NCBI RefSeq assembly: GCF_003058195.1
Contig: NZ_QBUH01000002.1
Span: forward strand, 1-64,000
Direction: 5' to 3'
Origin: Elizabethkingia sp. YR214
GTDB lineage: Bacteria; Bacteroidota; Bacteroidia; Flavobacteriales; Weeksellaceae
Length of the DNA stretch: 64,000 bases
Made by a program: the position numbers and the translations under genes. A model generated the notes under the pieces. It had not been told where the DNA came from. It made no database searches and saw only the letters and a program-made list of their open reading frames with translations. Positions 1 to 64,000 of the stretch are shown piece after piece. Positions within the stretch are counted from its first letter, which is position 1. Every line of letters starts with the position of its first letter.

Positions 1-34
1 TGTGTCTCTGTGAATCTTGTCTTTTTCATCTTTT

Positions 35-73
35 ACAGTTTAAAATTAATAAATTTCTCTATTTTTAAACTGT
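35..73. repeat. 11-bp inverted repeat, possible terminator
   Basis: ACAGTTTAAAA at 35-45 is the exact reverse complement of 63-73, with a 17-base loop. It lies just past the end of the leftward AraC gene. Neither side has a strong U-tract directly after the stem, so a terminator role is only a guess. Confidence 0.4.
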
Positions 74-114
74 CTGGTTTTTAGGGACACTTACAGTTTT
101 TTTGTTTTAAAATG

Positions 115-912
115 CTAGGACAAACTTCTTGTCTTTCTTAGGTCAGACGGCCTTGACTGAGTAAACTCATGAAAAGTATCGCTAAAGGTACTAATACTGC
201 TATAGCCAACTTCGTCTGCAATCTCATTAATAGATTTATGTGATTTTAGGATAAGTTCAATGGCTTTAACCATTCTCAGTGTTTTCAGATATTGCAGAAA
301 AGAGATGTCCAAAGTAGATCTGAAGAGCCTTGACATAGACCTTTCACTCATTCCGAAACGATCGCTTATACTAACCAGGGTATGTTTATCACCAATGTTA
401 TGGTCCAGATACAGAAGTATTTTGTTCATCTGATAATCATCTGTCATGGGCAGGACAATAGGTAATGCATATTGGCTGACTCTAGGAAGTATGTTCTTTA
501 ATGAAATCAGGAATTCAAAATTGTGATCCTTTGCTTTCACATGCTTTTCATCCCAAATTTCGGTATACTTAATCATCTGAATCAAAAGTTCTGAAGCCGG
601 ATAAATTCCCAGTTTGGTATAGAACGGATCTGTGGTATCATCATGTGCATAGAAATAAAGGGAGCGCAAAACAGTAGCAGAATGGCCTATGCGAAGAAGA
701 TGTTCCATTCCCTGTGGTATCCAAAAGAAATGCCGGGCAGGAACAACGTAAGTTTTGTTATCTGTTGTAATATAGGCAATCCCTCCTTCTACATAGCTTA
801 GCTGCCCTTTTGTATGTCTGTGAAAAGGAATCAGTTTTTCAGATTTTTCATGCATTACAAAAACACTTCTGGAGTGTTTGTCAATATCTGGTAATACTGC
901 AATTAGGCCCAT
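115..912 (-). CDS. AraC family regulator with N-terminal cupin
   Basis: A 265-residue cytoplasmic transcription regulator. The N-terminal third looks like an AraC-type cupin sensor (HRHTKGQLSYVEGG, then HFFWIPQG), and the C-terminal ~100 residues form two helix-turn-helix units ending in the usual ...GYSSISTFSDTFHEFTQ... pattern. The reading frame extends to a TTG at 948, but the ATG at 912 is preferred because a -7-like TACCTTTG lies at 945-938, leaving a leader of normal length. It is divergent from an efflux operon starting at 1046, which suggests that it controls that operon. This is an inference from arrangement only. The inducer is unknown. Confidence 0.9.
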   Translation of the reverse strand: MGLIAVLPDIDKHSRSVFVMHEKSEKLIPFHRHTKGQLSYVEGGIAYITTDNKTYVVPARHFFWIPQGMEHLLRIGHSATVLRSLYFYAHDDTTDPFYTKLGIYPASELLIQMIKYTEIWDEKHVKAKDHNFEFLISLKNILPRVSQYALPIVLPMTDDYQMNKILLYLDHNIGDKHTLVSISDRFGMSERSMSRLFRSTLDISFLQYLKTLRMVKAIELILKSHKSINEIADEVGYSSISTFSDTFHEFTQSRPSDLRKTRSLS

Positions 913-937
913 AATTATACCTGTAAATTCAAGAGTG

Positions 938-945
938 CAAAGGTA
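938..945 (-). promoter_or_regulatory. -7 promoter element TAnnTTTG of the AraC gene
   Basis: TACCTTTG on the minus strand, 26 bases before the ATG at 912, matches the Bacteroidota -7 consensus. I see no well-spaced -33 TTG. It overlaps the upstream TTG of the longer reading frame, which argues against that start. Confidence 0.5.
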
Positions 946-1012
946 CAATTATATTGGCCGGAATCAGGTAAAAATTGACTATTTTGGATAAAAATAATAT
1001 TCGGATAGAAAA

Positions 1013-1020
1013 TAGCTTTG
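1013..1020 (+). promoter_or_regulatory. -7 promoter element TAnnTTTG of the efflux operon
   Basis: TAGCTTTG, 26 bases before the ATG at 1046, matches the Bacteroidota -7 consensus. A TTG at 984-986 is 26 bases upstream, longer than the usual spacing, so the -33 part is unsure. It faces away from the AraC promoter in the same 133-base gap. Confidence 0.5.
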
Positions 1021-1045
1021 CATTCTGATAATTCATAAGTTCTCA

Positions 1046-2368
1046 ATGAAAATTTATTCTACCCTGGCCTTTATGCTGGGGACCCTTTTTCCGGCATTCG
1101 CCCAGACCCAGGTTCTTAAAAATGACACACTTTATCTCTCCCTGAAGCAGACATGGCAGAAGGCAGAAGAAAACAGCCGCCCTATTCAGATGAGTAGTCT
1201 GGAAACTGATATCTCAGTAGCCAGAATAAAAGATGCTAAATTGGAGCGTCTTCCTGAGCTAAGTGTAAAAGGTTCGGTGGAGAAGGCTTCTAATATTCCG
1301 GTCTATGAAAATGGCTTGTTCTCAAAACCAACGCAACATGAAGTTATCCATACACTTTACAGAGCCGGAGCTGATTTTTATTTTAATATTTATAATGGTA
1401 ATAAGCTTAATCTTAAAATAAAGCAGGAAGAAGTTCTGCAAAAGATCAAACAGATCCGAAAAGATGAGAGTGTTTCCGATATTCATTACAAAGCAGCTTC
1501 ATTGTATCTCGATCTTCAGAAAAGTTTAATGTTCCGGAAACTTATAAAAGAGGATATCCATGATCAGAAATTACAGCTAAAAGAAATACAATCTCTTTAT
1601 AAAAACGGAGTGATTTTAAAGAGCGATGTTCTTCGGACAGAACTCGATTTATCCAAAAGGGAAATGACTTTAATAACGATTGAAAATGATATATTAATTG
1701 CCACACAGAAGCTTAATATCATCATAGGAGCTCCTGATGAAACAGTTGTTATTCCTGAAGATTCGGATATCAAAGAGGAAAAGAACATCACCTATGATCA
1801 GTATCTGGAGCTGGCTTTCAGATATTCGTTTGACTATCATATCTCCGGACAGCAGACAGAACTGTGCAAACTTCGTCTGAGGGAAGTTAAAGCCAATGTC
1901 AGACCACAAGTAGGTTTATACGGAGAATTTTATTTTGCAAATCCACAGATTTTTCTTTATCCGTATAATCCCAACTGGTATTCGTTAGGAATTGTCGGGT
2001 TGAAAGCTTCATTTTCTCTTTCTTCTCTATATCACAATACTCAGAAAGCGGAGGCCGCAAAACTTGAATTAGAAAAAGAAGAAATCGCTCATAAAAATAC
2101 TGAAGATAAAATCCGTCAGGGTGTGAAAGAAGCCTATTTAAGATATACTGAAGCTCTGGAACAGATAAAACTGGCAGAAATTAATGTTTCTCAGGCAAAA
2201 GAAAATGCAAGGATTATTAAAAATACTTATTTCAGTCAAACCTCACTTATTACCGACCTTTTAGATGCCAATATTCAGCTTCTTCAGACCCGATTTGAGC
2301 TCGAAAGTTCAAAAATTATAGCTCAGAATAAATTTTACTTATTACAAAACGTTACAGGAACTTTATAA
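1046..2368 (+). CDS. TolC family outer-membrane efflux protein
   Basis: 440 residues with a signal peptide (residues 1-20, ending before QTQV) and two long, partly coiled-coil halves typical of the outer-membrane efflux protein fold. These proteins form trimeric channels that span the outer membrane and periplasm. It is the first gene of a three-gene set with a membrane-fusion protein (3 bases downstream) and an MFS pump, so it most likely provides the exit duct for that pump. Length is normal for the family. The exported compound cannot be read from the sequence. Confidence 0.92.
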   Translation: MKIYSTLAFMLGTLFPAFAQTQVLKNDTLYLSLKQTWQKAEENSRPIQMSSLETDISVARIKDAKLERLPELSVKGSVEKASNIPVYENGLFSKPTQHEVIHTLYRAGADFYFNIYNGNKLNLKIKQEEVLQKIKQIRKDESVSDIHYKAASLYLDLQKSLMFRKLIKEDIHDQKLQLKEIQSLYKNGVILKSDVLRTELDLSKREMTLITIENDILIATQKLNIIIGAPDETVVIPEDSDIKEEKNITYDQYLELAFRYSFDYHISGQQTELCKLRLREVKANVRPQVGLYGEFYFANPQIFLYPYNPNWYSLGIVGLKASFSLSSLYHNTQKAEAAKLELEKEEIAHKNTEDKIRQGVKEAYLRYTEALEQIKLAEINVSQAKENARIIKNTYFSQTSLITDLLDANIQLLQTRFELESSKIIAQNKFYLLQNVTGTL

Positions 2369-2371
2369 ACG

Positions 2372-3436
2372 ATGAAAAAGAAATATACTGCCACCGATAA
2401 GCTTATTACAAAAATCACCGGCTGGATTACCATACTTGTAGTTCTGATGTTAGCAATCTGGGGAGGAGTAAGCCTCTTTAATTATTACAAATATGAGCAA
2501 ACTAATGATGCACAGGTTCAGGAATATGTAAATCCTGTAATTGCCCGAGCAGGAGGTTTTATTGTAGCTGTAAAATTTGAAGAAAATCAGAATGTAAAAA
2601 AAGGTGACATACTTTTAGTTATAGATAACAGAGAATATATTCTGCAGCAGGAACAGACCAGAGCCCAGCTAATTAAAGCGCGGGCCCAGTTAAAAGTTCT
2701 TGAAAGTACTGTCCATACAATGAGTAAAGAATCCTCGGCATCCAGAGAGCAGATTATGGCAAACAGTGCTAAGGTAAAAAAGCAGGAACTGGATTATAAC
2801 CGATACAAAAAACTTTATGATGAAGAATCTGCTACAAGGCAGAAATTGGAAGATGTTGAAGCAACATTGGAGGTGAACAAAAGTGACTATAAATCTTCGC
2901 AGGATGCCTATGCAGCTTCTATTTCAAAAATAGAAGATGTAAGAGCAGAAAAGGAAGTTGTAAAGGCTGAAATTGTAAGACTGGAAGCACTACTTGGAAG
3001 ACATAAACTGGAAACCAGCTATACTGTTGTTACGGCTCCTTATAACGGAAGAATGGGGAAACGAAGTGTAGAGGTTGGACAGATGATAGATGCAGGGGAG
3101 CCTCTTGCTTTTATTGTTAATGATCAAACCGATAAATGGGTGGTTGCCAATTACAAAGAAACCCAGATTAGTGGAATGCATATCGGGGACAGGGTGAAGA
3201 TCATTGCAGATTCCTATCCGGATAAAGAATTTAAAGGAATTATTATATCACTTTCTCCAGCTACAGGTTCTAGCTTTTCCTTATTGCCGCCGGATAATTC
3301 TACCGGAAACTATGTAAAGATTGTTCAGCGTATACCTGTGAGAATTAGAATCGACGGGCAGAAATCTGAAACAGATATCTTAAAAGTGGGAATGAATGTG
3401 AATGTATATGCTTCAAAAAAGCACAGTAATGGTTAG
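2372..3436 (+). CDS. HlyD/EmrA-type membrane fusion protein
   Basis: 354 residues. One N-terminal membrane anchor (residues ~15-37, WITILVVLMLAIWGGVSLF) is followed by the biotinyl-lipoyl-like half motif (NDAQVQEYVNPVIARAGG), a long coiled-coil hairpin (~75-205) and a second lipoyl half (YTVVTAPYNGRMGKRSVEVG), as in EmrA/HlyD periplasmic adaptors. It would link the inner-membrane MFS pump encoded next to the TolC protein encoded before it. It starts 3 bases after the tolC-like gene and overlaps the pump gene by 8 bases, so translation is probably coupled. Confidence 0.92.
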   Translation: MKKKYTATDKLITKITGWITILVVLMLAIWGGVSLFNYYKYEQTNDAQVQEYVNPVIARAGGFIVAVKFEENQNVKKGDILLVIDNREYILQQEQTRAQLIKARAQLKVLESTVHTMSKESSASREQIMANSAKVKKQELDYNRYKKLYDEESATRQKLEDVEATLEVNKSDYKSSQDAYAASISKIEDVRAEKEVVKAEIVRLEALLGRHKLETSYTVVTAPYNGRMGKRSVEVGQMIDAGEPLAFIVNDQTDKWVVANYKETQISGMHIGDRVKIIADSYPDKEFKGIIISLSPATGSSFSLLPPDNSTGNYVKIVQRIPVRIRIDGQKSETDILKVGMNVNVYASKKHSNG

Positions 3437-5021
3437 AAGGAAAATTCCTTTTTTTAAGAGCTGGGCACCGGACTGGTTTGTGAAGCTTTTTCTTTTACTG
3501 ATGACACTTCCGGGGATTGCCATTTTCTTTCTGCCTCTAACCAATATTGAAGCGGCGCGTGGGTATTATGGATGCGAGACAGGGGATATTCAGTTTTCCG
3601 TAATTTTGTTTTATGCGGGTTATGTAGGATTTTATAATCTGGAAAGAAGATTCTTTAGCTTTTTAGCTGCCAGAGAATATCTCTTAGTATTTGTAAGCCT
3701 GCAAATATTCAATTCTCTCATTTGTTACCATGCCCATGATATTTATATTCTTTTTCCTGTACGGTTTATTCAAGGGGTTCTGTTTGCGTGCAATGTAAAT
3801 TTGTCTCTTACCTTATTCTTTTCAAGACTTAGCAGCGAGCGGGGCAGGGAAATTAGCTTTTCAATTTTTTTTGGGCTTTTAATTTGTGCTGTACCCTTCA
3901 ATAATCTTTTAACAGCTGGAATAATCGACGCTTATAATTTTAATATTATCTATAAAGGCGCCATCTTCTCCTATGTACCCTGTCTTATCTTCCTGGCATT
4001 TGCCATGAATCATTATCGTAGTGGTAAAAGATTTCCCCTTTATAAATTAGATATTCAGAGCTTTATGTTGCTCAGTGGGTGCCTTGTACTCTTTGGCTAT
4101 ATGATGATCTTCGGACAGGAATATTACTGGCTGGAAGATCAGAGAATTCTTCTGAGTGTTATTGGGATTTTTATACTCTTGGTATTAATGCTTATCCGCT
4201 TTAGGGCGATGAAGCGTCCTTATATTGATCTCAGAGTTTTCAGGTACAGAAACTTTATTATAGGTCTTGTATTTCTCTTTATTCTCTATATCTGCAGATT
4301 TGCTTCAGGAATTACCAATACTTATTTTACTGCAACCCTTCATTTTGACCCTTTTTATCTTTCTTACATCAATATCTTTAACCTTTTGGGTATTGTTACA
4401 GGCGTTGTTTTGGCCTGTTGTATGGTTATAAAGAAAGTCGGAATACGCTATATATGGTTTTTAGGCTTTTCATTGCTCCTTATTTTTCATGTGATGATGT
4501 ATTTTTCATTTGATATTGAGGCCAATCCTTTTAATTATTTTATTCCTTTAGCACTTCAAGGGCTGGGAGTGGGAATACTAATAGTACCCACTATTATTTA
4601 TATTATATCTGCTGTTCCTTTTTTTTTAGGTCATTCAGCTGCAGCCACAGCCCTTACCATACGCTATTTGGGGTTCTGCGCCAGCATTGGAATTATTAAT
4701 TTCTTTCAGCTTCTTGGAAAAAGCAGGCATTATAATGCTTTTCAGGATCACCTGACTGTACTGAATCCTACAGTAAAAAGTATTTTGAGTAAGCAGGCTG
4801 GTAAATTAAGTGCTAAGGGGGTGAATAAAAATCAGATAATAAAAGCATCAGATAAATTGCTGCTAAAGAAAGTAGAAGAGCAAAGCCTTTTAAGATTTAG
4901 TATGGATTACTATGAAATGATGAGTTGGCTTCTTTTAGCTACACTTCTTTTAATCCTTCTTTTTCCTTATTTAAATAAAACTATTCTGCATCTGAAATCC
5001 AGAAGACTTTCTCCGGCTTAA
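3429..5021 (+). CDS. MFS drug-efflux transporter, EmrB-like
   Basis: 530-residue polytopic inner-membrane protein with about 14 hydrophobic segments, as in the DHA2 (EmrB/QacA) group of proton-driven exporters. I chose the ATG at 3429 (MVRRKIPFFK), overlapping the adaptor gene by 8 bases. The frame also opens at an ATG at 3402, deeper inside that gene, which is less likely. A polar stretch of about 60 residues sits between the last two hydrophobic segments (~440-500). Together the three genes encode a complete EmrAB-TolC style tripartite pump. Substrate unknown; toxic organic compounds are typical for the family. Confidence 0.88.
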   Translation: MVRRKIPFFKSWAPDWFVKLFLLLMTLPGIAIFFLPLTNIEAARGYYGCETGDIQFSVILFYAGYVGFYNLERRFFSFLAAREYLLVFVSLQIFNSLICYHAHDIYILFPVRFIQGVLFACNVNLSLTLFFSRLSSERGREISFSIFFGLLICAVPFNNLLTAGIIDAYNFNIIYKGAIFSYVPCLIFLAFAMNHYRSGKRFPLYKLDIQSFMLLSGCLVLFGYMMIFGQEYYWLEDQRILLSVIGIFILLVLMLIRFRAMKRPYIDLRVFRYRNFIIGLVFLFILYICRFASGITNTYFTATLHFDPFYLSYINIFNLLGIVTGVVLACCMVIKKVGIRYIWFLGFSLLLIFHVMMYFSFDIEANPFNYFIPLALQGLGVGILIVPTIIYIISAVPFFLGHSAAATALTIRYLGFCASIGIINFFQLLGKSRHYNAFQDHLTVLNPTVKSILSKQAGKLSAKGVNKNQIIKASDKLLLKKVEEQSLLRFSMDYYEMMSWLLLATLLLILLFPYLNKTILHLKSRRLSPA

Positions 5022-5213
5022 GTTTTATAAAAGTTGCTACGAATATTTCTGAAGAGGTAACGAATATTGACAGGATTGTTTCAAATATTAATTCCCATAC
5101 TTGTGAAAGATAATAATTCTTCAAATTTGAAGTGTAAAAGAAATGTGAAATATATATTCCTCATCTAGTTATATTCCTATTCACCAAATCCTTAATTTTA
5201 ACTAGAAAAGTAG

Positions 5214-5240
5214 AGGGAGGCTATTAGTCTCCCTTTCTTT
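5214..5240 (+). terminator. Rho-independent terminator after efflux operon
   Basis: AGGGAGGCT (5214-5222) pairs with AGTCTCCCT (5226-5234) over a 3-base loop, followed by TTCTTT. It lies in the 311-base gap after the MFS gene. Apart from this hairpin I see no gene in that gap. Confidence 0.7.
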
Positions 5241-5332
5241 ATACTATTTTTATGTAAATATCTATGGAGAGATTATATAATACCTTAAATTATCACAGGA
5301 CTTACTTATCTTGGCCTAACTAAAATCAGCAA

Positions 5333-7213
5333 ATGTCAAATTGTTTAAAATTTAGAATTCTATCTATAATATCTGTATGTGCTTTACTATTTACAATTAG
5401 CTGCAATAAAAAAGCTAAAGAACAAGGTACTGTACCCACACCAAATACAGATAAGAATTTTATAAGTTTTGCCATAAAGACAGATGTAATTCCACGTGAG
5501 GGTAAAGAAAAAGTCTTTCTAAAGCTCGATAGTATAATTAATGGACTTAGTACAAAGGATAAAGTACTGTACTATAATTACATGAAATATGCCCTTAGCA
5601 AAAAAGACAGCTCAGACTATTATTTAAATAAAATAGACACAGTAGGAAGATCTGCGGATGTAAGAGATCTTATAGACCTCTATAATTTTAAGGATGGGTT
5701 TAAGTCAGATGCTATCGGTCCAAAAACTACGGAAGCTATCTTTAAGAAAATAAATAGTGAAGAGAAAAGAAAAAGTCCCCTTCTTTTTAAATATTATGAT
5801 CTAATGGCCCAGGCATTTTATATCAATAAAAATGTAGCGAAGTCAACCGAGTATTTTAAGCTCTCTTTTGAGAATAATCCGGAAAAAAATACAATTTCAG
5901 AGCAACTTAAGTACTACGAAATTTTGTTTTTATATGCCATGGAAAGCTCCAATATAAAAGAGATGGAGAGTAACCAGAAAAAAGCAGAAGATCTGGCAAG
6001 GGCACAAAAAAATGAATATGAGCTTTCCAGAACTATGGACTATAAGGCTATTATTTTTGGACTTAAGAAAAAACCGGATAGTGGCGTCTATTATTCTAAA
6101 AAGTCTTTTGAGTATTTAGAGTCTACCGGAAGGCTTAATCCTGTAGCCTATATCAACCTTGCTATAAATTATCAAATGAATAATGAATTTGATAATGCTG
6201 TTAAATATGGGGAAGAGGGTATAAAATGGTCGGTAAAACATAAAGATTCAAGCAGGATGGCCGAATTGTATTCTGCATTATCGGATGCTTATAAAGGGAA
6301 GAATGATTATAAAAATTCGCTAAAAAACTTAGACACCTTCTACAAACTTAAACTAAAGAACATTAACAGTATCCAAAAGGATAAGGTTTATGAGATCGAG
6401 CAAAAATTTAAGTCTGAAAACAAGGATTTAACGATTAATAATCTAAAGACCAGTAATGAGCTGAATAGCAAAATTATTAAACAGCAAAAATGGTTAATGT
6501 CCATTCTCGCCGCAGCATTCTTACTAGGTGGATTTTTCCTTTACAATTTTCTGAAAAGAAAAAATCTGCAATCCAAGGCCGAAAAGCTTCTGGTTGAGAA
6601 TGATAAACTAAAACTTGAACAAAAAAGTTTCCAGCTAAAGATAAGCCCGCATTTTATATTCAATACTGTAAGTAATCTTCAAGGATTAATTAGTGAAAAG
6701 GAGACAACTAAGTCAATTAGCTATCTCACCAAATTTGCCAGACTGATGCGTAATATCCTGGAATACGAAAAAGAAGATTTTATATCTGTCGAAGACGAAA
6801 TCAGACTTCTGGAAGATTATATGCAGTTACAGCAGATGAGATTTAAAACCAGTTTTGAGTATAGTATAATAGTAAATGATAATGTCCACCCATATTTCCA
6901 GTTAATCCCGCCGATGTTGTTGCAGCCTTTTGTTGAAAATTCCATTATACATGGATTTGGTAATATTGATTATATAGGAAAAATTAATATTATATTTGAA
7001 AATAAGACGGATTATATGGAAATTATCATTGAAGACAACGGTAGAGGAAAAGCAGCCCAATACACAGATGTAAACAAACAGTCTTTGTCGACAGCAATTA
7101 CCGAACAAAGGCTGAATGTTCTTTTTCCTAAAACCAATTCTTTTGTTAAAACCAACGCTACAGATAATGGCTTTAGAGTAGAAATTAATATTCCGATTTT
7201 AACAGAAGACTAA
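5333..7213 (+). CDS. TPR-containing LytS-type sensor histidine kinase
   Basis: 626 residues. The N-terminus looks like a lipoprotein signal (lipobox near Cys24, TISC-NKK). A periplasmic TPR-like region (~100-360) and coiled coil come next, then one membrane segment (~386-407), then a His_kinase (PF06580-type) domain with the phospho-acceptor in SPHFIFN (His440) and an ATPase N-box LLQPFVENSIIHGF (Asn ~536). It would sense an envelope signal and phosphorylate the LytTR regulator encoded next, whose ATG overlaps this gene's stop codon by one base. A lipidated N-terminus together with an internal membrane segment is unusual topology; the Cys may instead be a coincidence. Confidence 0.9.
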   Translation: MSNCLKFRILSIISVCALLFTISCNKKAKEQGTVPTPNTDKNFISFAIKTDVIPREGKEKVFLKLDSIINGLSTKDKVLYYNYMKYALSKKDSSDYYLNKIDTVGRSADVRDLIDLYNFKDGFKSDAIGPKTTEAIFKKINSEEKRKSPLLFKYYDLMAQAFYINKNVAKSTEYFKLSFENNPEKNTISEQLKYYEILFLYAMESSNIKEMESNQKKAEDLARAQKNEYELSRTMDYKAIIFGLKKKPDSGVYYSKKSFEYLESTGRLNPVAYINLAINYQMNNEFDNAVKYGEEGIKWSVKHKDSSRMAELYSALSDAYKGKNDYKNSLKNLDTFYKLKLKNINSIQKDKVYEIEQKFKSENKDLTINNLKTSNELNSKIIKQQKWLMSILAAAFLLGGFFLYNFLKRKNLQSKAEKLLVENDKLKLEQKSFQLKISPHFIFNTVSNLQGLISEKETTKSISYLTKFARLMRNILEYEKEDFISVEDEIRLLEDYMQLQQMRFKTSFEYSIIVNDNVHPYFQLIPPMLLQPFVENSIIHGFGNIDYIGKINIIFENKTDYMEIIIEDNGRGKAAQYTDVNKQSLSTAITEQRLNVLFPKTNSFVKTNATDNGFRVEINIPILTED

Positions 7214-7953
7214 TGAAAGTATACGTACTTGAAGATGAAGAGAATATCCGCAATTATATATTGAGTATTCTTAAAGAAATTCCTGATATTATAGTTGTTG
7301 GGTATACAGATCAGGTTAAAACTGCACTTGATGAAATTCCAAAACTGGAGCCACATTTAATTCTGGCAGATATTCAGTTAAAAGATACCATAAGCTTTAG
7401 ATTGTTTGATACACTTGATATCGAGAAATATAAAGTGATTTTCATCACTGCTTTTAGTCATTATTCCATTCAGGCACTCAATTTAGGAGCAATAGGTTAC
7501 TTGCTAAAACCTATTGCAAATGACGAATTAAAGGCTGCAATACAAAAGGTTATTGATAAAAATGAAGCCTATTTAGTTCAGCAGTCCCAACTTCAGCTGG
7601 TTAATAGTTACATAGAAAAGCCAAAAGAAGTAAACAGGATTGTTCTAAAAAACCGCGATTATCTTCAGATTATATTTTGTGATGACATTGTGTATTGTGA
7701 AGGGGACAAGGGCTATACTACATTTTTTCTGAACAATGAACCGGGAGTTTTGGTTTCTAAAGTTTTGAAAGAGTATGAAACTTTATTATCTCCTGCCCAT
7801 TTCATACGATGCCACCAATCTTATCTTGTGAATATGAATTATGTTACCCGGTATTTTAAAGAAGGTTATTTACAATTAAAAACAGGAATTAAAATTCCTG
7901 TATCCGCAAGAAAAAAAGATGATGTTCTGAGATATTTAGAACAGTATTTATAA
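7213..7953 (+). CDS. LytTR family response regulator
   Basis: 246 residues. The N-terminal receiver domain has acidic residues EDEE near residue 7, the phosphorylated Asp53 (ILADIQL) and Lys99 (YLLKP). The C-terminal LytTR DNA-binding domain (~140-246) includes the typical FIRCHQSYLVNMNYV and IPVSARKK segments. It is the partner of the kinase just upstream (one-base overlap). Target genes cannot be read from the sequence. LytTR regulators of this kind bind paired direct repeats upstream of their targets. Confidence 0.93.
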   Translation: MKVYVLEDEENIRNYILSILKEIPDIIVVGYTDQVKTALDEIPKLEPHLILADIQLKDTISFRLFDTLDIEKYKVIFITAFSHYSIQALNLGAIGYLLKPIANDELKAAIQKVIDKNEAYLVQQSQLQLVNSYIEKPKEVNRIVLKNRDYLQIIFCDDIVYCEGDKGYTTFFLNNEPGVLVSKVLKEYETLLSPAHFIRCHQSYLVNMNYVTRYFKEGYLQLKTGIKIPVSARKKDDVLRYLEQYL

Positions 7954-7968
7954 CTCTTATATATAACA

Positions 7969-7992
7969 AAAACTACCTGTGAAGGTAGTTTT
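7969..7992. terminator. Bidirectional terminator between convergent genes
   Basis: AACTACC (7971-7977) pairs with GGTAGTT (7984-7990), flanked by A-runs and T-runs that extend the stem. It sits between the LytTR gene and the convergent agmatine deiminase-like gene and can serve both. Confidence 0.75.
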
Positions 7993-8003
7993 ATAGTATA
8001 ATC

Positions 8004-9128
8004 TTATCGGGGTTGCTGCTGTGTAACACAGTGTACCATACCGCCATTGGCAAAGAGGTTCCGACAGTCAATTCCGACGACCTTTTTGTCAGGGTACAGT
8101 TGCTGTATGATATTGTTTGCAACTGCATCATTTGGATCGTTATAATTAGGTACCAATACCCGGTTGTTGGCAATATAATAATTGATATATGATGCACGAC
8201 CAACTTTCTTCCCATAGGTAGTTGTTACTTCATTTTTGGTTAAAGGAACTTTTACAAACTGATAAGCTGAACCATTTTTTCCTGTGGCATTATACAAATT
8301 ATTAATATCATTGTCAGGAATCTGCCAGTAAGCAAGATCATTAGAATTCATTGTAATAATAGTAGAAGAATTGGCAAACCTGGCAAAGCCGTCGATATGC
8401 ATATCGGTAATATCAAGACCAGCTTTTCCTTCCAGCCATATAAATTTTGTAATACCTAAATTCTTTGTGAATATTTCCTCTGCCTGTTGTTGGGTCATCC
8501 CGGGGTTTCTGTTGCTATTAAGAATAGAGCTTTTACATGCCATTAATACTCCGTTTCCATCAATTTCAACACTTCCGCCTTCATTTACCATTACGGTGTT
8601 GAGGTCAATTTTCGGAACATTAGTATCTGCAGCTATTTTGGAAGGAATAGCATCGCAATTGTTATACTGAGCCTTTTTTCCCCAGCCATTAAATCCCCAA
8701 TCCTGAATAAATAATTTGCCATTGCTATCTTTCACATAAATAGGGCCGTTATCTCTCACCCAGAAATCATCCGTTGGATAAATTTTAAAATCAATGTTGT
8801 TTAGTGATATTCCAGCATCATTTAATAATGTTGTTATACGATCTTTCTCTGTATTATCATAAGCAATAATGTGAACTTTTTCACTCTGTACCAACTCTTT
8901 GGTCATGGCTATCCAGGTGGGATCAAGACGTTCGCGGTAAGTAACTCCATATTGATATTCGTGTGGCCACTGAAGCCATGTACCTTCATGCGGAGCAGAC
9001 TCTTCAGGCATTTTATAAAGAACAGCAGACGGATCGGTAGTCCCGGATGGCTTATCGGTCTTCTCATCCCGGCTACATGATAACATAATAAAGGGTAGTA
9101 ATAAGAGTACTAATTTTCTTCTTTGCAT
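8004..9128 (-). CDS. Agmatine deiminase family lipoprotein
   Basis: 374 residues from the ATG at 9128. Signal peptide with lipobox (IMLSC), then a guanidino-group-modifying fold (PAD_porph family). Visible active-site features are DDFWVRDNGP, the His in DMHIDGFARF and the C-terminal nucleophile Cys in ANGGMVHC. The family hydrolyses agmatine to N-carbamoylputrescine and ammonia, or deiminates peptidyl-arginine. Export as a lipoprotein makes an extracytoplasmic substrate likely. The longer frame starts at TTG 9152, but that codon lies inside a -7 promoter element, so the ATG is the start. No polyamine genes are adjacent. Confidence 0.88.
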   Translation of the reverse strand: MQRRKLVLLLLPFIMLSCSRDEKTDKPSGTTDPSAVLYKMPEESAPHEGTWLQWPHEYQYGVTYRERLDPTWIAMTKELVQSEKVHIIAYDNTEKDRITTLLNDAGISLNNIDFKIYPTDDFWVRDNGPIYVKDSNGKLFIQDWGFNGWGKKAQYNNCDAIPSKIAADTNVPKIDLNTVMVNEGGSVEIDGNGVLMACKSSILNSNRNPGMTQQQAEEIFTKNLGITKFIWLEGKAGLDITDMHIDGFARFANSSTIITMNSNDLAYWQIPDNDINNLYNATGKNGSAYQFVKVPLTKNEVTTTYGKKVGRASYINYYIANNRVLVPNYNDPNDAVANNIIQQLYPDKKVVGIDCRNLFANGGMVHCVTQQQPR

Positions 9129-9149
9129 AATTGATCTTTTTTGATAGGG

Positions 9150-9157
9150 CAAAATTA
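9150..9157 (-). promoter_or_regulatory. -7 element of the agmatine deiminase-like gene
   Basis: TAATTTTG on the minus strand, 21 bases before the ATG at 9128, matches TAnnTTTG. It decides the start by excluding the upstream in-frame TTG. Confidence 0.5.
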
Positions 9158-9318
9158 GATCGGTAAATATTGTCAGACTTGTCCAAGACGGACAACTTTT
9201 CTGTATAGTTTAAATTTTCGGAAACTTCATTCTGTATAAATGTTGTGTAGGTATAATTGGTTGATTAATAGCTTTATAATTAAACCTTGTATTCAGAATA
9301 GGGCATTGAATTATTTGG

Positions 9319-9326
9319 TAACTTTG
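9319..9326 (+). promoter_or_regulatory. -7 element of the AHSA1-type gene
   Basis: TAACTTTG, 27 bases before the ATG at 9354, matches TAnnTTTG. It supports the short form of the gene, because the upstream part of the open frame would lie before transcription starts. Confidence 0.5.
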
Positions 9327-9353
9327 AATACACAACCATCAAAAATATTAAAA

Positions 9354-9857
9354 ATGAAAAGCGATCTTTTTTTTGATTTTTCTATAGATAAGGAAAACAA
9401 TACTATTGTTATCAAGCGTGAATTTAATGCAAATTTGGAGCAAGTGTGGCAAGCCTGGACAAAAACGGAATTTCTTGACAGGTGGTGGGCGCCGAAGCCT
9501 TATAGGGTTGAGACAAAGACTTTAAATTTTACAGAAGGAGGGATATGGCTATATGCTATGGTAAGTCCTGAAAATGAAAAACTTTGGTGTAAAGCAGACT
9601 ATCAGAAGATAGAATTTAAAAAGCTTATCGAGTGGCTAGATGCTTTTTGTGACGAAAATGGAAATGAAAATACTGAAAAGCCGCGTTCCAACTGGAGTAT
9701 TAATTTTTCTACGGACGATCATCTTACAACTGTACATATAATCCTTAAGCATGATAGCTATAAAGATGTAGAGACCATGCTGGAGATGGGCTTTAAAGAA
9801 GGCTTTACCATGTGTATGGGAAATCTTGATGAATTATTACTGGAAGTAAACAAATAA
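9354..9857 (+). CDS. SRPBCC / AHSA1 domain protein
   Basis: 167 residues. The helix-grip fold is recognisable from REFNANLEQVWQAWT near the start, FLDRWWAPKPYRVET, and the C-terminal helix GFKEGFTMCMGNLDELL. These stand-alone AHSA1-like proteins bind small hydrophobic ligands; their roles in flavobacteria are mostly unknown. I start at ATG 9354 (MKSDLFFDFS) rather than at the upstream end of the frame (9240), because the extra residues resemble untranslated leader and a promoter element lies at 9319. It is followed by a strong hairpin terminator. Confidence 0.88.
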   Translation: MKSDLFFDFSIDKENNTIVIKREFNANLEQVWQAWTKTEFLDRWWAPKPYRVETKTLNFTEGGIWLYAMVSPENEKLWCKADYQKIEFKKLIEWLDAFCDENGNENTEKPRSNWSINFSTDDHLTTVHIILKHDSYKDVETMLEMGFKEGFTMCMGNLDELLLEVNK

Positions 9858-9878
9858 AGATTTTATGATAAAACTAAA

Positions 9879-9903
9879 AAGCTCCTCAAAAATAGAGGAG
9901 CTT
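9879..9903. terminator. Bidirectional terminator
   Basis: AAGCTCCTC (9879-9887) pairs perfectly with GAGGAGCTT (9895-9903), seven-base loop, A-run before and T-run after. It separates the AHSA1-type gene from the convergent monooxygenase gene. Confidence 0.8.
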
Positions 9904-9908
9904 AATTT

Positions 9909-10937
9909 TTATGCTTCGTTAATCAACGGAATTACTTTTTTACCAATCAGCTCTATTGATTTATAAACCTGTTCCTGTGTAAGTCCCGGATTATCCATCT
10001 GGAAAGTAAATCTTGAAATACCTCCCAAAGCTTTACTATGACGAAGTATTTTTGCTGCTACTTCCTCAGGACTTCCTACAACATAGGCTCCGGTTAATCC
10101 GGCCTGTGCCTCGAATTGAGATCTTGTTGGTGTAGGCCATCCGCGTTCTTTACCTATTTTGCCCATCATCTCCTGATACCCTGGAAAGTATTCATCCTTT
10201 GCCTGATTTGTATCTTCCGCAACATAACCCAAGGAATGTAATCCTACCTGTAGTTTTTCACGGGGATGCCCTGCTTTCTCTCCTGCCTCGTAATATAAAT
10301 CAATCAGAGGTCTGAAATTATGGGTTTCGCCCCCGATAACAGCAACCATTAGGGGAAGTCCAAGTTTTCCTGCTCGTATAAAAGATTCTGGTGTTCCGCC
10401 AACACCAATCCACACCGGAAGAGATTCCTGATATGGGCGCGGATATATTGGCTGCTCATGTAATGGGGCACGGAACTTACCTTTCCAGGATATCGTCTCC
10501 TTGTCACGGATAGCGAGTAGTAATTCTATTTTTTCTTCAAAAAGCTGATCATAATCCTGAAGATTAAGTCCAAATAAGGGATAAGCATCAATAAAAGAAC
10601 CTCTACCAGCAACAATTTCTGCCCGGCCCTTTGATATAAGGTCTAGGGTAGCATATTCCTGAAAAACTCTTACAGGATCAGCCGCACTTAGTACCGTTAC
10701 GGCACTGGTAAGCTTAATGTTTTTGGTACGAGCGGCAGCAGCGGCAAGAATAACAGCAGGAGCTTCATCTAAAAACTCTTTTCGGTGGTGTTCCCCAAGT
10801 CCAAAGACATGAAGTCCCATTTTGTCAGCATGTTCAATTTTACTGAGCAAAGCTTCTATGGCTTCTATGTTTTGCTGAGGATTTAAAGCTCCTTCATAAG
10901 CGCCGGTTGCAATAAAGCTATCTATTCCTATTTCCAT
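9909..10937 (-). CDS. LLM class flavin-dependent oxidoreductase
   Basis: 342 residues of a luciferase-like monooxygenase TIM barrel. Family features include GLGEHHRKEFLDEAPAVILAA near residue 45, TVLSAADPVRVFQEYATLD and PVWIGVGGTPES. Such enzymes use reduced FMN or F420 with oxygen on small organic molecules. The gene 115 bases upstream on the same strand encodes an FMN reductase-like protein, so the two may form a two-component monooxygenase. That is inferred from adjacency. The substrate is unknown. Full length and ATG start are clear. Confidence 0.92.
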   Translation of the reverse strand: MEIGIDSFIATGAYEGALNPQQNIEAIEALLSKIEHADKMGLHVFGLGEHHRKEFLDEAPAVILAAAAARTKNIKLTSAVTVLSAADPVRVFQEYATLDLISKGRAEIVAGRGSFIDAYPLFGLNLQDYDQLFEEKIELLLAIRDKETISWKGKFRAPLHEQPIYPRPYQESLPVWIGVGGTPESFIRAGKLGLPLMVAVIGGETHNFRPLIDLYYEAGEKAGHPREKLQVGLHSLGYVAEDTNQAKDEYFPGYQEMMGKIGKERGWPTPTRSQFEAQAGLTGAYVVGSPEEVAAKILRHSKALGGISRFTFQMDNPGLTQEQVYKSIELIGKKVIPLINEA

Positions 10938-11052
10938 AATGTGTGTTGTTTTTGGGAATTTCTAATACAAATATCGCGTGTTTAGCTTTGGTTTTCCTTG
11001 ATATAGGATAAGAAATCTAAGACCCCACAAGGAATAAAGTTCTTAAAAAGCA

Positions 11053-11586
11053 CTAGGCTGAAATCTGAGATTTAAAGCTTTGGATTTTAGTATTAAGTTC
11101 TTCTAACATTTCAGTATTAATTACACCGTTTTCGAGATCGAAATTTTCATAAAACTTTGGAAGTGAAAAGTTTTCCATGATCACAGCGCCAAACTGAGGG
11201 AAAAAAGTCTTGGCTGTATTCATAACATTTCCGCCACCATAACCTCCCGGAGAGGTACTCATCAAAAGCATGGGTTTATTTTGAAATACTTTTACGTTTA
11301 TTCTTGATGACCAGTCGAAGACATTTTTAAATGCTGCACTATAAGATCTGTTATGTTCAGCCAAGGAACAGATAATAATATCACTCTCTTCAATTTGTTT
11401 TAGAAAACTATGTGCCTGATCAGGAAAGCCTTTTTTCTCAAGATCTACGGAAAATACCGGCATGGAATAGTCGTTAAGGTCGAGGAGATTGATCTCATTA
11501 CCGGAAAAGCTTTTTAAAACAAATTTTACAAGTTCCCGGTTAATGGAAGTGGATGAAGTACTTCCTGCAAATGCTAATATTTTCAT
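11053..11586 (-). CDS. NAD(P)H-dependent FMN reductase family protein
   Basis: 177-residue flavodoxin-like protein. The phosphate-binding loop AGSTSSTSINRELVKF follows the first strand, and SLAEHNRSYSAAFKNVFDW and MSTSPGGYGGG match the flavin-binding loops of NADPH-dependent FMN reductases and quinone reductases. It would supply reduced flavin in the cytosol. The luciferase-like gene follows on the same strand after 115 bases, so it may be its partner. The 282-base gap upstream, shared with a divergent AraC gene, shows no further gene. Confidence 0.88.
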   Translation of the reverse strand: MKILAFAGSTSSTSINRELVKFVLKSFSGNEINLLDLNDYSMPVFSVDLEKKGFPDQAHSFLKQIEESDIIICSLAEHNRSYSAAFKNVFDWSSRINVKVFQNKPMLLMSTSPGGYGGGNVMNTAKTFFPQFGAVIMENFSLPKFYENFDLENGVINTEMLEELNTKIQSFKSQISA

Positions 11587-11868
11587 ATTGTTTATTTTTA
11601 TTATCTGTTTATATTTTCAATCAGGAAATAGTTCCTAAGAAAAAAGGTAGTGTAGAATCTTTTCTTTTAAAAGACTTACCTAAAATTAGTAAATTTTCCT
11701 TAAAGATTAGCCTATAGCTTTTAAGGGCGTAATTCTGGTAATATGCAAAACTTTATAATTTTAGAATTTTTTTGCTGGAAATTTAGTTTCTTTTATAATC
11801 CTGATTTTATATAGATTTGCTTAGAGATATAATCTAACAATTAAGTAATAATCTTTGATAATAGCCCT

Positions 11869-12747
11869 GTGAAAAAAGATCAAATTCATATCTATTCTGA
11901 AAAGGACAGCTTTCCTAATAGTATAGTGGAAAACTTTTATATTAATTACTATCAGGACGTAAATCTTAAGAACAGTAATAGGACTGATATACATCATCAT
12001 ACTTATTATGAAATTATCTGGGTAGAAAAAGGAAGTGGAGTTCACACTATTGATTTTGTTGATTATCATTACTCCGGACCTTGTCTTTTTTTACTACATC
12101 CCAGGAATGTACACAAAATTCAAAAAAATACGCTGTGTTCAGGAGGTGTGATTAAATTCAATGATCAGTTTTTTACAAATGATGAGCCTGAGTCAAAATT
12201 CTTATTAAAATTTGCTGTATTCAATGATATTGATGTTTTTCCTATTCTTAATTTATCAATGATTGAAGCAAAAAAAGTAAAATATCTTTTTGAGATTATT
12301 TTTGATGAAACCAGAGGTGGTGAAGTTCCGATGAAAACATTAATTTTAAGTTTATTAAAATCTTTGCTACTTAAAATCTATCTGATAAAAAAAGAAAGCT
12401 TCCAGATTGATAACGTTTATCACCCGAGTTCCATTAGGTATCAGGAATTTCAGGAACTTGTGGAGCGGTATTTCAAAGACGAACATAACCTTAGCTTTTA
12501 TAGTAATAGACTAAAGTTTTCGACAAGAACCCTGAATGAGGTATGTAAAAAGAACAGCCATAAAACTGCCCATCAATTAATTAAAGACAGACTTTTATTG
12601 GAAGCTAAGAGAATGCTGAGTTACACAGATTTGTCCATCAAAGAAATTGCCTTTCAACTGGGTTTTGAGGACTCCGCTTATTTCACCCGTTTTTTTATGG
12701 TCAATAGCAAAGTGAGTCCCTCAGAATTTAGGAAAGTAAATTCTTAA
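11869..12747 (+). CDS. AraC family transcriptional regulator
   Basis: 292 residues starting with GTG (GTG-AAA-AAA-GAT). The N-terminal cupin-like domain carries DIHHHTYYEIIWVEKGSG, and the C-terminal double helix-turn-helix ends with SIKEIAFQLGFEDSAYFTRFFMVN. It is the first of three co-directional genes (AraC, metallo-beta-lactamase-fold protein, D-2-hydroxyacid dehydrogenase), so it may regulate them. No ATG occurs near the start in this frame, so GTG is the best choice. Confidence 0.9.
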   Translation: MKKDQIHIYSEKDSFPNSIVENFYINYYQDVNLKNSNRTDIHHHTYYEIIWVEKGSGVHTIDFVDYHYSGPCLFLLHPRNVHKIQKNTLCSGGVIKFNDQFFTNDEPESKFLLKFAVFNDIDVFPILNLSMIEAKKVKYLFEIIFDETRGGEVPMKTLILSLLKSLLLKIYLIKKESFQIDNVYHPSSIRYQEFQELVERYFKDEHNLSFYSNRLKFSTRTLNEVCKKNSHKTAHQLIKDRLLLEAKRMLSYTDLSIKEIAFQLGFEDSAYFTRFFMVNSKVSPSEFRKVNS

Positions 12748-12807
12748 ATTTCCTAAAAGTCCATTTCTTTTGATCTTTTGTCCAATTACAAAGGGTGCTG
12801 TATTGGA

Positions 12808-12815
12808 TACCTTTG
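12808..12815 (+). promoter_or_regulatory. -7 element before the MBL-fold gene
   Basis: TACCTTTG matches TAnnTTTG and lies 43 bases before the ATG at 12859. It makes the upstream TTG at 12778 an unlikely start and suggests that this gene is transcribed apart from the AraC gene. Confidence 0.45.
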
Positions 12816-12858
12816 CCAGGTAAAAACTTGTAAGGAGTTGAATTTTAGTACCAGTAGA

Positions 12859-13647
12859 ATGAAAAAGATATGCAGAGCTTGTGGAACTCAGTTTCCGGAA
12901 AATTATCATTTAGCATTATGTGCAATATGTTCTGAAGAAAGGCAGTTTATACCTCTTTCCGGTCAGCGTTGGACAACACATCAGGAGCTAGTGGAAAGCC
13001 ACAAAACGGAAATAACTGAAATTAATGAATATCTTTATGAGATTATCATTACACCCAAATTTGGCATAGGACAAAGAGCATTTTTAGTACTTTCAGAAAG
13101 TGGTAATATTCTTTGGGACTGCATTCCTTTATTGGATCAGAATATCATAAACTTTATTAACCAAAAGGGAGGCTTAAAAGCGATTGCAATATCTCATCCC
13201 CATTATTATAGCAATATGAATGATTGGGCTGAAGAGTTCAACTGCTCTGTTTACATTCATAGTTTTGATAAAGAATATGTAGCTGATAAAGGGAGGAGCA
13301 TCCATCACTGGTCAGGCGAATCATTTAAGCTTTGGGATAATATTACGATTGAAAATATTGGTGGGCATTTTAAGGGAAGCAGTGTACTGATCATAAGTAA
13401 GCTCTCAAAACTAGGGGTAATGCTTTGTGGAGATACGATGTATCTTTCACCTAGCATGAATTTTTTTGCCATTATGCATAGCTACCCTAATAGAATTCCT
13501 CTAAAGAGAACGGAAATTTTAAGAATAAAAGAACGCTTATCTAACTTGAGCTTTGATACCATTTATGGTTTCTACAGCTATCAGAATCTTACAGAAAATG
13601 TGCGGAAAATCGTTGCAAAATCCATAGAACAGCATCTATCGGAATAA
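12859..13647 (+). CDS. Zinc-ribbon plus metallo-beta-lactamase-fold protein
   Basis: 262 residues from ATG 12859. A short N-terminal zinc ribbon has two CxxC knuckles (CRACG ... CAICS), then an MBL fold follows. The usual metal motif HxHxDH reads SHPHYYS here: the first two His remain but the Asp and third His are replaced. GGHFKG and CGDTMY keep the later His and Asp ligands. One metal site may therefore be lost or rearranged. MBL proteins with an HPHYY motif are, to my recollection, a recurring glyoxalase-like subgroup. It ends 31 bases before the dehydrogenase gene. Substrate unknown. Confidence 0.82.
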   Translation: MKKICRACGTQFPENYHLALCAICSEERQFIPLSGQRWTTHQELVESHKTEITEINEYLYEIIITPKFGIGQRAFLVLSESGNILWDCIPLLDQNIINFINQKGGLKAIAISHPHYYSNMNDWAEEFNCSVYIHSFDKEYVADKGRSIHHWSGESFKLWDNITIENIGGHFKGSSVLIISKLSKLGVMLCGDTMYLSPSMNFFAIMHSYPNRIPLKRTEILRIKERLSNLSFDTIYGFYSYQNLTENVRKIVAKSIEQHLSE

Positions 13648-13678
13648 ATTTTTGAAATATTTACTTAAAAAATATCAT

Positions 13679-14641
13679 ATGAAAATAACAATATTAGACG
13701 ACTATCAGGATATTATTAAAGATCTGGATTGTTTTCAGATGCTAAAAAGCCAAAACGTAAATATCCTAAACAAAACTGAAAAAGATCCTGAAAAATTGGC
13801 ATCCTTAATTGGAAAATCAGAGATTATAGTTTTAATACGGGAAAGAACCGAGATATCGAGTGAATTACTTCAGTATTTACCACATTTAAAGCTAATCAGT
13901 CAGACGGGAAAGATTTCCAACCACTTAGATTTAGATGCATGTACTAGAAATAATGTTCTTGTTTCGGAGGGAATAGGTTCACCTGTGGCTCCTGCAGAAT
14001 TAACATGGTCGTTATTAATGAATACGGTTAGAAAAGTTCCTCAGGCTATTGAAGGAATGAAAAATGGCCACTGGCAGGTTAACATCGGAAATACGATCAA
14101 TGGAAAAACAATTGGGATATGGGGGTATGGGAAAATTGGACAAAAAATAGCCCAGTATGCAAAAGTATTTGGTGCAAAAGTTCTGGTTTGGGGAAGTGAA
14201 AATTCCAGAACTAAAGCACTTGAAGATGGTTTTGGAACGGCAAACAGTAAAGAGGACTTTTTTAAAACCGCAGACATTATAAGCTTGCACTTAAGGTTAA
14301 ATGAAAATACTTTTTCTATAGTAAAAGAGCAGGATTTAATGAGTATGAAAGAAGGTTCTGTGCTTATTAATACAGCCAGAGCAGAATTAGTTCAAAAAGA
14401 TACGCTGTTGAATGTGCTTAAAAGCGGAAAGAAAATTTCAGTGGGAGTAGATGTTTATGAGAATGAACCTGTATATGATACAAGTTATGAATTACTCAAC
14501 AGAAATAATGTAATCTGTACGCCCCATCTTGGGTATGTAGCATGTGAAGGCTATGAACTTTATTTTAGTAAAGCCTTTGAGAATGTACTTAATTATATTG
14601 CTGGTAACCCTACAAATATTGCCAATCCTGAAGCCCAGTAA
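13679..14641 (+). CDS. D-2-hydroxyacid dehydrogenase family protein
   Basis: 320 residues. The Rossmann motif GIWGYGKIGQKIA is in the middle, and the catalytic residues are Arg in INTARAELV, Glu in VYENEPV and His in TPHLGY. The family reduces 2-oxoacids to D-2-hydroxyacids with NAD(P)H (for example phosphoglycerate, glycerate or formate dehydrogenases). I start at ATG 13679 (MKITILDDYQD), since the frame opens earlier only with a TTG. It follows the MBL-fold gene closely on the same strand, so the two are probably one transcript. The specific substrate cannot be named. Confidence 0.9.
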   Translation: MKITILDDYQDIIKDLDCFQMLKSQNVNILNKTEKDPEKLASLIGKSEIIVLIRERTEISSELLQYLPHLKLISQTGKISNHLDLDACTRNNVLVSEGIGSPVAPAELTWSLLMNTVRKVPQAIEGMKNGHWQVNIGNTINGKTIGIWGYGKIGQKIAQYAKVFGAKVLVWGSENSRTKALEDGFGTANSKEDFFKTADIISLHLRLNENTFSIVKEQDLMSMKEGSVLINTARAELVQKDTLLNVLKSGKKISVGVDVYENEPVYDTSYELLNRNNVICTPHLGYVACEGYELYFSKAFENVLNYIAGNPTNIANPEAQ

Positions 14642-14696
14642 CTCAATTTAACTTAATTATAAGGAAGTTGTAGTGCGAACTTCTGGTATTTAATTT

Positions 14697-14704
14697 TATA
14701 TTTG
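14697..14704 (+). promoter_or_regulatory. -7 element before the S41 protease gene
   Basis: TATATTTG matches TAnnTTTG, 6 bases before the ATG at 14711. The predicted start of transcription would be at or next to the start codon, giving a very short or leaderless message. The longer frame opening at TTG 14702 overlaps this element. Confidence 0.4.
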
Positions 14705-14710
14705 AGTGGT

Positions 14711-15943
14711 ATGAAACATCAATTAGGTATTTTGTTAATGTGTCTTTTTATAGCTGCTTTTAATGGGCAGTCAATTAAAAATGATCATTTAACACCCCAG
14801 CAGTGGAGAGATGATTTACACGCTTTATATGATAATTTAAAGGCAAATCATTTAAATATGTTTCATTTTAGTTCAAAAGAGGTTTTTGATAAAAAATACC
14901 AAGCCATTTATAAAGAAATACCAAACCTAACCAGCAGTAAGATTATTATGCATTTTAAGCAATTTGTATCCCTTGTAGGGGACGGGCATACAATGCTGGT
15001 AGAACCAAAAGATTTCAGAAAGTACCCTTTAGATTTTTTTATTTTCCAGCACCAGATGATTCTGGTGAGAAGCGGTGAAGAGTATAAAGAGCTATTGGGT
15101 TTACCATTAATTTCAATAAATAATATACCGATCAAGCGGATCACAGACTCCTTAAATACTATAATTAGCCATGGAGAGTCAAAATCTTATGCATTGGATC
15201 AGTTGCCAAAGAGATTAACTACAGCGAATTACCTTCAGGCATTTGATTTTGCTCCTGATACAGATTTAGCGGTTTTTGAGTTCCTTAAAGCAGGTAAAAG
15301 TATTAAAGTAAAAATAAAGGCTACTGAAGAAAATAAAGCTATTAACTGGAAATGGGCATATAGTAAACTTCCGTTATTTTTAAGCCATGGTACCTCTCCT
15401 GAACCTTCAATTTTTCATAAAGCTTTAGGTGATAATATTTATTATATTAACTTTTCAGGATATCCATCCTGGGAAGATTTTGAAAAAATCACTAAGAATA
15501 TATACGAAGGTTTAAGTAGTCAAAAATCTACAGATAAAATTATTATAGATATGCGTCTAAACGGTGGGGGAAATTTTGATAAAGGATTGAAATTAATGCT
15601 GCCTATGTTTTTAAATTATAATGCACTGCACCCGTTGGTAAAATATTATGTAATAATTGGAAGAGCAACATTTTCTGCCGGAATGTCCAACGCTGCTCAT
15701 TTTAGAGATTGCCTTAATGCAACACTGGTAGGAGAGTCGACAGGAGCTATACCCAATGGTTATCAGGAGATAAAATGGTTTAGGCTGCCAAATTCTTTAC
15801 TTGAAGTTTCTTCATCACAGTTATTTTATTCTTTTCAAAAGAAAAATACTAATGGCCTTCAGCCTGATAAACAAATAATACCATCCTTTAAGGACTACAA
15901 TTTGGGAAATGATCCTGCTTTAAACTGGATTTTAAAAAGATAA
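14711..15943 (+). CDS. S41 family peptidase, secreted
   Basis: 410 residues with an N-terminal signal peptide (MKHQLGILLMCLFIAAFNG). A tail-specific-protease-type catalytic domain follows: DGHTMLVEP in the N-terminal part, IIDMRLNGGGN, then the nucleophile Ser322 in RATFSAGMSNA and VGESTGAIPNG. No clear PDZ domain is visible. These serine proteases act in the periplasm, or hydrolyse peptides or esters. It stands alone between the dehydrogenase gene and a decayed region. The natural substrate is unknown. Confidence 0.87.
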   Translation: MKHQLGILLMCLFIAAFNGQSIKNDHLTPQQWRDDLHALYDNLKANHLNMFHFSSKEVFDKKYQAIYKEIPNLTSSKIIMHFKQFVSLVGDGHTMLVEPKDFRKYPLDFFIFQHQMILVRSGEEYKELLGLPLISINNIPIKRITDSLNTIISHGESKSYALDQLPKRLTTANYLQAFDFAPDTDLAVFEFLKAGKSIKVKIKATEENKAINWKWAYSKLPLFLSHGTSPEPSIFHKALGDNIYYINFSGYPSWEDFEKITKNIYEGLSSQKSTDKIIIDMRLNGGGNFDKGLKLMLPMFLNYNALHPLVKYYVIIGRATFSAGMSNAAHFRDCLNATLVGESTGAIPNGYQEIKWFRLPNSLLEVSSSQLFYSFQKKNTNGLQPDKQIIPSFKDYNLGNDPALNWILKR

Positions 15944-16104
15944 TTTATAGAACGTTTTCTAACTCAAAATCTAAGAAGATAAATTAATTTTCTGTTATTT
16001 ATAATCTGGATTTTTTGAATTAAAAAGAGGGTAGAGTACCTCTTTTTATGATATATTACCTCAATAATTATTAAGATTTTGCTTAATATGTCTTTGTGAT
16101 ATAT

Positions 16105-16310
16105 ATAGCTGAAGCCCTTAACCGTGGATGGGCAAGTGGTGATGCTGGAGATTGGTAGACAAAGGTATCAATGCTTCTTTAAGCTTCTATACCGCTGGAC
16201 CTACCCCCAAGGTGAGATCACTTATAACAGTGCCAATTATCAGAATGCTTTACATACATAGTATGGTGGTAATGATGACATCACTAAAATGATGCGGCTT
16301 TTGAAGTAAA
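16105..16310 (+). pseudogene. Decayed coding remnant
   Basis: Within the 431-base gap after the protease gene, protein-like text can be read only by switching frames and passing stops: GWASGDAGDW, then DKGINASLSFYTAGPTPK, then GEITYNSANYQNALH, then after a TAG YGGNDDITKMMRLLK and a final TAA at about 16308. A terminator follows shortly. This fits the 3' end of a gene broken by frameshifts and nonsense changes. I do not recognise the family. The rest of the gap shows nothing. Confidence 0.5.
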
Positions 16311-16330
16311 TAAAATTTCACAATTAACAT

Positions 16331-16367
16331 AACCCAGGGATTAGCTCTAATCTTTGGGTTTTTATTT
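16331..16367 (+). terminator. Terminator downstream of the decayed gene
   Basis: AACCCA (16331-16336) pairs with TGGGTT (16355-16360) around an inner ATTAG/CTAAT pairing, followed by TTTATTT on the plus strand. It supports the idea that a rightward gene once ended here. Confidence 0.6.
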
Positions 16368-16374
16368 AGTATTT

Positions 16375-17406
16375 TTAATTTCCCTTTACAATTTTTTCAG
16401 CTAGTAAAAGAATCTCTTTATTTATTATATCAGCATTTTCTTTTTTGGTAATGATAGTACCATGACTTGCATCCATAATAATTTGTTTTCCGTTAGAAGA
16501 GATTTCTTTTAGTTCTTTTTGCATATCAAACCATAATTGAACTTGTTTATCAGGGTCAATTCCATCTTTTCTATATTTCTCTTTTTGGGATTCTTTATAC
16601 TGTTCTGTAGCAGTAAATACCAAGAGAGGTAATGAACCTAAATCCTTTGCTTTACCTGCTCGCTGCAGTATTTGATTAGTTACTTCATTTTCTCGTAAAA
16701 ACATACGATAAACATCTCCAGAATTAGACATTAGTGATCGTGAACGGCTGTATAATTCTTTTGGTAAACCATCACCTTGATATACGGGTTTACCAAGAGT
16801 ATTATCATATATACCCAAAATACCTAAATCTGCAAGTACAGATCCTATTTTTAAAAGTTTTGCTTGCCCTTTAGGAACCAATTCTTTTTGAGCTAATCGC
16901 TTCCATTGTTCAGGATGGCTTGAATCTATGAAAACCATTCCCTCAACTTCGTTTGGATAAAGATCCCTGAATATTCTGCTATATGGCCCTCCCATAGAAT
17001 GGCCTACCAAAATGTAAGGTGGTTTTTCACCAATTTTTTCTAATAATTCATGAAGCTGATGTGCATAAAATTCAGGAGATAAACTATCATTACTATTCGA
17101 TTCACTAAACCATTTTCCATCTCTGTCATAGCGTATAACTCTAGTATTATTTTTCAAACCTTCTGCCAGCCAATGTAACATATCTGTATTGCTTTGTGCT
17201 CCAGCTTCAATAATAATGGTAGGTAAAGCTTTCTTTTCACCTTCTGCTCTTACATGAATATTAGTACCATCAACATTAACTAATTTGCCAGGCGGAATTG
17301 GTTTTGGAGCAAATAATCGGTAGCACAGCCCCGAGAACAATAATAATATTAGAATTCCTACGATAAGTTTACCAGTAAACTTAAATATTTTTAAAATTAA
17401 TTTCAT
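16375..17406 (-). CDS. Membrane-anchored alpha/beta hydrolase
   Basis: 343 residues. One N-terminal hydrophobic segment (~11-32) would anchor or export the protein. The hydrolase domain has the oxyanion region IIIEAGAQSNTD, the nucleophile elbow VGHSMGG (Ser137) and a C-terminal DASHGTI with the catalytic His. The family includes esterases, lipases and lactonases; this one resembles the proline iminopeptidase/esterase-like group. It is monocistronic, with no obvious partners. Substrate unknown. Confidence 0.88.
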   Translation of the reverse strand: MKLILKIFKFTGKLIVGILILLLFSGLCYRLFAPKPIPPGKLVNVDGTNIHVRAEGEKKALPTIIIEAGAQSNTDMLHWLAEGLKNNTRVIRYDRDGKWFSESNSNDSLSPEFYAHQLHELLEKIGEKPPYILVGHSMGGPYSRIFRDLYPNEVEGMVFIDSSHPEQWKRLAQKELVPKGQAKLLKIGSVLADLGILGIYDNTLGKPVYQGDGLPKELYSRSRSLMSNSGDVYRMFLRENEVTNQILQRAGKAKDLGSLPLLVFTATEQYKESQKEKYRKDGIDPDKQVQLWFDMQKELKEISSNGKQIIMDASHGTIITKKENADIINKEILLLAEKIVKGN

Positions 17407-17474
17407 ATAAGATCTTGAAGCTTGATAATGTCAGCAATTTTGAAGCGTAAACTTTTAACTAAAATAAACCTTCT

Positions 17475-17506
17475 ACGATCATTTTAATTATCGTTGATCG
17501 TTTTTT
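17475..17506. repeat. Inverted repeat in the gap between hydrolase and HdeD-like genes
   Basis: ACGATCA (17475-17481) and TGATCGT (17495-17501) form a 7-bp stem with a 13-base loop, followed by a T-run. It lies ~70 bases upstream of the hydrolase start, so it could be an operator for that gene or a terminator of an unseen rightward transcript. Confidence 0.4.
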
Positions 17507-17770
17507 AGATTGTGCTATTTACAATAGTACTACTGAAACGCAAATTTAAACTTTAAACTAATATAATTTGCATTTAAATGGATGTAATCGTAAAATAATT
17601 TATGCTTTATTCGAAATTATATTTAAGAAATTTAGAAAGAATTCCAGATGGCGTTTTTGTATTTCTATTCAGAATTTTAGATTAGCGAGTACAATAAAAT
17701 TATCATTAGCCTTTGAAATGGTTATATTGAGCATATTTTCTCTATTAAGAAATTTTATCGCTCAAAACTT

Positions 17771-17818
17771 GTATAAAATAATAAAACCGGCATTTAGTCC
17801 GGTTTTATTATTTTATAC
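17771..17818. terminator. Perfect 20-bp inverted repeat, strong terminator
   Basis: The 20 bases 17771-17790 are the exact reverse complement of 17799-17818, loop CATTTAGT, with the GC core ACCGG/CCGGT flanked by A/T-rich arms. It ends the leftward HdeD-like gene (stop at 17833). The rest of the 426-base gap 17407-17832 has only the smaller inverted repeat at 17475. An open frame at 17568-17873 reads through this hairpin and has no family features, so I do not call it. Confidence 0.8.
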
Positions 17819-17832
17819 TTATCTTTTTATTA

Positions 17833-18432
17833 CTAAAGATCCTTATCCAGTTTACGCATTAGTTTGCGCATAATGTAATGATGCTGATTCACTTTTCTAT
17901 ATTCTGTGGAGAGCAAAATTGCAGCAATCCCAATACTAATAAAATATAAAGCTGTAACAAAGTTAATCGGAATACCAGCTGAGGCTGGATTTAAAATTAG
18001 TAATACAGAGAAAATAATTCCTGCAGCACTCCATGTGGCAATACGTCCCCAATGATAATGTTCATGTCTTTTCAAATCTATTGCTGTCCCCATCATGGTG
18101 ATTGAACGTAATAAAGCTGTTAAACCAATAATAAGAACAGGTGATTTCCCGGAATAAATCGTTAAATAGATTCCCAGGTCCAGAATCAGCATCCCGTAAA
18201 TCAAATACCAACCCCAGCCGTTAATTATTCTTCGGTTTTGAAAAGAAAATATAAGACGAAGCAATCCTGCTATAATAAAAACTATTCCATAAAATAGGAT
18301 GTATTGAGTATAGTTTGCCTGCGGTATTATAAATAAAAATACTCCCATTATTACAGAGATAATACCTGCTATCATAGGAAAATACCAACCTTTCAGAGAG
18401 CCTCTGATAGTGGTGTTAAAAGAATCATTCAT
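17833..18432 (-). CDS. HdeD / DUF308 family membrane protein
   Basis: 199 residues with about six hydrophobic segments arranged in pairs. GWYFPMIAGIISVIMGVFLFIIP at the start and GWYLIYGMLILDLGIYL in the middle are typical of the DUF308 repeat found in HdeD, an acid-resistance-associated inner-membrane protein in enterics. The C-terminal tail is basic (RKLMRKLDKDL). Function in flavobacteria is unknown. It is a single gene, ended by the strong terminator at 17771-17818. Confidence 0.82.
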   Translation of the reverse strand: MNDSFNTTIRGSLKGWYFPMIAGIISVIMGVFLFIIPQANYTQYILFYGIVFIIAGLLRLIFSFQNRRIINGWGWYLIYGMLILDLGIYLTIYSGKSPVLIIGLTALLRSITMMGTAIDLKRHEHYHWGRIATWSAAGIIFSVLLILNPASAGIPINFVTALYFISIGIAAILLSTEYRKVNQHHYIMRKLMRKLDKDL

Positions 18433-18817
18433 TTTATTTTAATCAAGTGCGATTATTGTAATGCAAATAACGGACAAAAGTGGTTGGAGGTGAATTAATT
18501 AATTATTAATTATGAAACTTTATGATATATTTATTTTTTGTTAAAGCATTACTAAAAAGATATTCTTATTTGTATAGATTCGTAACAAAATGTTGAAATG
18601 AAATTAGTTTCTTACTGGAGTATTTTTAATGGATTAATCTGTAGATTAAAAACGCTTCTATGGCATTTATTGGTAATTCTTATTGATGTATTGAAAATAT
18701 GTAAATTAATATAATAAATAAGACCTGTTTGCTTCATGTAGGTTGGCATAAATGAAGCATAAAATGTGTATTAATAAAGTTCTGTTTAATGATTGATGGA
18801 AGAATTATTTTATAAAA

Positions 18818-18838
18818 AGAGCGGGGATTCCCCGCTCT
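18818..18838 (-). terminator. GC-rich hairpin with minus-strand U-tract
   Basis: AGAGCGGGG (18818-18826) pairs with CCCCGCTCT (18830-18838) over a 3-base loop. Read on the minus strand it is followed by TTTTTATAAAA, a good terminator shape; on the plus strand there is no T-run. The nearest leftward gene (stop at 19307) is ~470 bases away, so it may end a non-coding transcript. Confidence 0.65.
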
Positions 18839-19007
18839 CCAACTGTTTCCAGTTTTAACAAACAAATAACAAATAAATGATGATCATGTTATTTTCTTTA
18901 ATTTCCGTTATTTATATAATTATGGCTGAGGAAAATACTATTAGCCATAATTATATCTGTTACTTACATTGCAAATTATCATTCATTAATCAGCTTCATT
19001 TTTATTA

Positions 19008-19087
19008 AACTGCCCCGTTAACTGTTCTTTAATGCTAAAACTATTATGGGATCATTTCATCAGGTGTGTTTCTGGTTCGGGGCAGTT
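19008..19087. other. Candidate structured RNA (10-bp closing stem)
   Basis: AACTGCCCCG (19008-19017) is the exact reverse complement of CGGGGCAGTT (19078-19087) and encloses 60 bases. The GC-rich stem stands out in AT-rich non-coding DNA. It does not look like a tRNA. Strand and function are unknown. It lies in the 874-base gap 18433-19306, which also holds the hairpin at 18818 and the small open frame at 19145. Confidence 0.35.
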
Positions 19088-19144
19088 GTGCAATTATTTA
19101 ATTTTGATTAAAATGGATGTTATATTGATATACAACAGGCAATT

Positions 19145-19246
19145 TTGTTTGATAGGACAAAAATAGCGTGGTATGAGTATGCGATTCCAGAAATGCTTAT
19201 TCTAATTTGTTTTGGAGTAGCATTCGTTTTCTTACGAAAAAGTTAA
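19145..19246 (+). CDS. Possible 33-residue single-pass membrane peptide
   Basis: A short frame opening at TTG 19145 encodes LFDRTKIAWYEYAIPEML, then a hydrophobic segment ILICFGVAFVFL, and ends with basic RKS. Its stop codon is directly followed by a strong terminator, as expected for a real gene end. There is no ATG and no clear ribosome site. It could also be the remnant of a longer protein, since the frame reads on upstream to a stop at about 19111. I do not recognise the family. Confidence 0.3.
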   Translation: MFDRTKIAWYEYAIPEMLILICFGVAFVFLRKS

Positions 19247-19281
19247 AACCATATAAAAGCTGTGTTTTTATATGGTTTTTT
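19245..19281 (+). terminator. Terminator with 14-bp stem
   Basis: AAAACCATATAAAA (19245-19258) pairs perfectly with 19266-19279, ending in a T-run (19276-19281). It is oriented for a rightward transcript, though no annotated gene precedes it, and can also serve the leftward LuxR-type gene whose stop is at 19307. Confidence 0.7.
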
Positions 19282-19306
19282 GTTAAAATAATTTAAAAGA
19301 CTATTT

Positions 19307-20782
19307 TTATTTATCTATTAGCCAGATGTAAATATTTTCTTCAGATGTTATATTTAATTTTTTCCTGATCCGGTGTTTTTTACTCTCTACAGCACCCACT
19401 GAAGTCTTTTTAATAATTGCTATTTTTTTTGTGTCAAAGTTTAGTTTCATCATAGCACAATATTCCAGATCAGATTGTGTAAGTTTTGGATTAATATTTA
19501 AAAGTTTTTGATTGAAAACTGGAAATATCTCCTGAAATTTTAGATAGAATGCAGTATTGTTGTTTTCTGCAAGTTCTATGATCTGATCTAATTTTTTGTG
19601 ATCATCATAACCTCCATGGTCTGCTTCTATATTATAATTAGCCACTGAATTGGATATTTTGTGCTTTTTAAAATGTATGTAAATTGCATAACTGGCAATT
19701 AGTGATATAATTATAGCTGGGAATATATAATACCAGTTGATCAGACTTTCCCATATGTTATTTGGAGCTTTAGTTTCAAGCTCTTTTTTCAACATATAGC
19801 TGTTAATTTGTTTTTCTGCTTTAGAAAGACTGTCATTTAGCTTTTTATGCTGATTAAGATAATAAGATTCATTTTTATAGTCTTGTAGTTCATGATAACT
19901 TTCGGCAAGAAGTGAATACATTAGCTTTTGGTCATATACCAAATTGTAGGATTTTGTAAGGTCGAGTGCTGTTTTGAAATGTTCTGCTGCTTTGGAAAAG
20001 TTTTTTCTTTTTGTTTCCATTTCTCCGAGAAGAACATTGCGGGTTAAAGGCCAGGTAGACTCTGTCTTTTCATTAATTTTATCACCTTCAGCGAGATAAG
20101 CTTCAGCTTTACTTAGCTCTCCCCAATCTGTATAAGCTGAAATCAGACCTTGCAGACTTTTAGTCATAATGTAAGGCTTTTGCTGATAATCCGGAGTAAT
20201 TTGGGAGGCTTCTTTATAAGCACTCTGAATATAAAATTCTGTTTCTTTTTTATTTAAAGGTGCATTGTCGTCGCGTTCGTGCAGCAGTCTGATAAGGAAA
20301 TAAATAAGAGACTTATTGTAATACTTTCTGTTATCGTCTTCAGGTGAAGCTTTGTCTGCGACATTAAGAGCTTCCTGAAAGGTGTGTATAGCCTTGTCAA
20401 AATAACCTAGCTTTGAAAAAACTGCTCCTTTTGTCATTAGTAGATTTGACTTATCTATTGTATATTTTTTATTGTTCCCTGCAAGTGCTATTCCTTCATC
20501 GGCTTTTGTTAATGCCATTTTTGTATTCCCTGTATTGGTATAAATCTCAGCCATATAGCTTAATGCATCTATTTGACCATCGATGTATTTTATTTCCCGG
20601 GATTTGTAGTAGACTTCTGTAGAAACTTTCAGTATCCTGTCTGTTTCATTTTTTACATAAGGATTAACGGTGTTGGATTTTATTGTATTAAAAAGACTGT
20701 CTATCTCTTTCTCTTTTTTACTCTGAGCGGAAATAAAGGAATATAAAAAGACTGAAAATAATAATAACAGTTTGCTTTGCAT
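19307..20782 (-). CDS. TPR protein with C-terminal LuxR-type HTH
   Basis: 491 residues. Signal peptide (residues 1-19, ending SAQS), then tetratricopeptide repeats across ~70-330, a coiled coil, one membrane segment (~345-370) and a cytoplasmic LuxR/GerE-like helix-turn-helix at the end (LTQSDLEYCAMMKLNFDTKK; KTSVGAVESKKHRIRKKL). This one-component membrane regulator design is common in flavobacteria: a periplasmic TPR sensor tied to a DNA-binding domain across the inner membrane. Signal and targets are unknown. The 318-base gap upstream holds the ACGATT array at 20941-20976. Confidence 0.88.
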   Translation of the reverse strand: MQSKLLLLFSVFLYSFISAQSKKEKEIDSLFNTIKSNTVNPYVKNETDRILKVSTEVYYKSREIKYIDGQIDALSYMAEIYTNTGNTKMALTKADEGIALAGNNKKYTIDKSNLLMTKGAVFSKLGYFDKAIHTFQEALNVADKASPEDDNRKYYNKSLIYFLIRLLHERDDNAPLNKKETEFYIQSAYKEASQITPDYQQKPYIMTKSLQGLISAYTDWGELSKAEAYLAEGDKINEKTESTWPLTRNVLLGEMETKRKNFSKAAEHFKTALDLTKSYNLVYDQKLMYSLLAESYHELQDYKNESYYLNQHKKLNDSLSKAEKQINSYMLKKELETKAPNNIWESLINWYYIFPAIIISLIASYAIYIHFKKHKISNSVANYNIEADHGGYDDHKKLDQIIELAENNNTAFYLKFQEIFPVFNQKLLNINPKLTQSDLEYCAMMKLNFDTKKIAIIKKTSVGAVESKKHRIRKKLNITSEENIYIWLIDK

Positions 20783-20940
20783 ATATAAAGTGTATTATCA
20801 ATGTGTTTTTGAATAAATTTTTATATTGAATTAGTATGTAATAAAAGGCTTTTACAGAAATAGGAAATAAGTGATAGCTCCTGTTGTTTTAAAATAGCAA
20901 AATTATAAGCTTGATACTGAATTATATATATTGTTTTCTT

Positions 20941-20976
20941 ACGATTCCTTACGATTTCATGCTAAAGCATACGATT
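20941..20976. promoter_or_regulatory. ACGATT direct-repeat array with internal palindrome
   Basis: ACGATT occurs at 20941-20946, 20951-20956 and 20971-20976, spaced 10 and 20 bases, i.e. about one and two DNA turns. ATGCTAAAGCAT, a palindrome, lies at 20959-20970 between the last two copies. It sits ~160 bases upstream of the LuxR-type gene, in the gap after the DUF389 gene. The rest of the gap 20783-21100 shows nothing. Confidence 0.4.
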
Positions 20977-21100
20977 TGTGAAATTTATACATTGTAATTG
21001 TTTTTTTTATTGAATTCTTCTTTGCGGATACAAAAAAAACATTTCTAATTTTATTCAGAAATGCTATTACTATAATTTGAGGCTTTGTGAAAGATTACGT

Positions 21101-22393
21101 TTATTTTTCTTCCTCTTTAATAAGTTTGAGGTCGGTTTCTCCCAATTGTTCTACAATCCATCTTTTTAGTTTGTCTTCATCTGTTTTTTTATTTGCTTTA
21201 TAAAGCAATACAGTTGAAGTACTAACGGAGTCATTGGAATAATAATTGTCCATCTTACCCAATGATACTTCAGATATTTCTGGAAATAATATTCCAATTT
21301 CTTTAATAAGTTTTGGGTTTTCAATCTTATATTTCTTTAATTCAGAACTTAGAGCGTTCAGTTGTAAATCTTTTTCAGAAAGATTGGTATTTTGCTTATT
21401 GATTTCAGATAGAATTTCAGATTTTAAATCTGAAGTATTTTGTTTGATAACAAGTTTTGTATTGATAATACCGAAATTTTTCAAATCATTGTTGAGTTGC
21501 TTTATTTCGGTACTGTCAAATTTTTTTGATAAAAATGCCAGCTCAATGCTTTTAGGGTTCGAATTATAACTGATTTTTTTATAAATGGTAATGTAGCCGT
21601 TATTGTAGAATTTATCTTTTAAAAATTGTTCAACATTTTGAGAGAATTTCCGCTCATTTAAAAGGTTATATGCCAGATAAGAACTAGGGATAATCATCAG
21701 AAGCATCACTAAAGTGATGGAAATTCTAAGCTTTTTATCAAAACTGAAATTCCCTGTGCTCACAGCACCATACTTCATATATTTAATAATAAGAAAAGTG
21801 GATATGCCGATAAAAAAACAGTTAATGCTGTATAGGTATAGCGCTCCGGCCATAAACTTCAAGTTCAGTGTGGCCAGTCCAAAGCCAGCAGTGCATAGTG
21901 GTGGCATTAAAGCTGTTGCAATAGCAACTCCTGGAATGGGATTTCCTTTTTCAGCTCTTGTAATAGATACAGCTCCTACAATACCACCGAAAAAAGCGAT
22001 AAGCACATCATAAATAGTGGGTGAGGTTCTTGCTAAAAGTTCAGACTGAACTTCTTTAAAAGGACTTAAATAAAAATACAGAGTGGATACAATAAGGCTG
22101 ACACCGGTAGCAATAATTAAGTTTTTAGCTGATTTTCTAAGCAGAATAAAATCATAAGTAGCTAGGGCAAAGCCAGCACCTACTATCGGGCCCATAAGGG
22201 GAGAGATAAGCATAGCCCCAATAATAACGGCGGTAGAATTTACATTAAGCCCGATAGAAGCTATGAGAATTGCACAGGCCAATATCCAAAGGTTGGCGCC
22301 TTTAAAAGAAATATTCTTAAGTACATCATCCTGGACTTTTTTACGGTTTTCTTCTCCATTATGCAGACCAAATAAATTACTGAAATATCTCAT
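21101..22393 (-). CDS. DUF389 / TIGR00341 family membrane protein
   Basis: 430 residues from ATG 22393 (the frame opens earlier only with TTG). The conserved DUF389 core is clear: SFKGANLWILACAILIASIGLN, STAVIIGAMLISPLMGPIVG and GNPIPGVAIATALMPPLCTAGFG, with about six membrane segments up to residue ~240. The C-terminal ~190 residues are soluble and partly coiled coil. The biochemical role of the family is unknown; a transport function is often supposed. It is a single gene with no helpful neighbours. Confidence 0.9.
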   Translation of the reverse strand: MRYFSNLFGLHNGEENRKKVQDDVLKNISFKGANLWILACAILIASIGLNVNSTAVIIGAMLISPLMGPIVGAGFALATYDFILLRKSAKNLIIATGVSLIVSTLYFYLSPFKEVQSELLARTSPTIYDVLIAFFGGIVGAVSITRAEKGNPIPGVAIATALMPPLCTAGFGLATLNLKFMAGALYLYSINCFFIGISTFLIIKYMKYGAVSTGNFSFDKKLRISITLVMLLMIIPSSYLAYNLLNERKFSQNVEQFLKDKFYNNGYITIYKKISYNSNPKSIELAFLSKKFDSTEIKQLNNDLKNFGIINTKLVIKQNTSDLKSEILSEINKQNTNLSEKDLQLNALSSELKKYKIENPKLIKEIGILFPEISEVSLGKMDNYYSNDSVSTSTVLLYKANKKTDEDKLKRWIVEQLGETDLKLIKEEEK

Positions 22394-22619
22394 GTTTTGT
22401 TTTGATAACAAAATACGTAAATATCTGTGAATAATATGAATGTGGAAATTAGATTGTCAGGTTTTATGCTAGAGATAAGTTTTGATGTTTTTTTATTTAA
22501 AAAAATATTCATTAATTTTGATATAAATGTAGTGTTAAAGCTATATTTTGATTTTTATTTTAATGTATTGATGGTTTTGATGAATATTTGTAATTGGTTG
22601 TATGGGTGGGCTTGTGAAA

Positions 22620-22644
22620 CGTTAATAATTTCAAATTATTAACG
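22620..22644. repeat. 25-base near-perfect palindrome
   Basis: CGTTAATAATTT (22620-22631), one central C, then its exact reverse complement (22633-22644). There is no following T-run, so an operator is more likely than a terminator. It lies 156 bases before the start of the fimbrillin-like reading frame at 22776. A short frame at 22427-22642 in this 409-base gap lacks family features and is not called. Confidence 0.5.
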
Positions 22645-22775
22645 GTAAAAAATGAAGAATAGCTTGATAGATTGTGTTGATGAATGTGCACAGTTTTGGA
22701 CAAAAGCTATTAGGTTGTTAATCGCAGGTAAATTAATAGATCTGTAAATACCTTCACATAATATTATATAGAAAA

Positions 22776-22829
22776 ATGAAATCATTGATTTTTTTTTAAA
22801 ATACCCCATTAGGGCCTTCTTTGGTTTTA
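22776..22829 (+). other. Interrupted signal-peptide start of the next gene
   Basis: An ATG at 22776 is in frame with the fimbrillin-like gene and reads MKSLIFF, then TAA (22797-22799), then NTPLGPSLVL and on into MAGLSLGIVSC. The stop falls exactly at the junction of a nine-T run and an A-run. One T-to-A difference would give Lys and a normal lipoprotein signal peptide. This is either a real nonsense mutation or a base error in a homopolymer. Confidence 0.7.
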
Positions 22830-24503
22830 ATGGCAGGATTATCCTTAGGGATTGTTTCGTGCAGAAGCACGGATAATGTAACCGATACCGCTTCCGGTGG
22901 AAAAGCCATTGTAAAAGTAAATTTATTGCGTACAGAAACCGAGGACGATAAGCCGGTAAAAATAGGTGCCTCGAATCAGATGGCAGGAAATCTGGAAATG
23001 CAAAGGCAAAATATAGCTTTTGATGATAAACACAGTTTTGAGGTTACTTTCTCTCCAGCCTCGGCTGTGAATAAACTTGGAACCATTAATCCTATGGCGG
23101 CATCGCCTACGCCGCTAAATCCAGGTGTAATGTATAAAGTAGTGGTTTATGACACTAATGGTGCGTTCGTAGATCAAAAAGACTTTACTTATGGTGTAAA
23201 CGATACTTCAGGTTTTCAGTTAAATGGAGATCAGAATTACACCTTTGTCGCTTATTCTGTAAATAGTAAAACAGGTGTTCCGAATGTTGATAGTCCAAAT
23301 TCTTTAGCCAACGCAGGAGTTGTAGGAGCCACAGGTGATTTGATGTATTTCAAAACCAATATGACGGTTTCAGGAAATCAGGACAATAACCTGAATGTGA
23401 TCTTAAAGCACCGTTACAGTCAGATTACTACAATTATAGATGCTACGGGAATCGGAAATGTTATGAATGCCTCTGGGGTAATGACTCCGACAAATACCTC
23501 TGCAAATCTTAAATTTGCAAATGATCAGGTGCTTACTTATAACGGAATAGATCCTAATGGAGCAAGTGTCACTTTTCCGGCCTCAGAATTAGGGAAACCT
23601 ACAGCCAAAAGTGATCCTACAATTTTAATTTCTGATACCAGTCTTAGTGGAGAGCTTAATCTTAATTCTTTGACTATTGGAAGCACGACCAGAAATAATA
23701 TTAAAATAAAGAATCTAAAAGTCAATCCGGGATACAGGTATGATCTGACGCTTAAGTTAGATGGAGCTTTAAAAACAATTAGAGTTCTCAGTATCATTCC
23801 TGACGGCTGGAATTCGAATTTATCAGATGGTTTGTATACCAATATTGCACGCTCTAAATTAAATAATCTGTCTAATTTTGGACCAAATGGAACTGTAAGA
23901 ATTCAAAATTTCTCCTTTACAACACTAAATGTAAGTACTGCAACAGATACAGATATTTCTACTGCAATAGATAATGCTGATATAATCTGGATAGGATATG
24001 TAGCGAATAGCTATCTCCCTGTAGGCTCTGCCAAAAGAAATGCTTTAGAGGCTAAAATAAATGAAAAGAAGAAATTCTTTTTTGTTGCCAATGATAGTGA
24101 TTCAGGAGGTGCATATTTCCCAGGATTTAGCACTTTAGCTGGATATGATTTTGGATATGATACATTCGCAACGATTCAGACTACTGTTCTGGAAGGAGAA
24201 GGACCTATGAAAGGTATCTTTGGGTCAATACCAAGAACAACCACAATACAACAGACCAGATCTATCGGTAAGATTAATTCGTATCCAGTGGGGGCAAGGC
24301 CTTTTCTTATGAATCCTGATGGAACATATAATGCAGTAGCGGGAGACAATTTTATGACTGTAAGTGATAATAGCTGGTATATTAATTATGAATCTACCGA
24401 TGGTTTTTATAATGGGACCGACAGTTGTTCTGATAATAAATATTCTATCATGTTTTGCAATGTTTTTGAAACGGCCATTAATTATATTAAGAACAATCCG
24501 TAA
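22830..24503 (+). CDS. Fimbrillin-family lipoprotein, N-terminus interrupted
   Basis: 557 residues if started at ATG 22830. The sequence begins in the middle of a lipoprotein signal (MAGLSLGIVSC-RS). The N-terminal half resembles Mfa-like/fimbrillin surface proteins of Bacteroidota (FEVTFSPASAVNKLG, a Gly/Asn-rich beta-sandwich pattern, LILKHRYSQIT-like strand, VNPGYRYDLTLKLDG). The C-terminal ~200 residues form a separate domain with IRVLSI...DGW, ADIIWIGYVANSY and a Cys pair near the end. Without residues 1-18 from the upstream ATG the signal peptide lacks a charged start, so export may fail. It precedes a metzincin-like lipoprotein on the same strand. Confidence 0.72.
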   Translation: MAGLSLGIVSCRSTDNVTDTASGGKAIVKVNLLRTETEDDKPVKIGASNQMAGNLEMQRQNIAFDDKHSFEVTFSPASAVNKLGTINPMAASPTPLNPGVMYKVVVYDTNGAFVDQKDFTYGVNDTSGFQLNGDQNYTFVAYSVNSKTGVPNVDSPNSLANAGVVGATGDLMYFKTNMTVSGNQDNNLNVILKHRYSQITTIIDATGIGNVMNASGVMTPTNTSANLKFANDQVLTYNGIDPNGASVTFPASELGKPTAKSDPTILISDTSLSGELNLNSLTIGSTTRNNIKIKNLKVNPGYRYDLTLKLDGALKTIRVLSIIPDGWNSNLSDGLYTNIARSKLNNLSNFGPNGTVRIQNFSFTTLNVSTATDTDISTAIDNADIIWIGYVANSYLPVGSAKRNALEAKINEKKKFFFVANDSDSGGAYFPGFSTLAGYDFGYDTFATIQTTVLEGEGPMKGIFGSIPRTTTIQQTRSIGKINSYPVGARPFLMNPDGTYNAVAGDNFMTVSDNSWYINYESTDGFYNGTDSCSDNKYSIMFCNVFETAINYIKNNP

Positions 24504-24532
24504 ATATTTTTCTCTAGCTATAGATAAACTGT

Positions 24533-24555
24533 AATATCCCTGTAAAAGGGATATT
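24533..24555. repeat. Hairpin after the fimbrillin-like gene
   Basis: AATATCCC (24533-24540) pairs with GGGATATT (24548-24555), seven-base loop, no T-run. A weak terminator is possible. Part of it (24539-24554) recurs exactly at 24757-24772. Confidence 0.45.
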
Positions 24556-24695
24556 GCCATATATATGAGTATTGCAGAAAAAACTTTAATTCCGCATTTA
24601 TTTTATATTAAATTTTGTTTTTGTGCTTTTATTTTACGAATATGTAGTTAAATTATAGTATATTTAACCGAAAATTAATTAAATTCTACCAAATC

Positions 24696-26285
24696 ATGAG
24701 AACAAAACTATTCAAACCCTTATTGGGAGCATTTGTGCTTGCCTTTATGTTAAACTCCTGTAAAAGGGATATAACCTCCGAAGGGGAAATGAATCCTCAG
24801 GCCAAGTCCGGGATTACAACTACAACGATTACGAATGCTTGGCGTAATAATCCTTACAAACTCAATGTGATCTATTTTGTACCCAACGATATAGATACTA
24901 TTCCTAACTACCGCAAAAGACTTAGCAACATCATGCTTCAGTTGCAAAAGTTTTATGGTGACAATCTGCAAAGAGCAGGTTATGGTTATACCTCTTTTGG
25001 ACTGGATCTTTTATCAGATACCCAGGTGAATATTATTACGATTAAGGGAACAAAAGGTAATGCTTCTTATCCATATGATGGTGGCGGGGGAGTTGTATTG
25101 GACGAAGTAAGACAGTATTTTACGCAAAATCCTACACAGAAAAAGAGTGACCATAACCTCATTATCATGCCTTCTTATAATTCGGATCCAAATAACCCGG
25201 GTGGACCTCCGTTTTATGGCTTAGGAAGAGATTGTTTTGCGTTGGATTATGCCGGAATGGATACCGATAAATTAGGTGTAGCCGGAGCAACAGGAGATCT
25301 GGCTACAAAATGGATTGGAGGTCTTGCTCATGAATTGGGACATGGGCTGAATGCTCCTCATAACAAAGAACATAAGACAGATAAGCCTACTCTGGGAACA
25401 GCACTAATGGGAGCTGGAAACTATTCGTATGGTAAAACACCTACTTATATTACCAATGCGACATCTGCATTATTTTCACTTTCTCAGACATTTGCGACGA
25501 CAACGAGAAGCGATTGGTATGCTTCTGTACAAAATAACCTGGTTAAGCTAAAAGGTGAAGTTAAAGACAATAAGATTATAATCAGTGGTAAATATACCTC
25601 AAGCTTACCGGTGAAAATCGTAAATGTGTATCATGATCCTTTCCCTGCAGGTGGTAATAAAGATTACGATGCTTTGGCATGGGATGCACGTCCGACGGGT
25701 GGAGATTCATTCTCTATAGAATGTCCACTAGATGATTTTTATACATTATCCGGGCAGTATGAACTCAAGCTTAATTTCTATCATGAAAATGGAACACTTG
25801 TAACCTATAAATACCAATATGAATTTGTAAATGGGGTACCAAATATTTCAGTAATCAATACAAAAGACTTACTAGACAGAACAGCATGGCAAGCTCTTTC
25901 AGCAGATAGTCAGGAAACCAGCGACGGAGTAATCGCAAACATTTTGGATGGTAATTCTACTACGGTATGGCATACCAAGTGGAGAGGAGGTGAAGCACCA
26001 CTTCCACATCAGTTTGTTGTGGATATGGGAAGTACAACTACAGTTAATGGATTTGCTTTTGCTAATCGAAGCAATTTGAATGGCGCTATGAAGGATATCG
26101 AAATCTTTAAAAGCAGTGATAATTCTAACTGGACAAGTATAGGCACATTCTCACTGAAAGCGCAGCAAAGCTGGCAATATATAGATCTAAGTCAAGTACA
26201 GTCTATGAGGTATGTAAAAGTGAAAGTCACTTCTACAAATGGTGGATTCCAGTATGCACACCTAGCTGAATTTGCAGCTTATTAA
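24696..26285 (+). CDS. Metzincin-like lipoprotein with discoidin domain
   Basis: 529 residues. Lipobox LNSC at residues ~19-22. The protease region has the zinc motif HELGHGLNAPH (His212, Glu213, His216, His222, i.e. HExxHxxxxxH) and a possible Met-turn at TALMGAG (Met238). A beta-rich linker follows, then a C-terminal F5/8-type (discoidin) domain (~395-529; ILDGNSTTVWHTKW, FVVDMG, SMRYVKVKV), which usually binds glycans. This suggests a surface-anchored zinc protease acting on glycoproteins or glycan-coated targets. The specific family is not one I can name. A strong terminator follows. Confidence 0.82.
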   Translation: MRTKLFKPLLGAFVLAFMLNSCKRDITSEGEMNPQAKSGITTTTITNAWRNNPYKLNVIYFVPNDIDTIPNYRKRLSNIMLQLQKFYGDNLQRAGYGYTSFGLDLLSDTQVNIITIKGTKGNASYPYDGGGGVVLDEVRQYFTQNPTQKKSDHNLIIMPSYNSDPNNPGGPPFYGLGRDCFALDYAGMDTDKLGVAGATGDLATKWIGGLAHELGHGLNAPHNKEHKTDKPTLGTALMGAGNYSYGKTPTYITNATSALFSLSQTFATTTRSDWYASVQNNLVKLKGEVKDNKIIISGKYTSSLPVKIVNVYHDPFPAGGNKDYDALAWDARPTGGDSFSIECPLDDFYTLSGQYELKLNFYHENGTLVTYKYQYEFVNGVPNISVINTKDLLDRTAWQALSADSQETSDGVIANILDGNSTTVWHTKWRGGEAPLPHQFVVDMGSTTTVNGFAFANRSNLNGAMKDIEIFKSSDNSNWTSIGTFSLKAQQSWQYIDLSQVQSMRYVKVKVTSTNGGFQYAHLAEFAAY

Positions 26286-26312
26286 TTCATGATATCCATT
26301 TTTAAATAAAAG

Positions 26313-26338
26313 AAAACCTCCCATTTTGGGAGGTTTTT
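26313..26338. terminator. Bidirectional terminator
   Basis: AAAACCTCCCA (26313-26323) pairs perfectly with TGGGAGGTTTT (26327-26337) over a TTT loop. It separates the metalloprotease gene from the convergent SDR gene. Confidence 0.85.
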
Positions 26339-26359
26339 AGTTTTTAAGAAAAATCTTTG

Positions 26360-27115
26360 TTATAAGTGGATACCTCCGGAAACTTCTATTCTCTGGCCAT
26401 TAACCCATTTTGATTCATCAGAGCAAAGGAAAGCAACTACCGAACCTATATCATCCGGAAGACCAACTCTGCCAAGAGCAGTTCCCCCGGCAATATTTTT
26501 ATTAATTTCAGCATTATCCCGTACAGCACCACCACCAAAATCGGTTTCTATAGCACCTGGAGCTACAGCATTTACTCTTATTTTTCTGTTACCCAGTTCC
26601 ATTGCCCAGTATCTGGTCATGGTTTCCATAGCTGACTTTAGTCCTGCATATACGGAGTATCCAATCATGGAAAATCGGGTAAGTCCGGTTCCGATATTTA
26701 CGATACCTCCACCATCATTCATAAAGTTTATAGCACTCTGAACAAGGAAGTAAGGGCTTTTAAGATGGATGTTCATAAGGGTGTCGAATGATTTTTCATC
26801 TGTATGTCCTAAAAGGGTAGGTAGTCCTATTCCGGCATTGTTTACCCAGTAATCGATTTTACGAGCATCAAATTTGTCATTAAGTACACTGGATAACTGA
26901 TCAAAGAAAAGATCAAAGCTGCTTTGCCTTTCTACATTAAGCTGAATTGCTGCGGCTTTTCTGCCCAGTGCTTCAACTTCTTTTATAACCTCGTTGGCTT
27001 CATCTTCTTTACTGTTGAAAGTGAAAATAATATCTTTTCCGCCTTTAGCCAGATTAAGTACCATATCTTTTCCTAGCCCACGGTTTCCTCCGGTTACGAC
27101 TGCAATTTTACTCAT
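26360..27115 (-). CDS. SDR family NAD(P)-dependent oxidoreductase
   Basis: 251 residues of a classical short-chain dehydrogenase. Cofactor motif TGGNRGLG at residues 8-15, structural NNAGIG, catalytic Tyr and Lys in YSVYAGLKS, and the C-terminal GGIHL typical of 3-oxoacyl-ACP reductase-like enzymes. NADPH-linked reduction of a carbonyl or oxidation of an alcohol in the cytosol is expected; the substrate is unknown. A -7 element at 27145-27152 gives it its own promoter, so it is a single-gene unit. Confidence 0.92.
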   Translation of the reverse strand: MSKIAVVTGGNRGLGKDMVLNLAKGGKDIIFTFNSKEDEANEVIKEVEALGRKAAAIQLNVERQSSFDLFFDQLSSVLNDKFDARKIDYWVNNAGIGLPTLLGHTDEKSFDTLMNIHLKSPYFLVQSAINFMNDGGGIVNIGTGLTRFSMIGYSVYAGLKSAMETMTRYWAMELGNRKIRVNAVAPGAIETDFGGGAVRDNAEINKNIAGGTALGRVGLPDDIGSVVAFLCSDESKWVNGQRIEVSGGIHL

Positions 27116-27144
27116 AATTAATGTTTTTTTATTGATTTGACTAT

Positions 27145-27152
27145 CAAAGTTA
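27145..27152 (-). promoter_or_regulatory. -7 element of the SDR gene
   Basis: TAACTTTG on the minus strand, 29 bases before the ATG at 27115, matches TAnnTTTG. TTG triplets occur 13 and 16 bases further upstream, slightly closer than usual for a -33 box. Confidence 0.5.
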
Positions 27153-27283
27153 TCATAAAATAAATCAACAAAAAATGATTGGTATTTAGTTTTAACTATG
27201 CACCATATTTAAAATATTCATATCATTTTAGATTGTAGCCTTATCTTTAGTCCGGCTTATTATTAGAACTCATCATAGTAGAT

Positions 27284-28099
27284 TTAAGGACATATCCTTT
27301 TGCCGTCTTTTCCTATAATGCTGTCTACCTTCTGGTAAGAGAACCCTATAAAGTTTTGTTTTCCGCTCAAGTAGAGTACTGCTCCGGGATTCGGATCATG
27401 GATCGTACTACATTTATATCCTGTTTCGGTATTGGCGGCCGCATAGACCCAGAAAACTTCTTTTTTTCCATTGCTAAGCGCTATGTTCCAGTAGCGATGC
27501 CAATAATATTTTCCCCTGATAGAACCGGTGCTGGTAGCTTCTGCAGTATAATGAGCTTCTTTTTGTGGTAAATAATAGGCAGCTGTACATATAATCTGGT
27601 TAATAATCCACCAGGTAGCTGCTATAAAAAAGAAAACAGTCAAAACGGCTAATATTTTTTCATATAGCGGTTCAGATTTTTGTTTGAATTCCTGAAGTAA
27701 AGGTTTTATTCTAATTTTGGTACTATGACATAATACTACAATGAAAAGCAGTATTACAAGAAGATTAATACTGTAGATAACAGTATAATTTTTATTCCAT
27801 AATAGTTTTTCCTGCCATACACTGTCCGAGCCCATAAATAAAGTAAACATAACTAAGGGAAGTGCCCATGACATTGTAAACTTGTTAGGAGAGCGAAAAA
27901 GAGATATAATAAATACAATAAGGGTGAGCGTAAAATAGATTAACAGCACGACTGTAAGCTTCATTTTCTCCGGAATAGAAGGAATTATAAAGCTAATGCC
28001 AAAGAGAAGTAAGGCTACAACAGAGGGAATAATCCCAATGAGTATTTCTCTCTTGTTATTATTTTTCTCCGTGATTTGTAGCTGTATTTTCTTTTTCAT
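27284..28099 (-). CDS. Polytopic membrane protein of unknown function
   Basis: 271 residues from ATG 28099, whose first bases overlap the stop of the preceding gene (28096) by 4 bases, so translation is coupled. A basic start (MKKKIQLQITEKNNNKRE) is followed by about five membrane segments (~25-175). The extracytoplasmic tail (~185-271) carries YYWHRYWNIALSNGKKEVFW and two Cys (YKCSTIHD, KRICP at the end). I do not recognise the family. It forms a two-gene unit with the small membrane protein upstream. Confidence 0.75.
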   Translation of the reverse strand: MKKKIQLQITEKNNNKREILIGIIPSVVALLLFGISFIIPSIPEKMKLTVVLLIYFTLTLIVFIISLFRSPNKFTMSWALPLVMFTLFMGSDSVWQEKLLWNKNYTVIYSINLLVILLFIVVLCHSTKIRIKPLLQEFKQKSEPLYEKILAVLTVFFFIAATWWIINQIICTAAYYLPQKEAHYTAEATSTGSIRGKYYWHRYWNIALSNGKKEVFWVYAAANTETGYKCSTIHDPNPGAVLYLSGKQNFIGFSYQKVDSIIGKDGKRICP

Positions 28100-28713
28100 T
28101 TCTCGCGATTTATCCAAGTGTCTGGATTTTTCAATTTTATATTCTCAGTGGCAAATACTGACTGGACTTCCTGTGTAAAGGTGAATGTAAAGCTTGCATA
28201 CACTTCCGTATCAATTTTTAATCTGTATTTAAATGGAGTGCCGGGAATTTCTATTGTTTTAGTGCTGATACGAGTAACCTGTTGATAGGGAATTCTCTTA
28301 TTTCTAAATGTTCTGAAGATGATAAAACCGTCTTTTGTAAATATATAAGGTGGAATACCTGCCCAGACACGAGCAATTTTAGAAATATAAATCTGGTATA
28401 ACATAATATATTCTTTATCCATACTTCTTAGAATATCCATAAATGATCCGAACCTCTTGTAGGTCATGTAAATAAGAGGACCTATGGCCAGTAATAATAT
28501 TGCCTGAATAGATAGTATGGTGGTAAGAATATAGGGAATAAAATGAGGCTCAGTTATGCTTCGACTATTGTAGGCTGCATGAAAATTATAAATGAAGAAA
28601 AATAAAATACTACAGTTTAAAATGACAAGAGCAATATAAATAGTATTTCTTAATTGCTTTAGCTTTTTAATTTCTGTTTGCCTGAAATCTTCATAAGAGG
28701 TTTGTAGAGTCAA
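28096..28713 (-). CDS. Membrane protein with PH-like C-terminal domain
   Basis: 205 residues. Two membrane segments (~22-42 and ~60-83) precede a cytoplasmic domain with GFIIFRTFRNKRIPYQQVTRIS, the pattern of bacterial PH-like/YcxB-type domains. The start is TTG 28713: no in-frame ATG exists before residue ~85, and a -7 promoter element at 28737-28744 sits at the right distance. The next gene overlaps by 4 bases. Function unknown. Confidence 0.72.
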   Translation of the reverse strand: MTLQTSYEDFRQTEIKKLKQLRNTIYIALVILNCSILFFFIYNFHAAYNSRSITEPHFIPYILTTILSIQAILLLAIGPLIYMTYKRFGSFMDILRSMDKEYIMLYQIYISKIARVWAGIPPYIFTKDGFIIFRTFRNKRIPYQQVTRISTKTIEIPGTPFKYRLKIDTEVYASFTFTFTQEVQSVFATENIKLKNPDTWINREK

Positions 28714-28736
28714 ATGCTGGTATTTTTTGGTGCCAT

Positions 28737-28744
28737 CAAATATA
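28737..28744 (-). promoter_or_regulatory. -7 element deciding a TTG start
   Basis: TATATTTG on the minus strand matches TAnnTTTG, 23 bases before TTG 28713. It leaves only a short leader and supports the TTG start. Confidence 0.5.
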
Positions 28745-28812
28745 ATAAAAGCTAATGATTATTCATTTTTTAGAGAAATATTGTTCCTAAGATTCGAAGC
28801 TGACCAATAAAA

Positions 28813-28845
28813 AACCTTGTCCATTCATATAACATGGACAAGGTT
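28813..28845 (-). terminator. Terminator of the ABC exporter operon
   Basis: AACCTTGTCCAT (28813-28824) pairs perfectly with 28834-28845; on the minus strand it is followed by TTTTTATTGG. It lies just after the stop of the permease-thioredoxin gene. Confidence 0.85.
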
Positions 28846-28867
28846 AATGTTTTTATTTATAATAAAG

Positions 28868-31057
28868 CTAATCTTTCTTAATCTGATTCATAACTTCTAC
28901 AAAATTGTCTTCATTGGGGGAAGGTGCATTCATATTATAAATCTTACCTTCAGGATCCAGAATAATGAATCTTGGAATTCCCTGTATACCATATTCCATA
29001 GCAAACTTATTAGCATTTGGGAGGTGCCATTGCAGTGTTTTAGAAGGTTTAGTTTTTAAGAAATTCTGCCACCTTGTTTTATCCTGGTCTACGCTGATGG
29101 AAATAAATTTTATATTTTGATAATATCTGTAATTTCTTTCTCTGGCCTCAAATGCAGGACGTATTTCCAGGCATGGCTGACACCAGGTAGCCCATAAGTC
29201 GATTATGACATATTTCCCACGGAATTGTGAAAGTTTCTGGGCTTTTCCAAGGCTATCAGTAAAATTAAGATCCGGGAAAGGCATGCCTTTCTGGCTTTGG
29301 TTTAGAGATAATAATTTTCCCTGTAGGTACGCTTTTAGCTCTTTATCCTGAATATAGCCAATCTCTGAGCGGAATATGTTATTTCGGGTAATGCTGTCTG
29401 TTTTTAACTCTAGGGATTTATAGAGCTGTGTTCCTATAAGTCTGTCTTTTTCTATTCCGGTGGGTAGAGTATTGAGCTTATTAAAAATAAGACTGTCATT
29501 GCCCTCTGCATTACTTTGTCCAGCCATCAATTGATTAAGTTTGTAATCAAGATAGTTGGTATTTTTTTTCAAAAGGCGTACCGGGTTTTTTATAGTTCCT
29601 TGTAACTCGTCCATCAGATATTTTGGTGCAGTAGACGAAGAGGAGGATATTTTTTTATAATTTTCAATATTGCTAAGGAATTTTATAGCCAAAAGCTGCT
29701 TTCTGTATTCTTTAAACTCATTGGAAAGCCCAAAGTTTTCAGAGGTAGAAAACCTGGAGAGGTACTTTTTATTTTCATTCCATTCCTTTTGTATTTTACT
29801 GTAGAATTCCTGAGGATTTTTGAACTCTTTATTGTCTAATTGGTATTGGAAATTTCCTGCAAAATCCTCTTCTGTACTATTATACTCCTGTTCTGCTTTC
29901 CTGTTGCTTTTTACAAAAGCTTCCATTTTTATTGCATTCAGGCGGAAGAATAGATCAAACCAGTCTCCCTTACCAAACACCAAAGGATATTTCTTATCAC
30001 CAAACTCTAAAACATATTCATCCATTGGAAGATTTTCTTTTGTTTCCCATTTAAACTGATTGTTTGTTGCAGGTATAGAAGCTATTTTTTTATGAAAATC
30101 TTTAGTGAAAATACGAACAGAATCTATTTTTATATCGGTTTCAAATTTCCCGGTAATATTAGTGAATTCCGTATTGGCTTTAGGAATAATCGGTTTTTTT
30201 ACCGCATAAAAAACACCTGTAAAGATAATGGCCATAACAATGCTGGCGATTAGTGTTTTTTTATGGTCTATAAAAGCACTGCGGAATCCTTTTTTAGCAT
30301 ACCATAAATAGCCGATGATGAGAAATACAAACATCCAGAATATGCTTAAGTATTCTGAGTAGGAAAAAATATGATTAAGGTTTCTTACATTATTGTTTTT
30401 ACTCATAATGTAGAAAACATTGTATGGGGAATATTCTATATTTATTCTTTGTACCAGAGAGAAAACATTAAGAATAAGTCCTAATATTCCCAATAAAAAT
30501 GGCCATATAAATCCCGGAATTATAACAGATATCATAAGCTGAAGGGCTATAATCCCTAATGCTGAAACCATAATTCTAAATAAAGTTTGAGCAGACCATA
30601 GAAAACTAAAATCTAATATTTTAGCAGGATCAGGATAGATATAGTACTGAGCAATAGCAACAATAGCTGTGATAAGCAAAAAGCTTACGGCGCAGATGAA
30701 AGCCATAATCACCAGATTAACATACTTGGCCATATAAATATTAAGTTTGCTAATAGGCTGGGTTTCCATTAAGAGCCATCCACCGTTTTTGTGATCAGTC
30801 TGGGCAATTCTATTGGCTGAAATAATAATATACAGTAAGAAGAAAAACATAACAAAACCTTTTAATGAGTCTTGTACGCTGGTTTCAATAACCGGATATT
30901 TCAATGCAGCTGCATCGGTATTATGATCCCTGAAAAAATCTGATACAAACCCTAAAAGAGGAATAATAGCACCCATGGCAATAGCTAGGTATAAGAGTCC
31001 TAAGCCTTTGATCTTTATCCATTCTACTTGTATAGCAATCAATAGTTTTTTCATCAT
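28868..31057 (-). CDS. ABC-2 permease fused to a TlpA-like thioredoxin domain
   Basis: 729 residues in three parts. Residues 1-~286 form an ABC-2 type permease with about six membrane segments (start MMKKLLIAIQVEWIKIK, last segment ~268-286). Residues ~290-590 form a charged extracytoplasmic linker with no family I recognise, resembling the long N-terminal part of Bacteroidota TlpA-type proteins. Residues ~590-729 are a thioredoxin domain of the TlpA/AhpC-TSA type with the redox motif WCQPC (Cys626, Cys629) and cis-Pro695 in GIPRF. The gene follows its ATPase after one base. The two together look like an exporter whose permease carries its own periplasmic thiol-disulfide enzyme. No frameshift or in-frame stop is seen across the junction. 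Confidence 0.88.
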   Translation of the reverse strand: MMKKLLIAIQVEWIKIKGLGLLYLAIAMGAIIPLLGFVSDFFRDHNTDAAALKYPVIETSVQDSLKGFVMFFFLLYIIISANRIAQTDHKNGGWLLMETQPISKLNIYMAKYVNLVIMAFICAVSFLLITAIVAIAQYYIYPDPAKILDFSFLWSAQTLFRIMVSALGIIALQLMISVIIPGFIWPFLLGILGLILNVFSLVQRINIEYSPYNVFYIMSKNNNVRNLNHIFSYSEYLSIFWMFVFLIIGYLWYAKKGFRSAFIDHKKTLIASIVMAIIFTGVFYAVKKPIIPKANTEFTNITGKFETDIKIDSVRIFTKDFHKKIASIPATNNQFKWETKENLPMDEYVLEFGDKKYPLVFGKGDWFDLFFRLNAIKMEAFVKSNRKAEQEYNSTEEDFAGNFQYQLDNKEFKNPQEFYSKIQKEWNENKKYLSRFSTSENFGLSNEFKEYRKQLLAIKFLSNIENYKKISSSSSTAPKYLMDELQGTIKNPVRLLKKNTNYLDYKLNQLMAGQSNAEGNDSLIFNKLNTLPTGIEKDRLIGTQLYKSLELKTDSITRNNIFRSEIGYIQDKELKAYLQGKLLSLNQSQKGMPFPDLNFTDSLGKAQKLSQFRGKYVIIDLWATWCQPCLEIRPAFEARERNYRYYQNIKFISISVDQDKTRWQNFLKTKPSKTLQWHLPNANKFAMEYGIQGIPRFIILDPEGKIYNMNAPSPNEDNFVEVMNQIKKD

Positions 31058-31058
31058 T

Positions 31059-31961
31059 TTAGTTTTTAGTTAGTTCTATAAACCAGTCCTCAAGACCAGT
31101 ATTACTTTTTAGTTCAAATATTTCAGCTTGTTGAGATACAAGAAGGTTATTTAATGCTATTACTTCTTCTTTGCTACTAACTGCACATTCCATTGTGTTT
31201 TCATTGATAAGTTTTGGACTGTATACATTGGGGATCTTGTCTATAAACTGATGCGCATTGTTAATGCCCACTTTTACACGGCTATATTGATAAAGTTGAT
31301 TAAGCTCTTCTTTACTTCCCATAAATTTTATCTCGCCATGAGAGATAATAGCCAGATGTGTAATCATTTTCTCAATTTCCTGAAGCAAATGGCTCGATAT
31401 AAAAATAGTAATCCCTTTTTCTTGATTTAGTTTTAGAAGCAACTCCCGAATCTCTATCATCCCATTAGGATCCAATCCGTTTACCGGTTCATCCAGAATC
31501 AAAAGTTCGGGATTTCCTAAAAGGGACATAGCAATGGCAAGACGCTGTTTCATACCCAGGGAATATTTTTTCATTTTAGTATTTCTGGCATCCCATAAAC
31601 CAACAAGGTGCAGAACTTCCTCAGCATTTTGTTTTGGAAGTTCCCGTAGTTTAGAAAGGACCATAAGGTTATCCCATCCGGACAAATGATCATAGAATGC
31701 CGGATAATCAATAAGAGAGCCAATTCTATTAAATCCTCCGGGATAGAACGAGCTGAGTTCCTGACCGAAAATTTTAATAGTTTTATCAGTATCGGTAAGT
31801 GCACCAATAATAAATCTCATAGTTGTTGATTTTCCGGCTCCATTTGCACCCAAAAAACCAAAAATACTTCCTTTCGGAACATGAATGCTTAAGTCTTTTA
31901 ATATAGGTTTTCCCTTACTAAAAGAGAAGCTCAAATCTTTAATATCAATTGTGTTCTCCAT
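31059..31961 (-). CDS. ABC transporter ATP-binding protein
   Basis: 300 residues, complete nucleotide-binding domain: Walker A GANGAGKST (~38-46), signature YSLGMKQRL (~133-141), Walker B LLILDEP (153-159) and the switch His in ISSHLL. The C-terminal extension (~215-300) is typical of drug/peptide exporters of the CcmA/BcrA group that pair with ABC-2 permeases. It is encoded one base before the permease-thioredoxin fusion, its evident partner. The exported compound is unknown. Confidence 0.93.
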   Translation of the reverse strand: MENTIDIKDLSFSFSKGKPILKDLSIHVPKGSIFGFLGANGAGKSTTMRFIIGALTDTDKTIKIFGQELSSFYPGGFNRIGSLIDYPAFYDHLSGWDNLMVLSKLRELPKQNAEEVLHLVGLWDARNTKMKKYSLGMKQRLAIAMSLLGNPELLILDEPVNGLDPNGMIEIRELLLKLNQEKGITIFISSHLLQEIEKMITHLAIISHGEIKFMGSKEELNQLYQYSRVKVGINNAHQFIDKIPNVYSPKLINENTMECAVSSKEEVIALNNLLVSQQAEIFELKSNTGLEDWFIELTKN

Positions 31962-32105
31962 AGCTAAAAATGTGATTTCTTTTGCTTGATCAGTCTTGGT
32001 GAAAAGATAATTGTTACAAAAAAAGAAAAGTCGATAGTAAAACAGAGAAGGGTGAAAGTGCAGGAAAAGTCTTTTATTAAAGGGTTTATAGAGATTTAAT
32101 AAAAA

Positions 32106-32128
32106 ACCTCACAGAATCTCTGTGAGGT
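32106..32128 (-). terminator. Terminator after the ferredoxin-like gene
   Basis: ACCTCACAG (32106-32114) pairs perfectly with CTGTGAGGT (32120-32128), five-base loop; on the minus strand it is followed by TTTTTTATT. Confidence 0.8.
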
Positions 32129-32160
32129 ATATCAATAAAATAGCGTGCCTATTTTTCTTA

Positions 32161-32376
32161 TTATTCGTTCATGCGGTACCCAAGCGCACCAGTAGGGCAT
32201 TTTTCAATCTGACTTTTTAACTCTTCAGCACTAGCTTCCATAGGTGTGATCCAAGGTTTATCCTTTGGATGATACACTCTAGGTAGTGTTTTAACGCATA
32301 CTCCGGCATGTTTGCACTTTGAAGGTGTCCATAAAACTGTAATGCCTTTGTTTTCTGAATATTCTTTTGTTTCCAT
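32161..32376 (-). CDS. Fer4_19-type mono-cluster iron-sulfur protein
   Basis: 71 residues. Cys pattern SKCKHAGVCVKTLPRVY ... IEKCPTGAL matches the divergent 4Fe-4S mono-cluster family (Fer4_19). These small cytosolic ferredoxin-like proteins probably transfer electrons; the family has no firm role. It is transcribed alone, ended by the terminator at 32106-32128, and is 84 bases from the haem-binding gene upstream on the same strand. Confidence 0.88.
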   Translation of the reverse strand: METKEYSENKGITVLWTPSKCKHAGVCVKTLPRVYHPKDKPWITPMEASAEELKSQIEKCPTGALGYRMNE

Positions 32377-32460
32377 CTTATATGTTACTTATTGTTCTAG
32401 CATAAAGTTAGTTGAAAAAAAATAAATATTAAAATCAGGGTTTTGTATGAATGTAACAGG

Positions 32461-32919
32461 CTACTCTGTGGAACTAATTGAATCCAGCCACCTAAGAATC
32501 GCTTTCTTTTCTTCTAAAGACAGCTTTGCACTTTTATGAATCACCACGTAGGAGGGGAGTGGCATTTTATTATTTTCAATCTGTTCTTTAATGCCACTGA
32601 ATTTATTTTTCTTTTTCCGATTAGAATAATTCCCCCATTCATTAAAGTTCAGTTCCTGCTTACCTTTGTTAATATGTTTTTCTAAAAAATAACTTACCGG
32701 CTGAATATAAGCGTAAAAGGGGTAAGTAGTATTATTGCTGTGACAGTCATAACAAGAGTTCAATAAAATACGCTGTATGTTAATAGGCGCTTTATAGACC
32801 TGCATGAAATCAGAAGAAGGAATTTTTCCTTTATCTATATTTCTTAAAGGTTGAAAAAACTGAAGGAGTAGTAAAAGAATGACCCCGGCAAAGAGTATTT
32901 TTTTGATTGCTTTACTCAT
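32461..32919 (-). CDS. Haem-binding domain protein
   Basis: 152 residues. One N-terminal membrane segment (~6-24), then the haem-binding domain with the c-type site CYDCHSNNTTYPFYAYIQP and the distal segment KGKQELNFNEW. Such proteins face the periplasm and bind one covalent haem through CxxCH. The start overlaps the end of the DUF3347 gene by 8 bases, so the two are made together; this pairing is frequent in flavobacteria. An electron-transfer or redox-sensing role is likely but not shown here. Confidence 0.88.
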   Translation of the reverse strand: MSKAIKKILFAGVILLLLLQFFQPLRNIDKGKIPSSDFMQVYKAPINIQRILLNSCYDCHSNNTTYPFYAYIQPVSYFLEKHINKGKQELNFNEWGNYSNRKKKNKFSGIKEQIENNKMPLPSYVVIHKSAKLSLEEKKAILRWLDSISSTE

Positions 32920-33463
32920 TCTGTAATTCTTTTTTTATCGACCCGCAGTCAGGCATTTTAGCTCCATAATAAGGGTTTATGATTTCTTTTTTTTCGCTAA
33001 GCCATATAGCTCCTTCTCCCTTATTGTAATTGGGACAAAAATCCTGATAAAGCTTTATTCCTCCAGTTCCAAAACTATCGATAAGATCGTTGATATCTCT
33101 ACTGAGTAAAGAAAAATGTTCTCTCTGGTGTTCAACATTTCCGGCATTAGTACTGATATGTTCTGCATTTTCATGAAGGCTTTCATAGATATCCATGAAT
33201 ACCGCTTTTTGTTCCTGATCTAGAGCATCCAAAGTTTCAAATAGCTTTTTTGCAGCCTCTGCAGTTGCTTTTCCATCATCTTTAGTCAGTGCATTTTTTA
33301 TATCCAGGTAATCGTTGATAATCTCTTTTACCGAAAAAGAAGCTCTAGCTTGTATATTTGTTTCTTTAGAGGTTTGTAGTGTTTTATTTTCAGTCTTAGT
33401 TTTTTTATCGGCACAGGCTATTAAACTTAAGCCCATAAGTATTGTAATGATGATATTTCTCAT
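32912..33463 (-). CDS. DUF3347 domain lipoprotein
   Basis: 183 residues. Lipobox LIAC (~14-17), a helical DUF3347 domain (VKEIINDYLDIKNALTKDD ... AEAAKKLFETL), then a C-terminal motif with CPNYNKGEGAIWLSEKKE and NPYYGAKMPDCG. The closely related segment at the end of CusB-like proteins is CPM...NPYFGxxMxxCG, so metal (copper) binding is plausible; here CPM is CPN, so one Met ligand is missing. It overlaps the haem-binding gene by 8 bases. Confidence 0.85.
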   Translation of the reverse strand: MRNIIITILMGLSLIACADKKTKTENKTLQTSKETNIQARASFSVKEIINDYLDIKNALTKDDGKATAEAAKKLFETLDALDQEQKAVFMDIYESLHENAEHISTNAGNVEHQREHFSLLSRDINDLIDSFGTGGIKLYQDFCPNYNKGEGAIWLSEKKEIINPYYGAKMPDCGSIKKELQNE

Positions 33464-33674
33464 TTCAAAGTATGTTTTAATTAATGATTAGTTATACCTA
33501 AATCCTAGGCTAGAATAAAGGGTTTAAGACATCAATAGGTTTATTGATGAATGGTGATGGCGCGTAGTTATCCCTTTTAAAACGTCCCATACAAGTAAAC
33601 ATTAAACTACATCACATTGTTCTAATGCAAATATTGTTTTGGACGAAATACAATTTGGGCTATACGTAATGAGA

Positions 33675-34025
33675 TTAGCCTATTTTAGGTGTAAGCCAGG
33701 TAAAAAGAAATCCTTTAGAAATAGTGTATTCAGGATTAATGAAAGATGACTTGTTATAGTACATTGTTTTTTCAAAACTGAAGTTTTGAGAATCAGGAAG
33801 TAAAGTAGTAATACAGCAGGTAAGACATTTGCACTGTTCAGTACAATTTTGACGATTCTGTTGAGAATTACAACCTTCACAGCCGCTGCAATACTCTTTT
33901 TCTGATAATTCAGCTTTATAACCGGACTCCGATACAGGAATTATATTTTTACCACAGGCGGAAACTTGCCCAGGGGTAAAGAGAAATCCTAATAAGATTA
34001 TAAGTATGTATCGATATTGCAACAT
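33675..34025 (-). CDS. Secreted Cys-rich protein
   Basis: 116 residues. Signal peptide (residues 1-~22, ending VSAC). The mature part has a Cys cluster CSGCEGCNSQQNRQNCTEQCKCLTCC-like in spacing (eight Cys within ~35 residues), then a tail ending KGFLFTWLTPKIG. The family is not one I can name. The Cys density suggests metal binding or disulfides. The position upstream of the DUF3347/haem-binding pair on the same strand suggests a shared metal or redox role, though 211 bases separate them. Confidence 0.7.
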   Translation of the reverse strand: MLQYRYILIILLGFLFTPGQVSACGKNIIPVSESGYKAELSEKEYCSGCEGCNSQQNRQNCTEQCKCLTCCITTLLPDSQNFSFEKTMYYNKSSFINPEYTISKGFLFTWLTPKIG

Positions 34026-34152
34026 GTTATCGATAGCAAATTTAAAAATTTATTTTAATCCGATGTTTTATTATTTATTATTTATACAAAATAGAGGTTT
34101 TGTATTTTTATAAATGTCTATATATAAGTGTATTGTGGATTGTGTGATGAGC

Positions 34153-35457
34153 TTATTTATTAAAGCTTTCTATAGCTTTTTTATAAACCTGCAATGCACG
34201 TTGTCTTGCCTCTTCATGTTGTACTATAGGAGGCTTCATACTTTGCTGAAAATCAGGATTCCATTTTTTTATGTATTGTAAATCATTATCAAATTTCTGT
34301 GTTTGAGCGGTCGGATTAAAGATCCTGAAGTAAGGTGCTGCATCACAGCCACAGCCTGCAGCCCATTGCCAGTTGCCATTATTGGCAGACAAATCGTAAT
34401 CGAGAAGTTTTTGCGCAAAATAAGCTTCACCCCAACGCCAGTCAATAAGCAGGTGTTTGCACAGGAAGCTTGCAACAATCATTCTTACGCGGTTATGCAT
34501 AAAGCCTGTACTATTGAGCTGTCGCATACCAGCGTCTACTATCGGATAGCCAGTTTCGCCTTTGCACCAGAGTTGGAATTCGGTTTCATTATTGCGCCAC
34601 TGAATATAATCATACTGTGCTTTAAAGCTGTGGTGAACGACTTTAGGGAAGTGATAAAGAATCTGCATGAAAAACTCCCGCCAGATAAGTTCGGATAGCC
34701 ACGTATCGTTATGCTTAATGGCAAAGGAAACGCATTCTCGTATGGAAATAGTTCCAAATCTTAAAGCGATGCCTAAGTGAGAAGTTCTATCTAAAGCTGG
34801 AAAATCTCTATATAGGGCATAATCTTTTATTATTTCAAGATCTGGTTCGGGCTTTTGGAATACTAGGTCTGTTTTTTTGAAACCAATATCTGATAAAGCC
34901 AGAATTTCCTGTGGGATAGCTTTATATAAATTGTTTAAATCCGTTTTTGCTGTTATATAATGTTCCTGCTGAAGTTCAGTTCGCCATTTTTTAGCATAAG
35001 GGGTATAAACAGTGTAGGGGAGGCCATCTGCTTTTACAATTTCAGACTGATCGAAAATAACCTGATCTTTAAAATTGCAAAAACGAATATCATGTTCTTC
35101 TAAAAATGTTTGTACTATCTGATCTCTTTTTATGGCCTGAGGCTCGTAATCCCGATTGCAGTATACAGCTTGTACCTGATATTGCGTTATAATCTTTTTA
35201 AAAACTTCTGAAAGCTTTCCATGGTAAACCTGAAGAGTTGATTGATATTTATGAAGCGTCTCATTAATTGATATTAATGCCTGATGGATATAATCTACAC
35301 GACGATCATAGGGATCAGTTAACTGATCGAGAATCTCTGTATCAAAAATAAATATGGGTAGTACCGGTAAACCAGAAGCTAAAGCTTGTTGTAATCCCTT
35401 ATTGTCTTCGGTTCTTAGATCTCTTCGGAACCAGTAAATAACAACTTTATTTTCCAT
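34153..35457 (-). CDS. Deoxyribodipyrimidine photolyase
   Basis: 434 residues. N-terminal Rossmann-like antenna domain (VIYWFRRDLRTEDNKGL) and C-terminal FAD-binding helical domain with ELIWREFFMQILYHFP, TGYPIVDAGMRQLNSTGFMHNR and DYDLSANNGNWQWAAG. These are hallmarks of class I CPD photolyases, which repair UV-induced pyrimidine dimers with blue light. The start is ATG 35457 (MENKVVIYWF), overlapping the end of the lipocalin gene by 11 bases. Last gene of a MarR-lipocalin-photolyase operon. Confidence 0.93.
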   Translation of the reverse strand: MENKVVIYWFRRDLRTEDNKGLQQALASGLPVLPIFIFDTEILDQLTDPYDRRVDYIHQALISINETLHKYQSTLQVYHGKLSEVFKKIITQYQVQAVYCNRDYEPQAIKRDQIVQTFLEEHDIRFCNFKDQVIFDQSEIVKADGLPYTVYTPYAKKWRTELQQEHYITAKTDLNNLYKAIPQEILALSDIGFKKTDLVFQKPEPDLEIIKDYALYRDFPALDRTSHLGIALRFGTISIRECVSFAIKHNDTWLSELIWREFFMQILYHFPKVVHHSFKAQYDYIQWRNNETEFQLWCKGETGYPIVDAGMRQLNSTGFMHNRVRMIVASFLCKHLLIDWRWGEAYFAQKLLDYDLSANNGNWQWAAGCGCDAAPYFRIFNPTAQTQKFDNDLQYIKKWNPDFQQSMKPPIVQHEEARQRALQVYKKAIESFNK

Positions 35458-36004
35458 GTACAAACGGATTATTTTTATCCTGCTTTACCCATATTAATTT
35501 AGAGGTGTCATAACCGATTGACTGAGCCTTTTTTAGGTATTCTTCCTTAATATTCTCAGGTATTGATTTTTCACGAGAAAGTATCCATAGGTATTTCAGA
35601 CTTTGTCCTGCAACCAGTGCATATTTGTAATCTTTATCCAAGGCAATAACATTGTACCCTGCATAAAAAGGTTTAAAGAAACTCACTTTCAGTGCAGCAA
35701 TTGTTTTATCCTTTCTGAATTTGGCACTGCCGGTGGCTGATTTCCATTCCTGGGTTTGGGTATTGTAACCACTGTTTAGAACTTTAATCTCTCCATTTTC
35801 TTTAAAGCTGTATTGGGCTGTTACATTATCTAAATTCCGTTCAAACTTATAGTCGAATCGGGCAATCTCATACCAGGTTCCGAGGTAACGATTTGCATCA
35901 AAACTTTCAATAGGTTTTGCATTTTTAGGAATATTGGAACAAGAAGATAGGAGTGCCAGTGTGGTAAGCGTAAGAGCTGTCCCAAGTAAGATTTTATTTT
36001 TCAT
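35447..36004 (-). CDS. Lipocalin family lipoprotein, Blc-like
   Basis: 185 residues from ATG 36004 (the frame opens earlier only at TTG). Lipobox LLSSC near residue 22. The lipocalin signature YLGTWYEIARFDYKFER starts the barrel, and the third signature appears as YLWILSREKS. Bacterial Blc-type lipocalins are outer-membrane lipoproteins that bind fatty acids or lysophospholipids. It lies between a MarR regulator (one base upstream) and a photolyase, an arrangement I recall from other light-stress operons. Confidence 0.92.
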   Translation of the reverse strand: MKNKILLGTALTLTTLALLSSCSNIPKNAKPIESFDANRYLGTWYEIARFDYKFERNLDNVTAQYSFKENGEIKVLNSGYNTQTQEWKSATGSAKFRKDKTIAALKVSFFKPFYAGYNVIALDKDYKYALVAGQSLKYLWILSREKSIPENIKEEYLKKAQSIGYDTSKLIWVKQDKNNPFVHGK

Positions 36005-36005
36005 T

Positions 36006-36674
36006 TTATACTGCTTTATAGTTACTTTCAAAAACTTTGTCCAGAAGTTCAGATGAGTCTATATTCTGAGTAAATATGGGATGGTGAAATTCATTGAGTT
36101 TGTTTAATAACTCTATTAGTTTCATTTTCTCATGATGGGTAAGATTACCTGCAACTAGCTGCGTAGCCTGACGAATTTTATCCATTTGTGCATCAAGGGC
36201 ATCTAGTCCCTGAGTGGTAATTTCTATGATCTTACTTCTTTTATCGGTCTGTGAAACAGATTGTTTTACCCATCCTTGTTGTATAAGCCTGTTGATAATT
36301 TGTATTCCTGCTGGTTTTTCCTGGATATTCTTTTTAATGAGTTCCATTTTGGTCATTCCTCCAAAAGCTTTGAGGTTGATAAGGTATATAAACTCTTCCT
36401 GGGTAGAGAAAGCTGAATAATGTATGGCTGACTTGGAGTAAGTTCTTGCATACCGATTCATGTGTACAAGGAGTGTACTGATAATACTTTCTGCACTTCT
36501 TCCATTTTCTTTTCCTTCCCAATAGGGTTCAGGACAAGATTCCTCTTTAGGAGTCTGCTGAGTAACCCAAAGCTTAAATCCATCAATATTATTGGGGTAT
36601 TGATTTGTGTTTTGTTGCTTAGTTTCAAACTCTTCAACAAGCGTTATTACATCTTTTAATAATGCATAATCCAT
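36006..36674 (-). CDS. MarR family winged-helix regulator
   Basis: 222 residues. The winged helix runs ~85-160: GMTKMELIKKNIQEKPAGIQIINRL (recognition helix region), then SQTDKRSKIIEITTQG (the wing, with D-x-R-S). The N-terminal ~70 residues are longer than the usual MarR length of ~140-150 residues. It heads the operon with lipocalin and photolyase and most likely autoregulates it. Two AT-rich dyads at 36723-36740 and 36755-36771 upstream are candidate operators. Confidence 0.88.
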   Translation of the reverse strand: MDYALLKDVITLVEEFETKQQNTNQYPNNIDGFKLWVTQQTPKEESCPEPYWEGKENGRSAESIISTLLVHMNRYARTYSKSAIHYSAFSTQEEFIYLINLKAFGGMTKMELIKKNIQEKPAGIQIINRLIQQGWVKQSVSQTDKRSKIIEITTQGLDALDAQMDKIRQATQLVAGNLTHHEKMKLIELLNKLNEFHHPIFTQNIDSSELLDKVFESNYKAV

Positions 36675-36722
36675 GGTGCAGGAATGTTTAATGGTATGTA
36701 AATATACTAATTATTTTATATA

Positions 36723-36771
36723 AAGTATATTATTGTACTTTTTTAATTATTGTTTTGTATAAAAAATACAA
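36723..36771. promoter_or_regulatory. Two dyads upstream of the MarR operon
   Basis: AAGTA (36723-36727) with TACTT (36736-36740), and TTGTAT (36755-36760) with ATACAA (36766-36771), lie 49-97 bases before the MarR start. Their size fits MarR half-sites, but no test is possible here. Confidence 0.35.
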
Positions 36772-36793
36772 TGTGAATATAAATGGATACAAA

Positions 36794-36818
36794 AAAAGGA
36801 AAGCATTGCTTTCCTTTT
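36794..36818 (-). terminator. Terminator of the hexosaminidase gene
   Basis: AAAAGGAAAGC (36794-36804) pairs perfectly with GCTTTCCTTTT (36808-36818) over a 3-base loop; on the minus strand it continues TTT. It lies 24 bases past the stop of the GH20 gene. Confidence 0.85.
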
Positions 36819-36842
36819 ATTAAGTATTGAGTTGAATCAGTT

Positions 36843-39101
36843 TTAGTGAAAGAACCAACTATCCGGAATTGGTTGAGGTTCAGAATTATTAACACTATAA
36901 TAAAGCTTCAGTGTAAATCCGCCTCCGGCTTCAATAAAGTCTATATCTATGGGATGGTAACCTTGTTCCAGAGCAATTTGTCCGCTTTTCATAATCGGCG
37001 CATGCTGACCATCATTATCAACAACTAATTGCTCGGCAATTTTTAAAACTCCGCCGTCATCACATGTAAAGTAGAAGTTATAAATTCCTTTTTCCGGAAC
37101 ACGAATCATTCCTTTTATTTTTGCTGCAAAGGCCGGCATTTTTATAGTGTCACTCAGTTTTACATTAGAGATAATTTCATTCTTTACCACTTCACCCTTA
37201 ATGCCTTTTGTATTTGGAAATACACCTGAGTAGAATGCCGTATTTAATCCTGGAGTAGCTGATTTTGCTTTTACAGCCGGATGCCATTTGCCTTGTTTCA
37301 CCTGTACCTGATATAGTTCGCTTTTGGCACCTGAGGAAGAAATTGTTGCAAACCGGATTTTAGCAGGTTCACGGATGATTAATGAACTTTGTAAAACGGG
37401 GCTGGAAGCATTTGGTAACGAGCCATCCATTGTATAATGTATTTTGCTTGTGAGTAAAGGATTATTTACTTTTAATACAGATTGTCCATCTACAATAACC
37501 TGTTCATCTGCAAAACCAGTAAGATCAGGCATCCGGTAACGGTAATCTTTTTTATCCCACAGATTATAATGCTTAACTACCCGCTGCTGGTAAGATGAAT
37601 ACAAATCGCTGTCTGTCCATACTCTTTCCGCAAGAGCTGTTAAGCGGGGAAGTATCATAAATTCCAGGCGTTCACGCGATGGAATCATTTCTGACCACAT
37701 ATTGGCCTGTGCTCCCTGGACAAGATGGTGCTTCTCCTGAGGTATGTCCAAAGGAATAACCTTCATATTATAAACGCTTTCTAGTGAGCTGCTATTGGGT
37801 AAGTAATCGAAATATAATGGATTGGTAGGGGACATAATCAAGGGATGATTGCGGTTTACGGCTTCCAAAGGAGCATTCTTTTTCCAGCCACGCCAGTACA
37901 TAACAGTCATGCTTAGATCAGACGGACCATCCAGTATTTCGTCCCAACCAATAGCTATTTTCCCTTTTGACTGGATAAACTTATTTACGCGTTTTACAAA
38001 ATAGCTTTGAAGATCGTGTAAAGAGTTCAGTTTTTCTTTCTGCATTAGTTTCTGGCAAAGAACAGATTTGCTCCAGCTGGTTTGTTCCACTTCATCGGCT
38101 CCGATATGAATGTAACGGGAAGGGAATAAATCCATAACTTCTTTTAGTACATCCTGAATAAACTGATAAGAACTTTCCTTGGCCGGATTAATGGGAACTG
38201 AAAATTGTTTTCCCCATCCTGAAGTAATTCCATCCAGTAAAAGTTCAGGGTATGCAGCCGTAGCAATCATCATATGTCCGGGCATATCGATTTCCGGAAT
38301 GATCTCAATATTTTGTAAAGCTGCATAGGCTACAATATCTTTAATATCCTTCTGGGTATAGTAGCCACCATATTGTTGCTTTCCGTTTATGGTTCTTAGA
38401 TGTTCTTTAGGCAACTCAAAGTCAGGATTTTCTTTTGCTTTCTCCAGGCATGCAAGGTCCTGATTATTGAATTCACGCCATGCTCCCTGTTCTGTAAGTT
38501 TCGGATACTTTTTTATTTCAATACGCCATCCCTGGTCGTCGGTAAGATGCAGGTGTAGTTTGTTGAATTTATATGATGCTAATAAATCAATGAATTTGTA
38601 TAAATATTCTTTGGAAAAGAAATGCCTAGCAACATCCAGTTCTGCACCTCGCCAATTATAGGCGGGGCTGTCTTGTATAGAAAGTGTAGGAAGTTTTGTA
38701 TTCCCGGAAAGCTGATAAAGCTGTTGCAAGGTTTGTAAAGCATATAAAGCACCTGCTTCACTAGAAGCTGATATTTCAATTTTATTATTAGTAATCTGCA
38801 GCTTATAGGCTTCTGGTTTTAAATCAGGCTGATTTTTTATCTGAAGATCTGCCTGTGCTGAATTGCCTTTTTTCCGGATAACTGATGTACTGAAAAGCGA
38901 TTGGCTGATAAAGTTTTCTACTCGTTTCCATGGTTGTTTTGCATCTACTGAATAGCTTATTGTATTGTTTTTCAGAGAAAAGTTTCCGTTGGTTTGTTCC
39001 AACTTTGCAGGATAAGGAATAAGAGCAGGAGACTGTAATTCTTGTGCCGAAAAGAGCAAAGAACCTATAATACAGGTGAAAATTGTGGAAAGTATTTTCA
39101 T
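36843..39101 (-). CDS. GH20 beta-N-acetylhexosaminidase with PA14 domain
   Basis: 752 residues from ATG 39101. Signal peptide (1-~20, LLFSAQ). A GH20b-type N-terminal domain precedes the GH20 barrel with the catalytic pair Asp336-Glu337 in HIGADEVEQTSW; WRGAELDVARHFF and HLHLTDDQGWRIEIKKYP are also family hallmarks. The C-terminus has a chitobiase-like beta domain (~550-620) and a PA14 domain (~630-752, FTCDDGGVLKI). It releases terminal GlcNAc/GalNAc from chitin oligosaccharides or glycans, outside the cytoplasm. The upstream TTG of the frame lies inside a -7 element, so the ATG is right. Confidence 0.93.
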   Translation of the reverse strand: MKILSTIFTCIIGSLLFSAQELQSPALIPYPAKLEQTNGNFSLKNNTISYSVDAKQPWKRVENFISQSLFSTSVIRKKGNSAQADLQIKNQPDLKPEAYKLQITNNKIEISASSEAGALYALQTLQQLYQLSGNTKLPTLSIQDSPAYNWRGAELDVARHFFSKEYLYKFIDLLASYKFNKLHLHLTDDQGWRIEIKKYPKLTEQGAWREFNNQDLACLEKAKENPDFELPKEHLRTINGKQQYGGYYTQKDIKDIVAYAALQNIEIIPEIDMPGHMMIATAAYPELLLDGITSGWGKQFSVPINPAKESSYQFIQDVLKEVMDLFPSRYIHIGADEVEQTSWSKSVLCQKLMQKEKLNSLHDLQSYFVKRVNKFIQSKGKIAIGWDEILDGPSDLSMTVMYWRGWKKNAPLEAVNRNHPLIMSPTNPLYFDYLPNSSSLESVYNMKVIPLDIPQEKHHLVQGAQANMWSEMIPSRERLEFMILPRLTALAERVWTDSDLYSSYQQRVVKHYNLWDKKDYRYRMPDLTGFADEQVIVDGQSVLKVNNPLLTSKIHYTMDGSLPNASSPVLQSSLIIREPAKIRFATISSSGAKSELYQVQVKQGKWHPAVKAKSATPGLNTAFYSGVFPNTKGIKGEVVKNEIISNVKLSDTIKMPAFAAKIKGMIRVPEKGIYNFYFTCDDGGVLKIAEQLVVDNDGQHAPIMKSGQIALEQGYHPIDIDFIEAGGGFTLKLYYSVNNSEPQPIPDSWFFH

Positions 39102-39119
39102 GTTTGAATTAGTTTTCCT

Positions 39120-39127
39120 CAAAAATA
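39120..39127 (-). promoter_or_regulatory. -7 element of the GH20 gene
   Basis: TATTTTTG on the minus strand, 18 bases before the ATG at 39101, matches TAnnTTTG and overlaps the rejected TTG start at 39122. Confidence 0.45.
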
Positions 39128-39239
39128 GGACTTTTTTCTGTTTTATGTTATGTTATAGTTTGTCAGGTTTTATATAAGTATTTGTATTTATTTAAATGAT
39201 TTTCAGTTGTTTATGTGTTTTATGCTTTGTTTTTTTTAT

Positions 39240-39247
39240 TATATTTG
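39240..39247 (+). promoter_or_regulatory. -7 element of the bacteriocin-like gene
   Basis: TATATTTG matches TAnnTTTG, 25 bases before the ATG at 39273 and 16 before the ATG at 39264. It gives the small peptide its own promoter. Confidence 0.5.
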
Positions 39248-39272
39248 ATTACTAATCTTTAAAATGTTTAAT

Positions 39273-39548
39273 ATGAAAAATCTTAAAAAACTTTCAAGAG
39301 CAATTCAACGTAGCTTTATGGCTGGTGATGGTCCTTATTATTGTTTTGAAGGAGAAGGACCAGGTACGGGAGGATGTTCCGCAGGCGAAATTTGTTCAGG
39401 CGGTAAATGTGTTCCTTATACAGGTCCCGGCGGCGGTGGCGGAGGTGGAAATCCTGGTGGACCATCATATACCTGTATTTGCCCGTGGGGAACATTTGTT
39501 CAGAACGAACCATGTGCTGGACCGCCGTATTACTGTATACAGGGTTAG
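39273..39548 (+). CDS. Bacteriocin-like Cys/Gly-rich secreted peptide
   Basis: 91 residues (94 if started at ATG 39264). The N-terminus MKNLKKLSRAIQRSFMAGDG resembles the MKNLKKL leader found on many small bacteriocin-like precursors of Chryseobacterium and Elizabethkingia, where cleavage follows a double-Gly-type site. The remainder has eight Cys, a seven-Gly run (PGGGGGGGNPGG) and several Pro/Tyr, with paired elements GPYYC / PPYYC and CSAGEICSGGKC. Disulfide-bonded or modified secreted peptide is the best guess. No modifying enzyme or dedicated exporter is adjacent. An overlapping frame at 39325-39558 is a shadow. Confidence 0.72.
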   Translation: MKNLKKLSRAIQRSFMAGDGPYYCFEGEGPGTGGCSAGEICSGGKCVPYTGPGGGGGGGNPGGPSYTCICPWGTFVQNEPCAGPPYYCIQG

Positions 39549-39615
39549 TTCTATTTAATGAAAATATAGTATAAATATTCTGAAAGAGTATTTGTATAAA
39601 ATGTCTGATGTAGAG

Positions 39616-39650
39616 AAGAGACTTTATTCACCAAGCTGAAAAGGTCTCTT
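39616..39650 (+). terminator. Terminator after the bacteriocin-like gene
   Basis: AAGAGAC (39616-39622) pairs with GTCTCTT (39644-39650), loop of 21 bases, followed by TGTTTGTT. Moderate strength. Confidence 0.5.
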
Positions 39651-39737
39651 TGTTTGTTAATAGAATGGATATAATTTATATAGACAAAGTATTGTCACAT
39701 TTAGTAATTTAGCCAGCAAAGTATTTATGATCAGCGG

Positions 39738-40823
39738 ATGGATATAAACCTTTTAATTCTTTTACTAATAGCCGGAGGACTAATCCTATTGTCCTTTCTG
39801 TTGCTTAGCAATGCAATCAGGGTAAACAGGAAACCTAATTTTTATTTTGGAATATGTATACTTATTTGGTCAAGCTTCTTTTGGGACGATTTGCTATTGG
39901 GGGATTTATTACAAAATCAGATTGTTTTTGTAATTACCCGATTTATTCAGTTTTTAGCTCCACTAGCTTTTTATCAGAGCGTTCATTTTTATTCCAATCC
40001 ATATTATAAATATAAAATAAAAGATACTGGGCATTTGATATTAGCCCTCTTGTTTTTGATATTATTGTGCAGTAGATCAATAGTAGATTCAGGACTATTC
40101 CATATTATATACCTCACTATGGTTCTGGGGAATGCATTATTTTATACAGGATTATCTTATCTGAAAATTCTAAAACATCGGAAGAATATTGAGTCTTTTG
40201 CTTCCAGTAAAGAGAATATAGATCTTAATTGGATTACGTGGATTATTTATGCTACTATTGCGGCATCGGTTACCACAGCTTTTTATAATATCTTTTCTGG
40301 TGAAAGATCACTAAATATTTATATCAGTCTTTTCTTTATGCTGGTCGTTTATATTGTTGCTTATTACACCGTTCAGCAGAAAGAAATTTACCCCAAAGGA
40401 TTAGAAGTAAAGGATATTGAAACAGAATTTTCTGAAGTTACTTCTGGTGTAAGAAATAAACTGATGGATGATGCAGAGCTTGAAGGCCTTAAGGTAAAGC
40501 TTATGATCCTTATGGAGACTACTAAACCATATCTGGAAAGTGAACTGAATTTAGTTAAGCTTGCTTCAAAAATGGATATTTCTACGCATCAGCTTTCTTA
40601 TGTACTTAATCAGGGCTTTGATGAGAATTTCTTTTATTTTGTCAATAAATACAGAGTTAAGAAGGCAGAAGAGTTATTAACGAGTCCTGCATGTAAACAA
40701 TATACAATATTGGCGATAGGATATGAAGCCGGGTTTAATTCGAAAACATCATTCAATAATGCTTTTAAAAAAATAACCTCTTTTACACCTACAGAATACC
40801 GGAAAAAACGTTCTGGTTTATAA
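39738..40823 (+). CDS. Membrane-bound AraC family regulator
   Basis: 361 residues. About seven hydrophobic segments fill residues 1-~215 (start MDINLLILLLIAGGL), and a C-terminal AraC-type double helix-turn-helix follows (LVKLASKMDISTHQLSYVLNQ ... ILAIGYEAGFNSKTSFNNAFKKITSFTPTEY). This membrane-sensor design, with DNA binding tied to the inner membrane, is common in Bacteroidota. Signal and targets are unknown. It lies after the bacteriocin-like peptide on the same strand but behind a terminator. Confidence 0.88.
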   Translation: MDINLLILLLIAGGLILLSFLLLSNAIRVNRKPNFYFGICILIWSSFFWDDLLLGDLLQNQIVFVITRFIQFLAPLAFYQSVHFYSNPYYKYKIKDTGHLILALLFLILLCSRSIVDSGLFHIIYLTMVLGNALFYTGLSYLKILKHRKNIESFASSKENIDLNWITWIIYATIAASVTTAFYNIFSGERSLNIYISLFFMLVVYIVAYYTVQQKEIYPKGLEVKDIETEFSEVTSGVRNKLMDDAELEGLKVKLMILMETTKPYLESELNLVKLASKMDISTHQLSYVLNQGFDENFFYFVNKYRVKKAEELLTSPACKQYTILAIGYEAGFNSKTSFNNAFKKITSFTPTEYRKKRSGL

Positions 40824-40920
40824 AATAGTTTGTTTTTATTGTTGTAAATCAGTGCTTTAATTGATTTTCCTGATTTTGTTCTGATTGATAAACCGGAGCA
40901 TTTCCACCTATTGCTTAATC

Positions 40921-40928
40921 TACTTTTG
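40921..40928 (+). promoter_or_regulatory. -7 element of the second SDR gene
   Basis: TACTTTTG matches TAnnTTTG, 18 bases before the ATG at 40947. Confidence 0.45.
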
Positions 40929-40946
40929 TGCTATAATATTTAGAGT

Positions 40947-41735
40947 ATGAAAGATTCGTATGCTGTAATTACAGGGGCTAGTCAGGGACTGGGAAAAGCT
41001 TTTGCTGAAGAATTGGCTAAAGAAAAGAATAACCTGATCCTTATAAGCCTGCCGGGACAAAACCTAAAGGAGTTTGCAGAAGAACTGGAATCACAACATT
41101 TTGTAAAAGTCTGTTACTATGAAACTGATCTTAGCATAAGGGATAACGTACTGGCTTTGGCTGAATGGATTAATTCCGGGTTTAATATTGATACACTCAT
41201 TAACAATGCAGGTATTGGAGGTTCCGGAAAATTTGGCGATGTTTCCGGAAGTTACATCGAAAAAATTATTCAGCTCAACGTACTTGCTACGGCATTGTTA
41301 ACGCATCAGCTTCTGCCTAATTTACAAAGAAGCCGCAAAGCATATATACTTAATGTATCCAGTCTCGCCGCTTTTTCACCGATGGGTTACAAAACGGTGT
41401 ATCCTGCATCTAAAGCTTTCGTTCATTCTTTTTCCAGAGGTTTATATCAGGAACTAAAGGGTACCAATGTATTTGTAAGCGTTGTAAACCCGGGACCTAT
41501 GAAAACAAATGCTGAGGTAAGCCGTAGAATAGAGGAGCAAGGCTTTTGGGCAAGGATTACCAGCCTGGATCCACAAAAAGTTGCCTGTTATTGCATCCGT
41601 CAGCTAAAAAAGCGTGATACCGTAATTATGGTGAACCATTTTAGCTGGCTACTATTAAAGATTCTTCCTATATGGCTGAAAATGCCTGTGCTGACAAATA
41701 AAATAAAAAGGGAAATTAATATTATAGCCTCATGA
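40947..41735 (+). CDS. SDR family oxidoreductase
   Basis: 262 residues. Cofactor motif TGASQGLG (9-16), LINNAGIGGSG, and the catalytic Tyr-x-x-x-Lys YPASKAF. The overall pattern (NVLATALLTHQLLPNL; PGPMKTNAEVSRR) matches the DltE/YqjQ-like SDR group, and a C-terminal hydrophobic segment (WLLLKILPIWL) may bind membrane. Substrate unknown. It stands alone with its own promoter. Confidence 0.9.
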   Translation: MKDSYAVITGASQGLGKAFAEELAKEKNNLILISLPGQNLKEFAEELESQHFVKVCYYETDLSIRDNVLALAEWINSGFNIDTLINNAGIGGSGKFGDVSGSYIEKIIQLNVLATALLTHQLLPNLQRSRKAYILNVSSLAAFSPMGYKTVYPASKAFVHSFSRGLYQELKGTNVFVSVVNPGPMKTNAEVSRRIEEQGFWARITSLDPQKVACYCIRQLKKRDTVIMVNHFSWLLLKILPIWLKMPVLTNKIKREINIIAS

Positions 41736-41866
41736 AGCATAAATAGTTTAAGGTTCATTATGGTTAACACTCACACGATAATTTTATAATTTTGAAAAAA
41801 TAGTGATAATGAGATCTTTTGATAAAGTTATTTGTACTTTTATTTATAGAAGCTAAATCTTATAAC

Positions 41867-41931
41867 GCTAAAAGATATGTATAGCAAGAAGGTATTTTTA
41901 AGCTTTAATAATTTTCACAAAATCTTTTAGC
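41867..41931. repeat. 10-bp inverted repeat upstream of the GNAT gene
   Basis: GCTAAAAGAT (41867-41876) and ATCTTTTAGC (41922-41931) are exact reverse complements, 45 bases apart. The terminator after the same gene contains a related pair (CAAAAGA/TCTTTTAGC). Meaning unclear. Confidence 0.35.
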
Positions 41932-41952
41932 AGAAAATCAAATTAATATAAA

Positions 41953-42468
41953 ATGATAGATACAAAACAATTAATTCTAAATGCACCAAATCAAGATAAT
42001 TTTGATAGGTATTTTGATATTAATTCTGACCCACAAAATAATCTATATAATCCAAGCGGACCTATGAAATATGAGGCTGCAAAAAGAAATTTTGAAACTA
42101 TAATTAGACATTGGCAAGAACATAAATTTGGTGTTTGGTCTATTGCAGAGAAAACAGATCCAAAATATGTAATAGGTTTCGGAGGTCTAAATTATAAACA
42201 ATATGCGAATCATCTGAGATTGAATTTGGGATATAGGTTTGATAAAGATTTCTGGGGCAAAGGCTATGCTACAGAAGTTGCTAAAATGGCAATTGAATTT
42301 GGGTTTAATGAATTAGGTAAAGATGATATATACGCTTTGGTCAGACCTTCAAATCTGCCTTCAATTAAAGTGCTTGAAAAGTCTGGATTAGATTTGTTTA
42401 GTGAACTAAATGATGTTGAAAATGAAGTAAATAGTTTGGTGTTCAGAATAGAAAATATAAAAAAATAA
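41953..42468 (+). CDS. GNAT family N-acetyltransferase, RimJ/RimL type
   Basis: 171 residues. The acetyl-CoA-binding pattern is present in GYRFDKDFWGKGYATEVAKMAIEFGFNELG and the closing PSNLPSIKVLEKSGL. RimJ/RimL-like enzymes acetylate protein N-termini or small amines; this one's substrate is unknown. Bases look more AT-rich than in neighbours, and the gene is flanked by related inverted repeats (41867-41931 and the terminator at 42483-42515), so acquisition as a single gene is possible but unproven. Confidence 0.88.
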   Translation: MIDTKQLILNAPNQDNFDRYFDINSDPQNNLYNPSGPMKYEAAKRNFETIIRHWQEHKFGVWSIAEKTDPKYVIGFGGLNYKQYANHLRLNLGYRFDKDFWGKGYATEVAKMAIEFGFNELGKDDIYALVRPSNLPSIKVLEKSGLDLFSELNDVENEVNSLVFRIENIKK

Positions 42469-42482
42469 TTTTTTTTAGAATA

Positions 42483-42515
42483 AAAACAGCCAAAAGATTT
42501 TCTTTTAGCTGTTTT
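42483..42515. terminator. Bidirectional terminator, 15-bp stem with one mismatch
   Basis: 42483-42497 (AAAACAGC, C, AAAAGA) pairs with 42501-42515 (TCTTTT, A, GCTGTTTT) over a 3-base loop. It separates the GNAT gene from the convergent acyltransferase gene. Confidence 0.8.
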
Positions 42516-42518
42516 ATA

Positions 42519-43649
42519 TTAACGTTTGGTATTCATATATTTTTGGGTAAGCCATTTTCTTACCGGGATGTCATAATACTTCAGGAGTAGCCAGGCAACT
42601 AAAATGCTCACTGTCAGAATTCCAATGCCTATTGGCCAGGCCTGGTCCAAAGTTACTTTATTGTTTACAACCCATGCATAATAAACATAAAGAACAGGGA
42701 AGTGGGTGATGTATAATGGATAAGAAATATCTCCGAGGAAGTTGCATATATTTGTCGCAGCTTTTCCTTTAATACTTCCACTGGCTCCTAAAAATAAGAT
42801 AAGAGGAAATATAAATATAATAGTAAAGGCTTCATAGGCTCCATTCATCCAAAGTTGTTCTTTGCCACCAATTCTCGGCATTGCCAGAACAACTATCAAT
42901 AATATACTGCATAGTAAAAAACCATTTTTCAGGGACATTGGCTTGAATATACGGTACAATAATAATCCTGCCAGAAACGGATATAAAAGTCTTGTGAAAC
43001 CTATTGTGAGTTGCTCTCCGGTAAGAGACCAACCGCCAATAATATCTCCCTGCGGGCTTGTAATGGTATAATAAGCCAGAAATGCTCCGGATAACAAAAC
43101 CAGTATACTGAGTACGGTTGTAGATGCTTTTCTTAAAAAGAATGCATACAGAATATTGCCTACATATTCATAAAACAATGACCATGCAGGTCCATTTAGT
43201 GGGTGCATCTCGCCCCAGCCATGTATATCCAGAGATAGCGGAACAGGTATAAGTGTATACCCAATAAGCATTACTAATATCAGTTTCCATACTGGAGTTT
43301 CCCCAACGATAGGGAAGAGCACAGCTGATTCACTGAAATAGAAAAATATCCCGCCAAGAGTCATCCCTGCAATAATTAAAGGATGCAGTCGGATAAGTCT
43401 TCTTTTGAAAAACTGACCAATAGTCATTTTGTTCCAGCGGTCATCATAAGCATGAGCAATTACAAAACCAGATAAGAGGAAGAAAAAGTCTACCGCAAGG
43501 TAGCCGTGGTTTATCATCAGTTTGGTATGGTCACCACCGGCAAATATTTCCAAAATATGGAGCATAACGACCATAATAGTGGCAATTCCGCGCAGACCAT
43601 CCAGGATTTCATAGTGTTTTTTTGAATCAGAAAAAGTAGTGTTACTCAT
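42519..43649 (-). CDS. Acyltransferase family 3 membrane protein (OafA-like)
   Basis: 376 residues with about ten membrane segments. The N-terminal YEILDGLRGIATIMVVMLHILEIF and GYLAVDFFFLLSGFVIAHAY are the conserved acyltransferase-3 segments with the catalytic-type His and the R/D residues. These inner-membrane enzymes O-acylate surface polysaccharides, peptidoglycan or lipids. It is a single gene between two terminators. The acceptor cannot be named. Confidence 0.92.
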   Translation of the reverse strand: MSNTTFSDSKKHYEILDGLRGIATIMVVMLHILEIFAGGDHTKLMINHGYLAVDFFFLLSGFVIAHAYDDRWNKMTIGQFFKRRLIRLHPLIIAGMTLGGIFFYFSESAVLFPIVGETPVWKLILVMLIGYTLIPVPLSLDIHGWGEMHPLNGPAWSLFYEYVGNILYAFFLRKASTTVLSILVLLSGAFLAYYTITSPQGDIIGGWSLTGEQLTIGFTRLLYPFLAGLLLYRIFKPMSLKNGFLLCSILLIVVLAMPRIGGKEQLWMNGAYEAFTIIFIFPLILFLGASGSIKGKAATNICNFLGDISYPLYITHFPVLYVYYAWVVNNKVTLDQAWPIGIGILTVSILVAWLLLKYYDIPVRKWLTQKYMNTKR

Positions 43650-43831
43650 CAGTATTTCAGTTTGTTAAATGGATTATTAGTTTGGTGTCAAATATCTAAA
43701 ATTATTTTATGATAAACAATAGGCTTTTTATATAATAAGTTGATAATTTATTGTTTATATATGTTGCTATTTTTAATTATTTAGGTTATGTATTTATTAT
43801 TTTAATAAAAATGAATATGATGTGATATAAA

Positions 43832-43855
43832 AAAAGCCCTCGGAAGAGGGCTTTT
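43832..43855. terminator. Terminator of the beta-barrel gene
   Basis: AAAAGCCCTC (43832-43841) pairs perfectly with GAGGGCTTTT (43846-43855), GGAA tetraloop. On the minus strand a T-run follows. It lies 21 bases past the stop of the outer-membrane protein gene. Confidence 0.85.
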
Positions 43856-43875
43856 AGAATTGTATATTTTATTTT

Positions 43876-44661
43876 TTAGAATTTGTAACCGAAGCCCATA
43901 TTCAGATATACATTGTGCATACTAAATGAGATCGCGTCGAAGTCTTTATTCAAAAGTCCATTGATTCCGTAAGAGAATTCAGGGAACAAAACAAAATGTT
44001 TGTTCATAGACCATTCTGCTCCCAGTTGCAATCCCCATTGGAATTTACGTACTTCATTCGAGAAGTCATAGGTTGCAGTACTACCTTCAGAGAATGTAAT
44101 TTTTGGTCCTGTAGGTGTATTCTGACGCAAGTAACCATCAGAAACATAACCATCAAAGTTTTTATCAATAAGCCCGGAAAAATAAAGTCCACCATACAGA
44201 TTCCATTTATCAGACAGACGATAGACCGCAGACACAGGTACTGTAATATAGGAGTTTTTTACAGTGGTTTGTACTTTACCGGTATAGTACCCGCGTACTT
44301 TTGAATTGTCCTGTTTTATTTCTGTAAGATAATTCTTTACTTCTGCTTTGGTTTTCATTCCTTTCCCCTCTACACGAACACCTAAACGGATACCCCATTT
44401 TTTGTCTTCAGAAATCCATTTTGTAGCATTGGCTTCAAGGCCTAAAGCAAGCGTTGGGTTATAACTTTCTATTTTACGTATTTCGCGGGGCATACCTAGT
44501 GGAGTGCTACCACCAATGCTATAATTTGCTCGGATCTGATAATCGATATCAGTATTGAAAAAATTGGGTTTTGGCGTAGAGATATTTGCTTCTATTTGTT
44601 GTGCAGAAACAATACTGCTGGTTCCCAGTGATAATAATATGGATAATAATACTCTTTTCAT
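43876..44661 (-). CDS. Outer-membrane beta-barrel protein
   Basis: 261 residues. Signal peptide (1-~20, ending VSAQQ), then alternating beta-strands and a C-terminus MHNVYLNMGFGYKF with terminal Phe, as expected for an outer-membrane barrel of the OmpA-N/PorT-like size. Central strands (KWNLYGGLYFSGLI; WGLQLGAEWSMNKHFVLFPEFSYG) fit this. It follows the PCMD lipoprotein gene on the same strand after 41 bases, so both likely form one unit for a surface complex. Exact role unknown. Confidence 0.85.
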   Translation of the reverse strand: MKRVLLSILLSLGTSSIVSAQQIEANISTPKPNFFNTDIDYQIRANYSIGGSTPLGMPREIRKIESYNPTLALGLEANATKWISEDKKWGIRLGVRVEGKGMKTKAEVKNYLTEIKQDNSKVRGYYTGKVQTTVKNSYITVPVSAVYRLSDKWNLYGGLYFSGLIDKNFDGYVSDGYLRQNTPTGPKITFSEGSTATYDFSNEVRKFQWGLQLGAEWSMNKHFVLFPEFSYGINGLLNKDFDAISFSMHNVYLNMGFGYKF

Positions 44662-44702
44662 GTGATAATTCTGATTCTGTTAAGATTAGAAAACTTTAGT
44701 TT

Positions 44703-45833
44703 TTACTCCGTGACGACATTTACTTCGTCGATCCATAAAGCACTTCCTACAGCACCATTAAACAAATCGCCTTCTAAGCTAGATGTAAATACAATCGTGT
44801 ACATGTATTCCTTATTTTTATCAAAAGCTTTTCCGTTTACATTCTCAAAAGGAATTTCGAATGCCGTCCACTTATCTGTTTCTATTCTTTTGTCTGCTTT
44901 TATTCTCGCTACACTTACCATTCGTGCATCTTTGAAAGAGTGATCACCACTCAGGTAATTGTTTTTATCCGATTTCTCAAATAGAATAGCATAAGCATCC
45001 CATGTGTCTTTTGTAAGTTTGGTTCCGGTTTTACTGTTCACTACAAAATTATCTCCGGCCTTGTATTTAAAATAACCTTTAATAGCTTTTGGCGCCGTTT
45101 TGAAGTTGTAAGGGATTCCAAAAAGAGTTGACTTAATTGCAGGAACGGTTAGTTTAAATGTTCCAAGGAATAGATTTCCTGCAGCCAATGGCGAGCCAAA
45201 CATACCACCTAATGGTCCTGTACTTTTTGTCTGCATTTTTACACCTTTTCCAATATAACCATCTGGTATCTGAGCTGTAGGGTAGAAGGCAGGAGTAAGC
45301 GTTTCTCCCTCTTCCAGCAATGTTTCAGCCAGAATGTTATAGCCCTCATTTGCTGTCGTCCAATCGTATTTTTTCTGTCCATTAGCCTGATAGTCGAAAA
45401 ACCTATGGAAATGACCTTCGGGGCCGTCTGTATCAATAACTTCTGCATTTTCAAAAGGGTAATAACGCCTTTCTGAATCATCGACAACAAATGATACTGT
45501 ATATTCTTTTGTCCATGCACCATCTTCTGATGTTACAGTATATTTCTGAGGAGCACTGAAATCCAGTTTTGTTCCGCTTGCAGGTTTTATGCTGGCTCCT
45601 GGTGTTAAAGTGAATTCCGGAGAAAAATGGAAATCGGTGGTGTATTCCTTTAATCTGAATGTAATTGTATTGTCAGTGATAATGGGTTGGATCTGTAAGA
45701 TTTCTGTAGAATTTGCTATTGTTGCGGTTTCTATATCGGCTTCCATATTCTGAGCCTGATCCCGGATACAGGAGGCTAGTAACAGACCTGTAGCCAATAG
45801 TAATAAATAGATAAAGTTTTTGACTCTCATCAT
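44703..45833 (-). CDS. PCMD domain lipoprotein
   Basis: 376 residues. Lipobox LLASC (~18-22), a short Ig-like region (ITFRLKEYTTDFHFSPEFTLTPGASI...GAWTKEYTVSF) and a C-terminal putative carbohydrate metabolism (PCMD) domain ending SALWIDEVNVV. PCMD proteins are surface lipoproteins of Bacteroidota found near glycan-uptake genes and resemble carbohydrate-binding jelly rolls. It pairs with the beta-barrel gene downstream. No SusC/D-like gene is nearby. Ligand unknown. Confidence 0.88.
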   Translation of the reverse strand: MMRVKNFIYLLLLATGLLLASCIRDQAQNMEADIETATIANSTEILQIQPIITDNTITFRLKEYTTDFHFSPEFTLTPGASIKPASGTKLDFSAPQKYTVTSEDGAWTKEYTVSFVVDDSERRYYPFENAEVIDTDGPEGHFHRFFDYQANGQKKYDWTTANEGYNILAETLLEEGETLTPAFYPTAQIPDGYIGKGVKMQTKSTGPLGGMFGSPLAAGNLFLGTFKLTVPAIKSTLFGIPYNFKTAPKAIKGYFKYKAGDNFVVNSKTGTKLTKDTWDAYAILFEKSDKNNYLSGDHSFKDARMVSVARIKADKRIETDKWTAFEIPFENVNGKAFDKNKEYMYTIVFTSSLEGDLFNGAVGSALWIDEVNVVTE

Positions 45834-45987
45834 TATAATATAAGATTAATTAACAGATTAATATATTGTATGGACCGGAAATATTTGGTCACAAAAACTT
45901 TCCGGATGGCTGAAAAGAATGTCACAGCCGTAATGCTAAGCAAAGATACAGTAAAAAATAATGCATTTATCTGTTTTGGTTAAAAAA

Positions 45988-46020
45988 AATAAAGCTGCTC
46001 CGATATGGAACAGCTTTATT
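45988..46020 (-). terminator. Terminator of the cold-shock gene
   Basis: 45988-46001 (AATAAAGCTG, C, TCC) pairs with 46007-46020 with one mismatch; a T-run follows on the minus strand. It lies 46 bases past the stop of the cold-shock gene. Confidence 0.75.
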
Positions 46021-46065
46021 GAAAATAAATTTTTAAACCGGTAAAGATTAAAAATTCATTTTTTA

Positions 46066-46500
46066 TTACTTAACAATCTGGATATCAATAGCTGCAAATC
46101 CTTTCATTGTTCTTTCTTTTTCGAAAGATACTTTGTTGCCTTTTTTTACCGGCTCTTTACAGTTATTGATGTGGAAGAAGATATTCTCTTTGCTTTTGTC
46201 TTCTGTGATGAAGCCATAGCCTTTTTCACTAAGGAATGTAATAATCCCAGTTTTTACAGCTTCCTCTGCTTCTATCGGAGCAGCACCCAGCTGTATGTCA
46301 TCCAGATTAATCTCCAGTGGAGCATTGTCTTCCGGCGGAGTCATAGTGATCTGACCATTGGCATCTACATATGCCATCATCTCGTCCAGACTCTTGCCTT
46401 TGTTATTGGTTGATTTACGCTCTTCGCGTCTTTTTGCTTTTTCCTGTTGTTTTTGTGCTTTTTTCTTGTTGTTTTCCTTTTTAGAGAAAGAATCTGCCAT
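46066..46500 (-). CDS. Cold-shock domain protein with basic N-terminal extension
   Basis: 144 residues. The C-terminal ~65 residues are a cold-shock domain (TGIITFLSEKGYGFITED, NIFFHINNCKEPVKKGNKVSFEKE), with both RNP-like segments recognisable. The N-terminal ~40 residues are strongly charged and Lys/Arg-rich (KKENNKKKAQKQQEKAKRREER), which would add non-specific RNA binding. An RRM protein is encoded 38 bases upstream on the same strand. Role: probably RNA chaperone during cold or growth change. Confidence 0.92.
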   Translation of the reverse strand: MADSFSKKENNKKKAQKQQEKAKRREERKSTNNKGKSLDEMMAYVDANGQITMTPPEDNAPLEINLDDIQLGAAPIEAEEAVKTGIITFLSEKGYGFITEDKSKENIFFHINNCKEPVKKGNKVSFEKERTMKGFAAIDIQIVK

Positions 46501-46538
46501 ATATTGTTTTAGTTTATTTAGTTATGATCTGGGTTATG

Positions 46539-46799
46539 TTATAATCTATATCTGTTACTGTTTTGTGAGGCTTTGCTCACGAATATTGCATGTCCATCCA
46601 GAGATGTACCATTCAGTTTTCTAATTGCTGCTTCTGCTTCTTCAGGATTGGGCATCAGCACATATCCATAGCCTAGAGAATCACCGGAGTAAGACTCCTT
46701 AATGATGTCTACAGCAGTTATAAAGCCAAAAGAATTAAAATGTTTTTCCAATTGTTGCTCGGTTGTCTGAGGGTTCAGTTTACCAACTAATATATTCAT
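46539..46799 (-). CDS. RNA recognition motif (RRM) protein
   Basis: 86 residues, nearly one whole RRM: NILVGKLNPQTTEQQLEKHF (RNP2 strand), then LGYGYVLMPNPEEAEAAIRKLNG (RNP1 and helix 2). Such short single-RRM proteins occur in cyanobacteria and Bacteroidota as RNA-binding, often cold-induced, proteins. It is followed by the cold-shock gene. RNP1 aromatic positions are only partly kept (YGYVLM). Confidence 0.9.
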   Translation of the reverse strand: MNILVGKLNPQTTEQQLEKHFNSFGFITAVDIIKESYSGDSLGYGYVLMPNPEEAEAAIRKLNGTSLDGHAIFVSKASQNSNRYRL

Positions 46800-47026
46800 A
46801 ATTATTGAATTATAGGTTAAAAAAAATACGGCAACTGAAAAAAAGCGAAAACTGAGAAAAAAATATAAATATTCTAAACTATTACAGAAATAGCATTGGC
46901 AAAAGCCCTGTTCATATTGTCATATGATTATGCAAATATACGAAAAATATATTTAATAGTGTTAAAGTTATTTGCTTAAAAAGTTGATTGAAAAGATTAT
47001 AGCATAAAACTCATGAAAAAATATGA

Positions 47027-47395
47027 TCAATTAGGAGTTTGGACAACTGTAGACTGAGGTGTATTGATAATCGTTGTTTGAGTAGAAGAGCCGGATTCCT
47101 GCCCTTGCTTCAGGGATATAAGCTTTCCTGCTTTAAAAGTCAAGATATTCGTTATGTTGCTGTTCCCCGTAATATAAAGGAATTCTCTGTAAAATAAAGT
47201 CTCTTCAATTGCTCCGGTCTCTTTATCCTGTACAAATGAAGATTTATAAGGCTTTCCAAACTTTGCCAGGACCTGTTCTTTTGTCATTCCTATGTTTAGG
47301 GATTCTGAAGAAAATTTGCTCCTTGTTGAACATGAATTCATAAATAGAGCAAACAGAATGGAAGATACAAACCAAATAATTTTACTTTTCATCAT
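47027..47395 (-). CDS. Small lipoprotein with BamE/SmpA-like motif
   Basis: 122 residues. Lipobox FMNSC (~17-22). Residues ~32-58 (LNIGMTKEQVLAKFGKPYKSSF) match the start of the SmpA/OmlA fold, and a short beta-rich domain follows. The tail is Gln/Thr-rich (GSSTQTTIINTPQSTVVQTPN). It may be an envelope-maintenance lipoprotein, but lengths and order differ from BamE itself. Single gene. Confidence 0.78.
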   Translation of the reverse strand: MMKSKIIWFVSSILFALFMNSCSTRSKFSSESLNIGMTKEQVLAKFGKPYKSSFVQDKETGAIEETLFYREFLYITGNSNITNILTFKAGKLISLKQGQESGSSTQTTIINTPQSTVVQTPN

Positions 47396-47512
47396 TGATG
47401 TATTTTATTAGTTTAAATATACTAAAAATGAGTGTCATGTTTTCATTGGCGATATTTTTTTTAAAGATAGAAAGGACTGGTAGGGATTTGTGTTCAAATA
47501 TTAGGGCAACAA

Positions 47513-47545
47513 AAAAGCATTTTTCCGTTTAAGAAAAATGCTTTT
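47513..47545 (-). terminator. Terminator of the acyl-CoA dehydrogenase gene
   Basis: AAAAGCATTTTTC (47513-47525) pairs perfectly with GAAAAATGCTTTT (47533-47545); T-run on the minus strand. It lies 20 bases past the stop. Confidence 0.85.
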
Positions 47546-47565
47546 ATTATAGATGAAAGAATGTT

Positions 47566-49077
47566 TTATGAAAATAACATCCAGTCGCTTTTATTACTGG
47601 TGTCTTCCAGAGCATATATATTTTCATGGTGCTCTATGGAAGCGATAAGATTTCTGATCTCTTGTCTTACCATTTGTATACAGTTGTCTGTAAGTTCCTG
47701 GCTGAATCCGGAATCATTAAGCTCTAGCAGATCATTTACGATAATGACACGAGCAACAATTTTACCCAGATCTATCATTTTACGCTGAGAAATAGGTGCG
47801 TTAATGCTGATGTCCAGATCTTTACTATATACTGTAGCGGCGTTTTTAGTCGTTTCGTTAATGCCTAAATACTGAGCCAGATTTTCTGTTTTCTTCTTCT
47901 TCATATCCTTTAAGATTCCTTCTGCAATCTGAGTATAAAGCATCTCGTTAGAACCTTCAAAAATCTGGAACGGACGACTATCCATAATACCACGTCCGCC
48001 AATATGGCTCATACGGTAACCTTTAGCTCCGGATAGCTGTACATATAGCTGCGCAGCTTCCTGCATCATATCTGTTACCAGAGCTTTCATACTATTTGCA
48101 TGAATACCGCTTCCTGATACATCATGATCTATACCACTTACTTTAGTACTTTTTGCACACATTGCCGAGCAAAGTGTAAAGAAAGACTGCATTTTGGAAA
48201 GCTGAAACTGTACCTGATCAAATGATAACAGATTTCCTGCACCTACCTGCCTTTCCTGACAGTGCTTGGATGCTTCTTCCATCATACGCTTCAAAAAGCC
48301 CATTCCCATTCCCGGGAACTGAAGTCTGCTTCTGTGAAGGATGTCCAGCATCATTTTTAGTCCTGTAGATTCAGGAATTAATTTATTCTGCTGTGGTACT
48401 TTTATATCAATTTTATTCAATCCGTAAGGAATCATATACAGTCCCGGATTGTCATAGTATTCGACTACATCTATATTTTGATCAGGTTGATGTGTATTGG
48501 CAATAAAGAAGTCTACATCTCTTGCAAGAGCTCCTTCTGCATTTATATTCCTAGAAGTTACCAACCAGTAATCGGCCATTCCTGTAAGACCTTGCCAATG
48601 CTTTGTTCCTTTTATATGGTATGTATCATTTTCCAGTTTATTCTGGGTTTTCATGTTAAGAGCATCACTACCATAATCCGGCTCTGTAATCATAAGCCCG
48701 CCCATTGCGCCGTAATCTAAAAAGTGCTTAAAGATATCAGCTTTTGCCAGTGCATTCCCATATTTAGCCAATGGCTCGAGGAAAAGAGCAATGTTGATCC
48801 CAAATGTTAAAGAAAGAGGAAGGGATTCATAAGATGCAGCTGAGAGAATTCCAAGGCATTCCTTTACTTTTGTTCCTCTTCCGCCAAATTCTTCAGGGAT
48901 AGCAACTGATAAAGGTTTTAAGTTCATAATGGATTTCCATACATGCGGAGGAAGACCTCTGGATAAACTTAGCTGATTTATACAGTCTGTTTTGAAAAGT
49001 TGGGAAATAGAATCTTTAAAATGAGTTAAAAATTCGGAAAACGGAATTCCGGTAAGGGCTGGTGCCGATGGATTCAT
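47566..49077 (-). CDS. Acyl-CoA dehydrogenase family protein
   Basis: 503 residues. Flavoenzyme fold with GGLMITEPDYGSDALNMKT (FAD/substrate segment), GTKHWQGLTGMADYWLVTS, and the C-terminal GRGIMDSRPFQIFEGSNEMLYTQIAEGILKDM. The catalytic base region is not certain. The family oxidises acyl-CoA to enoyl-CoA. The N-terminal 40 and C-terminal ~90 residues extend beyond the common ~380-residue core. No fatty-acid genes are adjacent. The 282-base gap upstream (49078-49359) shows nothing. Confidence 0.92.
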   Translation of the reverse strand: MNPSAPALTGIPFSEFLTHFKDSISQLFKTDCINQLSLSRGLPPHVWKSIMNLKPLSVAIPEEFGGRGTKVKECLGILSAASYESLPLSLTFGINIALFLEPLAKYGNALAKADIFKHFLDYGAMGGLMITEPDYGSDALNMKTQNKLENDTYHIKGTKHWQGLTGMADYWLVTSRNINAEGALARDVDFFIANTHQPDQNIDVVEYYDNPGLYMIPYGLNKIDIKVPQQNKLIPESTGLKMMLDILHRSRLQFPGMGMGFLKRMMEEASKHCQERQVGAGNLLSFDQVQFQLSKMQSFFTLCSAMCAKSTKVSGIDHDVSGSGIHANSMKALVTDMMQEAAQLYVQLSGAKGYRMSHIGGRGIMDSRPFQIFEGSNEMLYTQIAEGILKDMKKKKTENLAQYLGINETTKNAATVYSKDLDISINAPISQRKMIDLGKIVARVIIVNDLLELNDSGFSQELTDNCIQMVRQEIRNLIASIEHHENIYALEDTSNKSDWMLFS

Positions 49078-49359
49078 ACATTGTTAAATTAGTGCTGTAC
49101 GCCATCTACACAACGATAAAAAGAAAATAGAGCGAATGGCACCCAACTTAATAATCTAAATAGCAGCCCTATATAATCTAAATCAAAATCCTATTCTTTG
49201 TAAGAAGAACGATTTGTCACAAAGTACGTTTAAAAAAAAAACTCTTGCAAGTATTTATAATATAAATAGTAAAGGTCATTTCTAAATAAGTGTTTAATAT
49301 TTGGAACCCCTTGTTTTCTATATGTTTACCCCTGCTGTTTTATTTTATTTTTTTAATTT

Positions 49360-50604
49360 TTATTCCAAAATATTCTTTAATCGTTCAATTTCCTCTTGAA
49401 TATGCTGTTTTTCAGCTCCGGATTTTACCAGTTTTATTGCTTCAGAATAATAATGTATTGCTTTGGATATTTCCGTATCGGCGTATAAGAATCCCAATAG
49501 TTCATAATAATAACTATTTTCTGTTTTTTCGCCTTTCAGAAGTTCTTCGAGGGCCTTTTCTTTTCCATAGACTCTTGAGAAAGCATAAAGTCTGTTGAGT
49601 GCTGTAATTGGTGAATTTTCGATAGAAATAAGCTGATTATATAATTCTAATATCTGTGGCCATTTTTTTTCGTTTCCAACACTGGTATGCCAATATGCAA
49701 TAGCTGCTTCCAGGTGATATTTGGAAACTTCATTTCCTGTACAAGCCTTTACAAGATAGTAATTTCCTCTATCAATAAGAGATCGATCCCAAAGACTTAT
49801 ATCCTGCTTATCAAAGAGAACCATCTTTCCGTATAGATCAGTTCTTGCTTCCAGCCTGGAACTTTGGAAACACATCAGGGCTAACAGGGCATTAGCCTGC
49901 GGAGTATTTGTAAGAGTAGATTCTGTAAGTATCAGGGTGAGTCTTATAGCTTCCAGACATAGTTCCTTTCGAATATAGTATTGGTTACTTTTGGAAAAAT
50001 AGCCTTCACTGAATAAAAGATATAGGGTTTTTAAAACTGTGCTGAGTCTGGATTTTATTTCAGATACGCTTAAAAGAATGATTTGAAAATTTGTGTTTCT
50101 AAGGTTTTCCCGAGCTCTTGTCAATCTTTTTTTTATGGTTTCCGGTTTGCTGAGCAGAGCATCGGCAATTTCTGCAATACTGAAGCCACATAATATCTGT
50201 AGTGCCAGACATATTTGAGATTCAGTAGGTATCGAGGGATCACATACTGCAAATATCATGGCTAGTTGGCTATCTGTAATATATTGTTCAGAAGCTTCCG
50301 TTTCTTGCATTGCCTCACTATGCATTGTTCTGAAAATTTCCTGAAGCTTTTCCTTGGCAATACCGGTATGTTTGTAATAATCTTTAGCTTTATTTTTTGC
50401 AACAGTATAGAGCCAGGCACTAGGATTTTCTGGTATTCCGTGAAGCGCCCAGTATTCTGAAGCTTTCAAAAATGTATCACTGGCAAGGTCTTCGGCAATT
50501 TCAATATGATGAATGCCAAAAAGACGGCATAATACAGCCGTCATTTTAGCATATTCCTGTCGGAATAGATGGGGAAGTATGTCTTTAACCGATTGTTGTT
50601 TCAC
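49360..50604 (-). CDS. ECF sigma factor with C-terminal extension (ECF42-like)
   Basis: 414 residues from a GTG start (GTG-AAA-CAA-CAA), two bases after the DGPF gene. Region 2 (EYAKMTAVLCRLFGIHHIEIAEDLASDTFLKASEYW) and region 4 (ALQILCGFSIAEIADALLSKPETIKKRLTRARENL) are clear, and a long helical C-terminal part (~180-414) resembles TPR repeats. This layout, next to a YCII/DGPF protein, is that of the ECF42 sigma group. No anti-sigma factor is visible. The next ATG (residue 21) would cut region 2, so GTG is best. Confidence 0.9.
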   Translation of the reverse strand: MKQQSVKDILPHLFRQEYAKMTAVLCRLFGIHHIEIAEDLASDTFLKASEYWALHGIPENPSAWLYTVAKNKAKDYYKHTGIAKEKLQEIFRTMHSEAMQETEASEQYITDSQLAMIFAVCDPSIPTESQICLALQILCGFSIAEIADALLSKPETIKKRLTRARENLRNTNFQIILLSVSEIKSRLSTVLKTLYLLFSEGYFSKSNQYYIRKELCLEAIRLTLILTESTLTNTPQANALLALMCFQSSRLEARTDLYGKMVLFDKQDISLWDRSLIDRGNYYLVKACTGNEVSKYHLEAAIAYWHTSVGNEKKWPQILELYNQLISIENSPITALNRLYAFSRVYGKEKALEELLKGEKTENSYYYELLGFLYADTEISKAIHYYSEAIKLVKSGAEKQHIQEEIERLKNILE

Positions 50605-50606
50605 GA

Positions 50607-50948
50607 TTAATTACGCGCTAAAACTTCACGTACTTCTATGCTCCCGCCTATTTTGAAGATAGGATTTCCTTTAGTCATTTCAATAGCTTCTTCTATGTTT
50701 TCAGCTCTTACAACAATATATCCACTTATAAACTCTTTGATTTCGGTGTAAGGGCCATCGCTTATAACGTTATCGGGCTTTACTGTTTTAGCACTTCCCT
50801 GCACAGGTAAGAGGGTATTCCCTTTATCTGCCAGTTTATTTTGAGCGACAATACCTGCCAACCAGTTCATACGTTCCTGCATCTGTTCCGGAGAAGGGCG
50901 GAAGTCATTGATATCTGTAAGTCTGAAAATTAATGCAAATTCTTTCAT
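50607..50948 (-). CDS. YCII-related (DGPF) protein
   Basis: 113 residues. The family motif DGPYTEIKEFISGYIVV (DGPF core) is intact. Fold is ferredoxin-like; the function is unknown, but DGPF proteins are consistently encoded beside ECF42 sigma factors, as here (2 bases upstream of the sigma gene). The azoreductase gene lies 11 bases upstream, forming a three-gene operon. Confidence 0.92.
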   Translation of the reverse strand: MKEFALIFRLTDINDFRPSPEQMQERMNWLAGIVAQNKLADKGNTLLPVQGSAKTVKPDNVISDGPYTEIKEFISGYIVVRAENIEEAIEMTKGNPIFKIGGSIEVREVLARN

Positions 50949-50959
50949 GCCTGTTTTAT

Positions 50960-51556
50960 TTAGAGGTTTTGTATAATCTTTTTGTAGTCGTCCGTACTAT
51001 AATTGTTTTCGATAGTTCCCTCAACCCTAAATGTACGAATATCTGTAATTCCTGTATAGGCCTGGAAAACAGTTTTTATATACGATTCTATATAATCATT
51101 TTCCCGCATAGTATCTGGTAATTTACCTCCCGAGGCAATTGCCAGATATACTTTTTTGTCTTGGAGAAGACCAACTCTTGCACCTGTATTATCGAAATTA
51201 TAAGTAATACCAGGGCGGATAAGTAGATCTATCCAGGCTTTAAGCGGTGCCGAAATACTAAAATTATGCATAGGAGTGCCTATTACTATAATATCGGCAT
51301 TTTTGACGTCATTAAATATGACATCAGAGTATTTTAGAAGTCTTTTCGATTCCTCATTATAGTCTTTTGGAGTTTTATAGAGCTCCGGAATTAGTATTTC
51401 ATCAATAAATGGTGGAAATTCCTTTGTAAGATTTCTTTTTGTAATACTTGCGTTAGGATCTGTATCCATTAATTTTTCTACGATAGCAGTGCTTAGTCTG
51501 TAGCTGTAAGACTCTTGGCCTCTCGCACTGGAGATAATGTGCAGTATATTTTTCAT
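50960..51556 (-). CDS. azoR: FMN-dependent NADH-azoreductase
   Basis: 198-residue flavodoxin-like quinone/azo reductase. SSARGQESYSYRLSTAIVE (FMN phosphate loop), IGTPMHNFSISAPLKAWIDLLIRPG and AIASGGKLPDT match AzoR. It reduces quinones or azo compounds with NADH, in detoxification. Here it leads the operon with the DGPF and ECF genes, which suggests that the sigma factor answers redox-active compounds. This last point is inference. The 284-base gap upstream holds the terminator at 51635-51657. Confidence 0.92.
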   Translation of the reverse strand: MKNILHIISSARGQESYSYRLSTAIVEKLMDTDPNASITKRNLTKEFPPFIDEILIPELYKTPKDYNEESKRLLKYSDVIFNDVKNADIIVIGTPMHNFSISAPLKAWIDLLIRPGITYNFDNTGARVGLLQDKKVYLAIASGGKLPDTMRENDYIESYIKTVFQAYTGITDIRTFRVEGTIENNYSTDDYKKIIQNL

Positions 51557-51634
51557 TATGTAAAAGTTTTGAATTCATTAGCATAACGATTGAGACAACA
51601 GAAGAGGGACATTATCTTAAAAAAAAATAAAAAA

Positions 51635-51657
51635 AATACCTCTGTTATGGAGGTATT
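51635..51657 (-). terminator. Terminator with long minus-strand T-tract
   Basis: AATACCTC (51635-51642) pairs perfectly with GAGGTATT (51650-51657); on the minus strand a near-continuous T-tract follows. It lies 184 bases past the stop of the serine hydrolase gene. Confidence 0.8.
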
Positions 51658-51840
51658 ATAAGTTGAAATAATTGAATTGTTAATACTTTGTCATATAATG
51701 GTTATTTAGTTTCTATGTATCACTATTTTGTTAGTTATACAATGTTACGACAAGGTTTTAAATTATACAACTGTTTTATTAGTGATATTGAAAATTATAT
51801 TAAAATGCTTGCCCAGAAGGTATATAAATTGAGTCGACTG

Positions 51841-52866
51841 TTACTTGTTCAGGAATAGAGCTTTCTTTTCTTCATCCAAAAATTTGTATACCGGAAAAGC
51901 ATCTCCCATACTGGTAAGAGCAATAATTACAGTATTAGAACCAAGGTCGCGCCAGATCACACTTCTGAAGCCATCTATTCCTCCTGTATGCATGGCAGTA
52001 TTGTCTGATATATACCACCCAAAAGCATATTCGCTTGGTTTTCCGCCTTTCAGAGTAGGCAATTTGTACATCAGTTTTGAATTTTCAACGTTTAGTAGCT
52101 GGTGGTTTTTTAATGCCTGATCAAATTTGTACAAATCCCCGGTAGTGGAATAGATACTGCCATCTCCTGTTGTTAATAAAGAATAATCATCTGGTTTTTT
52201 ATGAGCATCATAAGCTTTCGCGATATTAGAGGGTGGAATCGTTTCAGAATCATAAACAAATGAATGCTGCATTTTCAAAGGCGTAAAGATATTGTTTTGC
52301 ATAAATTTACTGTATGACTCTCCCGATAGTGCTTCTATAATCTGCCCCAGTACAATATAGCCGCTATTGCTATATTCAAATTTGTCTCCGGAAGGGAATT
52401 TTAAACCTGCCTGCTTTTTTAGAAAGCTAAAAACGTCCTGATTTGTAATTTTATGGGAATCCATTATCAGGATATTTTCATAGTCAGGTAGCCCGGAGGT
52501 ATGGGTGAGTAACTGTCGGATTGTAATGTTCTGTGCATAAACAGGAAGCGAGGGAATATAACGACTGGCCTTATCATCATACGATAAAAGATGCTGCTGT
52601 TGTAATAGCATAATTCCTACAGCAGTAAATGGCTTTGTTATAGAAGCTATACAGAATGGAGTCTCTCTGGTTAGGATACTCTTTTCCTCAAAGCTTTTAT
52701 AACCTAATGCTGTATCACAAATTACTTTCCCATTTTTTATAATAAGAACAGAGCCATTAAGTCTGTCTTTTTCATAATACCGAAGCACAATATCTTTCTC
52801 TGATTTCCCTTTGCAGGAGAAAAGAATTAACAGGATAAAGCTGAAAAGAGGTAATATTCTGATCAT
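51841..52866 (-). CDS. Class C beta-lactamase-like serine hydrolase lipoprotein
   Basis: 341 residues. Lipobox LFSC (~15-18). The serine hydrolase fold has SITKPF (Ser-x-x-Lys), YSNSGY (Tyr-x-Asn) and the third motif HTGGIDG. This is the general class C/PBP4-like family, most members of which are D-Ala-type peptidases or esterases, not antibiotic hydrolases. It is anchored in the envelope. No resistance role is supported. Confidence 0.9.
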   Translation of the reverse strand: MIRILPLFSFILLILFSCKGKSEKDIVLRYYEKDRLNGSVLIIKNGKVICDTALGYKSFEEKSILTRETPFCIASITKPFTAVGIMLLQQQHLLSYDDKASRYIPSLPVYAQNITIRQLLTHTSGLPDYENILIMDSHKITNQDVFSFLKKQAGLKFPSGDKFEYSNSGYIVLGQIIEALSGESYSKFMQNNIFTPLKMQHSFVYDSETIPPSNIAKAYDAHKKPDDYSLLTTGDGSIYSTTGDLYKFDQALKNHQLLNVENSKLMYKLPTLKGGKPSEYAFGWYISDNTAMHTGGIDGFRSVIWRDLGSNTVIIALTSMGDAFPVYKFLDEEKKALFLNK

Positions 52867-52977
52867 GGTGACTGATTCTAATATTCAATAAGTCAGTTGT
52901 ATACATGTGAACGTTACACGGGGGAAGTTTATTTTTAAATATAGAATAAACGCTATTTGTATGGCTTAAAATAATAA

Positions 52978-53006
52978 CCCCGTCAAGGTCTAAAACTTTG
53001 ACAGGG
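52978..53006 (-). terminator. Terminator of the flavodoxin-like gene
   Basis: CCC and GTCAAGGT (52978-52989) pair with ACTTTGAC and GGG (52995-53006) with one mismatched pair; it lies 12 bases past the stop of the downstream-oriented gene at 53018. Confidence 0.65.
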
Positions 53007-53017
53007 CTGTATATGCT

Positions 53018-53596
53018 TTATTTCAACTTTAATCCCATTCTTTTTACCTGCTGTAGCCATTTCTTTCGATTGGCCTCAGGAGAGTTTCGAATAATTCCGA
53101 TATAAGTAACTTTTACCGGAGAGATACCGCAGAATTGTAAAGTAGATTTCCGAAGCTGATTAACACTTGGTCTGCCATACATGAGCCTGTAATACCAACC
53201 TGGCTGGTCTAGTGTTGTGATAATACGGGCTGTCTTCCCTTTTAGTAGTTTATCCCATAGAATAGAATTGTCACGGTATTTATAAGCCATTCCCGGAAGG
53301 AATAAACGGTCGATAAAACCTTTGGTAATTGCAGGAAGACCTCCCCACCAAACAGGATGTATCCATACCAAATGCTCTGCCCACTGAATAATTTCCCAAG
53401 CTTTTAAAAGATCAGGTTCCAACTCTGTTCTTTTACTGTAACCGCTTTCCAAGTTAGGATTAAACTCAAGATCTGCAATGTTTATTTCCTGTATAGTAGC
53501 TCCCGTTTGCAAGGCTCCTTCTTTATAGGTTTTTACCAAACCTGCATTAAAGGATTCCTTATAAGGATGTCCGTTGATAATTGCGATGCGTTTCAT
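53018..53596 (-). CDS. NAD(P)H-dependent oxidoreductase, flavodoxin-like
   Basis: 192 residues of the modulator-of-drug-activity/KefF/NQO type: INGHPYKESFNAGL (FMN loop), HPVWWGGLPAITKGFIDRLF, and TTLDQPGWYYRLMYG. These reduce quinones or nitro compounds with NAD(P)H. A -7 promoter at 53611-53618 gives it its own start despite the Crp-type gene 56 bases upstream on the same strand. Confidence 0.9.
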   Translation of the reverse strand: MKRIAIINGHPYKESFNAGLVKTYKEGALQTGATIQEINIADLEFNPNLESGYSKRTELEPDLLKAWEIIQWAEHLVWIHPVWWGGLPAITKGFIDRLFLPGMAYKYRDNSILWDKLLKGKTARIITTLDQPGWYYRLMYGRPSVNQLRKSTLQFCGISPVKVTYIGIIRNSPEANRKKWLQQVKRMGLKLK

Positions 53597-53610
53597 AAGA
53601 TTGATTTGTG

Positions 53611-53618
53611 CAAAGCTA
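53611..53618 (-). promoter_or_regulatory. -7 element of the flavodoxin-like gene
   Basis: TAGCTTTG on the minus strand, 14 bases before the ATG at 53596, matches TAnnTTTG. Confidence 0.45.
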
Positions 53619-53652
53619 TGAACAGCATTTGCCTCAATAACAGGACAAATGT

Positions 53653-54219
53653 CTAAAAAGAAACTTGCTTTCTGATGCGGCTCAGGTGGCGCTGGGTTAT
53701 TCCCAGATAGGAAGCAAGATATTGCAAAGGGATTTCCCGTACAAATTGCGGATGATTGTTCAGAAGAGAGGTATAGCGATACAGAGCTGTTTCTTTCTGA
53801 AGCTGGAATACCCGGTTTTCAAGTTCCAGGTATTGCTGTTCAGCTATTATTTTCAGAAACATTGTCCATTTAGGGTTTTGGGCTTCCAGTTCGTCTATCA
53901 TATTTTTTTGTATAACGAGTAAGGTTACGGGAGTAATTGCCTGCATACTTTCGGTACTCGGATTTCCGGTTATAAAAGAAGAGTAGGCTGCCAGCATATC
54001 TTTAGGAAACCGGAAGCAATATGTTGTATCGTTACCGTCAGCAGAAGTGTAATAGGATCTGAAAATCCCGGATTCTATAAAAGCAACTTCATTATTTTTT
54101 TCATGCTCCTTTACAAAGAAATCACCCTTATCCAGTTTTCTGGTTTCGAACAACCGAACGACTGTGGCAATTTCCTCAGAAGTAAAAATACCAAAGCTGC
54201 TAAAATATTCTGTAATCAC
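53653..54219 (-). CDS. Crp/Fnr family regulator
   Basis: 188 residues from a GTG start (GTG-ATT-ACA-GAA), adjacent to the esterase stop at 54222. Cyclic-nucleotide-binding-like N-terminal domain (GIFRSYYTSADGNDTTYCFRFPKDMLAAYSS), linking helix and a helix-turn-helix near the end (LQYLASYLGITQRHLSRIRKQ). No iron-sulfur Cys set is visible. Proteins of this Bacteroidota subgroup usually do not bind cAMP; the effector is unknown. Confidence 0.9.
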   Translation of the reverse strand: MITEYFSSFGIFTSEEIATVVRLFETRKLDKGDFFVKEHEKNNEVAFIESGIFRSYYTSADGNDTTYCFRFPKDMLAAYSSFITGNPSTESMQAITPVTLLVIQKNMIDELEAQNPKWTMFLKIIAEQQYLELENRVFQLQKETALYRYTSLLNNHPQFVREIPLQYLASYLGITQRHLSRIRKQVSF

Positions 54220-54221
54220 TA

Positions 54222-55088
54222 TTATTTGGAATATGCTGACTTTGGATAAAGCTTTTTAAACCCATTGTATACGCCCTGATGTATTGCTGTGGAGTGTAAT
54301 TCATCAGGCATATAATCAAAGCTTACTTTTATATTCTTATTAGACTTTAGTATTTTATAAAGCGCTTCAGCTTCATTATACATCCTTACATCTTCCTCTT
54401 TATTTGGAGCACCGATATAAATATTTTTGGTTGTTTTTAATCTGGATTTCAAAAAGCTGTCAGCTTCTTTTAATAATTTTTCTCCACCCCACCACATACT
54501 TGGGCTAATGATGATGTACTGATTAAACATTTCCGGTTCTTTTAGTAATATTTCGGTTGACATCAATCCGGCAAGGGACTCACCAATAATTGTTCTGTTA
54601 TTATTGGCTTTGTATTTTTTCTCAATATAAGGCTGAAGTTCGTTTTTCAAGAAACTGATGTATTTTTCGGAACCACCGTACTGCGGAAAGCTTTCCTTTT
54701 TAAAACCTTCTTTTTCCAGGAAGTTAAGATTGGGAACAGCGTAAGTAAAGTCTCTTCTTCTGTTGGTGTTTTCTATGCCAACAACGATAGATCTTGGAAA
54801 ACGCTCCACCCATGGTTGTGTATTATAGCGTACAATCCCTGCAATATGGAAAAAATCTTCTTCCACACCGCCATCCAGAATATAGATGACCGGATATTTT
54901 GTAGCATCAGTCGGGTTAAACTCTTCAGGCAGGTAAATATTGATATTTCGGTCTTCTTTCAGTATATCGGAATGAAAAACTTCACTATTGCCGAATACTA
55001 AAGGCTTGGTATTGTTTTGTGAAAACAGGGGAGAAGCGATAGTCAGAGCTACCAGCATAAAAAAAGTCCTGTAGCGTGTAAGTGCCAT
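54222..55088 (-). CDS. Secreted esterase, alpha/beta hydrolase
   Basis: 288 residues with a signal peptide (ending SPLFSQ). The fold resembles esterase D/enterochelin-esterase-like proteins: YPVIYILDGG, VVGIENTNRRRDFTY, nucleophile IIGESLAG, and the His in DELHSTAIHQG. It may cleave a siderophore, antibiotic or acyl ester in the periplasm. It heads a set with the Crp-type gene. Confidence 0.88.
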   Translation of the reverse strand: MALTRYRTFFMLVALTIASPLFSQNNTKPLVFGNSEVFHSDILKEDRNINIYLPEEFNPTDATKYPVIYILDGGVEEDFFHIAGIVRYNTQPWVERFPRSIVVGIENTNRRRDFTYAVPNLNFLEKEGFKKESFPQYGGSEKYISFLKNELQPYIEKKYKANNNRTIIGESLAGLMSTEILLKEPEMFNQYIIISPSMWWGGEKLLKEADSFLKSRLKTTKNIYIGAPNKEEDVRMYNEAEALYKILKSNKNIKVSFDYMPDELHSTAIHQGVYNGFKKLYPKSAYSK

Positions 55089-55188
55089 GTAATGTTAATT
55101 AGGTTTGTTCGAAATTTAGTTGTTTCCCTTGTATAGGGGAAAAGCTTAACGAAGTTAGTCTTTTTATGGCGATTAACCGCAATGATTT

Positions 55189-55953
55189 TTAATAGGGTAT
55201 TCCGTTCATTCTGGTCAGTACAACAGGTTTTGTATCAGTTATAAGAATTGTATGTTCGTGTTGAGCCATATAACCATCTTTGTTTCCGGTCATTGTCCAG
55301 CCGTCATTTTCTTCTTCAGCATAGGTAGAAGTAGTAGAAATAAAGGTTTCAATAGCAATTACAGTATTTTTTCTAAACCTTCTCTGGTCGTTTCTGTTTC
55401 GATAATTCAGGATTTCATCAGGCTCTTCATGTAAGCTTTTCCCTACACCGTGACCAGCGAGGTTTTTAATTACCCGATAACCTCTTTTTTTGGCTTCGGT
55501 TTCCATTAGGTAACCAATATCGGCGATCTTTACACCACCTTTTATATTGTTGATAGCCTTATTCAGGATATCTTTAGAGGCATCAACCAGTTTCTGATGC
55601 TGATGGATGTCGACACCGATAACAAAAGAAGCTCCATTATCTGCCCAATAACCATTTAGTTCCGCAGATACATCAATATTAATGAGATCTCCTTCCTGTA
55701 AAATTCTGTTTTCTGAAGGAATGCCGTGGCAAAATTCTTGACCGACACTAATACAGGTACATCCCGGGAAATTATAGGTAAGGAGTGGTGCCGATTTAGC
55801 ACCGAAATGGTCCAATATCTTAGCTCCATAATCATCCAGTTCTTTAGTCGACATACCTGCGCGGGCATAGGCTTTCATCTTTTTCAGGGTATAGGCTACA
55901 GCCTCACTTACCTGCTGCATGCCTGTAAGTTCTGTTTCATTGGTAATAGACAT
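55189..55953 (-). CDS. map: Type I methionine aminopeptidase
   Basis: 254 residues. All five metal ligands of MetAP are present: Asp94, Asp105, His168, Glu202 and Glu233, and the substrate His76 in FCHGIP. It removes the initiator Met from new proteins once they are deformylated. The deformylase gene lies 6 bases upstream, so the two steps are encoded together. Such a pair outside the ribosomal operons may be a second copy; the rest of the genome is not visible. Confidence 0.94.
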   Translation of the reverse strand: MSITNETELTGMQQVSEAVAYTLKKMKAYARAGMSTKELDDYGAKILDHFGAKSAPLLTYNFPGCTCISVGQEFCHGIPSENRILQEGDLINIDVSAELNGYWADNGASFVIGVDIHQHQKLVDASKDILNKAINNIKGGVKIADIGYLMETEAKKRGYRVIKNLAGHGVGKSLHEEPDEILNYRNRNDQRRFRKNTVIAIETFISTTSTYAEEENDGWTMTGNKDGYMAQHEHTILITDTKPVVLTRMNGIPY

Positions 55954-55959
55954 AGGTGA

Positions 55960-56541
55960 TTATTTTAAAAATTTGACAGGGTAGTTGCTTTCGGTTTGTC
56001 CGGTTTTGATTTTATGGAGCTTTGTTTCCATTAGCTTTTTGGTAAAAGGTTTTAGATGATCCAGGTAAAGGATACCCTGGGTATGATCGTATTCGTGTTG
56101 TATGGTTCGTGCCGTAGCCCCGCTAAAGCTTCGTTGTTGAGGCTGGAGACTGGCATTAAGATATTCAATAGTAATACCCCATGGTCTTCTCACTTTTTGA
56201 GAAAGCCCCGGAATGCTTAGGCAACCTTCATAATCGTCCCACTGCTCCTCCGAGTAACTTGTAATTTTAGCGTTGATGAATGTTTCGGTAATGCCCTGAT
56301 CCGCAGCGTCAAAATAATTTCTGCGATCTTCATTGTCCATTAGTCCATAGACAGAAGTGCTGTCTACAATAAATAATTGCTTGGCCTGTCCGATTTGTGG
56401 AGCTGCCAATCCACAGCCATTAGCGTTTTGCATAGTTTCCCACATATCCTTTACAAGTTTGTTCAGATCAGGATTTTCGGCTATAGGAGAGCATTTTTGT
56501 TTCAGGATACTATGGCCATATACTAGAATAGGTAAGATCAT
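55960..56541 (-). CDS. def: Peptide deformylase
   Basis: 193 residues. The three family motifs are intact: GCGLAAPQ (~42-49), EGCLS (Cys107) and QHEYDH (His149, Glu150, His153). It removes the formyl group from nascent proteins. It is followed by a methionine aminopeptidase gene. A perfect 18-base palindrome (56541-56558) abuts the start codon and may be an operator, with the Crp-type gene upstream as a possible regulator. Confidence 0.95.
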   Translation of the reverse strand: MILPILVYGHSILKQKCSPIAENPDLNKLVKDMWETMQNANGCGLAAPQIGQAKQLFIVDSTSVYGLMDNEDRRNYFDAADQGITETFINAKITSYSEEQWDDYEGCLSIPGLSQKVRRPWGITIEYLNASLQPQQRSFSGATARTIQHEYDHTQGILYLDHLKPFTKKLMETKLHKIKTGQTESNYPVKFLK

Positions 56542-56558
56542 TGTAAAAATTTTTACAA
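56541..56558. promoter_or_regulatory. Perfect 18-bp palindrome at the deformylase start
   Basis: TTGTAAAAATTTTTACAA: the 9-base arms are exact reverse complements with no spacer. It directly precedes and touches the start codon of the deformylase gene, where a bound protein would block initiation. A Crp-type gene ends 47 bases away. It is too AT-rich to assign to a known regulator. Confidence 0.5.
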
Positions 56559-56604
56559 AGTTCTTGCGACCTGATTACACAGGCAATGAACAAATGATAA
56601 GTAA

Positions 56605-57177
56605 TTAAAAGATCTGGCGGCGAATTCTGCTTAAACCCTGTGGTGTTGTACCAATATAAGAAGCAATATATTTTAGCGGGATATACTTCAAAACATCAGG
56701 TTCTTCTTTAAAGAGGTTCAGGTACCTTTCTTTTATGTTGTATTTCAGTAAAGAAAGTTCGCGTTTACTTTTTGTCAGAAATAATTTTTCTGAGGCCAGG
56801 CGGCCAATATAGTTGCCCACTTTTGTTTCCATGTACACACGCTGAAGATTGTGATGAGAAATCTGCCAGATTACAGTTTTGGTTAGTGCCTGTACTTCAT
56901 ATTGAGAAGGAGTACGGGTTAGAAAAGAATCATAAGCGCAGGTAAGCTCTTTGTCGAAGCTAAAATTAAAAGTCAATTCATCCTCTTCTTCCTCTTCCGG
57001 AATATAGAAACGCACAATACCAGATTCTATAAAAGACAAATAGTTTTCTGTTTCACCCTGCTGGGTGATAATTTCGTTTTTAGTCACTACTTTACGCTCG
57101 AAATGTGATGCAATAAAATCCCATTCCGATTCCTGAAGTTCAACTATCTGTTCGTAATATTCTTTTAAGAAACCCAT
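56605..57177 (-). CDS. Crp/Fnr family regulator
   Basis: 190 residues. N-terminal cyclic-nucleotide-binding-like domain (NYLSFIESGIVRFYIPEEEEEDELTFNFSF; an acidic loop EEEEEDE is unusual), C-terminal helix-turn-helix with the recognition helix IGTTPQGLSRIRRQ. No Cys set for an iron-sulfur cluster. It precedes the deformylase gene on the same strand. A -7 element at 57215-57222 gives it its own promoter. Effector unknown. Confidence 0.9.
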   Translation of the reverse strand: MGFLKEYYEQIVELQESEWDFIASHFERKVVTKNEIITQQGETENYLSFIESGIVRFYIPEEEEEDELTFNFSFDKELTCAYDSFLTRTPSQYEVQALTKTVIWQISHHNLQRVYMETKVGNYIGRLASEKLFLTKSKRELSLLKYNIKERYLNLFKEEPDVLKYIPLKYIASYIGTTPQGLSRIRRQIF

Positions 57178-57214
57178 AATGCATTTGTGTTTTTAGCCTT
57201 GCGGAAACTTTATG

Positions 57215-57222
57215 CAAAGATA
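57215..57222 (-). promoter_or_regulatory. -7 element of the Crp/Fnr gene
   Basis: TATCTTTG on the minus strand, 37 bases before the ATG at 57177, matches TAnnTTTG. Confidence 0.45.
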
Positions 57223-57300
57223 GTCAATAAAGAGAGAAGGAAGATAAATATTGGTCAATTGTATTGATAGACAATGATCTATGAGTAATGGTGAATGATA

Positions 57301-57339
57301 AGCACTAAGTTATAAGCTATAAGCAGGTAACTTAGTGCT
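57301..57339. terminator. Hairpin after the aldo/keto reductase gene
   Basis: AGCACTAAGTTA (57301-57312) pairs perfectly with TAACTTAGTGCT (57328-57339), 15-base loop. No strong T-run on the minus strand, so termination strength is unsure. The loop (AAGCTATAAG) repeats parts of the arms. Confidence 0.55.
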
Positions 57340-57351
57340 CATTTATTTTAA

Positions 57352-58191
57352 TTAAAAAGGAACATGATCCGGATTTAAACCAGAGAAGCCAATTTCTTCC
57401 ATTCCGGCAATTATTTTCATATCCTCATCTGAAATATTAAAATGATCTACATTCAGATTGCTTTTAATATTGGCAGGTGTTACAGACTTTGGAAGTGGTA
57501 GAACAGCATTCTGTAAACAGAACTTCAAACACAATTGTGCCACACTAGCCTGATATTTTTCTGCAATACTTTTAAGAAGTTCGTTATCCAGAAGTCTTCC
57601 TGAGCCAATAGGACTCCAGGCTTCTACAAGGATTTCATTGTTTTTGCAGTAGTTAACAACATCATTCTGAAGATATCCCGGATGATATTCAATTTGGTTA
57701 ACCATCGGATTTATTTTTGCTGTTTCTTTTAGGGCTTCAAGATGATGTGTTAAGAAGTTACATACACCAATAGATTTTGCTCTTCCGGAGGTATAAAGAT
57801 CTTCCAGTGCTCGCCATGTTTCGGCATTTAGTACTTTCCAGTTGTCGAACTGAGAGGCAACCGCCGGCCAGTGAATAAGATACAAATCGACATAATCAGT
57901 TTGTAATAACTCGAGTGATTTTTCGAATGCAGCCATTGTTTCGTTATAGCCACGGTCGCTATTCCATACTTTTGTGGTCAGGAATATCTCTTCGCGGGCT
58001 ATACCGCTTGCTTTTATGCCATCGCCAACACTTTTCTCATTTTCATAAATCTTAGCTGTATCTACGTGTCTGTAGCCATTTTCAAGAGCAGACAATACAG
58101 CATTTTTAGCGTCATCACCTTCAGGTATCTGCCAGGTTCCGAATCCTATTGCAGGTATTGGTAAGCCATTGTTAAGCATGAAATCTTTCAT
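57352..58191 (-). CDS. Aldo/keto reductase
   Basis: 279 residues. Catalytic set Asp44, Tyr49, Lys74, His107; GYRHVDTAKIYENEKSVGDG and VCNFLTHHLEAL follow the AKR5-like 2,5-diketo-gluconate-reductase pattern. It reduces aldehydes or ketones with NADPH. Single gene. Confidence 0.94.
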   Translation of the reverse strand: MKDFMLNNGLPIPAIGFGTWQIPEGDDAKNAVLSALENGYRHVDTAKIYENEKSVGDGIKASGIAREEIFLTTKVWNSDRGYNETMAAFEKSLELLQTDYVDLYLIHWPAVASQFDNWKVLNAETWRALEDLYTSGRAKSIGVCNFLTHHLEALKETAKINPMVNQIEYHPGYLQNDVVNYCKNNEILVEAWSPIGSGRLLDNELLKSIAEKYQASVAQLCLKFCLQNAVLPLPKSVTPANIKSNLNVDHFNISDEDMKIIAGMEEIGFSGLNPDHVPF

Positions 58192-58218
58192 TTTATAAAA
58201 TTTTGTTTAATTTTTTAT

Positions 58219-60993
58219 TTAGTTATTTTTCAAATATTCCCTTAGTACATACTGCAAAATACCCTGATGTCTGTAGTATTCAATTTCTATAGCAGAGTCC
58301 AGTCGGGCTTTTGCTTTAAAGTCTGTTTCCTTACCGGAAGGATGCACTGCTTTTACATCCAGTATTTTATGGGGTGTAAGGTTTTCTGCAAGACCGGATA
58401 TACTGTAGGTTTCTGTACCATCCAGACCAAGAGATTCAGCATTTTGTCCTTCTGTGAATACAAGTGGGGCAACACCCATACCTACCAGGTTACTTCTGTG
58501 GATACGTTCGAAGCTTTCCGCAATTACCGCACGAACACCCAACAGGAAGGTTCCTTTTGCTGCCCAGTCGCGGGAAGAGCCTGATCCATATTCTTTTCCA
58601 GCAAGAATAATCAGTGGGGTATGATCCTTTTCATAAGCCATTGCAGTATCGAATACTGTTTTTACTTCATTAGTAGGGAAGTAACGGCTAAAGCCACCTT
58701 CTTTATCGGCAATTTTATTTTTAATTCTTACGTTGGCAAAGGTTCCGCGCATCATAACCTCATGATTTCCTCTTCTGGATCCGTAAGAGTTGAAGTCTTC
58801 TTTGTTTACATTACTGTTTTTCAGATACGTACCTGCTGCGGAGTCTTCTTTAAAAGAACCTGCAGGAGAGATGTGGTCGGTAGTTACGGAATCACCTAAG
58901 TATAATAATACCCTGGCATCTTTGATATCAGTTACCGGATCAGGATCTGCACTAATGTTCTCAAAGAAAGGAGCTTCTTTGATGTAAGTAGAATTTTGAT
59001 CCCATTCGAAATTCTGATCTAAATTTACTTCCAGATTCTGCCAGTCTTCAGAACCATCAAAGATAACATCGTATACCTCTTTGAAATCGCCCTGTTTCAA
59101 ACATTCATTTATTGTTTCCTGAATTTCTTCGCGGGTAGGCCAGATATCTTTCAGGTACACAGGCTCACCATTAGGATCGTATTGCAGAGGTTCTGTGGTA
59201 AGGTCTATATCAACATGCCCTGTTAGTGCATAAGCAACAACGAGCATAGGAGACATCAGAAAGTTCATTTTTACCTGTGGATGGACCCTAGCTTCAAAGT
59301 TCCGGTTTCCGGAAAGTACTGAGGCAACAACAAGTTCACCTTTGTCCACGGCAGTAGCAATAGCGGGAGGTAATGGTCCCGAGTTCCCGATACAGGATGT
59401 ACAGCCATAACCTACAGTATGAAAGCGAAGTGCTTCCAAATCAGTATTCAGTCCTGAACGTTCCAAATACTTGGTTACAACTTTAGAACCTGGTGCCAGA
59501 GATGTCTTTACCCATGGCTTTGTTCTTAGTCCTTTCTCTATAGCATTTCTGGCAAGCAGTCCCGCACCTACCATTACAGCAGGGTTGGATGTATTGGTAC
59601 AACTGGTAATAGCTGCAATAACAATACTACCATCACTTAATACAAATTCAGAGTTATTTTGTTTTATTCTTACTGTATGCAGGGTATCCTGAATAACCTC
59701 GGAATGGCTTTGTCCTTCTATAGGAACTTTACCAAAAGTAAATTCTGTTCCCGAGCCACCGTCGGATAACCAGGCATATTCTGTTCTTTTAGAAATAGGC
59801 TCGTAGTCACGATGGTGTTCATCTTTTAGTACTTCAGAGAATTTATGGCTGAGGTCTTTTACCAGAATCTTATCCTGTGGACGCTTAGGACCGGAGACTG
59901 TTGGCTCCAGAGTATTTAGGTCCAGTTCTACTACGGAGGAATACAGGATATTTTCTTTTCCGGTTCTCCATAACAGGTTTTCTTTACAATATTCTTCCAC
60001 TATTTTAATCTGCTCCGGGGATCGGTTAGTAGCGTGCATATATTCCAATGTACGATCATCAATAGGGAAGTAGGTTACAGTACAACCAAACTCCGGGGAC
60101 ATATTAGAAATTGTAGCACGGTCTGTTACCGTCAGGTTATCCAATCCGTCTCCAAAGACTTCTACAAATTTCCCAACCACTCCCTTGTCTCTCAGGATAC
60201 GCGTAATAGACAATACCATATCGGTAGCTGTACAGTGTGGCGGGATCTTACCAGTAAGCTTCAAACCTACAACTTCCGGACAGGTGAAAAATATTGGCTG
60301 TCCCAGCATAGCGGCTTCGGCTTCTATACCACCGACACCCCAAGCAATTACACCAATTCCGTTTACCATAGGTGTGTGCGAATCGGTTCCGACCAAAGTG
60401 TCCGGGATTAACCAGCCTTCTCTGTCAATAACTCCTTTGGCCAGATATTCGAGGTTTACCTGGTGACAGATTCCCATACCCGGTGGAACAACGGTAAAGT
60501 TATTCAGGCCTTTCTGTGCCCATTTCAGGAGTTCATAGCGTTCCTTATTTCTGTCAAATTCTAAAGTAACGTTTTTATCATAAGAGTAATCTGTACCAAA
60601 ATAATCGACCTGTACTGAGTGGTCTATAACCAGATCTACAGGAATTGCAGGGTTTATCTTTTGCCCATCTTTTCCCTGACGTACAAATTCTGCGCGCAGG
60701 GAAGCCATATCTACTACTGCGGGAACACCCGTGAAATCCTGCATTAGGATTCTGGCAGGCTTAAACGGTATATCCTTATCTACCGGGGCAGGAGTCCATT
60801 GCAGAAGTGTATCAACATGTTCGTCTGTTATGCTGAAACCATCGTAGTTCCTCAGGACATTTTCCAGAAGAATACGAATACTGAAAGGAAGATGATCGAC
60901 TCCTTTTTCCGAAAGATTTTTTAAAGAACTGTAATGGTAGTTTTTACCGTTTACAGATAACTCCTGTACCGATTTAGCTTTTGGGGTATTCAT
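58219..60993 (-). CDS. acnA: Aconitate hydratase
   Basis: 924 residues, the normal size for AcnA/IRP-type aconitase. Cluster Cys are visible in TSCTNTSNP and the pair GYGCTSCIGNSG. Converts citrate to isocitrate in the citric-acid cycle. ATG start is clear (MNTPKAKSVQEL). The flanking gap 60994-61296 carries the first copies of the intergenic repeat. Confidence 0.97.
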   Translation of the reverse strand: MNTPKAKSVQELSVNGKNYHYSSLKNLSEKGVDHLPFSIRILLENVLRNYDGFSITDEHVDTLLQWTPAPVDKDIPFKPARILMQDFTGVPAVVDMASLRAEFVRQGKDGQKINPAIPVDLVIDHSVQVDYFGTDYSYDKNVTLEFDRNKERYELLKWAQKGLNNFTVVPPGMGICHQVNLEYLAKGVIDREGWLIPDTLVGTDSHTPMVNGIGVIAWGVGGIEAEAAMLGQPIFFTCPEVVGLKLTGKIPPHCTATDMVLSITRILRDKGVVGKFVEVFGDGLDNLTVTDRATISNMSPEFGCTVTYFPIDDRTLEYMHATNRSPEQIKIVEEYCKENLLWRTGKENILYSSVVELDLNTLEPTVSGPKRPQDKILVKDLSHKFSEVLKDEHHRDYEPISKRTEYAWLSDGGSGTEFTFGKVPIEGQSHSEVIQDTLHTVRIKQNNSEFVLSDGSIVIAAITSCTNTSNPAVMVGAGLLARNAIEKGLRTKPWVKTSLAPGSKVVTKYLERSGLNTDLEALRFHTVGYGCTSCIGNSGPLPPAIATAVDKGELVVASVLSGNRNFEARVHPQVKMNFLMSPMLVVAYALTGHVDIDLTTEPLQYDPNGEPVYLKDIWPTREEIQETINECLKQGDFKEVYDVIFDGSEDWQNLEVNLDQNFEWDQNSTYIKEAPFFENISADPDPVTDIKDARVLLYLGDSVTTDHISPAGSFKEDSAAGTYLKNSNVNKEDFNSYGSRRGNHEVMMRGTFANVRIKNKIADKEGGFSRYFPTNEVKTVFDTAMAYEKDHTPLIILAGKEYGSGSSRDWAAKGTFLLGVRAVIAESFERIHRSNLVGMGVAPLVFTEGQNAESLGLDGTETYSISGLAENLTPHKILDVKAVHPSGKETDFKAKARLDSAIEIEYYRHQGILQYVLREYLKNN

Positions 60994-61145
60994 AAAGATG
61001 CGATTTTATGTGAACACCTAATTTACCGCTAAAAAAGAAAAAGTAAGCTAATATTATGATAGATTAACATGAATATTAACATTAAGAATGACTATTTGGA
61101 GAGCAATGTGAATGTGTGAATTTGTTAAATCGTGTAACCGTCAAA

Positions 61146-61290
61146 TCGTAAATTTGATTATATGGTTAGACAGTTTTACAAAGATTAATCAATATGTCAA
61201 TGGGTGAGTATGTGAATATGCTAAACCGTGTATCGTAAATTTGTTTATACGATTAAACGATTAAACAGTTTTGCAACTAATTACTCAAAC
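61146..61290. repeat. Intergenic repeat, copy A (two modules)
   Basis: Starts TCGTAAATTTG at 61146 and again at 61233, each followed by a variant of TTATACGATTAAACAGTTTTACAA. The 38 bases 61170-61207 are identical to 62946-62983. It fills most of the 303-base gap between the aconitase and small membrane-protein genes; no gene is seen there. Confidence 0.7.
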
Positions 61291-61296
61291 TATAGG

Positions 61297-61803
61297 TTAT
61301 TTTTCAAAATAGGCAGCAATGTTTTTTCTGTATATGATAAGTACAAATCCCAGAAAAACATTAAGAGCACTACTGAGCAGAGTAAAATTATTACCAATCT
61401 CGGGTAATGGAATAGTAGAATGGTCTAATTTTACTTTATAATAGGCAGACGCTATGAATCTGGTAATATTACTAATTACCAGATAGCCTCCAATTATAAA
61501 TAGTCCAACTGTTATAAGATTTCTGGAACTTATATTTTGAATATTAAAGCTCTCATTATCGAAGTTTTTATCCAGTTTAAAAAGATCAATTATTTTATCC
61601 GGATTTTTAATTAGAAAATATAGAATTCCAAAACATATGAATATGATAAGAATTATATATAATAATGCTCCTATTATTTCTAAAGAATCGGAATTAAGGA
61701 AAGCTATTGATATCTGAGAGGGAAGAAAAGAAAACAATGTTTGTATAAAGAAATACAAACCAACAATTTTTATTAATACCCTGAAAAAATCTTTATAGGT
61801 CAT
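61297..61803 (-). CDS. Small membrane protein of unknown function
   Basis: 168 residues with four membrane segments (~8-28, ~45-63, ~95-115, ~145-160) and a charged cytoplasmic loop (KNPDKIIDLFKLDKNFDNESF). No family recognised. It lies between two copies of the intergenic repeat. Confidence 0.7.
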   Translation of the reverse strand: MTYKDFFRVLIKIVGLYFFIQTLFSFLPSQISIAFLNSDSLEIIGALLYIILIIFICFGILYFLIKNPDKIIDLFKLDKNFDNESFNIQNISSRNLITVGLFIIGGYLVISNITRFIASAYYKVKLDHSTIPLPEIGNNFTLLSSALNVFLGFVLIIYRKNIAAYFEK

Positions 61804-61849
61804 ATAGTTAGAGTATGAAATTAGTGTAACAATCTAATAATGTGTCAAT

Positions 61850-61930
61850 AGGTAAATGTGCCAATTCGCGTAATCGTAAATTTGCTTATAAGGTTCCACG
61901 ATTTAAACAATTGCACAGTTTCACAACTAA
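61850..61930. repeat. Intergenic repeat, copy C (one module)
   Basis: TCGTAAATTTG at 61874, continuing CTTATAAGGTTCCACGATTTAAACAATTGCACAGTTTCACAACTAA in pieces; a more diverged copy of the modules at 61146 and 62924. It overlaps the first bases downstream of the beta-lactamase gene. Confidence 0.6.
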
Positions 61931-61931
61931 A

Positions 61932-62825
61932 TTATTTCTTATTAATGTAATAATCGTATGCTGCTCTTCCGATATCAGAGATGATTTTTTCAGAATCATC
62001 AAAGCTCTCATAAGTATTGTGAACGAAGACAGCAATATAAATCTTCTTCTTGCCCGGCAATTCTATTATTCCGTAGTCGTTAATAGCTCCGGTCATCCCT
62101 TCTTTATTGGTAAATGAAGTTCCGGTTCTGTGGGCAATTTTTACTCCGGTCGGGAGGTTGCCTTTCAGTCGTTTTTTGCCACTTACATTGTTCAGCATGG
62201 CATTGTATAACCATTGTGTATGGGCTTTGTTTAGTATCTTACCATTACTAAATTCTTGCAGTAACAGAGTCGCAGAATTAGGTGTAATTTTATTGATGAA
62301 CTGAGAATCCCAGTCTTTATGCATTCCTTCCTCATCATTCTTTATGATAAAACTGCTGCTGTCTATAAATTCCTGTACAGTTTCCGGACCACCAATTAAT
62401 CTGATAAGAATATCTGTAAGGTTATTATCACTATAGGAGACTGTCCATTTCAAAGCTTCTTCTAAAGTTATTGAGATATTTCCTGCCGGATATTTTTCTT
62501 TGAAGGGACTCCATGTATCATCCAGAAGTTCTTCTTTTTTGATAAAAAGTTTCTGAGCCATGGAAAGTTTTCCTTTTTCTACTTCATGGAGAACAGCGAG
62601 GGCTAAGGGAAACTTAACCGTACTTAGCATTGGCAACATCTGGTCTGCATTTATTCCGGTCACTTCTTTTTCATCAGGGCTCATTACAGAGATCCCGACA
62701 GTTGCCTTTTTGCCGGAAATAATAGATTCTAAGGTTTTCTTTAATTGGGAATTTTCTCGGGTTTGAGAAAAAACAGACATTGACAGGAATAATGCAACAA
62801 TGCACAGAATAGCTCTTTTAGCCAT
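61932..62825 (-). CDS. blaCME: Class A beta-lactamase, CME-like
   Basis: 297 residues from ATG 62825; the upstream TTG at 62882 gives no better signal peptide. Signal peptide residues 1-~20 (SVFSQ). Catalytic motifs: Ser68-Thr-Val-Lys71 (SxxK), Ser132-Asp-Asn134 (SDN) and, in place of the usual KTG, Arg233-Thr-Gly235 (HRTGTS). The Glu of the omega loop is in NDEEGMHKD (~165-166). The sequence belongs to the A2 group with CME, PER and VEB, expected to hydrolyse penicillins and cephalosporins in the periplasm; subtype was assigned by eye. No mobile element surrounds it, as expected for an intrinsic gene. Confidence 0.9.
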   Translation of the reverse strand: MAKRAILCIVALFLSMSVFSQTRENSQLKKTLESIISGKKATVGISVMSPDEKEVTGINADQMLPMLSTVKFPLALAVLHEVEKGKLSMAQKLFIKKEELLDDTWSPFKEKYPAGNISITLEEALKWTVSYSDNNLTDILIRLIGGPETVQEFIDSSSFIIKNDEEGMHKDWDSQFINKITPNSATLLLQEFSNGKILNKAHTQWLYNAMLNNVSGKKRLKGNLPTGVKIAHRTGTSFTNKEGMTGAINDYGIIELPGKKKIYIAVFVHNTYESFDDSEKIISDIGRAAYDYYINKK

Positions 62826-62919
62826 AAATAATGATAAGGTATTAACTAATTTTTCGGGTCTAAAATAACTATAAAAACTCAAACCAAAAAAATAATCACA
62901 GAAAAGGGATGTAGGTGTT

Positions 62920-63075
62920 GGGTGTAAATTTGCTTATACGGTTAAACAGTTTTACAAAGATTAATCAATATGTCAATGGGTGAATATGTGAATGTGTTAA
63001 TTTGCTAAACCGTATAATCGTTAATTTGTATATACAGTTTTACAGTTACACGATTGAGCGGTTTCACAATTGACT
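62920..63075. repeat. Intergenic repeat, copy B (two modules)
   Basis: GTAAATTTGCTTATACGGTTAAACAG begins near 62924 in two pieces, with 38 bases 62946-62983 identical to 61170-61207, then a second module at 63018 (TCGTTAATTTG). It fills the gap between the beta-lactamase and the helicase genes. Confidence 0.7.
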
Positions 63076-63088
63076 AACAACTAGTTCT

Positions 63089-64000
63089 TTACAAAATACT
63101 CAATAGGTCATCTTTGGAAAGGCTACTGAAGAAAGAGGTTTCGGTGGTAATAAGATCCTGAGCCAGTTTTTTCTTTTTCTTTTGCAGGTTCATCATTTTT
63201 TCTTCAATAGTATCAGAACAAATCATTCGTACAGCCACTACATTTTTAGTCTGTCCGATACGGTAGCTGCGGTCTATTGCCTGATTTTCTACAGCAGGAT
63301 TCCACCATGGGTCTACCAGGTATACATAATCAGCCTCAGTAAGGTTAAGACCTGTACCACCGGCTTTCAGGCTGATAAGGAAAACCCGAACCTGATGGTT
63401 ATTCTGGAAGTGCTGAACTTTTGCACCGCGATCACGGGTTTGCCCGGTAAGGTATTCATAACGGATGTTCTTCTCATCCAGCTTAGCTTTAATCAGATCC
63501 AGCATTTCTACAAACTGGGAAAATACCAGTATTTTATGCTCTTTAGATTTGTTTTCTATCTGCTCAGTCAGAATCTCAATTTTTACAGCATTATCCCCTG
63601 AATGCCCATCCTTTAGTAAAGCAGGGGAGTTGCATATCTGTCGGAGCCTGGTTAGTCCTGTTAGTACATGCATGCTTTTATTGTGGATTTCATCTTCCTC
63701 TGTAGCCGATATAAAATCCCGAACTTCCTTTTCATAGATATCATAAATTCGGCGCTGTTCCTCATTCATTTCGCAATAAATCAGCATCTCGGTTTTCTCC
63801 GGTAGTTCTGTAGCAACCTGCTTTTTGGTTCTTCTGAGGATAAATGGTTTTATTTTATTTTGAAGTTCTATAGCCCGTTTACTGTATTCGAATTTATCGA
63901 TAGGAATGGCGTATATGTCTTTGAAATATTGCTTGCTTCCCAATAGTCCGGGACAGGCAAAGGAAAGCTGCCCGTACAAATCAAAAGTATTATTCTCTAC
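63089..64000 (-). CDS. SNF2 family DEAD/DEAH-box helicase, C-terminal part
   Basis: Partial: it continues past the right edge of the window. The visible ~304 residues are the C-terminal lobe of a SNF2-type ATPase (HepA-like): PFILRRTKKQVATELPEKTE, motif IV/V in RVFLISLKAGGTGLNLTEADYVYLVDPWWNP and motif VI QAIDRSYRIGQTKNV. These use ATP to remodel protein-DNA complexes or release stalled RNA polymerase. The end (TSFFSSLSKDDLLSIL) is a normal SNF2 C-terminus. Confidence 0.93.
   Translation of the reverse strand, partial: VENNTFDLYGQLSFACPGLLGSKQYFKDIYAIPIDKFEYSKRAIELQNKIKPFILRRTKKQVATELPEKTEMLIYCEMNEEQRRIYDIYEKEVRDFISATEEDEIHNKSMHVLTGLTRLRQICNSPALLKDGHSGDNAVKIEILTEQIENKSKEHKILVFSQFVEMLDLIKAKLDEKNIRYEYLTGQTRDRGAKVQHFQNNHQVRVFLISLKAGGTGLNLTEADYVYLVDPWWNPAVENQAIDRSYRIGQTKNVVAVRMICSDTIEEKMMNLQKKKKKLAQDLITTETSFFSSLSKDDLLSIL

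Follow-up and report, generated by a model that had tools for sequence, protein, structure and literature searches.

An ABC-2 permease covalently joined to a TlpA-like thioredoxin in Elizabethkingia and other Flavobacteriales

Exporters of the BcrAB, LanFEG and CprABC type, involved in antibiotic or lantibiotic immunity, combine a six-helix permease of about 260 amino acids with a separate LanF/BcrA-like ATPase. ABC-2 pumps are dimers with two ATPases, and stand-alone resistance pumps need not sit inside a production cluster. On the thioredoxin side, TlpA and ResA are membrane-anchored periplasmic proteins carrying a WCxPC motif and a cis-proline; they usually work as reductases that DsbD or CcdA recharge, and a DUF4369 domain ahead of the thioredoxin is common among the TlpA members of Bacteroidota. 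Membrane proteins joined to a thioredoxin are known from the VKOR-thioredoxin fusions, which are a quinone-linked oxidase family and not ABC transporters. The nearest described partnership of an exporter with a thioredoxin that we found is in the SKF cluster of Bacillus subtilis, where skfH encodes a putative thioredoxin and skfE and skfF serve export and resistance (PMC8172795). As at the locus described here, exporter and thioredoxin functions are paired genetically in SkfEF and SkfH, although these are separate proteins of a dedicated sactipeptide cluster (PMC8172795); the fused loci contain no such cluster.

The window analysed here is a whole stretch of 64,000 nucleotides of Elizabethkingia sp. 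YR214 (contig NZ_QBUH01000002.1). An open-reading-frame check finds at 28868..31057 (-) a single unbroken gene of 729 codons for amino acids, and the frame, Pfam, homologues and alignment together give its product as an ABC-2 permease followed by a seventh membrane helix, a DUF4369-like domain, a probably helical region and a TlpA-like thioredoxin. The gene of a 300-aa ABC ATPase (31059..31961 (-); PF00005, intact motifs) is the upstream one, separated from the fusion frame by 1 base. Unlike BcrAB, LanFEG and CprABC, the locus holds one permease gene only, with a C-terminal extension of about 460 residues that includes the thioredoxin. An intrinsic-terminator-like hairpin, recognised by consensus match only, lies upstream of the ATPase gene and after the preceding gene (32106..32128 (-)), and a terminator-like hairpin with a T run lies 3' of the fusion gene (28809..28845 (-); -17.7 kcal/mol, z -3.8); bounded in this way, the pair looks like a self-contained operon. 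Both the continuous 729-residue frame and the ATPase one base upstream, as proposed in the initial annotation, are borne out by these coordinates. Further 3' of the operon (window 27284-28713 (-)) are two orphan membrane proteins of 277 and 205 aa that have no significant Pfam match and occur also in other Elizabethkingia.

An assembly join or frameshift near residue 286 was considered and is excluded: 70 Weeksellaceae genomes and 29 others have full-length homologues, and dN/dS values are 0.03-0.08; the same protein is found in E. occulta and E. miricola at 84% identity. In comparisons among Elizabethkingia species the permease has a dN/dS of 0.07-0.08, helix 7 with the linker 0.08 and the thioredoxin 0.03-0.04, and all three segments are under purifying selection. 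Because full-length homologues exist and dN/dS is low in each of the three segments, the fusion is not a join artefact.

The ATPase matches PF00005 (ABC_tran) in Pfam with an E-value of 4e-26, and Walker A, signature, Walker B and H-loop are all present; the strict signature pattern is missed by 3 of 57 ATPase sequences, that of the window not among them. The proposal of an ABC exporter is thereby upheld in its sequence part. The nearest NCBIfam models are galliderm_ABC (LanF-like) and DrrA, both scoring below their cut-offs (214.9 bits against 309.75 for galliderm_ABC). Since the ATPase falls below the curated cut-offs, here unlike LanFEG, we do not claim membership of LanFEG or BcrAB, and "peptide or drug pump" describes a resemblance at the level of sequence.

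The permease part (residues 2-266, six membrane helices, 30260..31054 (-), from Pfam and alignment) matches PF12730 (ABC2_membrane_4) at residues 9-196 with an E-value of 6e-11, above the curated cut-off, and the same model has a match in each of the 19 members scanned; a PDB profile search with this part alone returned no match. Its length is that of the unfused homologues (256-288 aa), which stop right behind helix 6 and the positively charged residues that follow it. Fused proteins align with them up to that point and then continue into a seventh membrane helix of their own (about residues 268-288, 30194..30256 (-)), which is predicted from the alignment of fused and unfused C-termini and from the charge distribution to lead the chain into the periplasm. 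The family proposed for the permease therefore stands and the count of about six membrane segments does not: there are seven, the last being the anchor of the thioredoxin part. The N terminus, loop 2-3 and loop 6-7 are rich in K and R, the last with a mean of 3.9 K+R and 0.1 D+E in the fused proteins, whereas loops 1-2, 3-4 and 5-6 are not (positive-inside rule). Because helix 7 follows the K/R-rich loop 6-7, everything after this helix, including the thioredoxin, is predicted to be periplasmic; hydropathy and the positive-inside rule agree on this orientation, which had been suggested beforehand. A cytoplasmic thioredoxin is rejected on the evidence of the seventh helix and the loop charges.

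The stretch of about 300 residues between permease and thioredoxin had been described simply as a linker; it is present, and it is not featureless. It begins with a DUF4369-like domain (about residues 299-388, 29894..30163 (-)), recognised by homology to fused relatives since the protein of the window is below the Pfam threshold; DUF4369 is above the Pfam cut-off in three of these relatives (L046, L060, L064) and weaker in others. Behind it come about 190 residues (about 389-585, 29303..29893 (-)) with no Pfam match in the window protein, which are probably helical according to a low-confidence structure model (pLDDT 38, predicted from an alignment of three near-identical sequences). A PDB profile search with the linker alone gave no match.

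The C-terminal part, about residues 586-729 (28871..29302 (-)), is a TlpA/ResA-like thioredoxin domain by Pfam, PDB profile and alignment. PF13905, PF08534 and PF00578 match residues 589-715 with E-values from 1.5e-18 to 4e-12, above their curated cut-offs, so that ABC2_membrane_4 and thioredoxin-family models are found above cut-off in one protein. The WCQPC motif corresponds to C626-Q-P-C629 and the cis-proline to I694-P695, and none of the 37 fusions deviates at C626, P628, C629 or P695, in line with the TlpA-like enzyme of the initial annotation. The closest PDB matches in the profile search are TlpA-like oxidoreductases, ResA and TlpA, and the thioredoxin fold with WCxPC and cis-Pro, the predicted periplasmic location behind a membrane anchor (hydropathy, charge) and the DUF4369-like domain in front are all shared with the TlpA/ResA/DUF4369-TlpA family. 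Curated TlpA/ResA models score below their cut-offs (NF047696, 72 against 230 bits; PRK03147, 57.8 against 170), and by these matches the domain is a family-level relative of the TlpA/ResA class and an orthologue of neither. Unlike TlpA and ResA, its anchor is the permease's seventh helix, and no link to cytochrome maturation genes is seen in other genera. Across the 37 fusions no cysteine column outside the CxxC is conserved, the permease included. This result weakens redox control of the pump, one of the two roles suggested at the outset, as far as it would act via cysteines of the pump itself.

The full-length fusion is found in at least 70 of 320 Weeksellaceae genomes (rows spanning residues 2-8 to 725-729), in 8 genera and with 33-85% identity outside the window. 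A permease-only profile run across 396 genomes of the order added one further genus, Flavobacteriaceae g35, with the fusion in at least 29 of 299 genomes and a permease-only relative in 2; as the genome searches score the best few candidates per genome, the counts are lower bounds. The ATPase adjoins the fusion in all 37 fused loci read. This breadth settles that the proteins are truly covalent fusions and refutes the idea that homologues are always split. Two genomes (G066 and G161) were considered as carriers of split homologues; their breaks are out of frame and lie within the linker, near residues 476 and 385 and not at the permease/thioredoxin boundary, and these are probably decayed copies or sequencing errors. 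Copies in two others (G129 and G189) are interrupted by contig ends. One genome carries two diverged fusion copies (L045 on G091:C20 and L019 on G091:C2). A plasmid search for full-length relatives found none. The presence of the fusion is patchy within genera, which shows that the system is dispensable.

DUF4369-TlpA-like proteins also exist in the family as separate lipoproteins, for example one of 451 aa (L061) with the same layout that matches residues 300-719 of the query at 29%, its linker part alone not being significant; the paralogues of the genome itself, considered as donors of the thioredoxin half, show weak linker similarity only. The fused half opens with an anchor helix, as it would if an anchored protein had been appended whole, and the permease has no conserved cysteine. 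These features are consistent with a rather unlikely alternative, in which the fusion is a mere shared membrane anchor that fixes the co-expression and location of an exporter and a TlpA-like reductase with unrelated or loosely related jobs. However, no split at the permease/thioredoxin boundary was seen among the 99 genomes with the fusion, although the proteins are deeply diverged (33-38% identity). As far as the searches show, pump and thioredoxin remain together, and a bare anchor would need no retention on this one pump.

Outside Weeksellaceae and g35, the permease family occurs in 16 of 395 genomes of the phylum, and the thioredoxin part is absent in all of them. The unfused permeases have 256-288 residues where complete, one being interrupted by a contig end, and the ATPase is adjacent where read. 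No thioredoxin gene stands beside the unfused pump in the loci read from other Bacteroidota families, and the merger of a pre-existing pair of neighbours is therefore not indicated. In maximum-likelihood trees made separately for the permease part and the ATPase, a single fully supported branch, present in 100% of bootstrap trees, sets the 37 fused rows apart from the others. The trees thus indicate that the fusion arose once and that the ATPase was passed on with it; they are midpoint-rooted, and the derived state of the fused form rests on the wider spread of the unfused one. Several independent fusions were considered, with a divergent g35 subgroup (L131-L133) as candidate, and both trees retain one origin. 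In L131, L132 and L133 the fusion gene comes directly after a gene for a TonB-dependent OMP_b-brl_3 receptor (802 aa), and the linker is too diverged for the linker profile.

Gene neighbourhoods differ between the two forms. Two genes, for a histidine kinase of PF06580 and a response regulator of the LytTR type, adjoin 12 of 18 unfused loci (L096, L097, L098, L100-L104, L106-L108 and L110), a likeness of these relatives to BcrAB, LanFEG and CprABC, and no such pair stands beside the fused loci. No conserved partner gene was found near the fusion in the 37 fused loci, and neither was a lantibiotic or antibiotic production cluster; the neighbours vary by genus and include M13 peptidase, type I phosphodiesterase, TonB receptor, ferredoxin and haem-binding genes. 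Since presence is patchy within genera and no neighbour is fixed, an accessory, stress- or resistance-like function is suggested, more so than a role in a core pathway or in a cluster dedicated to one peptide. In the window the upstream block (32161-34025 (-)), common only to other Elizabethkingia loci, encodes a divergent 4Fe-4S ferredoxin-like protein, one with a haem-binding domain, one with DUF3347 and a cysteine-rich protein of 116 residues without Pfam match.

The initial annotation had named a disulfide or thiol-containing peptide as an example of the exported molecule and proposed a neighbour survey for precursors. Export and maturation of a disulfide- or thioether-containing peptide would have an analogy in the SKF cluster, with the thioredoxin SkfH beside the exporter SkfEF (PMC8172795). 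However, in a screen of ORFs of at least 50 aa, no precursor, radical-SAM, protease or other maturation gene is conserved in the 37 fused loci, and the neighbours depend on the genus; as a general role peptide export and maturation is largely refuted, and we regard it as very improbable. Another explanation could be that ATPase and permease form a mechanical or sensory module and not a pump, ATP-driven movement controlling the periplasmic reductase as FtsEX does its hydrolase partners. The lack of a substrate gene in the vicinity of the 37 fused loci, the presence of about 440 periplasmic residues on so small a permease and the different regulation suggested by the LytTR/histidine-kinase pairs of the unfused relatives would fit such a module, yet PF12730 assigns the permease to the ABC-2 exporters and not to the FtsX/MacB family of mechanotransmission, and we consider this explanation quite unlikely.

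We give about an even chance to the reading that we prefer, in which the pump is an exporter resembling BcrAB and LanFEG, and the TlpA-type reductase tethered to it works at the pump's exit on a substrate that contains thiols or disulfides. The permease would have been extended once, in Flavobacteriales, by a whole membrane-anchored TlpA-type protein made of anchor helix, DUF4369-like domain, helical region and thioredoxin. The pump would consist of two ATPases and two fusion chains and so present two thioredoxins at its periplasmic face. Each of these would serve as a reductase, itself recharged by a membrane reductase of the DsbD type, and would reduce disulfides in, or keep thiols reduced in, the molecule being expelled or drawn out of the membrane by the pump; this molecule may be a thiol compound of the cell itself or an unwelcome peptide or antibiotic with a disulfide. 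Redox handling of what is transported, the other role suggested at the outset, is plausible. A direct coupling, in which the pump hands its substrate to the attached thioredoxin and ATP-driven expulsion and disulfide reduction become one reaction, is a possibility that we hold tentatively and think somewhat unlikely. With the same reserve, such a reaction might disarm disulfide-containing antimicrobial peptides on their way out of the membrane, or supply the periplasm with a reduced thiol.

Full-text literature searches, with most subscription papers outside their scope, returned no description of a permease-thioredoxin fusion, in agreement with the earlier statement that no described function is known for this architecture, which is probably listed automatically in domain databases. 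Should pump and thioredoxin prove coupled, the fusion would be the first ABC exporter with its own thiol-disulfide enzyme, judging from the literature searched and general knowledge, and also a clean system with pump and enzyme separable at a known evolutionary junction. It offers a direct entry to one member of the large, unassigned group of DUF4369-TlpA proteins in Bacteroidota, for which the unfused pumps of other families provide a natural control.

The same genome encodes a DsbD homologue of 683 aa (G000:C3:50804) and one of the VKOR-thioredoxin fusions, a membrane protein joined to a thioredoxin as in the present case (504 residues, G000:C6:150732-151112, L150:814-2328); the periplasm can therefore be supplied with reducing as well as oxidising power. 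The VKOR-thioredoxin gene adjoins a secretion adaptor-like gene (HlyD-like by eye), and with this neighbour it looks like part of a peptide secretion cluster. Finally, the window contains at 24696-26285 (+) a gene for a secreted metalloprotease-like protein of 529 residues, with the motif HELGHGLNAPH and a C-terminal F5/8 type C domain.
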